A stretch of DNA of 37,142 nt from Candidatus Krumholzibacteriota bacterium. Lineage in GTDB: Bacteria > Krumholzibacteriota > Krumholzibacteriia > JAJRXK01. Of the stretch, positions 1 through 37,142 are shown piece after piece (positions within the stretch are counted from its first letter, which is position 1; each line of letters starts with the position of its first letter). Under the pieces are notes generated by a model, which was not told the origin of the DNA, ran no database searches, and was given only the letters and a program-made list of their open reading frames with translations. A program made the translations under genes and the position numbers. The stretch covers positions 1 through 37,142 of the forward strand of contig JAJDAC010000037.1 of the NCBI GenBank assembly GCA_029262065.1. Reading direction: 5' to 3'.

Positions 1-1
1 T

Positions 2-703
2 CACGACAAATTCCCCTGCGTGCCAGTGATTGTAATGACCGCGCCTGGTGACGAGGACGTTGCGGCCAAGGCGTTGCAACTGGGTGCGGTTTCCTTTATT
101 CCCAAGTCCCAGTTGGCCGACGAGCTTGCCGAACTCATCGAGATGCAGGCTGAAACGTTCGAGGCGGTGCGCGATCGCAGTATTGCGCTGGGCTATCGAG
201 CGAGTTCGTCGCTGCACTTCGTGCTTCCGAACGAGACCCGGATGATCGGTCCCGTCGTTTCGTTTCTCGACGAGACGCTGTCGGTCCACCTGGGGTTGGG
301 TCGCGAAGATGCCAACCTGTTTCAGGTGGGGACCGCGTTGGGTGAGGCCGTTCTCAACGCGGTACACCACGGGAATCTGGAAATAGAGTCCGAGCTGCGT
401 GAGCGGGACATCCAAGCCTATCTGGATTTGGCGAAGGAGCGCGCGCAGCTAGCGCCCTATTCGGAACGCAAGGTGTACATCGATGTGACCATCGATCGCG
501 ACTCGGCCACATTCGTGGTTCGCGACGAGGGGGAGGGATTCGACGTCTCGCACCGGCCCGACCCCAAGAACCCGGACAACCTGACGCGGGCCAGCGGGCG
601 CGGTCTCTACCTCATTTCCACATTCATGGATGAGGTTCGGCACAACGAATCGGGCAACTGTATCACCATGGTGAAACGATTCTCGGGTCCGGCAACTTCC
701 TAG
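2..703 (+). CDS. Response-regulator receiver fragment fused to HATPase_c domain (5' partial)
   Basis: The frame is open to the left edge, so the start lies outside the window; 233 residues are visible. Residues 1 to about 45 look like the C-terminal part of a CheY-like receiver, with VIVMTAP as the beta-4 strand and the conserved Lys in FIPKS near residue 35. From about 70 onward is a histidine-kinase-like ATPase fold: an N-box with ALGEAVLNAVHHGN (Glu115, Asn119), a G1 box DEGEGF (from 175) and a G2 box GRGLYL (199-204). There is no dimerisation/phospho-acceptor His domain. This resembles RsbW/SpoIIAB-type anti-sigma kinases or receiver-ATPase hybrids, and suggests a phosphorylation-controlled partner-switching regulator. 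Its stop overlaps by four bases the stop of the convergent kinase gene. Domain calls are firm; the partner is unknown. Confidence 0.85.
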   Translation, partial: HDKFPCVPVIVMTAPGDEDVAAKALQLGAVSFIPKSQLADELAELIEMQAETFEAVRDRSIALGYRASSSLHFVLPNETRMIGPVVSFLDETLSVHLGLGREDANLFQVGTALGEAVLNAVHHGNLEIESELRERDIQAYLDLAKERAQLAPYSERKVYIDVTIDRDSATFVVRDEGEGFDVSHRPDPKNPDNLTRASGRGLYLISTFMDEVRHNESGNCITMVKRFSGPATS

Positions 704-3384
704 CGACTGATGGGCGAAGCAAGCTGCGCCACTTTCAGACTCCTGAAGTGGTCGATGCGCGCCACAGTTACGGTCTTTCCGTCCGAGGAGATGCCGAACG
801 ATTCCACGTCCGGTCCCAGAGGAAACATCACCAGTTCCTGTCGGGTGTCGGTGGTGTCCGCGCCGGGCAGGAAGTCTTGCTTGAATAGCCCGGTCTGATC
901 GCCTTGTGGCGCTACGAATACCAATGACGTCCCGTCGGGCATCCAACGAGTTCTTCCCGGCGCAATGAGGGCCTGGAAACCCCGAAACGGGATGCTGGTC
1001 CGAAACACCTCTTCACCGGTCTGAAGGTCGCTGACCAACACCCAGACCCGGTTGTTCTCTGGATCGTTGCCACTGTAGGCAACGTACTTACCGTCGGGAG
1101 AGGTTTCTGGCAGTAGGAATGATCCGGGGACGATCATCGTGTCTTCGGTACCGTCGGGACGAATGCGTCGGATCCCGCCCTGTTTGGAGTTGGCGCTGGC
1201 GTACACGACCCATTGCCCGTCGGGGGTCTGGGTTGGATTCTCGGCATCCTCACCGTCCTGGGTGAGTTGGCGCGCTCCGCTGCCGTCCACGCGGGCCGTC
1301 CAGACTTCCAGATTGCCACTGCGATTCGAGCTCCAGAAGACGTGGCCGCCATCGGCCGAGAACGCGGGGTCCCAATCGTCGGCGTTGTCGTCGGTGAGTT
1401 GGCTCAGTTCCCCACTCGACAGGTTCAGTACCCAGAGATCCAGATTGCCACTTCGATTGGATGAGAAAATGATGGAACGGCCATCGGGAGAATAGTCGGG
1501 TTGACGATCCCGGGCATTGCCCTGGGTCAAGATGTTGCCGGCGCTGAACGGTGGAGTTCCATCAAGGGAAAGCTCCGTGAGGCTTCCACTCCACAACACC
1601 TCGTCGAATACGAAGGAGCTTTCGTCCAGGAAGTCGAAGGATATGACATCGTTGGAGCCGGCCCACACGCTGCGGACCCAGAAGAGAGGCGTCTCCTCGC
1701 CTGAGAACGGATCCATCTTCAGCACTAGCCCCATGGCACCGGAAATGTCACCCAGTAGGCTGGTGGATTCGGCCAGGATCAGGTACCGGCTGTCCGGGGT
1801 CCAAGCCGCGGAGGACAGGCGACGGGCCGTTGACGGTCGAGCGGTGTGGACTTCTCCGGTCTTGGCATCGATGCGCAGGAGTTCGTTTTCCGGCGTGTTC
1901 ATGACGCTACTGCCGATGCCGCATGAGAGCCACCGACCGTCGGGTGACCAGCGTAGGCCGTAGGCGAACTGGTTTTCGAAGCGCGCGAGCTCTTGCTCCG
2001 AGCCCGACTGGATGTCGTGGATGGCGACCGTGTTTGCGGGCATTTCAATATCGCCGGCCGATCGGATGAAGGCCAGGCGTTCGCCATCGGGTGAAAAGCA
2101 GGCCTCGAATACGTTGTGCAGGAGTTTTCGAGCTGGGCCCCCCAGGACCTGCACGCGGTAGGCGGAAAGACCGGTTTCCTCTTGCCTCAGGAACAGTATG
2201 GACGCGCCGTCGGGGGAAAACTGCGGAGAGATATCGGGGCCTTCGGTCAGCGGTGCCTCGGTACCGCCGCTGCGTTGTCTCAACCAGATGCGGTCGCGGC
2301 CGTCGCGGTCCGATGAGAAGGCAATGGTATTGCCGTTGGGCGAGGCCGTGGGGTTCGCGTCACGCCCAGAATACGTGAGTGTGATGATCTTGGGCGGAGC
2401 TGGCACCTGTGGGTTGGTGAGTTGTTTCATGGCCAGTGCGCCGATGGCGGTTCCCACCAGCAGTAGCGCCAGCCAAAGCAGGTAGGGAGGTCTCGCGCGT
2501 GATCCGGCGGGAACTGCGGCGATACCCGTGGAGGTGCGGCTGGAACTGTCTTGCGAGTTGCGCAAGGCGAACGCAAGATCCTGTGCTGATTGGAATCGAT
2601 GGTCGGGCGACTTCTCCAGACAACGGTGGACGATCCGATGCACAGACGCCGGAATCGATTCCGCCGACTCAGGCATTTCCTTCGGGTCTTCCCGAAGGAT
2701 GGCATTCATCGTCTCGACCGCTGAGCCTCCGTCGAATGCCGCCCGGCCGGCGAGCATCTCCCAGAACACGGTTCCGAACGAGAAGATGTCCGAGCGATGG
2801 TCGGCCGGTTCTGCGCGGACCTGTTCGGGGGCCATGTACCGCACCGTCCCCAGAACCATTCCTGGCTCAGTTTCCTCCCCGATGGCGATCGTGTTGTTGT
2901 TCTGATCGGGGGACGGTTCGGCTTTGGCCAATCCAAAATCGAGAATCTTTAAACGGCCATCGGTCGTCAGGAACACGTTTCCCGGCTTGATGTCCCGGTG
3001 CACGATGCCTTTGTCATGGGCCGCGGCGAGTCCATCGGCCATCTGCCCGGCCAGGTCCAGGGACTTGCGCAGGGGTAGCGGGCCGGTGGTCAACTGATCC
3101 TGGAGGGATATGCCCTCGAGGAGTTCCGTGACGGCAAATGCAACGCCGTCGTGGTCGCCGACGTCGTAGATGGCCAGGATGTTCGGATGTGACAGCGCGG
3201 CCACGGCCTTGGCTTCCCGCGTGAAACGGATGCGAGCGTCTTCGCTGTCCAGACGGTGTTCCGACAAGACCTTGATCGCGACGTCGCGGCCCAGACGGGA
3301 GTCGTGGGCGCGGTAGACCTCGCCCATGCCGCCTTCGCCGATTTTCGCCGTGACCTTGTAGTGGCCGAGGGTGGTGCCAATCAA
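700..3384 (-). CDS. Membrane Ser/Thr protein kinase with PD40/TolB-like beta-propeller sensor
   Basis: 894 residues. A Hanks-type kinase domain occupies about 8-275: glycine loop IGEGGMGEVY (15-24), ATP-binding Lys38, catalytic HRDIKPGN with Asp131, DFG at 149-151, and APEQ with a TVRYMAPEQ activation-segment end near 180-188. One transmembrane helix lies at about 301-318. Residues 335-894 hold repeated WD40-like (PD40) blades of the type SPDGxxIxFSSxRxGNxDLW, presumably in the periplasm as a ligand- or peptide-sensing propeller. The start is a TTG with GGAG seven bases upstream; no better ATG is seen. It is the last gene of a minus-strand signalling cluster and follows another kinase. Kinase class is certain; the propeller's ligand is unknown. 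Confidence 0.93.
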   Translation of the reverse strand: MIGTTLGHYKVTAKIGEGGMGEVYRAHDSRLGRDVAIKVLSEHRLDSEDARIRFTREAKAVAALSHPNILAIYDVGDHDGVAFAVTELLEGISLQDQLTTGPLPLRKSLDLAGQMADGLAAAHDKGIVHRDIKPGNVFLTTDGRLKILDFGLAKAEPSPDQNNNTIAIGEETEPGMVLGTVRYMAPEQVRAEPADHRSDIFSFGTVFWEMLAGRAAFDGGSAVETMNAILREDPKEMPESAESIPASVHRIVHRCLEKSPDHRFQSAQDLAFALRNSQDSSSRTSTGIAAVPAGSRARPPYLLWLALLLVGTAIGALAMKQLTNPQVPAPPKIITLTYSGRDANPTASPNGNTIAFSSDRDGRDRIWLRQRSGGTEAPLTEGPDISPQFSPDGASILFLRQEETGLSAYRVQVLGGPARKLLHNVFEACFSPDGERLAFIRSAGDIEMPANTVAIHDIQSGSEQELARFENQFAYGLRWSPDGRWLSCGIGSSVMNTPENELLRIDAKTGEVHTARPSTARRLSSAAWTPDSRYLILAESTSLLGDISGAMGLVLKMDPFSGEETPLFWVRSVWAGSNDVISFDFLDESSFVFDEVLWSGSLTELSLDGTPPFSAGNILTQGNARDRQPDYSPDGRSIIFSSNRSGNLDLWVLNLSSGELSQLTDDNADDWDPAFSADGGHVFWSSNRSGNLEVWTARVDGSGARQLTQDGEDAENPTQTPDGQWVVYASANSKQGGIRRIRPDGTEDTMIVPGSFLLPETSPDGKYVAYSGNDPENNRVWVLVSDLQTGEEVFRTSIPFRGFQALIAPGRTRWMPDGTSLVFVAPQGDQTGLFKQDFLPGADTTDTRQELVMFPLGPDVESFGISSDGKTVTVARIDHFRSLKVAQLASPISR

Positions 3385-3500
3385 TTCTGTACTCCGAATC
3401 CGTTGGGAGAGCGAACTTTAGGTGAATCCCCGTTTCGGGTCAAGCGGGCCCGTTTTCACTGCGGATCGCGGCTCGCCGAGGCCACGCTTTGCGATCGGAC

Positions 3501-5930
3501 CTACGGCTCAGCCTGAAGTGCCTCGAGTTCGGATTGCAGCCTCCGGGTTACTGAATGGTTCTCGCCCCGCTCCTGCGCCATGATTTCGATCGCTCTTTCC
3601 AACAGTGCAATTCCACCCAGACTATCCCCCGAGCGGTGCTGACACTTGCCGAGCATGGCCATGGCGTAGGCCGTACGCCAATCGTTCTCACCCAGGTTGG
3701 CGTTTCGCGTGTCCACCGCCCGTTGCAGCTCGGCTTGCGCTCGGTCCAGGTTGCCCAGTTCCAACAATGCTCTCCCCAACTGTACCTGGACCATGGCGAC
3801 CCGAAGGTGGTTGGCGCCAAGTCGTTCGATACGGCGGCGTAGCACGTCTTCGAGTGCGTCGGCCGCGTTCGTATAGTCTTCGCGCATGTGGGCCACGCGT
3901 GCGCGGTTGAAGCGGACCGTTTCCAGGTTCGGGTGATCGTTTCCCAGGTGCTCGAGGTAAAGCCCCTCGGCCGCATGGTATTGCTCGTCGGCCTCTTCGT
4001 AGCGCCTCGTTACCGTGTACAAAGCACCCAGATTGTTGCGCTCGGAGGCAAGGAAGAGACTGTCGTTGCCGTAGGCATTCTGCTTTATGCGTAGAGCCTC
4101 CAACAATGCCTCTTCAGCTTCGTCGTATTTCTGCTCGAAGCGAAGTAAACCTCCCCTTGCACTCAACACGTTGGCGATAGCCGGGGATTCGGCGGGCAGC
4201 GTACGTCTTCGAATCTCCAGAACCCGCTGGAACAGAGAATCGGCAAGCGCGGGCGATTCGCGACTGTATCTTTCAGCCAAGCTGAGTAACGAAGTGGCGG
4301 TCATCGCGTGGAACGATCCCAAGCGTGACTCCGATACACGAGCCGCTTCCTTGAACATGGGCAGGGCACCCGTTCTATCGCCCAGGTCGTCGCGGACCAC
4401 GGCCATGGTTCGTAGGGCCATGACCAGATCGGCGGCGGGCGGGTCTTCCTGCTGTCGACACAGGTCAAGAGCCCGAGCGGCGGTGGATTCAGCCGCTTCC
4501 AGGTCGCCCAGGTTACGGTGCGCCCGCGCCATGGCCACATACACGCGAGCCTGTACGAGGGGTTGGTCTTCCAGCTCCCGAGCCAGGCGTTCCCCACCGC
4601 GCTCGAGCAGCTGCTGCGCGGTCATCGACTGTTGCCCTTGCAGCGGGTCGGTTTGTCGAAACAGGTCTACGAGATACTCGACGACCGCTTCGGATGAATC
4701 CCGTTCGCGGGCGACCTCTGACGCCTGCGCCTCGATTCGCCGCGATTGTTGAAGGGTGACGATGCTGAAGGACAAGAGCGTGACGAGAAAAATGACGGCC
4801 ACGGCAACTCCGGCTCGGTTGCGCATCAAGAATTTTCCTGCCCGATACCAGTGTGTGTCCCTTTGCGCGATTACCGGCTGATGACGCAACAGCCGTTCAA
4901 TGTCGTCGGACATGGCCAGGGAGGAAGGGTAACGGCGGGGCGCTTCGATACGCATGGCCATGGCCACGATGTTGTCCAGGTCGTTGCGTAGGTCGCGAGG
5001 GATGGCGGTGGCGGCAACCTGGGAAGGTTGCTTGGCGGTTGTGGAGGTCACAAGCTCCATGACTTCAACCGCGGTCTTGTCATCCAGTCGGTAGGGTGCG
5101 TTGTCTGTGATCAATCGAAACAACAGTACACCCAGGGAATACACGTCACTCGCGGTGGTCAGCGCTTCCCCGCGCAATTGCTCGGGTGACGCGTAGTCCG
5201 GGGTCATCAATCGTGTTTCTTCACTGGTGTGCGGCCCGCGAGAATCGCCCTGGAGCAGCTTGGCGATGCCAAAGTCCAGCAGCTTCACCTCACCGGTTTT
5301 GGTCACCAGAATATTTCCGGGCTTCAAGTCACGGTGTACGACCAGGTTCTGATGAGCCGCGTGTACTGCCGCGCAGACGTTCTGGAACAGGCGCAACCGG
5401 GATCGGAGGGGAAGCTGACGGTTCTGGCAGTACGTGTCGATGGGTTCGCCGGGTATGTACTCCATTACAAGGTAGGGCCGGCCGTCGGGAGTCGAGCCGC
5501 CGTCGAGCAGGCGGGCGATGTTGGGGTGCGTGAGCCGTGCCAGGATCTGTCGTTCCGACTGGAAGCGGTCCAGCACGTCTGCAGTATCCACACCTCGGCG
5601 CACGATCTTCAGGGCAACGTCTTGCTCGAAGGGGGCCTCGCGTTGGGCCAGAAAGACCTGGCCCATGCCGCCTCGTCCAATGGGCCGGACCAGGCGATAC
5701 GGCCCGATCTCATCGCCAGCCTGGAGGTTTTCGGCGAGTCGTTCGCCGGGGGCTCGCAGCCCGCCGATGGTCGTGTCGTCGGTGTCCTCGACCATCAGCG
5801 CACGCAGATCGTCGCCCAGGGAGGGGTCGGCGTGGGTCGCGCTTCGAAGCCAGTCATCGCGGCGGTCCGGGGCCTCTTGCAGGTACCCCTCGTAGAGCTT
5901 TTCGATCTTTGCCCAGCGTTCCGGTGTCAT
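3501..5930 (-). CDS. Membrane Ser/Thr protein kinase with C-terminal TPR array
   Basis: 809 residues. An N-terminal helical stretch (1-70, starting MTPERWAKIEKLYE) precedes a kinase domain at about 76-350: glycine loop IGRGGMGQVF (84-93), Lys108, HRDLKPGN with Asp201, DFG 219-221, SPEQ near 248. A transmembrane helix (about 373-393) is followed by roughly 400 residues of TPR/TPR_12-like repeats built on A-L/E-R patterns. This N-helix/kinase/TM/TPR layout is a common companion of ECF-like sigma factors of the type encoded just upstream. The ATG is preceded by a strong AGGAGGT Shine-Dalgarno seven bases away. The upstream sigma gene ends 46 bp before this start, so co-transcription is likely. 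Substrates are not known. Confidence 0.93.
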   Translation of the reverse strand: MTPERWAKIEKLYEGYLQEAPDRRDDWLRSATHADPSLGDDLRALMVEDTDDTTIGGLRAPGERLAENLQAGDEIGPYRLVRPIGRGGMGQVFLAQREAPFEQDVALKIVRRGVDTADVLDRFQSERQILARLTHPNIARLLDGGSTPDGRPYLVMEYIPGEPIDTYCQNRQLPLRSRLRLFQNVCAAVHAAHQNLVVHRDLKPGNILVTKTGEVKLLDFGIAKLLQGDSRGPHTSEETRLMTPDYASPEQLRGEALTTASDVYSLGVLLFRLITDNAPYRLDDKTAVEVMELVTSTTAKQPSQVAATAIPRDLRNDLDNIVAMAMRIEAPRRYPSSLAMSDDIERLLRHQPVIAQRDTHWYRAGKFLMRNRAGVAVAVIFLVTLLSFSIVTLQQSRRIEAQASEVARERDSSEAVVEYLVDLFRQTDPLQGQQSMTAQQLLERGGERLARELEDQPLVQARVYVAMARAHRNLGDLEAAESTAARALDLCRQQEDPPAADLVMALRTMAVVRDDLGDRTGALPMFKEAARVSESRLGSFHAMTATSLLSLAERYSRESPALADSLFQRVLEIRRRTLPAESPAIANVLSARGGLLRFEQKYDEAEEALLEALRIKQNAYGNDSLFLASERNNLGALYTVTRRYEEADEQYHAAEGLYLEHLGNDHPNLETVRFNRARVAHMREDYTNAADALEDVLRRRIERLGANHLRVAMVQVQLGRALLELGNLDRAQAELQRAVDTRNANLGENDWRTAYAMAMLGKCQHRSGDSLGGIALLERAIEIMAQERGENHSVTRRLQSELEALQAEP

Positions 5931-5976
5931 GAGTCTACCTCCTCTCGTTCTACGCGCAGAACGACGACGAGAGTGC

Positions 5977-6672
5977 TCAACCCTCTATGCCCCGGGCGCG
6001 GAGTTCGCGCTGCAACCACGATTTGGATAGCGTCCAGGCACGCCGCACGGTGGCTGAGGATAGTCCCATGACATCGGCGATTTCGTCGTAGGTGAGCCCA
6101 CCGAAGAATCGGTACTCCACCACCCGGCAGCCCCGTTCGTTGAACTCCTCGAGGCGATTCATTACCTCGTCCAGAGCGAGCAGGGCGTCCCCCTGTTCGA
6201 GAAAGTAGCCGCCGAGCTGGGCATCGAGGTCGTGGTCCAGCGACAATGTCTGGTCGAGAGAAAGAACCGGTGCACCTCCACCGCGCTTCTCAGACTTCCG
6301 CGCCCGCGCGTAGCTCACGAGAATGCGTCTCATGGCCTGAGCCGCGATGGCGAAGAAGTGCCCCTTGCTGTCGACGCCGGCCAGGCGTTGATCCACCAGC
6401 TTCACATATGCTTCATGCACCAACGCGGTGGTATTCAGGGTGTGTTGTTGCCGTTCGAAACGGAGTCTGCTAGACGCCAGAACCCGGAGTTCGTCGTAGA
6501 CCAATGGCAGTAGTTCATCCCAAGCCCCCGACTTTCCGGAGCGCAATGATGTAAGGAGTTGGGTCACCGGCCCCGTGGCCGGCTGATCGGCTGCACTCAA
6601 TAGACACCTCTGGGCCATCGCCGGGTCGTCCCGTGGGACTCCCGAGAATCTTAGCAGAATGTGCCGTGGCAC
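5977..6672 (-). CDS. ECF-like RNA polymerase sigma factor (TIGR02999-type)
   Basis: 231 residues from a GTG start. Region sigma-2 is seen in the stretch from LLPLVYDELRVLA through ALVHEAYVKLVDQ, and GHFFAIAAQAMRRILVSYARAR is the characteristic continuation of the ECF subfamily often paired with Ser/Thr kinases (TIGR02999/Sigma70_ECF). Region sigma-4 is the C-terminal helix-turn-helix in EYRFFGGLTYDEIADVMGLSSATVRRAW. No anti-sigma gene is adjacent; the downstream kinase-TPR gene is the likely regulatory partner, which is inference. The start is uncertain: an in-frame ATG at 6618 would remove 18 residues that look unlike the family, and neither start has a clear Shine-Dalgarno. The gene lies only 17 bp after the PQQ-propeller gene. 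Confidence 0.9.
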   Translation of the reverse strand: MPRHILLRFSGVPRDDPAMAQRCLLSAADQPATGPVTQLLTSLRSGKSGAWDELLPLVYDELRVLASSRLRFERQQHTLNTTALVHEAYVKLVDQRLAGVDSKGHFFAIAAQAMRRILVSYARARKSEKRGGGAPVLSLDQTLSLDHDLDAQLGGYFLEQGDALLALDEVMNRLEEFNERGCRVVEYRFFGGLTYDEIADVMGLSSATVRRAWTLSKSWLQRELRARGIEG

Positions 6673-6689
6673 TTCGAGTGGGGTCTTGG

Positions 6690-7838
6690 TTACCGTTGTC
6701 GATGGTCACCCACCGATGGCCTTTGTCGATGGCCTTTCTCGATGGTCTTCATTGAATACGCGTTGAGGGTACCGTCAAACGTTCCAATGTAGATGTGGTC
6801 GTCCACCACGCGCAGCGTACGAGGCGGATGCTCGGTGTAGGCACTCCAGCGAACGTTGCCGTTCGCGGGGTCGATCGCATACAGGGCGGGTAGGTCAGAC
6901 CCTACCAATACGTGGTCCCAAGCCAGGGCCGGTTGCGCGATAGTCCACACCTCACCGTCGGGTGGAGACAAGGACCAGCGCGACTTGAGAGTGGTTCCGT
7001 CGACGCAAATCAGCCGGCGGTTTGCCCCTTCGACGCCGGTCAGCCCGACGAGGCCGTTGTCGTTGGTAACGTGCCAGCGGTAGGTCGGGGCAACGTCCAG
7101 CGCATATTCAGCTAGCACTGAGCCGTTTGCGGGGTCGAAGCGAATCAGTCTACCATCAGCCAGGCCGCAGACGACATGTTCCCCGACGACGACCAGGTCG
7201 GTACTGGGGCTGGCACCAAGCGTGGTGGTCCAGACAGTTTGGCCATCGTTGATTGAATGGCACGAAAGTCGACCGTCCGCACGCGCAAATACGAGGTTAC
7301 CATCCCACTCCACTGGTGAGGAAGTAATCGGAATGGAGCGATCGTCTTCGTAGCTGGGTTCGGTTTCCCACAGCAACTGCCCGTCGTCGACGTTCAGGGC
7401 CACGAGTTCGTTGGCGAGGGTCACGGCGATGACCCGATCGTCCACGACAAACAAGTCCGACGACACGCCCGAATCCGAAGCCCATTTCCATCGGAGCTCA
7501 CCGTTCTTCTCGTTGAAGCTATATATATGTCCGTCGATGGGATCAGAAGCTACCAACAACGAACCCTCGTGCCGCGTCATATCTCCATGGAAAGACTGCG
7601 CGGAGCCGTCGGTCGTGACGTCGTAGCTCCAGAGCCGGTCGCCGGTGCCGCGGGCGTAGCTCACGATCAGGCCGGAACAACTCGCGAGTGTGATCTGGTC
7701 TCCCGAGACCTCGGGAGTAATGAAGATTCAGCCACCGGTGTCATCGAACCAAAGCGGCTCGAGTTCAACTTCGCTTCGAGCTGATATCGCCAGCGCCAAA
7801 GAAAACAAGATTCCCAGAACCAGTGAAGCGACTTGCAT
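6690..7838 (-). CDS. Exported PQQ-type beta-propeller protein with in-frame TGA at codon 37
   Basis: Reading from the ATG at 7838 (AAAGGTGA Shine-Dalgarno just upstream) gives a signal peptide (LVLGILFSLALAISA) and the mature start LWFDDTGG. A TGA follows at 7730-7728. The same frame then continues as IFITPEVSGDQITLASCSG and on through several PQQ_2/quinoprotein-like blades (DxxNGxVRW, DxxDGQLLWE, DGRLIxFD) to the stop at 6690. The blade sequence is continuous across the TGA, so the signal peptide and propeller belong to one gene of 382 codons; a start inside the propeller at 7664 would leave it without export signal or first blade. The TGA may be a nonsense mutation, an assembly error, or selenocysteine (see the hairpin entry). 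The nearest Cys is residue 54, so no CxxU pair is evident. Enzymatic PQQ binding is not indicated; such propellers usually act as scaffolds or sensors. Confidence 0.8.
7700..7717 (-). promoter_or_regulatory. SECIS-like hairpin downstream of the in-frame TGA
   Basis: On the minus strand a perfect 7-bp stem CTCCCGA/TCGGGAG encloses the tetraloop GGTC. It begins 10 bases after the TGA (7730-7728), and the loop begins 17 bases after it. Published bacterial SECIS models ask for a small apical loop with a G in its first two positions, 16-37 bases after UGA; this fits. The loop equals the GGUC loop I remember for E. coli fdhF, with nearly the same UGA-stem spacing. The bulged U of fdhF is missing. 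The hairpin lies in coding sequence (T-P-E-V-S-G), so a coincidence imposed by codons is possible. Confidence 0.4.
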
Positions 7839-7900
7839 GGTCACCTTTGAAACGGTCGGGGAGAAAATCGTAGGCTTCAGCGAGAACCACAGGCAGTCTA

Positions 7901-8875
7901 TCACCGCTTTCCGCCGAACCGCCGCCTCACGTCGCCTACGCTTTCTCGTCGCGTCGGGACCTGCTGGCAACTCGATTCCGACGTGTGGTTCTGGTCGGCA
8001 TCGAGGAACTCCTGGAGTCTGGCCAGGCCGGTTCCGTCGTCGCCTATCTGTTCATCGAGCCAGGGCAGCATGAGCGAGGCCATTTGCGCCAACTGCTGTT
8101 TCCGTTGCGCCGCGTCGGTTGGGCATTGCCCCTCGAACCCATCGCAGGGGCTTCCAGCCTGCAGGAAACCACAATGGGTACCGCCAACAAGACGTACCAG
8201 ATACTTGCACGGCGATCCCACGATGGCGTGGTAGATCGCACCCTGGTTGGTGGCCAGCGGAGTGACGCAGTCGGCCAGACCGCCGATGGCGAGCACAGGC
8301 ATGGAGATGTTTGCCGCCGCAGCCACCGCGGAGGGCGCGGTTTCCAAGGCGGCCATGCTCACCAGTGTATCTATCCAAGGATTCTCGGCCGCGCCGAGTG
8401 TGGCGGCGCCACCGCCCATGGAGTGCCCACCGATGGCGGAGACGGTAGTATCAATAGCCTGGTAGAGAATCGAGCCCGCGTCGTCCGAGGCGGCCTGCAG
8501 GGCAACGATGACGAAGGCGAGGTCACGTCCGAGGGCGAGTGGGTTTGCTCCGAACGTACTCTCGGTTCGAGGCAATGCGATGACGAACCCAGCGGGAACC
8601 AACGCTTCCCACAACGGTGCGTAGCTGTCGACTCCCACGGTGAGTCCGTGGCCCCAGGCCAGGATCGGGTGTTCGCCGGCCGCGGGTGCAACGTCGGTGC
8701 CCGATACCTCCGCCGGATACTTGATGCGAACGCTGATGGATCGACCGTTCCGGTCGGGGTCGACGAACTCGATGGTCGTCGTGCCGATCTCGAACTGGCC
8801 GTAGGCTGGCCGGGCCCCAAAAAACAGGGCAGCGCACAACATGAGGGGTAGAACGACGGCAGGGCGCATGGGCAA
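7901..8875 (-). CDS. Secreted alpha/beta hydrolase (dienelactone-hydrolase/chlorophyllase-like)
   Basis: 324 residues with a signal peptide (VVLPLMLCAALFFGARPAYG). The fold signature is clear: HPILAWGHG oxyanion region, nucleophile elbow GHSMGGG with the catalytic Ser, a candidate acid in GGLADCVTP, and the catalytic His in GGTHCGF. Several Cys residues (SPCKY, THCGF, SPCDGF, GQCP) may form disulfides, fitting a periplasmic or extracellular enzyme. The substrate cannot be told; esterase or PAF-acetylhydrolase-like roles are possible. TTG at 8875 has AGGGAG at good spacing; the ATG at 8869 is an alternative start. The PQQ-propeller gene follows after 62 bp on the same strand. The C-terminal tail after about 300 is Arg-rich and poorly structured. 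Confidence 0.85.
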   Translation of the reverse strand: MPMRPAVVLPLMLCAALFFGARPAYGQFEIGTTTIEFVDPDRNGRSISVRIKYPAEVSGTDVAPAAGEHPILAWGHGLTVGVDSYAPLWEALVPAGFVIALPRTESTFGANPLALGRDLAFVIVALQAASDDAGSILYQAIDTTVSAIGGHSMGGGAATLGAAENPWIDTLVSMAALETAPSAVAAAANISMPVLAIGGLADCVTPLATNQGAIYHAIVGSPCKYLVRLVGGTHCGFLQAGSPCDGFEGQCPTDAAQRKQQLAQMASLMLPWLDEQIGDDGTGLARLQEFLDADQNHTSESSCQQVPTRRESVGDVRRRFGGKR

Positions 8876-8917
8876 AGGAATCTCCCTGGATGCGCCGGGG
8901 GGTCATCTGAGTCTACC

Positions 8918-8943
8918 AGTACCAGACGGTGTGGACTGGTACT
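8918..8943. repeat. Inverted repeat AGTACCAG/CTGGTACT
   Basis: A perfect 8-bp inverted repeat (8918-8925 and 8936-8943) with a 10-base spacer lies between the hydrolase start and the terminator of the large surface-protein gene. An overlapping 7-bp alternative pairing (8914-8920 with 8935-8941) also exists. It could be part of a double terminator or an operator for the hydrolase gene; the sequence does not decide. Confidence 0.45.
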
Positions 8944-8948
8944 AAATA

Positions 8949-8972
8949 GGCCCCGAGGTCTCCCCCGGGGCC
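8949..8972 (-). terminator. Intrinsic-terminator-like hairpin after the large surface-protein gene
   Basis: On the minus strand GGCCCCG/CGGGGCC forms a 7-bp GC stem with a 10-base loop, followed by TATTTAGT. It begins 16 bases after the stop of the 1783-residue gene. The T-tract is short, so it is a moderate-quality rho-independent terminator. Confidence 0.6.
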
Positions 8973-8988
8973 CATCTTTCCTACTCCA

Positions 8989-11900
8989 TCACTGGATTCG
9001 CGCGATTTTCTGCGTGTAGGTCTCGGATCCGATTCTCAACTCGTAGAAGTAGATGCCCGAGGCGACCGGTTGACCTCGGTTGTCGGCTCCGCTCCAACGC
9101 ACCTCGTGGCGCCCGGGCGGTAGCTGGCCCTCGTGCAGCGTATCCACCAACCGGCCCGCCAGGTTGTACACGCGGACTCTGGTGTGGGCCGACTTTGTCA
9201 TTCCAAAGGAAATCTGGGTGTTGCCTCTGGCCGGGTTGGGGTAGGCGAAGTGGGTCACCGATTCATTCAACGGAAGCGGCTTCACGGCCGTGACGTTCAC
9301 GTCCAGACAGACAGACACTTCCGATGTAGAGCCTCCAAACACCGTGGCGGTGGCCGTCCAGAAATCAGCGGGACCGGCTACCGGCGCCGAAAAGCTGGCC
9401 AGTCCGGTTGCATCGGCTTCGGTCATCACCGTACCAAGGTACGTTTCGGCCGGGCCCTGGTCGCCGCCGGCACAGGCGGCGTTGCCGAACACCTCGACCA
9501 CGTACGTTTCGAATGGATCACCTTGAACCACGCCGGTGATGAATTCAGCGGCCGAATCCAGGTACTGCAACGTGGGCCGCGGAGGATCCATCGACACCAC
9601 GTCGATAGGAAGCCCCGTGTTGCCCGAAATGAAGTTTCCGCTGATTTCGGTTCGCGTTCCACCCGCTACCCGGATGCCCGCTCCCGCGTTGTTCTGCACC
9701 AGGTTGCCCCGGTCGCCGCTGGCCAGCCCGATCTTGTTGCGATCACCTGACTCGATCTCTATTCCGTTACCGCCGTTACCAACGAAGGCGTTCCCGGAGA
9801 TCAGGTTTTCGCTGCTTTGCACCACCAACCCATGGCCCGGAAACGCTTGGAACTGCAGGCCGCGGATGACGTTCCCGTCGGCCTGCAAGATCAGGCCGTC
9901 ACAGCCCACGCAGCTGCTCCCATCTACCACCAGCTGGGGCGACGCCAGCTTGAGTGTGAGCGCGGATTCGACCACGGTGGGAACCGTGAGCGACGGAAGC
10001 GCCTGTTGCAATACCGCGACCCCCGTCACCAGTTCCAACCGCAGTCGGGCGGCTTGGCCGGCGTTGAGGTTGAGAATGGCATCGCGCAGACTGCCCGGGA
10101 CAATATCGGCCAGCGTGTTCACCAGCACGGTGGGGCGATTGTCCACCAACGGGATCTCGATGTTCTTTGCACTGTTGGAGGCCACGGTGAAGACCGTGGG
10201 CCCGCTCTGCGTGATGTTCGGATGCACGACGGTGATCGTGTAGTCTCCAGGATCCACAGGAACCGAGAAGAAACCGTTCGCGTCGGTGGTTACTTTGCCC
10301 ACGCCCGAGATGTTGATCTTCTTCTGGGCGAAGGGTTTGTCTACCGCGGGATCGTTCAGCATGTCTTGTTCAAGGTCGAGGTAGACGTAGCCACTCAGAA
10401 CGGATCCAGGCACCAGCGCGAAGTTCTGAACGATGTCGTTACCGGATTCCGCCGCGCTGCGGATCTCCAGGATGCCGCCCGGTGGGCTCAGAATGCGGAA
10501 TTCGTCGGTGGGGTGGCTGACCGTGAAGGAGCTACTTCCAAGCAGGGCTCCGTACTGACGACCCACGCCGTAGCCTTCGAACGTCTGCGGTTCGGTGCCC
10601 AGCGCCCCGTCGATTCTCACCTTATCTGGCGCCACCACGGTATCGATCAGGCGGTCGAACTCTCCGTTCTGGTTCACGTCGAGAAACACGATGCCGCGAA
10701 CCGAGCGACGCGGAGAATCGATTCCCAGATAGTTGTTCTCGATGACATCGCCGGCGGCAATGGTAAGCGTGGGCAATGGGGTTGGAAAAGCAGGCTGCCA
10801 ACCCGGAAACGGTATCGGAGCGATGTTGTACGTCCCGGGAACCAGCACGAATTCGAAGTTGCCGTCCTCGTCCGAAACAACGGTGGTGGTGCCGGGAACG
10901 TCGACGCCCACGGCCACGACCTGCACGCCGCGCAGGGCCGGGTCGGCCACGTCGAGTACGCCGTCGCCATCGATGTCGTGTACCACCTGGCCGACGATAC
11001 GACCCGACACATCGCTGAACCCAAGGTTCAACGTGGTCGTGGTGTTGGGCTGCACCTCCGCTAGGACGCCCGCATTCGGCTGACCATTGGCCGGACCGTT
11101 CGTGTGGATCCAGCCCCCAGGCAACTGCGGTTGAACGAAATAGACTTGGGGAGCCGTCAGACCGGGAAAGGAGTAGTTGCCGCCGGCGTCGCTCACCGTG
11201 GAAGCAATTGTACTACCCTGATCGTCGAGCAGATCGACGGTCCATCCCTGGATAGGTAGCTCTCCCGCGGTCAACTGGCCGTCGGTGTTGTCATCGTCAA
11301 AGAGTACGCCCTGAATCGTCCCGGGCTGCGCGGTCAGAGTGACCAGCACCTGGGGACTCTGGTAGATAGTGTTCACGATGAATCCGACGCCACCGAGCAA
11401 CGTGGTCGTATGAAACGCTCCTGTCACCGAGCCCGCGGTCAGGACCGGGCCCATGAAGCTTCCCTGGGTTCGCGTATCGTTGATACGCACTTCCAGCGTC
11501 CCGTTGAGAAGTTGGGCGCCCGACATGGTCAATTGGTCCGCTGCGAACTCATGGACATCCCAGGTGACCTTCGCATCGGCGTCCCAGTCCCAGGCGCCGA
11601 TTACTTCCAGGATTCCAACCTCGGCTGGATCACCCGGATCGACGGTGCCCTGCATGTTCACACGACCACCCAGCGAGGATTCCACTCTCCCGTTGCCGCC
11701 CAGGACCCCGGTGGTGCTGAAGATCAACTCCTCGAACAACACACGCACTTTCGATGTGGCATCCAGGAGCCAGTTTCCGCCGATGGTGCCGCCGTCGCGG
11801 ATGGCTAGCGTCACTCCCGGCTCCACGTGCAACAGGCTTCCGGGGTTTGTTTGCAGGTCGGCTTCGATCGAGGGCGTGGTACCGATGGCCACACGGAAGT

Positions 11901-14340
11901 GAAGTTCGCCGTTGAGTTCGAATACCTCCAGAGCGCTGGTCAAGGGGTCTTCCTTGATGCCCAAATTACTGCCGGTCTGGATGACGTTGAACTCGGAAAG
12001 CGTCCCCGTGATAACACGAGAATTACCCTCGATGACGATGTCACCTCCGTACCAGTAGGACACGCCCTGCATGGTAAAGAATGTAGAACCCTTGAACACG
12101 GTGGCGTCGACGTTCGTATCCGGTTCGAACGTGACGCCGTTCTCGGCCGTAATCGGGTTTCCTCCCGAAAACGTTCCGCCCTCGGAGCGAAGCGGCTTCT
12201 TGAATGTTGCCGCGTTGGCGGCCGAGAGTTCTCCGCGAACGGTAGTGCGCACGTCAACCTCGTCGAAGATGACCATGCGTCCATTCGTATCGATGTAGAT
12301 CTGTCCGTCACCTTGGGCTGGCGTGGCGGGGTTCAACGTAGTCGTTCCGGCGGTCACGTTGAGTTCGCAGCCGAATCCCACATGCACATTTCCCTCGATG
12401 CTTCCGTCGTCACGGAATTCGATCTTGGGGTAGATGGTGCCCAAGTCCAGCACCAGCGAAGAAGTGTCGGAGAACAGGAACGGTACCTCGATGCGCGGAG
12501 GCAAGGCGGCGTGGTTGCGCACGCTCACCATTCCGCGCGGTAGGAAGAAACCGTTGGCGATGTTGGTCATGGGCAGTGCGCTGGCTACGTGGTCCAGGTA
12601 GAAGCTGGTTCCGACCGCGGTCTCGAGGGTCGCGTCCTGAAGGTTGATGGGGCCATTGAACCAGTTGGCATCGTTGGAGCAGGTGAAGTCCACGTTGATG
12701 TCATTGGCGTCGACCGCCGAGCCAGAGTCGAAATCAGTGATGCCCGTGGAGTTGATCCAGCCGTTTCCGCTGAAGGTGCCGCCGCCGGCGCGGAGTCCGC
12801 CCGAGAACTCAGTGGGATCGTCCGTGATCAGCGTCCCGGAAATAAGCATGTAGGCTTCGAGCGCGGCGAGGAACGTGGTCTCCAGTGTCGCCGCACTCTG
12901 TACTTCGATCGTTCCCGGCCCCGAGGCGTTGAATGGGTCGAGCATGCTGTGATTGCCTTGTCGCAGATACAGATCACCATCGAGGACGACACTGCCCTGG
13001 AGATTGGAGTCATTCTCCAACTGGAAGATGGCTCCCGCCTCGATGTTCAGGGTTCCGCCGGTCACCAGGTCGAACCAGGTAAAGACGCGCGGAGTCTGAC
13101 TTCCCGCCACGATCCTCAGCAAACCCTCGATGCGAAGGGAGGCCTCGTTCGCGGCCGGGCTGATGGTTTGATTCTGGAGCGAAGAGTCCCAGATAAATGA
13201 ACCCGAGGCCGGGACGACGATGTCGGAGCCTTCTTCGAGCACCAATCCCGCTCCAAGAACACTCATCCCGTTCGTGAAGGTGAAGTCTCCGTCCAGCAGG
13301 GTCGGAGAGTTGGTGTCGAACAGCGCCGATCCCGTGAGTGTTACGGGACCGTTGGTGGCGGTCAGGGAATTGTTGATTCCCGTGAAATTCAGATCGCCGT
13401 TGAAAATTCCCAAGCTGATGTTGATGATGGCCTCGGACAGCGTCACCTTCACCAGGTCCACGGCCAAAGATAACGGGCCGCTGGCGATCACGGGAATGTC
13501 GGCGCTCGCGGAAAATCCCGTGTCGAAAACCGCCTCGGTTTGATTACCGTTGAAGCGCAGGCCGTTGGGAAACCCTCCACCGGTCGTGGTGTAGGTTCCG
13601 CGAAGGGTGTGCGTACCCTCGCGATGCCAGACGTCCACTCCAACCGCCAGCGACATGCTGCCGCTGTTGTCACTACCGGAGTTGAACTCCACATCAGCCG
13701 CCGAGACGTAGCCGCCCAGGTTTTGCACGGAGACGTCGAAGGCAATGGGGGCCAGTAGGTTGGTACTGCCGCCGAAGGTGAACACGAAATTGGTGGGGCT
13801 GTCGGCCGTGGGGTCCGTGCCGCTTTGTGGGATCGCGTTGTGGGTGATGCCTCGTTTTGATTTGCTGCCGCTGGGCACGACGTCGAAATCAAAACCCGCC
13901 TGATGGATCACCCGTCCACTGGCGCCAAACACGATTGCACTGGGTTCCCAGACCACGTCGCAGTTGAAATCCACGATTCCCTGGATGGTCTTGATGTCGT
14001 TCGCGGTCAGGGTCGCACCACCCAGAATCGTCCAGGTGCCGCTTCCCGCGTGTTCGCCCAGTCCCCAGTCCAGAAGCCCGTTCACAGTGAGGTTGGCCGA
14101 ACCAGAGATGATGGCGGAGTCCAGGGTAAGGCCCGCAGTCTGGGCGGGAACGTCCAGGGCGACCGATATGCCGCCATCCAGCAGAACATCGTCGAGCGCG
14201 GTGGGGACCGCATTGGTACTCCAGTTGAGTGGGTCGCTCCAGTTGGTTCCATCACCGCCACCGTCCCAGGTGATGGCTTGAGCAACTGTGGGGAGCACCA
14301 ATAGCAGCAGAACTGAGAGCCAACGTGATTGAATAGGCAT
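8989..14340 (-). CDS. Giant secreted beta-helix / SdrD-like / FlgD-like C-terminal domain protein
   Basis: 1783 residues from the ATG at 14340, chosen because it begins a clean signal peptide (SVLLLLVLPTVAQA); an upstream GTG at 14418 would add 26 non-signal residues. The mature N-terminus begins TWDGGGDGTNWSDPLNW, typical of autotransporter-like or PEP-CTERM-type beta-helix proteins, then about 950 residues of beta-solenoid strands rich in GGT, NITG and SGT patterns. SdrD_B/CarboxypepD_reg-like modules start near residue 1005 (GVLFDDDNTDGQ, and a second GQVVHDIDGDGVLDVAD). A second right-handed helix lies near 1415-1580 with SLRDAI and NxIxGNxFxGN repeats. The last 85 residues hold YPNPARG...VYNLAGRLV...SGIYFYELRIG, a FlgD-Ig/type A sorting-like domain. 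Likely a surface or secreted adhesin/structural protein; no enzyme motif is seen. Confidence 0.88.
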   Translation of the reverse strand: MPIQSRWLSVLLLLVLPTVAQAITWDGGGDGTNWSDPLNWSTNAVPTALDDVLLDGGISVALDVPAQTAGLTLDSAIISGSANLTVNGLLDWGLGEHAGSGTWTILGGATLTANDIKTIQGIVDFNCDVVWEPSAIVFGASGRVIHQAGFDFDVVPSGSKSKRGITHNAIPQSGTDPTADSPTNFVFTFGGSTNLLAPIAFDVSVQNLGGYVSAADVEFNSGSDNSGSMSLAVGVDVWHREGTHTLRGTYTTTGGGFPNGLRFNGNQTEAVFDTGFSASADIPVIASGPLSLAVDLVKVTLSEAIINISLGIFNGDLNFTGINNSLTATNGPVTLTGSALFDTNSPTLLDGDFTFTNGMSVLGAGLVLEEGSDIVVPASGSFIWDSSLQNQTISPAANEASLRIEGLLRIVAGSQTPRVFTWFDLVTGGTLNIEAGAIFQLENDSNLQGSVVLDGDLYLRQGNHSMLDPFNASGPGTIEVQSAATLETTFLAALEAYMLISGTLITDDPTEFSGGLRAGGGTFSGNGWINSTGITDFDSGSAVDANDINVDFTCSNDANWFNGPINLQDATLETAVGTSFYLDHVASALPMTNIANGFFLPRGMVSVRNHAALPPRIEVPFLFSDTSSLVLDLGTIYPKIEFRDDGSIEGNVHVGFGCELNVTAGTTTLNPATPAQGDGQIYIDTNGRMVIFDEVDVRTTVRGELSAANAATFKKPLRSEGGTFSGGNPITAENGVTFEPDTNVDATVFKGSTFFTMQGVSYWYGGDIVIEGNSRVITGTLSEFNVIQTGSNLGIKEDPLTSALEVFELNGELHFRVAIGTTPSIEADLQTNPGSLLHVEPGVTLAIRDGGTIGGNWLLDATSKVRVLFEELIFSTTGVLGGNGRVESSLGGRVNMQGTVDPGDPAEVGILEVIGAWDWDADAKVTWDVHEFAADQLTMSGAQLLNGTLEVRINDTRTQGSFMGPVLTAGSVTGAFHTTTLLGGVGFIVNTIYQSPQVLVTLTAQPGTIQGVLFDDDNTDGQLTAGELPIQGWTVDLLDDQGSTIASTVSDAGGNYSFPGLTAPQVYFVQPQLPGGWIHTNGPANGQPNAGVLAEVQPNTTTTLNLGFSDVSGRIVGQVVHDIDGDGVLDVADPALRGVQVVAVGVDVPGTTTVVSDEDGNFEFVLVPGTYNIAPIPFPGWQPAFPTPLPTLTIAAGDVIENNYLGIDSPRRSVRGIVFLDVNQNGEFDRLIDTVVAPDKVRIDGALGTEPQTFEGYGVGRQYGALLGSSSFTVSHPTDEFRILSPPGGILEIRSAAESGNDIVQNFALVPGSVLSGYVYLDLEQDMLNDPAVDKPFAQKKINISGVGKVTTDANGFFSVPVDPGDYTITVVHPNITQSGPTVFTVASNSAKNIEIPLVDNRPTVLVNTLADIVPGSLRDAILNLNAGQAARLRLELVTGVAVLQQALPSLTVPTVVESALTLKLASPQLVVDGSSCVGCDGLILQADGNVIRGLQFQAFPGHGLVVQSSENLISGNAFVGNGGNGIEIESGDRNKIGLASGDRGNLVQNNAGAGIRVAGGTRTEISGNFISGNTGLPIDVVSMDPPRPTLQYLDSAAEFITGVVQGDPFETYVVEVFGNAACAGGDQGPAETYLGTVMTEADATGLASFSAPVAGPADFWTATATVFGGSTSEVSVCLDVNVTAVKPLPLNESVTHFAYPNPARGNTQISFGMTKSAHTRVRVYNLAGRLVDTLHEGQLPPGRHEVRWSGADNRGQPVASGIYFYELRIGSETYTQKIARIQ

Positions 14341-14423
14341 CGATAGAGATTCCCGTGACTGAAGGGATGGGAGACGCTGATACCCCCCCTCGCGCAGAAT
14401 CTCGATACGAGTGCTCACGGTTT

Positions 14424-14455
14424 CGGAAAAAATTCCGTAACTCTATTATTTGCAA
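14424..14455 (-). promoter_or_regulatory. AT-rich island with inverted repeat, possible promoter of the surface-protein gene
   Basis: Between the surface-protein start and the FHA gene the GC-rich background gives way to an AT-rich patch. Reading on the minus strand it contains TTGCAA (14455-14450) and AATAATAG, followed by the inverted repeat CGGAA/TTCCG around a TTTT loop (14437-14424). No well-spaced -10 box can be named, so this is only a location where a promoter is plausible. Confidence 0.25.
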
Positions 14456-14489
14456 TGAAATATGGCGGGTCTTGGCCGGGCGGAGCCGG

Positions 14490-14861
14490 TTACGAAGGGC
14501 TCTTCGCGGCGGGGCGCACGTGGGTGACGGGCTCTGGGTTTCGAACCTCGATCTCGAACGCGAACGAGATGCTGCCGATCTGGAATCGGTCTCCGTCCAC
14601 CAGGAGTGACTCGAGGACAGATTTGCCGTTCAGAAGGACTCCATTGGCGCTATCCAGATCCTTCAAGAAGAACTGTCCGTCACGAAACTCGATGGCGGCG
14701 TGGGTACGCGACATTTCATCTTCGGCGAAGACCAGGTCGGCCGAGGCGCGTCCCAAGGTGAGTCGAACCGCACGGATGGGGTAGATCGCCCCGGTTCGAG
14801 GGCCATCGAGCACATGAATCGCGACGTGGTGTGCCGCGAGATACTGTGAGAAGTCGACCAT
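14490..14861 (-). CDS. FHA-domain phosphothreonine-binding protein
   Basis: 123 residues if started at the ATG 14861 (MVDFSQYLAAHH); a longer frame reaches 14951 but its first 30 residues look non-conserved. Nearly the whole protein is an FHA domain: LGRASADLVF (the GR of strand 3), MSRTHAAIEF with the Ser-Arg-x-x-His phosphopeptide-binding core, FFLKDLDSANGVLLNG with the conserved Asn-Gly, and a closing DGDRFQIGSISFAF. FHA proteins bind phosphothreonine peptides, so it is a natural downstream reader for the Ser/Thr kinases of this window; the actual partner is inferred. The Pro-rich tail is short. It is divergent from the nos operon across 260 bp. Confidence 0.9.
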   Translation of the reverse strand: MVDFSQYLAAHHVAIHVLDGPRTGAIYPIRAVRLTLGRASADLVFAEDEMSRTHAAIEFRDGQFFLKDLDSANGVLLNGKSVLESLLVDGDRFQIGSISFAFEIEVRNPEPVTHVRPAAKSPS

Positions 14862-15062
14862 AGTGGTTTCAATACTGAGCAAGATGCCTGCCCGCCGCGA
14901 GACATCCTGAGAAACAACAACACCTGATCGGAGATCGAGGCGGCCACCCAAGCGCTGGCTCTCGACAGATTGTTTCGCTCAACTCTAGCACTCGCCCGCT
15001 TGGTCGCGATGGTCACACAATCGCTATTGAAACACCGTCGCTGGCAACCCACGGTAGGTGCT

Positions 15063-15088
15063 AATCCTAGGCAAAGCCGCTGCTTTGC
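15063..15088 (+). promoter_or_regulatory. Leader motif AATCCTAG + GCAAAGC hairpin upstream of the nos operon
   Basis: AATCCTAG (15063-15070) is followed directly by the perfect inverted repeat GCAAAGC-CGCT-GCTTTGC (15071-15088), ending 32 bases before the cytochrome start codon. The combination AATCCTAG, GCAAAGC and CCGCT recurs upstream of the SCO1 gene (24219-24240). It could be an operator, promoter core or mRNA leader element. I see no convincing FNR/NNR box (TTGAT-N4-ATCAA) or -24/-12 promoter here. Confidence 0.4.
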
Positions 15089-15120
15089 GTGGCCGCTCAA
15101 CCAACCGGAGGTCCTTGAGT

Positions 15121-15912
15121 ATGACTGGTGTTCGGGCGAAACCCTGGCCGCTGCTGGCGCTCGCCGCGTTGGCCAGCCTGGCCATGTTGGCAACGACGGC
15201 CCGGAGCGAACCTTCTGCCACCCGGGGCAAGGCTGTCTACGACAGCTACTGCGTAATCTGTCACGGGGATCAGGGGGACGGAAAAGGGTTGATGGGGATC
15301 ATCCATCGGGCCCAGCAGAACGGGTTCGTGGTGACGGTCTACCCTCGGGATTTCACGGCGGGAGTGTACAAATTCCGCACGACTGCGTCGGGTGATCTCC
15401 CTACCGATGAAGATCTCATTCGCACCGTAACCAATGGGATCGTTCGTTCTGGCATGCCCTCACACAAGGATCTCACGCGTGCCCAGATTGAGGACGTGGT
15501 CGAGTATATAAAGTCGTTCTCGCCCCGATGGACGGAGGAACTGCCCGGAGACGTTGTCGAGATCGGGCCTCCGCCGAAGCACGTGGGCACGAAGGCTTCG
15601 GTCCAGAAGGGTAACGAGATCTACGCTCTCATGAAATGTGGTGAGTGCCACGGAGAGACCGGATTGGGCGACGGTCCTTCCTCGGCGAACCTGAAAGACG
15701 ACTGGGGCGATCGGATTGTTCCCTTCGATTTCACGAGTGGTCCCTTGAAGGGAGGCACCCGCACCGAGGATCTCGCGCGCACGTTTCTCACGGGTTTGGA
15801 TGGCACTCCCATGCCGTCGTACGACCAGACCATCACCCTCGATCAGCAGTGGGATCTCGTCTCGTACTGCCTCTACTTGATGCAGGGTGGCGACGAGGGT
15901 AAGTCCAAGTAG
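15121..15912 (+). CDS. Di-haem periplasmic cytochrome c of the nos operon (NosC-like role)
   Basis: 263 residues from the ATG at 15121, which has GGAGGT ten bases upstream; an earlier in-frame start at 15058 would bury the signal peptide. The signal sequence (PLLALAALASLAMLATTARS) is followed by two class I cytochrome c modules with haem-attachment motifs CVICH (44-48) and CGECH (173-177). Candidate distal Met ligands are in SGMPSH (about 112) and TPMPSY. It lies 37 bp before nosZ on the same strand. Clade II nos clusters commonly encode c-type cytochromes that feed electrons to NosZ, so an electron-donor role is likely by context; donor partners are not shown by sequence. The gene name nosC is not assigned because the family is loosely defined. 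Confidence 0.9.
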   Translation: MTGVRAKPWPLLALAALASLAMLATTARSEPSATRGKAVYDSYCVICHGDQGDGKGLMGIIHRAQQNGFVVTVYPRDFTAGVYKFRTTASGDLPTDEDLIRTVTNGIVRSGMPSHKDLTRAQIEDVVEYIKSFSPRWTEELPGDVVEIGPPPKHVGTKASVQKGNEIYALMKCGECHGETGLGDGPSSANLKDDWGDRIVPFDFTSGPLKGGTRTEDLARTFLTGLDGTPMPSYDQTITLDQQWDLVSYCLYLMQGGDEGKSK

Positions 15913-15949
15913 GTAGAAGCCTTTTTAACCTCAACGTCGGGAAAAACCG

Positions 15950-17758
15950 ATGACAATGAGAATCAACAAGCGCGGGCGCGCCTGGACTCTGGCGGTGTTC
16001 GTCCTCGTGGTCTTTGGGGCGCTCATCGCGTTTTACCGAACACCCGACGATTCGTTCGCAGACAGCAAATCCGGCCTTCGTGACAAGGTTCTTCCGGGCG
16101 AACTGGATGACTACTACGGCTTCTTCAGCGGTGGCCATTCGGGTGAGATTCGTATCGTGGGCATACCGTCGATGCGCGTCATGAAGCGTGTGCCCGTGTT
16201 CAACCTCGATTCCGGCAGTGGCTGGGGCATAACGAACGAGAGCAAGGCGCTGCTCAAGGGGCAGGTGGTAGGCGACACGCACCACGTGCAGGGTTCCTAT
16301 GTGGATGGGACCTACGATGGCAAGTTTCTGTGGGTGAATGACAAGTCGAACAACAAGCTGGCGCGCATCCGAACGGATTACATGGAAGTAGACGCCATCG
16401 TCGAGATACCCAACAGCCAGGGTACGCACGGAACGTTTCCCCAGCGTTACCCGCAGACCGATTGGATCATCACCAACAGCGAATTCCGGACGCCCTACGC
16501 CACCGACCTGGCGGGCATGTCTGACAAGGCGAACTTCCACGGTGTGCATACCATTACCGACGCGCACAAGATGGAAGTCATTGCCCAGGTGACCACCAGC
16601 GTCAACCTGGACCTGGCGGCCACGGGGTATCGGGGCAAGTACTCGTTCGCTACCTCCTACAACTCCGAAGGGGGAGTAACCCTCTCGGAGATGCTGGCGA
16701 AAGACAGCGACTATCTGGTGGTCTTCAACTGGGACCGCATCAAGAAACGCCTGGCCGACGGCAACTTCGAGACCGTCAACGGCGTGAAGATGATGGATGG
16801 AAAGGCCGGGAGCGACCTTACTCTCTACATCCCGGTTCCCAAGAACCCGCACGGGGTGAACATCTCGCCCGACGGCAAGTATGCCATTGCGTCGGGCAAG
16901 GTGTCGCCTACGGCCACGGTGGTTGCGCTGGACAAACTCGACGATGCTTTCGCCGGAAAGATCCAGCCCATCGATTGCGTGGTCGCTCAGCCAGAAATCG
17001 GTCTGGGACCTCTTCACACCACGTACGATGGCAACGGAAACGCGTTCACGTCCTTGTTCATCGACAGCCAGATCGTGAAATGGAACATCCAGGCGGCCAT
17101 CGACGGCTACAAGAAGCCCGGCGCCAAGTCTCCCGTGATCGATCGGTTGGACGTCCACTACCAGGTGGGTCACACCATGGCGTCCATGGCCGAGACCAAA
17201 GAGGCCGACGGCAACTTCCTGATCTCCCTGAACAAGATCTCCAAGGATCGATTCCTGAACGTGGGCCCCCTCAAGCCGGAAAACGACCAGCTTGTGGATA
17301 TCAGCCAGAAGAAGATGCGTCTGATCAAAGACGAGCCGTCCTACATCGAGCCCCACGATTGCATCATCGTGCGCCGGGACATCATCGAGCCCCTGGTCAA
17401 AGACCGGGTAAAGATGGACGAGCACCCCAATTTCACGACCGAGAATTCCATCGAGAGAGACGGGAAAAAGGTGACCGTGCGCCTCACGGCCAACGCTCCC
17501 GTGTTTGGGATCCAGGAAGTCGCCGTGAAGCAGGGTGATGAGGTGACGTTCTACGTGACCAACAACGATGAGATCCCGGATCTCACGCACGGGTTCGCCA
17601 TCTCGAACTACAACATCAATTTCGTGGTGGGTCCGTACCAGACGAAATCGGTGACGTTTGTCGCCGACAAGCCGGGTTTGTACTGGATCTACTGCACGAA
17701 CTTCTGCCACGCGCTTCACCTGGAGATGCGACTGCGTTTCCTGGTGGAAGCCGCCTAG
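15950..17758 (+). CDS. nosZ: Nitrous oxide reductase, clade II (Sec-dependent) NosZ
   Basis: 602 residues; reduces N2O to N2 in the periplasm. The N-terminus has a Sec-type signal or anchor (WTLAVFVLVVFGALIAF after KRGR) and no twin-arginine motif, the mark of clade II enzymes. All seven expected CuZ histidines are visible: His111 and His112 in DTHHVQ, His160 in SQGTHG, His301 in NPHGVN, His356 in GPLHTT, His408 in VGHTM, His469 in EPHDC. The C-terminal cupredoxin domain keeps CuA ligands His547 (LTHGF), Cys582, Cys586, His590 and Met593 in YCTNFCHALHLEM; the residue aligned with the Trp of clade I is Asn. Full length, no truncation. It is followed nine bases later by the NosR-NosD fusion, so one operon is expected. 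Confidence 0.98.
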   Translation: MTMRINKRGRAWTLAVFVLVVFGALIAFYRTPDDSFADSKSGLRDKVLPGELDDYYGFFSGGHSGEIRIVGIPSMRVMKRVPVFNLDSGSGWGITNESKALLKGQVVGDTHHVQGSYVDGTYDGKFLWVNDKSNNKLARIRTDYMEVDAIVEIPNSQGTHGTFPQRYPQTDWIITNSEFRTPYATDLAGMSDKANFHGVHTITDAHKMEVIAQVTTSVNLDLAATGYRGKYSFATSYNSEGGVTLSEMLAKDSDYLVVFNWDRIKKRLADGNFETVNGVKMMDGKAGSDLTLYIPVPKNPHGVNISPDGKYAIASGKVSPTATVVALDKLDDAFAGKIQPIDCVVAQPEIGLGPLHTTYDGNGNAFTSLFIDSQIVKWNIQAAIDGYKKPGAKSPVIDRLDVHYQVGHTMASMAETKEADGNFLISLNKISKDRFLNVGPLKPENDQLVDISQKKMRLIKDEPSYIEPHDCIIVRRDIIEPLVKDRVKMDEHPNFTTENSIERDGKKVTVRLTANAPVFGIQEVAVKQGDEVTFYVTNNDEIPDLTHGFAISNYNINFVVGPYQTKSVTFVADKPGLYWIYCTNFCHALHLEMRLRFLVEAA

Positions 17759-17767
17759 GGAGCCAGC

Positions 17768-20700
17768 GTGCCATCTACCCAATCAAGGCACCGAACGGGT
17801 GGCTTGCTTGGTTGTGTCCTGATGATTCTGCTTGTGGGCGGTCTTCGTACCGCTCACGGGCAGATGAGTTTCCTGAAGTCCTCCCAGGACTATGAGTTGA
17901 GTGATGTCATGGCCGAGGCGGACGAATTCGTCCGCCTCGATGCATATTGGGAAGCCTACGCCACGTCGCCTGATGGCGACCGTCAGCTGGTGGGCTACGT
18001 ATTCCTCTCCGATGATCTCGTCGAGATTCCGGCGTACTCGGGCAAGAGCATGAATACCCTCATTGGCCTGGATCTCGACGCGGCCATTACGGGAATCAAG
18101 ATCGTCCAGCATTCCGAGCCCATCGTGCTGTTGGGACTCAAGGAAGGGGTGATCTACGCGTTCGGCGACCAGTACGTGGGCAAGAGCATCCGCGAGCGGA
18201 TCATCATCAGCGGCGTACCGCGCGAGGGTTATACGGCCATCGACGCCATCACCGGTGCCACGGTCACCGCCATCGCCGGCAACGCCACCATCCTGGAGGC
18301 CAGCCGCCTGGTGGCCAAGCAAACGGGCCTCGTAAAAGGCGCGGCTATCTCGAATCGGATACTCCGAACCGATTTCGTGGAGAAATCCTGGAATGCGCTC
18401 GTTGCCGAGGGATCCATCGCGAACCTGGTGGTTACTCCGCAGGACGTCTCGGACGAGGGAGACGAGCCCGTCGTGGATCTCTGGTTCACGATCCTCAACC
18501 CGCCGACCATCGGCATCAATCTACTGGGAGAGCATCAGGCCAAGCTCATGGAGGAACGCGTGGCCCAGGGACACGCGGCGGTATTCATTGGTAGCCGCGG
18601 TTCGATCTCGTTCAAGGGATCGGGGTTCGCGCGCGGGGGAATCTTCGACCGCTTTTCCCTGGAGCAGGGTGGTGATGTCTTCATCTGCAAGGACGTTGAT
18701 TACATCAACGTGACCCGGCTGGATGATGACATGGCTCCACAGTTCGAAGAAGGTGGCATCTTCTTCGTCGGGGGAAGCTTCGATCCCACCGCGGACTTCA
18801 CGTTCCACCTGACTATTCCATTCCGCGTGAACGACGTAAGGAGCTACGCGACATTCAGTGAGCCGTTCCACCTGCCCGGTGAATACGTGGAGGAAGAAGT
18901 TCCGTACTGGAAGATGCGTTGGCAGGCCGAAGTGGTAACGCTGATTGCCTTTCTGCTCTTCGTGGCGTCGGTTGTGCTCCAGTTCCTGTTCCGGATGCAA
19001 TTGGCCCGCAGGCAACAGTTGTTGCACCCCATCCGCATCTTCACCTGGTCGGTGGCGGCGATCGTGGTGGGACTGGGTTGGAAAGCGCAACCGTCGACCA
19101 CGCAGATGCTCACGTTCTTCACTTCAGCGATCGAGGGTCGTTTTCCTGCGGAGATCTATCTATCCGAGCCCATGATCTTCCTTTTCTGGTGCATCATCGT
19201 TCTTTCGACCCCCTTGTGGGGGAGAGGGTTTTTCTGCGGCACTCTGTGTCCGTACGGCGGGTTGCTTGAGGTGCTGAGGCTCCCCTACGAGAAGCTTGTG
19301 CCCAAGTCGCGACGGAAGGCCATCGACGAGTGGACTCCCCCTACCAATCTCCGCCGCTTGAAGTACGTGGTTCTGGTGGTCGTGTTGGCGGTGTCGGTGG
19401 TCAGTTTGACCGCGGCCGAGGTTCTGGCCGAAGTGGAGCCCTTCAAGACGTTCATTCTGCGACTGGTGCGGCCGCAGATGTTCGTCCTCTATTTCGTCGC
19501 GGTGACGCTTGCTTCCGTGGTGTGGGCTCGTGGCTTCTGTCGCTTTGTCTGTCCTTTGGGCGCTGCGCTCGCGCTACCGTTTGGCCGGCCCTTGGTGAAG
19601 CTCGACCGCTACGATCACTGCGGCACCTGTCGTATCTGCGAGCACGAGTGCCTTCCGCGGGCTATCACCCGCGAGGGTGATATTGACCTGCGAGAGTGTT
19701 TCCAGTGTTGGGATTGTCAGGACACCATGCAAAACACGGCCCGATGTCCCGTGCTGATCAATCCCGAGGCTACCAGGAAGTCAGATCTGGCGAAGGTCGC
19801 GAAGGCCACGACGACCACCAGCGTGCTCTTTCTGTTTCTGGCCGCCGGTCCGGCGTTCGCGTCGACCTGGACCGTTAGCCAACCCGCGGACTCGCTCCAA
19901 TCCGTGGTAAACAGCGCCGCGCTCGGCGATACAGTGAAAGTGGCCGCGGGGATCTACCCTGGCCAACTGCTCGTTCGCGAGGGTCTGGTAATTCTGGGCG
20001 ATGAGGGGGCCATTTTGGATGGGGGCGGGCAAGGCCACGTCGTGATGATCGATGAGTCCGAGGTAACGTTCTCGGGCTTCACGGTGCGCGCCAGTGGCGA
20101 CGACATGGAGAATGCCGACGCCGGTATCTGGGTGAGTCAGGAGTCCTCGGGTGTGCGGATACTGCACAACACCATCATCGACTGTCGATTCGGAATCTGG
20201 ATCAACGGGAGTCCGACGATCGAGATCGTGGGCAATACGGTGAAGGGGCGAGCTCATCTGGACAAGAACTCGCGCGGTGACGGTATCCATTTCTGGGATA
20301 CCCATGGCGCGATAGTCACCGACAATTACATCGTGGACGCTCGCGATGGGATCTACATGGAACTCTCTACCGAGTGCCAGATTCTTCGCAACGATATTCG
20401 CCGCTCCCGGTACTCAATCCATACCATGTGGTGCGATCGCAGTACCTACAACGACAACGTGGCATCGGAAAACCTGGTGGGGCTGGCTTTGATGTTCTCC
20501 AAGGGTCTCGAGGCCGTGGGCAACACCGTCCACAACAACGCGACGCACGGTCTGTTGCTCATCCAGGTTACGCGCAGCGTTGCCCGTGACAATCGCGTGA
20601 TAGGAAACACCAAAGGAATGTTCGTGTACAATTCCCTCTACAATACGATTGAGGGCAATCTCATCGCCAACAACTCCCTGGGCATCCACTATTGGGCCGG

Positions 20701-21109
20701 CTCCGAAGACAACGCGATTACAAACAATTCTCTTGTGCAGAACAAGATACAAGTGAAGTTCGTGGCTGCGAAGGATCAGACATGGGCCGGGAACTTCTGG
20801 ACCGACTACACGGGGTGGGACGGCAACGGGGATGGCCACGGGGACACGGCCTATCGCTCCCACACGCTGGTGGATGCGTTGCTGTGGGAGTTCCCGGCGG
20901 CGAAGTTGTTGTTGGCCAGCCCCGCCTTCCAGGTGCTGGCGGGGGCGGAGCGGACCTTTCCGGTACTAAGCGCCCCGAAGGTGATCGATCCCACGCCATT
21001 GATGCACCCGACAATAAAGAATTGGCGCGAGGTCCTCGCGCAGTATCCACCGTTGCCCCAGAACTATTACGGCACGCTCCAAAAGCTGCCCCACATTCCT
21101 GGAGGCTGA
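17768..21109 (+). CDS. NosR-NosD fusion: flavin/Fe-S membrane protein joined to periplasmic copper-maturation protein
   Basis: 1113 residues, GTG start with GGGAG five bases before it. Residues 1 to about 665 are NosR/NirI-like: signal segment (12-30), periplasmic FMN-binding domain with the flavinylation motif DAITGAT (Thr165), transmembrane helices from about 388 to 590, the CxxxCP motifs Cys490/494 and Cys591/595, and a cytoplasmic ferredoxin with Cys618/621/624/628 and Cys644/647/650/660. Residues 700-1113 are NosD-like: a right-handed beta-helix (GIWVSQ, NTIIDCRFGIWING, NDIRRSRYSIHTMW) and the family ending GNFWTDYTGWDGNGDGHGDTAYR. The junction (671-699) is RKSDLAKVAK then VLFLFLAAGPAFA, an internal signal-peptide-like segment. 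NosR is thought to pass electrons to NosZ; NosD helps CuZ assembly. The frame runs through without stop or obvious internal start. Confidence 0.93.
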   Translation: MPSTQSRHRTGGLLGCVLMILLVGGLRTAHGQMSFLKSSQDYELSDVMAEADEFVRLDAYWEAYATSPDGDRQLVGYVFLSDDLVEIPAYSGKSMNTLIGLDLDAAITGIKIVQHSEPIVLLGLKEGVIYAFGDQYVGKSIRERIIISGVPREGYTAIDAITGATVTAIAGNATILEASRLVAKQTGLVKGAAISNRILRTDFVEKSWNALVAEGSIANLVVTPQDVSDEGDEPVVDLWFTILNPPTIGINLLGEHQAKLMEERVAQGHAAVFIGSRGSISFKGSGFARGGIFDRFSLEQGGDVFICKDVDYINVTRLDDDMAPQFEEGGIFFVGGSFDPTADFTFHLTIPFRVNDVRSYATFSEPFHLPGEYVEEEVPYWKMRWQAEVVTLIAFLLFVASVVLQFLFRMQLARRQQLLHPIRIFTWSVAAIVVGLGWKAQPSTTQMLTFFTSAIEGRFPAEIYLSEPMIFLFWCIIVLSTPLWGRGFFCGTLCPYGGLLEVLRLPYEKLVPKSRRKAIDEWTPPTNLRRLKYVVLVVVLAVSVVSLTAAEVLAEVEPFKTFILRLVRPQMFVLYFVAVTLASVVWARGFCRFVCPLGAALALPFGRPLVKLDRYDHCGTCRICEHECLPRAITREGDIDLRECFQCWDCQDTMQNTARCPVLINPEATRKSDLAKVAKATTTTSVLFLFLAAGPAFASTWTVSQPADSLQSVVNSAALGDTVKVAAGIYPGQLLVREGLVILGDEGAILDGGGQGHVVMIDESEVTFSGFTVRASGDDMENADAGIWVSQESSGVRILHNTIIDCRFGIWINGSPTIEIVGNTVKGRAHLDKNSRGDGIHFWDTHGAIVTDNYIVDARDGIYMELSTECQILRNDIRRSRYSIHTMWCDRSTYNDNVASENLVGLALMFSKGLEAVGNTVHNNATHGLLLIQVTRSVARDNRVIGNTKGMFVYNSLYNTIEGNLIANNSLGIHYWAGSEDNAITNNSLVQNKIQVKFVAAKDQTWAGNFWTDYTGWDGNGDGHGDTAYRSHTLVDALLWEFPAAKLLLASPAFQVLAGAERTFPVLSAPKVIDPTPLMHPTIKNWREVLAQYPPLPQNYYGTLQKLPHIPGG

Positions 21110-21110
21110 G

Positions 21111-22001
21111 ATGATCCGGTTGGAAAACATTTCCAGGCAGTACGGCGGTGTGCACGCCTTGCGGTCGATCGACCTGGAGCTGCAGACGGGGGAGTGGTTG
21201 GGCCTGGCCGGTCCCAACGGTTCGGGCAAGACCACGATGCTCCGGATCATTCTGGGTCTTACCCAGCCTTCGAGTGGCCAAGTCTACCTGGAGGGCGAAC
21301 TGCCCGATGCGCAGGCCTGGATCCGCTTTCGAAAGAAGCTGGGGTTCATGCCCGAGCGAATATCGTTCTACGACAACCTGACGGGCAAGGAGACTCTGGA
21401 GTTCCTGGCGTCCGTGCGTGGGGCGTCGCCGACGGTCATCGAGGAACTGCTGGAGAAGGTGGGGTTGTCAGACGCATCGTCGCGCAAGGTGGGCGGCTAT
21501 TCCAAGGGAATGCGACAGCGTCTCAATTTCGCCCAGGCGCTCCTGGACGACCCGGAGGTGCTCATTCTCGACGAGCCTACTGAGGGGCTCGATCCCCATG
21601 CGGTCCGCCACTTCTTCACGTTGCTGAAGAGCGATAGACCGCGGACGGTGCTTCTGTCTTCACACCGTCTAAGCGAGCTGGAAACGCGCGCCGATCGTAT
21701 CTGCGTTCTGGGCGAAGGCGACATCAAGGCACTTGGTTCTCCGCGGGATCTCATGGCCGCTACGAAACAACGGTCGCGTGTTCACATCGTAGTGGTCAAC
21801 GGAACCATGGACTCGCACGGACCCCAACTGGCGGAAATGGGTTTTGCTCACGCCAATGGAGTTCCCGGTCATCTCCGCGTCGCGATTCCCTACGCCGAGA
21901 AGGTAGCGTTCTTGAACCGGCTGCATGCTAGCGGTGCTGAGCTCAAGGACGTCTGGATTGAAGAAACCGATCTGGAGGAGGCCTACTTTGAAGCGCACTG
22001 A
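21111..22001 (+). CDS. nosF: NosF copper-maturation ABC transporter ATPase
   Basis: 296 residues, ATG one base after the preceding stop with TGGAGG upstream. Complete ABC ATPase: Walker A GPNGSGKTT (34-42), signature YSKGMRQR (130-137), Walker B LILDEP (151-156), D-loop GLD, switch His185 in SSHRLSE. With NosY it should form the transporter that, together with NosD, supplies sulfur or another factor for CuZ assembly in NosZ. Position directly after the NosD half and before NosY identifies it as NosF. Its stop lies inside the next gene (14-base overlap), which suggests translational coupling. Confidence 0.95.
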   Translation: MIRLENISRQYGGVHALRSIDLELQTGEWLGLAGPNGSGKTTMLRIILGLTQPSSGQVYLEGELPDAQAWIRFRKKLGFMPERISFYDNLTGKETLEFLASVRGASPTVIEELLEKVGLSDASSRKVGGYSKGMRQRLNFAQALLDDPEVLILDEPTEGLDPHAVRHFFTLLKSDRPRTVLLSSHRLSELETRADRICVLGEGDIKALGSPRDLMAATKQRSRVHIVVVNGTMDSHGPQLAEMGFAHANGVPGHLRVAIPYAEKVAFLNRLHASGAELKDVWIEETDLEEAYFEAH

Positions 22002-22839
22002 TATCGTGGCCGCCATCGCCCGCAAGGAGATTACGGACCGGCTACGCAACAAGTGGATCCTGACGGTTTCCGTGCTGCTGGTGGTGGCGGCGTTCTCGAT
22101 TTCGTTTCTGGGGGCCGTTCCCGTGGGCCTGGCCGGGTTCCAGCGCAGTGGCATGATCATGGTGAGCCTGATCAACCTGGCTATCTATCTGGTCCCCTTG
22201 CTGGCGCTGGCGCTCGGTGCGTTTGCCATCATCGACGAACGTGAGCGCGGTACGCTGGACCTGATCCTTGCCTACCCCGTGCGCCCTCGCGAGTACCTGG
22301 CGGGCAGCTTTCTGGGACTCGCGGTCGCCCTGGGCGCGGCCATTCTGGTTGGATTCGGACTCGCGGGAGCGGTGGTGATCTTCCAGGGCGGCGTGGTGGA
22401 GATCGGACAGTACCTGCTGTTCCTGGTCATGACGCTGCTGCTGGGAGTGATGTTCCTGGCCATCTCGTACACGATCTCAATACTCGCCCAGGACAAGGGC
22501 CGCGCGCTGGCGGTTTCACTCCTGGTATGGATTGGTTCCGTGTTCCTCTACGACATCGTGTTGGTTGGTGCTCTGGTGGCCTCCCAGGGGAAGATTCCCG
22601 AAAATCTGTTCTCGGGTGCGCTGATGCTGAACCCCGTCGACCTGTATCGCCTGCTGCTCTTCTCGCTGGTAGACAGCGCCCGTTCGCCGATTGGGCTGCT
22701 TGAGGGCGACCTTCCCAAGATGATGACCGCGCCGATATTGGCCGCCGCGTTCTTCGCGTGGCTGGCGGCGCTTCTACTGGTGACGTTTCGTGTTTTTGAA
22801 CGCGGTGTGTCGGCCGACCTGTGGTCGCGATCGAGATAA
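21988..22839 (+). CDS. nosY: NosY ABC transporter permease
   Basis: 283 residues from a TTG (21988) that has GGAGGAGG seven bases upstream and gives the expected start LKRTDIVAAIARKEITDRLRNKW. An ATG at 21925 would add 21 residues lying wholly in the nosF frame overlap and is less likely. Six transmembrane segments are visible: WILTVSVLLVVAAF; INLAIYLVPLLALALGAF; FLGLAVALGAAILVGFGLAGAVV; LLFLVMTLLLGVMFLAISY; ALAVSLLVWIGSVFLYDIVLVGALV; and the last helix ILAAAFFAWLAALLLVTF. ABC-2 type permease of the NosY family (DERERGTLDLILAYPV is typical). It pairs with NosF; role as in the NosDFY maturation complex. Confidence 0.93.
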   Translation: MKRTDIVAAIARKEITDRLRNKWILTVSVLLVVAAFSISFLGAVPVGLAGFQRSGMIMVSLINLAIYLVPLLALALGAFAIIDERERGTLDLILAYPVRPREYLAGSFLGLAVALGAAILVGFGLAGAVVIFQGGVVEIGQYLLFLVMTLLLGVMFLAISYTISILAQDKGRALAVSLLVWIGSVFLYDIVLVGALVASQGKIPENLFSGALMLNPVDLYRLLLFSLVDSARSPIGLLEGDLPKMMTAPILAAAFFAWLAALLLVTFRVFERGVSADLWSRSR

Positions 22840-22863
22840 CCCGAGCCAAAGAGAAGAACGACA

Positions 22864-23574
22864 ATGCTAAAGATGCTTTCACCCGGTCACCGGACCTTCG
22901 CTGTCGCTATCGGCTTGTTTCTGGGTACGCACATCTGCGGTGGACCAATATCCGCAACGGCCAGCTCGGCGGGTGAGTTGACCGGCAAGGTTCTGGCGTC
23001 GGGTCAGGACGCGAAAGGCGCGGCTCAATGCGTTGTTTGGATCGAGGGGATAGAAGGTGGCACCGTGCCCGAGGTCGACACCGTCATCACGCACGAGGGC
23101 GGCGCCATGAAGCCTTCCGTGAGCTTGGGCTTCGTGGGTCGGGACTTCGTCCTTCGTAACGACAACGCCGATTTCCACAACACCCATCTGTACATGCACC
23201 TGGCGTATCAGGAACTGGTCTCGGATCGACCCCTGCACTACGGCGCTACTGTATACAACATTCCGCTACCGGTGCAGGGGAAGGAAATCAAGCGGCCCAT
23301 CAAGCCGTACCACCGTTACCGAACAGAAACGGGTTTTATCGAGGCCATCTGCAATCCCCATCCATCGGAGAAAGCGTATGTCCTGGTGTTTGACCATCCG
23401 TACTGCGCTCTGACCGAAGAAGACGGCAGCTATTCGATCAAGGGCATTCCGGCGGGCCGCTACCCGGTGAAGGTTTTCCGCGACGGTGTGGTGACCAGAT
23501 TGGACGACGTCGAGGTGACCGCGGGCGTCACCGAGTTCGATCTGAACGTCGAGTCGATAGATGGGGGTGAATGA
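22864..23574 (+). CDS. Exported cupredoxin-like/carboxypeptidase-regulatory-like protein at end of nos operon
   Basis: 236 residues with a signal peptide (FAVAIGLFLGTHICGG region). The middle resembles the plastocyanin-like proteins in which a cupredoxin fold is combined with a regulatory beta-sandwich: VLRNDNADFHNTHLY (His105, His108) and AICNPHPSEKAYVLVFDHPYCALTEEDGSYSIKGIP is split here into its parts Cys163, His166 and Glu169 followed by the sandwich. A His, Cys, His, Glu or Met set could bind type 1 copper, but the usual axial Met is absent at the ligand loop. It starts 24 bp after nosY on the same strand, so it is likely the last nos gene. Copper relay or electron transfer to NosZ is inference; the family is not a standard nos gene. 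Confidence 0.75.
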   Translation: MLKMLSPGHRTFAVAIGLFLGTHICGGPISATASSAGELTGKVLASGQDAKGAAQCVVWIEGIEGGTVPEVDTVITHEGGAMKPSVSLGFVGRDFVLRNDNADFHNTHLYMHLAYQELVSDRPLHYGATVYNIPLPVQGKEIKRPIKPYHRYRTETGFIEAICNPHPSEKAYVLVFDHPYCALTEEDGSYSIKGIPAGRYPVKVFRDGVVTRLDDVEVTAGVTEFDLNVESIDGGE

Positions 23575-23589
23575 GAGCCGCGAAGCAGG

Positions 23590-24174
23590 TCAGAGCTGTT
23601 CGGTCACGATGGCGTGGACGGCGTCCTTGAAGTCCTGTTCGAGAATGAAGTGGTGGTAGATCTCCCGAACCAGGCCGTCCTTGCCGACGAACACGATGAT
23701 AGGAACGAAATTCACTTCGTAGTTCTTCAGGAGCTCTCGATTCTTGCCTGCGAGCATCAGGAATGGCAGTCCGAATGCTTCCTTGTATCGACGAATCAGT
23801 TTTTCACCTTCGGCCCACACGTTGATGGTCATGATCGTGAGGCCTTGACCGTCGTACTGCGCATGGGCTCGCTTGAGGAACGCGATGACCTGCGTGCAGT
23901 AGTGACACATGTTGTGCGTGAAGTAGAGAATCACAGGCTCGCCGATGTGGTCGGATAGGTTGTGGACGGTACCGGTCTCGTCCCTGAGTTCGAACATCGG
24001 AGGTGGATGGCCGACTTCGGCGATCTCGGTCCGGGCGTCGACGCACCAGATTGTTCCAAGCATCAGAACCAACACCAGGCTCATTGGCCATTTGGCGTCG
24101 ACGAAGGCCGTGGATCGTTGTGGAAATGTGATATCGCAAACGTTGGAATGGAAACGCCGCTTATCCTTGAGCAC
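23590..24174 (-). CDS. Exported thioredoxin-like redoxin with CHYC active site
   Basis: 194 residues from GTG 24174; an ATG at 24084 (MSLVLVLMLGTIW) gives a shorter 164-residue form. The core after residue 53 is an AhpC/TSA-TlpA type thioredoxin fold: PPPMFELRDETG entry strand, EPVILYFTHNMCHYCTQ with Cys90 and Cys93, NFVPIIVFVGKDG containing the cis-Pro region. A hydrophobic segment at 31-46 looks like a signal or anchor, so it acts outside the cytoplasm. It is convergent with the cupredoxin-like gene (15-bp gap) and divergent from the SCO1 gene. Redox care of copper-binding Cys in SCO1 or CuA is plausible from context, not proven. Confidence 0.85.
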   Translation of the reverse strand: MLKDKRRFHSNVCDITFPQRSTAFVDAKWPMSLVLVLMLGTIWCVDARTEIAEVGHPPPMFELRDETGTVHNLSDHIGEPVILYFTHNMCHYCTQVIAFLKRAHAQYDGQGLTIMTINVWAEGEKLIRRYKEAFGLPFLMLAGKNRELLKNYEVNFVPIIVFVGKDGLVREIYHHFILEQDFKDAVHAIVTEQL

Positions 24175-24218
24175 GATGAACTCGCAGTCTGGTTACGCTG
24201 AAGGTTCTTGCCTGCACC

Positions 24219-24240
24219 AATCCTAGTGCAAAGCGCCGCT
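24219..24240 (+). promoter_or_regulatory. Second copy of the AATCCTAG/GCAAAGC motif, upstream of SCO1
   Basis: AATCCTAG (24219-24226), one T, GCAAAGC (24228-24234), one G, then CCGCT (24236-24240). It ends 23 bases before the SCO1 start. The nos leader has the same parts without the two extra bases. Here the hairpin potential is reduced to AAGC/GCTT, so the shared element is the primary sequence rather than a strong stem. It lies in the divergent region with the redoxin gene and could act on both. Confidence 0.4.
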
Positions 24241-24263
24241 TACCTCCAGTGATTGGAGTCGAC

Positions 24264-24893
24264 ATGCAATCGCGAGACCGTCGTCGCGCGGCCGGGGTCC
24301 TGCTGTTGTCCGCCCTGCTGACGACTGTCTCGTGGTTGTGGTCGAGTTACCCCGCCATGGCTGGCGAACCCCCAAGTCGCGACGTCGAGTCGCATCGCTA
24401 CTTTTCCGAGTTTGCGTTGAACAACTGGAGCGGCGACGAGTTCACTCTCGACTCCCTTCGTGACGCCGCGGCGATCATCGTCTTCACGTACGCCAAGTGC
24501 GTGTTCGGCTGCCCGATGATCACGTTCTACCTGAAGAACCTGGATCAGGAACTGGGCCATCCCGAAGATCTCCGGTTCGTCCACATCTCCGTCAACCCGC
24601 AGTTGGACAATGCGCAGGAAATACAGAAGCATTTCCTGCAGTTCGAGATCGATCCTACCAAGGACCCAAGATGGGTCTTTCTGAACGGTCCCGAGGATAG
24701 GATCGAGGCCCTCCTTGCCGACAATGACATCACAGTGAAGAAGACACCCATGAAAGACGGCGTTCTGATCGACCACACCATACTGGTCCAGGTTGTTGGA
24801 AGAGATAGTCGAATCGTGGCGGAGTTCCCCACCTACCTTTGGGACGAAGAGAGGATGGCAGATGCATTACAAGCAGCGCTCGAACCGAGGTAG
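24264..24893 (+). CDS. SCO1/SenC-family copper chaperone
   Basis: 209 residues from the ATG at 24264 (GGAG five bases upstream; an earlier GTG at 24249 is less likely). Signal or membrane anchor RRAAGVLLLSALLTTVSWLW, then a thioredoxin-like SCO domain with the copper motif CVFGCP (Cys79, Cys83) and the distal ligand His171 in IDHTIL. Family members bind copper and assist CuA assembly in cytochrome oxidase; by context this one could metallate CuA of NosZ, which is inference. Its last 32 bases overlap the start of the transglutaminase gene, so the two are translated from one transcript. Confidence 0.93.
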   Translation: MQSRDRRRAAGVLLLSALLTTVSWLWSSYPAMAGEPPSRDVESHRYFSEFALNNWSGDEFTLDSLRDAAAIIVFTYAKCVFGCPMITFYLKNLDQELGHPEDLRFVHISVNPQLDNAQEIQKHFLQFEIDPTKDPRWVFLNGPEDRIEALLADNDITVKKTPMKDGVLIDHTILVQVVGRDSRIVAEFPTYLWDEERMADALQAALEPR

Positions 24894-25944
24894 CCGAGCT
24901 CATCGTAGCCGTTCGTGGGTCGTGGTTGCGTCATTCGCGGCAGTGGTGCTCTTGCACGCTCCAAAATACGTGGTGGCTGACTCCGTCGACGTAACGAAGG
25001 TATCGCAGATGGCGTTCGACGTTACCTACACCACCGAAATCATGGACCTCCCTTCGGACAGCGAAGTTCTGCGCATATGGATGCCGCTGCCGCCGACATC
25101 AGTCGATCAGACCGTAGAGAATCTCAAGGTTTCATGTCCGGTGCCGTACGAGGTGCGCCAGGACAAGGCATATGGCAACCACATCGTCTTCGTTGAAACG
25201 AAGCCGGACGCCGTACCGTTTTCACTGGTGGCCCGCTACACCATCGTTCGCAAACAAAGCGGCGTCGAGCCCGCCAAGATCACGGAACTGGAGCGGAAGA
25301 AGTACTCGCAGCTGACTCCGCGGGTGAAGATCAACGATGAGATCCGCCGTTTCGCGGCCGACGTAGCCGGCGACGAAACCTCCGCTATCGTCGTGGGGCG
25401 TCGTATCTACGATGCATTGATCGAGACGCTGAATTACGACAAATCCATACCGGGGTGTGGTACCGGCGACACCGAATGGATCTTCAAGTACAAGAACGGA
25501 AAGTGTGACGACTATCATTCGCTGTTCATGGCCATGGCGATCTCCCGCGGTATTCCGGTGCGGTGGGAGCAGGGATTTCCTTTGCCCTATCCCTCGGCGG
25601 ACAATCTTGGCAAGGGGAGCCTGGAGGGAGACTGCTCGGGAGCGCATTGCTGGGTTTCGTTCTACGACGAGGAACTCGGATGGATTCCCGTGGATGTGTC
25701 CGAGGGCGACAAGAAGCCGGAACTGGCCGAGTTCTTCTTCGGCAATCTCTCACCCAACCGGTTCAAGATCTCCGAGGGCAGGGAAATCGTATTCGATCCG
25801 GCGCAGGGTGGTGACCCCATGAATTCACTGGCGTACGCGTACGCGGAGTCCGATGGACTTCCGTTGATATACCTGGCCAACTTCCGAAACACGATCGAGT
25901 TCGAAGTGCATGACATCCAAATGGACCCGCCACGCAGCCGGTAA
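24862..25944 (+). CDS. Exported transglutaminase-like cysteine protease fold protein
   Basis: 360 residues from the ATG at 24862 (AGAGGA upstream), overlapping the SCO1 gene. A signal or anchor (WVVVASFAAVVLLHAP) precedes an N-terminal beta domain (FDVTYTTEI...LRIWMPLPP) and a transglutaminase core with a visible triad: Cys215 in NGKCDDYH, His262 in GAHCWVSFYD, Asp278 in WIPVDVS. These proteins may act as peptidases, amidases or cross-linkers; substrate unknown. No known nos role; the coupling with SCO1 is the interesting point. The stop is only 6 bp from the convergent efflux-pump gene. Confidence 0.88.
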   Translation: MHYKQRSNRGSRAHRSRSWVVVASFAAVVLLHAPKYVVADSVDVTKVSQMAFDVTYTTEIMDLPSDSEVLRIWMPLPPTSVDQTVENLKVSCPVPYEVRQDKAYGNHIVFVETKPDAVPFSLVARYTIVRKQSGVEPAKITELERKKYSQLTPRVKINDEIRRFAADVAGDETSAIVVGRRIYDALIETLNYDKSIPGCGTGDTEWIFKYKNGKCDDYHSLFMAMAISRGIPVRWEQGFPLPYPSADNLGKGSLEGDCSGAHCWVSFYDEELGWIPVDVSEGDKKPELAEFFFGNLSPNRFKISEGREIVFDPAQGGDPMNSLAYAYAESDGLPLIYLANFRNTIEFEVHDIQMDPPRSR

Positions 25945-25950
25945 GGCTGC

Positions 25951-28900
25951 CTACTTCGTCTCGTTGACCGAGGTTTGGGCACGGACGCCGCCGGCAAACC
26001 ACCGGTAGAGCGCCGGAATCACCAGGAGTGTGAGTATTGTGGAGCTGGCGAGTCCGCCAATGACCACGGTTGCCAACGGACGTTGAACCTCGCTCCCGGT
26101 TCCTTGGGAGAGCAACAGCGGAATCAGACCAAGCGCGGTCGTGATGGCGGTCATCAGCACGGGCCTCAATCGCATGCAGGCGCCGCGGACCGACGCTTCC
26201 GCCAACGAGACGCCCTCGCCCACCAACTGGTTGAGGTAGGTCACCAGCACCATACCGTTCTCGAGGGCAATCCCGAACAGTGCGATGAAACCAACCGACG
26301 CTGGTACCGAGAGGTTCTGCCCCGAGATCCACAGGCCCACGACGCCGCCTACCAACGCCAAGGGAATGTTCAGGAGAATCAGAGCGGAACTTCTCAGGGA
26401 ACCGAAACTGCTGAAGAGCAGGAGGAAGATCAGCAGTAGCGTGGCCGGGACGACCAGTCGCAAGCGCTTGTTTGCCTCCTGTTGGAGGCGGAACTGCCCA
26501 CCCCAAGTGAGGAGGTAACCCGGCGGGAGGGCAACGTCGGCCGCAATCACCCCTTGGGCTTCTTCGACGAACGTGCCGATGTCCCGATTCAAGACATTGC
26601 ACTGAATTGTGATGAACCGCTGGTTGTCCTCGCGTGTGATCTGACGTGGCCCCACGATTTCCCTGACGGTAGCCAGTTCCTCGAGCGGCTGTACGCCACC
26701 GTCGGGGGTGTTGACGAGAACCTGCCGAATTGCCTCGATCGAATTGCGAGCCTCAGGTTCAAACCGCACGAGGATGTCGAATCGTCGGACGTCCTCGAAT
26801 ATCTGACCCGCGACTTCACCGCCCACCGCGGTTCGAATCACTTCCTGGACATCGGCCACATTCAGGCCGTAACGGGCGATGGCTTCACGATCCACTTGAA
26901 TAAGAAGCTGTGGCGTGCCGCCAACCTGGTCCACCTGTACGTCGGCCGCACCTGGCACGCTCCGCACCGAGGCCGCAATGGCATCGGCTCGTTCCTTCAG
27001 TACGGCCAGATCGTCGCCAAACAACTTGATCGCGAGTTCGGCGCGCACACCTTCCAAAAGTTCGTCGACGGCCATCTCGATTGGTTGGGTGAGGGTAGCC
27101 AACACCCCGGGAATGTCGCCCAGCTTTTCGCGAATCAGTTCTTCGATCTCTTCCTGGGGGCGGTCGATGTCGTCTTCCAGGATTACATACATCTCCGCAC
27201 TGTTGACGGGATCGGTATGGGCGCCCACCTCGCCGCGTCCAATTCTGGTAACCACTTCCCGGATCTCGGGAACCGCTACCAACCGCCGTTCGACGATCAT
27301 TGTGACGCGCTTGCTTTCCTCCAGGGCAATCGACGGGGCCATCGTAAGCCGCACCACGACCGTTCCTTCTCGCAGTTTGGGCGTGAACTCCGAGCCCAGG
27401 CGGGGGAATAGAATCAGGCCGGCGGCGAGCATGAGAAAGGCAAGTCCGATGGCGGCCCACCATCGCCGAACGAAGAAGCTTACGAGCGGTTGGTACACGC
27501 GCAACAGTAGCCGAACAATCAGGGCCTCGCGCGGCGAACCCTCCCTGCTCGATTTCGGCCGTCGCATGAGTAGGTCGCTGAGCATGGGGGCCAGGAGCAG
27601 CGCGAAGAGAAGGGACCCGAACATGGCAAGGGCCACGGTGTAGGCTAGCGGTCGGAACGTCTTTCCTTCGACTCCCTGGAGTGTGAAAAGAGGCATGAAC
27701 ACGATGATGATGATGATGATCGCGAAGACGATCGGGCGACCGACCTCTTGGCAGGCGCGTGCGATTACCCGACCTCGATTCTCGTCGGGCTTGGATTCGC
27801 GCAGGACGCGATCGACGTTCTCGACCATGACGATGGTGCCGTCGACCATCATGCCGATGGCAATGGCAAGTCCGCCCAACGACATGAGGTTGGCCGAGAT
27901 GCCCAGGCGACCCATCATGAGAAACGCAAAGAGCACGGAGAACGGTATGGCCAGCGCTACAACCAGGCTGGGCCGAATACCGCCCATGAACGCCAACAGG
28001 ACCAGGGCAACCAGGATGATTCCCTGCACCAGGGCGTTCGTAACCGTGGCTACCGCGGCCGCAACGAGGCTTTTCTGTTCGTAGTAGGGCACGATGCGAA
28101 TTCCGTCGGGCAGCGTCGCGTTTATCTGCAGAAGGCGACGCTCCACGTCCGCAATCACGGTCGAGGAGTTCGCGCCAAATAGCTTGATGACCATGCCCGC
28201 CACGACCTCGCCGGTGCCGTTGCGGGTCTGGATGCCACGCCGAGTCGCGCCGCCGATCTCCACGTCGGCCAGATCTCGCAGGTACACGGGTCGACCGTCG
28301 TCTGTCTTCATCACGATCGATCCCAGATCATCCATGGACCTGGCCAGCCCCACCGACCGGACCACGAACTCCTCGCCGTTCTTTTCGATGAACTGGGCTC
28401 CAACGTTCAAGTTGTTCGCCTGAATGCGATCGACTACTTCTCCGAGCGTTATCTTGTACCGGAGCAACTCTTCGGGATGGACGACAACGTGGTACTGCCG
28501 TTCGTGCCCGCCAATACCAAGGATCTCGGTGACGCCTGGCACCGTCTGCAGGTTGAACTTGATGACCCAGTCCTGCAGAGTGCGCAGTTCTTCCAGTGTG
28601 TATGTTCCGGTCGTGTCCTCGATGTAGTAGAACAGCACGAGGCCCATTCCGGTGGAGATGGGCCCCATTTCTGGCTCTCCAAAGCCTTCGGGGATCTGGT
28701 CGCGAGCTTCCTGCAGACGTTCGCCAACCAGCTGGCGGGCGAAGTAGATATCCAGACCGTCCTGGAAGTAGACGTTTACCACGGACAGCCCGAAGTTCGA
28801 AACGGACCGGACCTTCTCGACGCCAGGCAAACCGGTCATCGACGCTTCCACCGGGTAGGTGACGAATTTCTCGATTTCTTCGGGGGCGAGGCCTTCGGTG

Positions 28901-29055
28901 ACCGTGAAGATCTGGACCAGGTTGGGGGACACGTCCGGGAAGGCGTCGACCGGAAGGCGAGTGTAGGATTGGAATCCCACGGCCATCGTCAGGATGGCAA
29001 CCACGGCTACGAGCATGCGGTTGTGAAGGCTCAGGTCAATCAGACGTTCGATCAT
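25951..29055 (-). CDS. Heavy-metal efflux RND pump, CzcA/CusA type
   Basis: 1034 residues, the full length of HME-RND inner-membrane pumps. Typical N-terminus (MIERLIDLSLHNRMLVAVVAI, cut here to its family feel), large periplasmic loops, and twelve predicted helices. The TM4 proton-relay motif is GMMVDGTIVMVEN with Asp405 and Glu412; VDG and VEN favour the divalent-cation CzcA branch over the monovalent CusA branch, although the branch is not certain. Substrates may be Zn, Co, Cd, Ni or Cu. It is the third gene of a czcC-czcB-czcA operon on the minus strand, 13 bp after czcB. In a cluster devoted to copper enzymes it may keep periplasmic metal levels in check. Confidence 0.93.
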   Translation of the reverse strand: MIERLIDLSLHNRMLVAVVAILTMAVGFQSYTRLPVDAFPDVSPNLVQIFTVTEGLAPEEIEKFVTYPVEASMTGLPGVEKVRSVSNFGLSVVNVYFQDGLDIYFARQLVGERLQEARDQIPEGFGEPEMGPISTGMGLVLFYYIEDTTGTYTLEELRTLQDWVIKFNLQTVPGVTEILGIGGHERQYHVVVHPEELLRYKITLGEVVDRIQANNLNVGAQFIEKNGEEFVVRSVGLARSMDDLGSIVMKTDDGRPVYLRDLADVEIGGATRRGIQTRNGTGEVVAGMVIKLFGANSSTVIADVERRLLQINATLPDGIRIVPYYEQKSLVAAAVATVTNALVQGIILVALVLLAFMGGIRPSLVVALAIPFSVLFAFLMMGRLGISANLMSLGGLAIAIGMMVDGTIVMVENVDRVLRESKPDENRGRVIARACQEVGRPIVFAIIIIIIVFMPLFTLQGVEGKTFRPLAYTVALAMFGSLLFALLLAPMLSDLLMRRPKSSREGSPREALIVRLLLRVYQPLVSFFVRRWWAAIGLAFLMLAAGLILFPRLGSEFTPKLREGTVVVRLTMAPSIALEESKRVTMIVERRLVAVPEIREVVTRIGRGEVGAHTDPVNSAEMYVILEDDIDRPQEEIEELIREKLGDIPGVLATLTQPIEMAVDELLEGVRAELAIKLFGDDLAVLKERADAIAASVRSVPGAADVQVDQVGGTPQLLIQVDREAIARYGLNVADVQEVIRTAVGGEVAGQIFEDVRRFDILVRFEPEARNSIEAIRQVLVNTPDGGVQPLEELATVREIVGPRQITREDNQRFITIQCNVLNRDIGTFVEEAQGVIAADVALPPGYLLTWGGQFRLQQEANKRLRLVVPATLLLIFLLLFSSFGSLRSSALILLNIPLALVGGVVGLWISGQNLSVPASVGFIALFGIALENGMVLVTYLNQLVGEGVSLAEASVRGACMRLRPVLMTAITTALGLIPLLLSQGTGSEVQRPLATVVIGGLASSTILTLLVIPALYRWFAGGVRAQTSVNETK

Positions 29056-29068
29056 CGAATTCGGCTCC

Positions 29069-30004
29069 TCAGTGTCCGTGGCCGTCGCCGAATGATTCCT
29101 TGCCCAGCTCGGCTTTCAGGGTGAAGCCGCCCACGAGAACGTACCGATCGCCAGCCGACAGGCCGTCGAGAAGTTCGACTTGAAGTGTGTCCGTCCTACC
29201 AGGTGTCACCGGCTGGGGAACGAACCCCTCGGGTGTCTCAAGAAAAACCACGATGCGGTCTTCGATGGTGTGGAGTGCGGTGCGCGGCACCACGATAGGA
29301 GCCGTTTCTTCGGCGATGATGATCTTTCCGGTCACGAACATGCCTGGGCGCCACCGGCGGTCTTTGTTGGATAGCACAACCCGCGCCGTGGCCGTGCGCG
29401 TCCGCTCGCTTATGATCGGGGTCACGTAGCTGATGGTGCCTTTTCCGGCCAGCTCATGCCCGATGTAGACCTCGACGTTCTGTCCCACACCTACGCGCAC
29501 GAGATCACGCTGATAGACGGTGAGATCGACCCACACGGACGAGAGATTCGCGATTACGAACGCCGGACCTTCTCGTCCTACGGCTTCCCCAAGTGTGATG
29601 TGCTTTTCGATGACCGTGCCCGAGATGAGAGTCACGACCTCGAAAGGTGCGAGGCTCTCGTCACCTTCTACGATTGCAAGGGTCTGGCCTTTGCGAACTT
29701 CATCGCCGATCGTGACTTTTACGTCGGTTACGATCCCCGAATATCGCGGGACAATGTGCGCCAGGCGATCGGCATTGGGACGAACTTCGGCGGGAACAGA
29801 GAGCGATGTGGCGATGGAGCCCGGACCCGCCGCGGCGACCTCAATGTCGAACTCCTCGATTTCGGCGGCCGAAATTTGCACGGCTTGGCCCAACGCTTGT
29901 TCTTCGTGGTCGTGGTCGTCTTCGGCCATTGCGCGGGTTGCCAGGTTGGGCCCGAGCGTTGCGACGACGACGGCCGCCCATAGGGCAGTTGTTCTCAAGG
30001 TCAT
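29069..30004 (-). CDS. RND efflux periplasmic adaptor, CzcB-like
   Basis: 311 residues. Signal peptide (ALWAAVVVATLGPNLATRAMA), then a His/Asp-rich segment EDDHDHEE just after cleavage and a His-rich end GDGHGH; both are candidate metal-binding tails. Middle domains match membrane-fusion proteins: barrel-sandwich hybrid (VPRYSGIVTDVKVTIGDEV, FEVVTLISGTVIEKHITLGE) and beta-barrel (GKGTISYVTPIISERTRTATARV). No long alpha-hairpin is present, as in many CzcB/CusB-like adaptors. Its first codon overlaps the stop of czcC by four bases (ATGA). It links the inner pump with the outer channel. Confidence 0.92.
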   Translation of the reverse strand: MTLRTTALWAAVVVATLGPNLATRAMAEDDHDHEEQALGQAVQISAAEIEEFDIEVAAAGPGSIATSLSVPAEVRPNADRLAHIVPRYSGIVTDVKVTIGDEVRKGQTLAIVEGDESLAPFEVVTLISGTVIEKHITLGEAVGREGPAFVIANLSSVWVDLTVYQRDLVRVGVGQNVEVYIGHELAGKGTISYVTPIISERTRTATARVVLSNKDRRWRPGMFVTGKIIIAEETAPIVVPRTALHTIEDRIVVFLETPEGFVPQPVTPGRTDTLQVELLDGLSAGDRYVLVGGFTLKAELGKESFGDGHGH

Positions 30005-31368
30005 GGCCTCCGGGATTCGTGTGCGCCGTGTGAGAGTGGTGTGCCTGTGAGTCGCTCGAGTTCCGCTACTTCCTTGTGGTAACGCAACTGCGCTTCCACC
30101 AGGCGCGTGCGAAGCTCGAAGAGAGTTCTTTCGGTATCGAGCACGTCAGTAAGCGACATGCGGCCACGGCTATAGAATTCTTCGGCCAGAGCAAAGGCAG
30201 ATTCAGCTTCTGGAATAGCGCGGTTCTTGAGAGCCGTGGCCTCGTCGAGGCTCGCGGCTGCCTCCGCGTGCGCGGCCTGGATCTGCGTCTGTATTGCGGT
30301 GGCGACAGATTGGCGAGCGTACGCAGTCTGCGTCACCCTGATCTGGGCCGCGTTGATAGCCGCGTCATTGCGGTCGAAGAGCGGCAGGGGAAGGCTGATG
30401 CCGACGACCGCTCCAACATCTCCGGACGCGCTGAAATGACGTAGTCCGGCTCCGATACTCAGATCCGGAACGCCGGCCGAGCCCGCGAGTTCCTCTTGGG
30501 CCTTTCTGCGAGCCAGCTCGGTGGTCCATTTCGCCAGCGCCGGTGTTTGCTCGATCAACCCCGTTAGTGTCGACAGTTCGGGAAGAGGCTGTAGCGTGTC
30601 GAGATCGGCCTGGACCGTGGTGAAGTCCTCCTCGTCACCAGCCCATTGTGCGACCAGGCGACGCCTGGCGACAGATAGTTCCCGTGAGCGGCGGTTTCGA
30701 TCGATACGGGTAGTCTCCAGCGCAACGCGGGCCCGGCTCTCCTCGACCTGGGAAATCGCGCCGGCCCGAACCCGGCGCACGACGGACTGAAGCAGGCGAT
30801 CGGCAACCTGAGTCAGTTCTTCGGCGAGTGCAAGCTGCTCCTGGGCCGCCCGCACGTCGATGAACGCGGTGGTGGTTTTCGTGAGAACATCGATTCGCTT
30901 GCTCTCGTAGTCCCACGCCGCCAGATCGCGTTCAAGTCTTGTCATGCTGATCCGCTTGGATCGCTTGCCGCCCAACTCCACGACTTGCGATAGGGCCAGG
31001 GTCGTTTCCGTGCTCTGGAATCCGCTGGCGTCGCCCGTTCCGCCGAAGTTTTCGATGTCCGCGGCGAACTCGGGGTTCGGCCGCACGCCGGCCTGAACGG
31101 ACTCGGCCTCGCGCGCACGGACCTCCCATGAAAAGACAGCCAACTCGGGATTGTGCACAAGGGCCAGGCTCAGGGCCCGGTGCAGAGTAAGTACTCCCCG
31201 CGGTTCATCAACGGGCGCAGGCGAAGTAGGGGCTTCAACCCGAGGCAGTTGGCTCCCCAGAGTTGGTGGGCCTACGCTCGAGAAGGGCGGCTGAGTAGAG
31301 GCGCATCCTCCGCCAGCAACAGCTACCAGGCCGAAAATGAATCCGACATGCAGTTTCCTACGTCGCAT
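30001..31368 (-). CDS. RND efflux outer-membrane channel, CzcC/TolC-like lipoprotein
   Basis: 455 residues. N-terminus MRRRKLHVGFIFGLVAVAGGGC fits a lipoprotein signal with the acceptor Cys at residue 22. The rest is the double outer-membrane-efflux-protein repeat: ALSLALVHNPELAVFSWEVRAREAE, long helices with QEQLALAEELTQVADRLLQSV, the paired second repeat (AAINAAQIRVTQTAYARQ), and a C-terminal YHKEVAELERLTGTPL. Forms the channel for the CzcAB pump. First of three overlapping or closely spaced genes; the ATG at 31368 is supported by the lipobox. About 120 bp upstream lies the Cys-rich small gene on the same strand. Confidence 0.92.
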   Translation of the reverse strand: MRRRKLHVGFIFGLVAVAGGGCASTQPPFSSVGPPTLGSQLPRVEAPTSPAPVDEPRGVLTLHRALSLALVHNPELAVFSWEVRAREAESVQAGVRPNPEFAADIENFGGTGDASGFQSTETTLALSQVVELGGKRSKRISMTRLERDLAAWDYESKRIDVLTKTTTAFIDVRAAQEQLALAEELTQVADRLLQSVVRRVRAGAISQVEESRARVALETTRIDRNRRSRELSVARRRLVAQWAGDEEDFTTVQADLDTLQPLPELSTLTGLIEQTPALAKWTTELARRKAQEELAGSAGVPDLSIGAGLRHFSASGDVGAVVGISLPLPLFDRNDAAINAAQIRVTQTAYARQSVATAIQTQIQAAHAEAAASLDEATALKNRAIPEAESAFALAEEFYSRGRMSLTDVLDTERTLFELRTRLVEAQLRYHKEVAELERLTGTPLSHGAHESRRP

Positions 31369-31487
31369 TGAACGATTCCCGAGTCAGAGGATCCTTCGCA
31401 CGCCTGAACCAACGCAAAGGCGCGCGCGAAAAGATGACCCGACAACGCATACGCGCGCGTCGAGGTCGGATCTGGACTACGTGGAAA

Positions 31488-31835
31488 TCAGATCAGGAGC
31501 GGGAGATCGCTCGGTGGGTAGGGTAGGGCAGCGGTCGTGTCGGACGGTGGGGGTCCGGTGGCCCACGAAGTGGAGCCCGGTGTCGTGGAATCCGTGAGAT
31601 CGGTGGGTTCAAACGCCTTGAGCGTCGTAGATTCGGTGTTCCTGATGAAGGAGTCCGTGGACGAATCGGTTCGGGCCAGTTCGATCTCGCAAGGATCCGA
31701 GTCGCAATCGGTTTCGTGCTCGCAGCCGATTGTCGTGCCGCAGTCGCAGGGATGCACCAGCAAGCCGCCCGCGCACAGCACGGGAAGGAGCAGAAGTGCC
31801 CAGGCGAGAGTCAGAATCAGCAAGCTACGGGACAT
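31488..31835 (-). CDS. Small exported Cys-rich protein preceding the czc operon
   Basis: 115 residues from the ATG at 31835, chosen because MSRSLLILTLAWALLLLPVL begins a signal peptide; the frame extends to 31874 without adding a sensible start. Right after the signal are His28, Cys30, Cys32, Cys38, His40, Cys44 and Cys49, in the pattern HPCDCG...GCEHETDCDSDPC. The rest is Ser/Thr/Pro-rich and unstructured. I recall similar short proteins beside metal-efflux genes, but assign no family. A periplasmic metal-binding role is plausible from the Cys/His cluster and from its place at the head of the czc transcription unit. Confidence 0.65.
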   Translation of the reverse strand: MSRSLLILTLAWALLLLPVLCAGGLLVHPCDCGTTIGCEHETDCDSDPCEIELARTDSSTDSFIRNTESTTLKAFEPTDLTDSTTPGSTSWATGPPPSDTTAALPYPPSDLPLLI

Positions 31836-32025
31836 CGATATTCGATCGTTGGTGTGGACCCGGGCTGCGGCCACGGCAGGTGATACAGCCCTTCAACGTC
31901 GTAGACATTAGCAAGTTCCATGCGTGTCACCCAAGCGGCAAATATCGTGGTAAGTTCACCCGTCACGTAGACCCCGGTGGGTGTCTGACTGAACCTTAAT
32001 ATATGCAGTAGGAGAGGGCCACGAC

Positions 32026-32724
32026 ATGTCCTGCAAGCTCCTCTTGAGACTCGCCGTAACCATGGCCGTCCTGGGGTCGGCCATCCCGGCTTGGGCCGTC
32101 GACGACGAGGGTCAAAAGCCCGAACCCCCCAGTCGGCCGCGTCCGACCGGGCTGGCCCCAACCTGAGTGGGTTGACCCGGCGAGGGCGCGCCGCTCCGGG
32201 GGAGCGGCCTTCAGTATGATTGGGAAGCCTCGTTTCGATGGGCTGACCTCGACGTGGATCGCGCCCGGTGGAGGGGCACGGTTACGCGCCGTGTCCACCC
32301 GCGGCTGGCGCTTGGTCTGGAGTTCAATCTGGCGGTCGAGGAAGTGGGTCCCCTGGCCACGCTGTTTCTTCTGACCGAAACCCACCGCCGGCCCTCGTTG
32401 TCGCTGGGAACCAGCAGCGATCGCATCGGCTCGCCCGAGGGAACGGCCTCGGTGTACATGACCGCCAGCAAGCGCATCCCGCGGACGAGCCTGTCCCCGT
32501 ACGCCGCGGTGAGCTGGTCGGAATGGGATGACGGCCTCGTGTTTCCCTTTGGAGCCAGCCTGGCTCTTCCCGGGAACTTCAACTTCCGACCAATGTATGA
32601 TGGAGATCGGACGCACCTGATGCTCAGTTGGACACGTGGCCCCGCTTCGGTGACGGGGCTCTGGATCTGGCTCGAGCAGGTTGGAATAGCTGTTTCGATG
32701 GGTTTCGGAGGAGACGAAGAATGA
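32026..32724 (+). CDS. Interrupted outer-membrane beta-barrel-like protein with two in-frame TGA codons
   Basis: From the ATG at 32026 (AGGAGAGG eight bases upstream) a clean signal peptide runs to PAWA. After a Pro-rich linker come TGA (32164-32166), two codons, and another TGA (32173-32175). The same frame then gives about 180 residues of alternating beta-strand pattern (YDWEASFRWADLDVD, LALGLEFNLAVEE, YAAVSWSEWDDG, THLMLSWTRG) typical of a small outer-membrane barrel. Codons 47 and 50 are the TGAs, a UxxU spacing. No ATG, GTG, TTG or CTG occurs between the second TGA and GTG 32254, which would cut the first strand. The end overlaps the next start by ATGA, supporting that this frame is or was translated. 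Pseudogene, compensating indels and recoding are all possible. Confidence 0.55.
32190..32208 (+). promoter_or_regulatory. Strong hairpin with GGG loop downstream of the paired TGA codons
   Basis: A perfect 8-bp stem GCCGCTCC/GGAGCGGC (32190-32197 and 32201-32208) with loop GGG. The loop begins 22 bases after the second TGA and 31 after the first, both inside the 16-37 base window usual for bacterial SECIS elements, and it starts with G. No T-tract follows, so it is not a good rho-independent terminator. Local GC richness makes chance stems likelier, so support is limited. Confidence 0.3.
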
Positions 32725-33419
32725 ACAACCGAGTTGCACTCATTTTCCTGGTGGCCATCGCCTTGCTGCCGACCGCGGTGCCGATGGTGTTCGCACAGGA
32801 CCTCGAAGTCGAGGTTCCCAGCGAAGCTATATGTACAGTGTGCGCGCGGCGGGGAGCCGTACATGGGCCCGAGGCCGTCGCCGCCTGGCGACAGCACGAA
32901 GGCGTCCTGTATACATTCTGCTCCGTGCCCTGTGGCGAGGCATTCGACCAGATGCCCGAAGGCTACTCCGAGCCCGAACTTCCTCGTCCCGCTCCCTCGG
33001 TTGCCCTATTGGATCTTGCCGGAGAGCCAATCGACCTCGTGGCAAAAGGCGCGCGCGCGACCCTGGTCGACTTCTGGGCCACCTGGTGCACGCCTTGTCT
33101 GGAAATGATGCCTACGCTTTCCCGGCTTCACCAGGAGCGTGCCGACGAGGGGTTCCGCGTGGTGGGAATTTCCATCGACGAAGACCGGGAAAAACTGGAG
33201 AAGTTCCTGAAGAAGCGGGCTCCAGAATATCCTGTGGTCCATGATGGTGGCGACGACCCCGCGTGGTGGGCATTCCGGGTGCCGGCCGTCCCCGCGACGT
33301 TTCTGCTCGATGCGGACGGCCAGATCGTCGATCAGTGGGACGTGGATTTCACCGAGGAAAAATTGTTGCGGGCGTTGGCATTGCTTTCGGAAACGGTCGA
33401 CGCAGACGCCAAGGAGTAG
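32721..33419 (+). CDS. TlpA-like thioredoxin with N-terminal four-Cys metal-binding module
   Basis: 232 residues from the ATG at 32721 (GGAGGAGA upstream; overlaps the previous stop). Signal peptide to FAQ, then a 50-residue module with Cys38, Cys41 (CTVC) and Cys67, Cys71 (FCSVPC), which resembles NosL/YHS/TRASH-type metal-binding folds, with the flanking pattern HGPEAVAAWRQHEGVLYTFC. From about 90 to 232 is a TlpA/ResA thioredoxin with active site WCTPC (Cys123, Cys126), VGISIDED and cis-Pro segment VPATFLLDADG. Such fusions suggest a thiol-disulfide enzyme that handles a metal-bearing partner, perhaps the copper proteins in this region. Translation appears coupled to the interrupted barrel gene. 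Confidence 0.88.
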   Translation: MNNRVALIFLVAIALLPTAVPMVFAQDLEVEVPSEAICTVCARRGAVHGPEAVAAWRQHEGVLYTFCSVPCGEAFDQMPEGYSEPELPRPAPSVALLDLAGEPIDLVAKGARATLVDFWATWCTPCLEMMPTLSRLHQERADEGFRVVGISIDEDREKLEKFLKKRAPEYPVVHDGGDDPAWWAFRVPAVPATFLLDADGQIVDQWDVDFTEEKLLRALALLSETVDADAKE

Positions 33420-33583
33420 CCCCGCGGCCCGCGCCTACGCCTCGCCCGATATCACTATTTCGATGCGCCTCCAGATTCCCTCATGCGGGTATCACCCAAC
33501 GATGCTAGTCTTGAAAGGAATTGGGAGGCGTGACCTCCGATATGATGAGGCGCGCGTCCTTCCTCTATGAGAGGAGGCCCGCA

Positions 33584-34336
33584 ATGGCAACGCGTATCCC
33601 TACCTTCGCGCTGCTCTTTCTACTGGCCGCATGTTCGGCCACTGCACCGCCCGCTGAAGTTTCCCACGAATCTGCAGCTCCGTCCTTCCTTCAGGGAATC
33701 AGTTCCCGGTACTCGCTTCGGTTGGACGAACTGGGATCGGACGGAAGCCGCAACCTCGCCGCTCAATTGAACGGAGGAGTTACCGCGGGGGACGAGACGC
33801 TCAACTTCTCGGCCGCCCTGTTTCGGGTGGATGATTCATTCGGACTGGACATGGTCGTGCAGAATCAGGGGCATCGGCCGTTCGATCTACATCGTGAGGA
33901 CATCGTTCTGCGCGACAACGCTGGGCGCATGCTCGTGCCAAGCCAAGGGTTTGCCGGGGCGGAGTACTGCGGGCTGCGAGGTAAGACCACGACCCGCCTT
34001 GCACAAGGCGTGGCTCCGGGCACGCGCACCAATAGCGCATCGAGGCAACGGAATCTCAGCGAAGCACCGACGCCAGCCGGGGCCCAAAAACTTACGGCCA
34101 TCCGATCTTCAAGAGCTCCGGTGGAAATTTCACGGGGTCCCAGTTTGGATTTCGTGGGCACGATCGACGTGGAGATTCCCAACCCGGAACTTCCCAACGT
34201 CGTGGATGTGCCGGTCGGCAAGAGTCGTGTCTACTGGAGCTACTGGACCGGTAGCGAGGTGGAATACCCAGTCTTCGTTTCCGTGTTCGTGAATGACCGG
34301 CATCTGTTATTGAAGTTCGGGCCGCCCAAGTCGTAA
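33584..34336 (+). CDS. Putative lipoprotein of unknown function
   Basis: 250 residues from the ATG at 33584, which has GGAGG eight bases upstream; an in-frame earlier start (33521) would hide the signal. The lipobox is LLAAC (Cys17). The body has two beta-sandwich-like parts: FGLDMVVQNQGHRPFDLHREDIVLRDNAG, cut here to its strand pattern, and VDVPVGKSRVYWSYW...YPVFVSVFVNDRHLLLKFG at the end. The first part resembles proteins that carry an Ig-like domain describing 'normal' ligand-free strands, but I do not recognise the family. The 164-bp gap upstream shows no clear promoter. No link to the thioredoxin gene beyond shared strand. Confidence 0.6.
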   Translation: MATRIPTFALLFLLAACSATAPPAEVSHESAAPSFLQGISSRYSLRLDELGSDGSRNLAAQLNGGVTAGDETLNFSAALFRVDDSFGLDMVVQNQGHRPFDLHREDIVLRDNAGRMLVPSQGFAGAEYCGLRGKTTTRLAQGVAPGTRTNSASRQRNLSEAPTPAGAQKLTAIRSSRAPVEISRGPSLDFVGTIDVEIPNPELPNVVDVPVGKSRVYWSYWTGSEVEYPVFVSVFVNDRHLLLKFGPPKS

Positions 34337-34376
34337 CGAGTCGTCGCGGGCTCTGCGGACCGTTTCTTTTGAGTTT

Positions 34377-35399
34377 CTAGAATCTGGCTTTCACCGCCCC
34401 GAAAGTCGAGCGCGTAACCGTGACCACGCTTTCGGTGGACAGAACAAGCTTGGACAGCTCACTGATCGTGGCCGTGACAGTGCCGGCCGCGACATCCACG
34501 ACGCTATTCAGCGATTCCCAGCCGTTTGCCACGCGATCGAAGCGAGCGATCATCAACGCCGCGGGGTTGATATCCGGCGGCAGGGATGCCGCATCGAACT
34601 GGAGGGTCACGTCGACGCTATAGGAGCCGCGGGCCATGTCAGTCGTAATCTCCCAGTAGCCGGCGGGCCCCGCGGGCGCCATGCCACCGGGCGCGTCCAA
34701 TTCGCTTCGGAGCGCGGTCACGATTCCGCCGCTGCCGTGTTGAAAATCCAGAATCACATTCTGATTGGGGAACGGCAACGGCGCGGAATTTCCCGGATCG
34801 ACGGTCGCCGCGTTGATCCGGCCAGGAGCCCATAGCAGCCACCGGTCGTTGATGGATCCGTTCACGCCGCAGCCAGCACCCCAGTGTGCCGACACGTTGC
34901 AGAAATTGATCTCGAACGAAACCAGGTTCGCCTCTTCCACGGGGATGTGGATCTCGTGGTTGCCACCCTCGGTGAAGACACCGCCATTCGAATTGATCTG
35001 ATAGTCCAGGCCTTGGTCTCCACACGGGCTGAACGGGTGATACCCGGCGCCCACCCCCATACGGGAGCTGAAGCGGGAATCGCACGGCAAGAGCGCGGGC
35101 GGAATGGTGAGTCCGTCAATCTCGGCCGCGAGCTGCATCGTCCCTGACATCGTTCCGTAGGACCATCCGGAGAGACCGGTCTTGCCGAAAGAGATGATCA
35201 GTGGTCGCGTTGATGGGTTCACCGTGTCCTGATCCTCCACGCATGCCGCGCACAACAGACTGCCGGAGGCCTGGCAGGAGTAGACTCCGTCGTTGTCGAT
35301 CTGGATGGTGCCCAGGACGGGCTCGTGGGCCACTTCCTGAGCGTTGGCGGTTGCGAAGATACAAGTGGCGAGTAGCGAAAGAATCAGCAGGGGACGCAT
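34377..35399 (-). CDS. Secreted protein of unknown function
   Basis: 340 residues with a signal peptide (LLILSLLATCIFATANA). Cysteines are frequent in the first half (SCQASGSLLCAACVE, LLPCDSRF, FSPCGDQG, INFCNVS, GAGCG), suggesting disulfide-bonded extracellular folding. The C-terminal 90 residues (MIARFDRVANGWESLNSVVDVAAGTVTATISELSKL, broken here only as a description) resemble the beta domain found near the ends of many secreted multidomain proteins, where a Trp/Leu-rich strand is followed by TVTA and a final FS-like strand. No catalytic motif is seen. It is convergent with the lipoprotein gene and upstream of the third kinase on its own strand. Confidence 0.6.
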   Translation of the reverse strand: MRPLLILSLLATCIFATANAQEVAHEPVLGTIQIDNDGVYSCQASGSLLCAACVEDQDTVNPSTRPLIISFGKTGLSGWSYGTMSGTMQLAAEIDGLTIPPALLPCDSRFSSRMGVGAGYHPFSPCGDQGLDYQINSNGGVFTEGGNHEIHIPVEEANLVSFEINFCNVSAHWGAGCGVNGSINDRWLLWAPGRINAATVDPGNSAPLPFPNQNVILDFQHGSGGIVTALRSELDAPGGMAPAGPAGYWEITTDMARGSYSVDVTLQFDAASLPPDINPAALMIARFDRVANGWESLNSVVDVAAGTVTATISELSKLVLSTESVVTVTRSTFGAVKARF

Positions 35400-35522
35400 T
35401 CAGAACCTCCGGGCCGGCTAGTCGCGCTTTCGCGACGGGATGGAATATCCAGTTTAATGGATTTCACGGGGCCAATTGGGCCCGCTACCACATTGTTCGA
35501 AAAAAGCGCCGGTGGACTGCCA

Positions 35523-37142
35523 CTATTCAATGAGGGCTAGACTCGCCGCCTCGCGCTGGTGCCGCAGTGCCGACTCCGAGCGTCCAAGGTCCTGGAGTAA
35601 CTGGGCCGTGGCCTCGAGCGCCGCGATCAGTTCGTCGCGGAACAATTGCGTTTCCGGACTGTGCGACACGACGTGTCGACGCAGCCGCAGCAACTCCTCA
35701 AAGTGAACCAGCCCCGCCGCACCGCGCCCCCGAAGATATTCCAGTTCTCCGAGATCGTGCAGGCCCGCGGCCCGGTTGCGATGCGCCGTCATGTCCGTGG
35801 GATCAGCGTCGGCCAGTGCTCCGTAGAAGGCAGTCGTCGACGCGATCTCCACGATACCACTGGCGGTATCACCCTGAGCAACGAAAGCCCAACCCAGGTT
35901 GTATCGCAGGTTGGCCAACGTGGGGCGGAGCTCCAGGTCGGTTTCCGCTCTGGTTGCCAGTTGGTCTCGCAACGGAGTCAGGAGTTCGGGCACCTTTTCC
36001 GGTTGTCCTTCGAAGCGGTAGGCCTGGCTCAAGGCCGTGAGCGTCGTGACTTTGGCTTCGAACAGTTCTGTTTCTTCTGGGTGTCGGGAAAGCAGTTCAT
36101 CTTCGATTTCCTGCGCGCGCAGGAAATGGGGAATGGCTTCCTTCGGTTTCTTGAACCGTTCGAGCGTGTAGCCCAGCTGAAAACTGGCAGTGTCCAGGCG
36201 TGGCGCCTTCAGGTCCGACGCGGGATCGTTCGACGAAATGGATTCCCGGATCCGTACCGCTGATCGGAGGTGAGACATGGCTACCTCGAAGTCACCGACA
36301 AGTCGCGCCAGATCACCGGCCAGGAGGTGGCCCTCGACACCCACCAGTCGCGAGTCGGTGCTGGTGGGGTCGACTGCGGCCAATCGGTCGGCTACGCGCT
36401 GTCCCTTGGCTGCGCTCGCCAGCGCAGCTTCGGTATGACCGAGGCTCATGGACTTGGGGTCGCCTTGGATCTTCGCTACGCGGAAGTAACCTTGTGCCAC
36501 GTCGCGCAGGATCTGCGGGTCATCGCCGGGCTCCGCGGCAAGGCGATCCAAATATGACAACCCCGTCGACACGATCGCTTCCCGCGCGCTGGTTTTGCCG
36601 CCGCTGGCCACCGCGGAATCCACCTCGGTCAGAACCGTGGCGGCGAGGTGACGAACATCCTCGAACCTGGACTCAGCAAGCTCCCGTTGTTGGCTCTCGC
36701 GTACCGCGAAATGAATGCTGATGGCGGTGCCAAGGATGAGGGCCAACGCCAGCGCAGCACCGCCGACGACAAGCGTGCGGTTGCGCGCCATGAACTTGCT
36801 CGCGCGGTAGCCAAGGGTGTCGGTCCGAGCCTGTACGGGGAAGCCGTCCAGATGTCGGCGGATGTCCTCCGATAGTTGAGCGACCGAGCCGTACCGTCGA
36901 TCGGGCTCCTTTCGCATGGCCATCAATACGATGTTGTCCAGGTCGCCTTCCAGGCGTCGCGACAAGGCTCGCGTGCCGCCTTCGCGAGCGGAGACCGCGG
37001 AGTCTTCAACGCAAGCGCTGGGGCGCGTCGATACTCCCTCGGTGAGAACCCGCTCGATCTCCAGGGGCGACAGACGATCGGTATCGTACGGTCGCCCCCC
37101 GGTGAGCAATTCGAACAACATGACCCCCAACGAGTAGACGTC
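35523..37142 (-). CDS. Membrane Ser/Thr protein kinase with TPR tail (5' partial)
   Basis: The frame continues past the right edge, so the N-lobe and catalytic loop are missing; 539 residues are visible. It opens with DVYSLGVMLFELLTGGRPYD, the alpha-F region of a Hanks-type kinase, and continues through DLDNIVLMAMRKEPDRRYGSVAQL (end of the C-lobe). One transmembrane helix follows (LVVGGAALALALILGTAISIHF), then a long helical tail with TPR-like repeats (AMSHLRSAVRIRE, AIPHFLRAQEIEDE, GLVHFEELLRLR). The layout matches the TPR kinase at 3501-5930, making it a paralogue. Ligand and targets unknown. No nearby sigma gene is visible before the window ends. Confidence 0.9.
   Translation of the reverse strand, partial: DVYSLGVMLFELLTGGRPYDTDRLSPLEIERVLTEGVSTRPSACVEDSAVSAREGGTRALSRRLEGDLDNIVLMAMRKEPDRRYGSVAQLSEDIRRHLDGFPVQARTDTLGYRASKFMARNRTLVVGGAALALALILGTAISIHFAVRESQQRELAESRFEDVRHLAATVLTEVDSAVASGGKTSAREAIVSTGLSYLDRLAAEPGDDPQILRDVAQGYFRVAKIQGDPKSMSLGHTEAALASAAKGQRVADRLAAVDPTSTDSRLVGVEGHLLAGDLARLVGDFEVAMSHLRSAVRIRESISSNDPASDLKAPRLDTASFQLGYTLERFKKPKEAIPHFLRAQEIEDELLSRHPEETELFEAKVTTLTALSQAYRFEGQPEKVPELLTPLRDQLATRAETDLELRPTLANLRYNLGWAFVAQGDTASGIVEIASTTAFYGALADADPTDMTAHRNRAAGLHDLGELEYLRGRGAAGLVHFEELLRLRRHVVSHSPETQLFRDELIAALEATAQLLQDLGRSESALRHQREAASLALIE

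Follow-up and report, generated by a model that had tools for sequence, protein, structure and literature searches.

Among the proteins that support N2O reduction in bacteria are NosR and NosD. According to PMC7660919, the FMN domain of NosR is periplasmic, its C-terminal iron-sulphur domain is cytoplasmic, and the protein supports the supply of electrons to NosZ; NosDFY matures CuZ. Little is understood of how NosR makes contact with NosZ and with the complex that matures it. In beta- and gammaproteobacterial clade I operons, nosR and nosD are separate genes that, in most cases, either overlap in different frames (ATGA type) or lie a short gap apart. A fusion of NosB with NosL has been published for Flavobacterium and Dyadobacter (PMC9697520) and is a precedent for the welding of adjacent nos accessory genes, although its partners differ from those discussed here and it belongs to clade II.

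We analyzed a 37,142-nucleotide stretch of DNA from a “Candidatus Krumholzibacteriota” genome (the window). It carries a clade I-type operon in the order cytochrome c, nosZ, nosR:D, nosF, and nosY, in agreement with the betaproteobacterial order nosZ-R-D-F-Y-L. The locus resembles the clade I operons of Cupriavidus, Eleftheria, and Contendobacter in its nosR-nosD order, its domains, and the position of the NosD signal, but nosR and nosD form one gene. This gene is an uncommon variant of a known N2O-respiration system, of which a second, independent example exists.

One frame for NosR and NosD

The fused gene lies on the forward strand, as do the parts of the operon described below, and is a single open frame of 1,113 codons that runs without an internal stop from a GTG at 17768, with GGGAG ahead of it, to a TGA at 21109. 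A sequence-only reading of this DNA had proposed that NosR and NosD share one 1,113-residue protein; the uninterrupted frame and full-length matches to both families confirm this. In profile searches, the NosR part covered residues ∼41 to 665 (NF046105, 449 bits, E = 3e-134) and the NosD part residues 710 to 1080 (TIGR04247, 399 bits against a cut-off of 300, model positions 1 to 377 of 377), and the order of Pfam domains (FMN_bind, Fer4_5, and then NosD) agrees. The NosR score misses the NF046105 equivalog cut-off of 1,000 bits, as do the NosRs of Cupriavidus, Eleftheria, Roseibium, and Contendobacter (595 to 832 bits). This cut-off describes a narrow reference group, and because NosRs of other genera also fall below it and the window protein carries all of the NosR sequence motifs, the miss is not diagnostic and does not count against membership. 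The fused protein is both the sole NosR and the sole true NosD of its genome, in which the next match to the NosD model is a 44-bit beta-helix, versus 152 bits for the fused protein.

The NosR part begins with a signal or transmembrane segment at residues 11 to 29 (17798 to 17854) found by hydropathy scan, where the AF2 model places a helix over residues 11 to 35. The FMN-binding domain follows at residues 94 to 169 (18047 to 18274), based on an FMN_bind match. We looked for the NosR flavinylation motif of the periplasmic FMN_bind domain, [S/T]GA[S/T]x[S/T], and found T162-G-A-T-V-T167, in which GATVT is invariant relative to four separate NosRs; Thr167 (18266 to 18268) is predicted to be flavinylated, and ApbE homologues encoded elsewhere in the genome are candidates for carrying it out. 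Two CX3CP motifs, C490 to P495 (19235 to 19252) and C591 to P596 (19538 to 19555), occupy invariant alignment columns (C490/C494/P495 and C591/C595/P596). In the predicted cytoplasmic ferredoxin domain (C618 to C660; 19619 to 19747), the alignment shows eight invariant cysteines (C618/621/624/628 and C644/647/650/660), which are expected to hold two 4Fe-4S clusters. Compared with the four separate NosRs, 12 of 12 motif cysteines are invariant when C490, C494, C591, and C595 are counted with the ferredoxin set.

The NosD beta-helix domain occupies residues 699 to 1113 (19862 to 21106). Besides the TIGR04247 match, it has a sequence match to the solved NosD 7o0y of NosDFY (E = 3e-73), and its predicted structure matches the folds of 7osf and 7o0y (TMt, 0.78 to 0.81; 34 to 36% identity). 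The AF2 model of the fused protein is confident in both domains (mean pLDDT, 85) and gives no confident placement of one relative to the other (pTM, 0.57).

The junction and the fate of NosD

NosR homology stops near residue 665, leaving a junction of only about 33 residues, and NosD homology starts near residue 706. The junction comprises a residual NosR tail and the NosD signal peptide (19760 to 19861), as judged by alignment and by pLDDT values of <50 over residues 659 to 694. Residues 670 to 698 align with the signal peptides of separate NosDs and contain an n-region with K/R, the h-region SVLFLFLAAG, a G-P break, and a c-region AFA, followed by mature STWTV. The apolar run is 15 residues long, versus mostly 10 to 16 in separate NosD signal peptides. 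The charges, hydrophobic core, and AFA end noted by the sequence-only reading are all present, with one correction: by alignment, the core is NosD's ordinary signal peptide minus the start codon, with no linker added. A cleavage-like site had been placed near residue 698, and there AFA directly precedes STWTV, aligned with the signals of separate NosDs; the predicted cut falls after A698 (KSDLAKVAKATTTTSVLFLFLAAGPAFA followed by STWTV), with Ala at positions −3 and −1.

The spacing between the conserved NosR and NosD cores is 123 nt in the window, 50 nt below the minimum of 173 nt among 51 adjacent two-gene pairs of relatives. Since a hidden stop or frameshift would leave the spacing unshortened, this points to a small deletion and not to a missed stop codon. 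GC3 stays at ∼0.68 to 0.88 in the main part of the frame and across the junction, where coding periodicity is unbroken and both alternative frames are interrupted nearby by stops (19755 in one; 19678, 19684, and 19876 in the other). We consider it very unlikely that the frame is an assembly or sequencing artefact in which a stop or frameshift between two genes was missed. The locus does lie on a single MAG contig, and an error of one base within the CCC at 19748 could mask the +1 stop at 19755, but continuous periodicity, a contig composition that agrees with its genome, a spacing shorter than in any adjacent pair measured, and the same domain fusion in a second genome (G105, below) all speak against such an error. 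So does the region ahead of the NosD signal peptide, where no ATG, GTG, or TTG with a good SD was found. A stop hidden by a sequencing error between residues 660 and 690, raised as a doubt earlier, is not borne out: the contig sequence has no in-frame stop or frameshift at the junction, and the spacing is at least 50 nt shorter than in any of the 51 adjacent pairs. Those relatives do have two separate genes, as had been anticipated, but this leaves the fusion standing, given how far the window spacing falls below that of their 51 pairs. The fused gene is very probably real.

A variant in which the frame is fused but NosD also or mainly arises from an internal start, leaving the proteins effectively separate, appears highly improbable. 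An AGGA stands four bases ahead of the ATG at 19727, and initiation there would keep the signal peptide whole; this AGGA, however, falls in NosR-constrained codons just past the NosR CxxC motif, and the start would put ∼30 extra residues before the signal. The alternative GTG codons at 19751 and 19823 have no SD.

The probable explanation is a genuine fusion of nosR and nosD by a small deletion, yielding one precursor from which signal peptidase probably releases NosD. The deletion would have removed the tail end of nosR, with its stop codon, along with the start codon of nosD, while sparing the NosD signal peptide, so that a single precursor would be translated. Its NosR part would insert in the membrane with the FMN domain outside and the ferredoxin inside. 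Because the chain should emerge from the membrane into the cytoplasm ahead of the junction, the retained NosD signal would be correctly oriented to re-enter the translocon; this orientation supports the earlier proposal that re-insertion places NosD in the periplasm. Signal peptidase I would most likely cut after Ala698, and the freed NosD would join NosFY. The NosR part would then deliver electrons to NosZ, NosD would mature CuZ together with NosFY, and synthesis as one chain would fix the ratio of NosR to NosD at 1:1.

Judged by its sequence, with a short apolar core and an AxA end, the signal is more likely to be cut by signal peptidase I, which would release an ordinary NosD; the intact AxA end by itself argues mildly for release. 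Processing is not assured for a signal preceded by 660 residues and a cytoplasmic domain, and if the protein stays uncut, the junction would be a further membrane anchor that tethers NosD to NosR and puts the electron donor at the NosDFY-NosZ assembly site. We regard this as possible but unlikely. NosD is joined to a membrane protein in unrelated lineages (to NosR twice and to NosB), and co-localisation could be useful; against this, the window junction resembles ordinary NosD signal peptides, its apolar run ends after just 15 residues and leads into a G-P break followed by a perfect AFA, and AF2 leaves residues 659 to 694 disordered, with a helix only at residues 686 to 691 and none of transmembrane length. 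An uncut protein would physically link the machinery that builds CuZ to the machinery that feeds it electrons. The natural fusion is a ready-made construct in this respect: one band or two would indicate whether NosR and NosD work tethered, and processing of the fused gene's product would reveal whether cleavage occurs at an internal signal peptide that follows a polytopic membrane protein.

Other fusions involving NosD

The expectation that NosR and NosD are normally separate proved correct. None of the 80 nearest named relatives has the fusion, and nosD, where it is on the same contig, is a separate frame; usually the two genes are adjacent, in different frames, and overlap at an ATGA-type junction (−4). 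These 80 loci come from an alignment-based contig scan (a scan with a single protein sequence returned none). In the phylum sample, the window genome was the only one of 80 to bear NosR, and the exact window fusion is known from this one genome. Among viral contigs, we found no relative.

Three further samples (369, 396, and 399 genomes) included ∼75 genomes with a strong match and yielded one true NosR-NosD fusion. The protein, of 1,267 aa, is encoded without a stop at L124:1275-5078 in G105, a genome sampled from the class to which the Contendobacter MAG belongs, and matches both families. Like the window protein, it has NosR followed by NosD in one frame, with a hydrophobic junction that ends in AAA (AFA in the window). 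It differs in that its NosR is of a long-tail subtype with extra C-terminal helices; the G105 protein is 37% identical to the window protein and is phylogenetically separate. In a tree of 108 NosRs, the G105 sequence nests among Burkholderiales that have separate genes (SH-aLRT, 100 at the eight-row enclosing node), and the G105 fusion thus arose independently of the window fusion. The G105 branch is longer (0.5) than those of its neighbours. At the G105 junction, the last NosR transmembrane helix merges into the c-region of the NosD signal (VALVSPAAA followed by ATLQV); the helix there is longer (residues 844 to 862; KD 2.39 in a hydropathy scan), which is a point in favour of an uncut, tethered protein.

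Candidates were drawn from open-frame lengths, which read through stops and served as a lead only, and each sequence was then read directly. In Contendobacter and a close MAG (G080/G081; L035 and L036, ∼8016 to 8037), nosR and nosD are in-frame and split only by two TGAs 12 nt apart, so these were rejected as fusions; the arrangement is one step short of one. Also rejected were G182, G321, and G1235, which showed separate ORFs (L119, L125) or multiple stops (L176), and the long NosD ORFs of L012, L016, and L020, whose upstream part is an open but non-coding-looking extension.

Three genomes of the window's class encode NosB-NosD fusions (G046, G042, and G038; L010, L013, and L152). The upstream partner is a multi-helix protein bearing LNHYIGM, a motif that PMC9697520 describes for NosB, and NosD lies behind a basic, hydrophobic, signal-like junction. 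As in the window, a membrane protein and a signal-peptide-like junction precede NosD, directly after nosZ (position checked in G046 and G038), but the partner is NosB and the operon has a clade II, Sec-type nosZ. Given these NosB-NosD proteins and the published NosB-NosL (PMC9697520), the joining of adjacent nos accessory genes recurs, and the membrane proteins to which NosD has become joined, each encoded ahead of it, differ. We consider it doubtful that tethering, by putting electron transfer at the NosDFY-NosZ maturation site, is the reason for the repeated fusion of NosD behind an upstream membrane component (two lineages with NosR, another with NosB).

In the open-licence papers searched, we found no description of a NosR-NosD fusion, an absence that is weak evidence, nor any of NosB-NosD fusion proteins, and the flavinylation surveys among them made no mention of NosD. 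The suggestion that the arrangement is undescribed is consistent with this, but the fusion is not unique, in view of G105 and the NosB-NosD proteins. Fused nos genes are a possible source of wrong calls in annotation pipelines and marker counts.

The operon and its genome

Contamination of the bin was rejected as a source of the operon: an AcrB gene ∼2.4 kb downstream is 87% identical to that of a same-family genome, and the nos region has a tetranucleotide distance of 137, within the genome's own range (104 to 171), versus 262 to 343 for the pieces of other genomes tested. The window operon is of clade I type by TIGR04244, and two class relatives that were checked have clade II nosZ. In the tree of 108 NosRs, the very long branch of the window sequence makes the position of that sequence uncertain; acquisition of the operon by an old transfer is possible.

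Upstream of the fused gene are a c-type cytochrome with two CytC domains (15121 to 15912; ORF readable from 15058) and the clade I-type nosZ (15950 to 17758; TIGR04244, 810 bits against a cut-off of 625). NosZ scores as Tat-dependent clade I, yet its N-terminus (MTMRINKRGRAWTLAVFVLVVFGALIAFY), where we found no twin arginine (RR), resembles a Sec signal or an uncleaved anchor. Downstream, domain matches identify a nosF-like ABC ATPase (21111 to 22001), whose SD, GGAGG, shares bases with the 3′ end of the fused gene, and a nosY-like ABC-2 permease (21925 to 22839), whose true start may lie downstream of 21925. A promoter scan gave nothing above chance, and a terminator scan gave a marginal excess (11 sites versus 7.3 expected) that was not used.

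Cupriavidus and Eleftheria have NosL and ApbE/NosX in or near the operon, whereas the window genome (95.6% complete) has no PF05573 match to nosL anywhere. In this region (22864 to 23574 and 24249 to 24893), the usual nosL slot after nosY is filled by a CarboxypepD_reg/cupredoxin-like protein (cupredoxin likeness judged by eye), beyond which lie a TlpA-like gene on the opposite strand and an SCO1 copper protein. These are possible substitutes for copper delivery. Upstream of the operon, the reverse strand (8989 to 14418) encodes a secreted-looking protein of 1,809 aa with SdrD_B, beta-helix, and Por secretion-tail domains.
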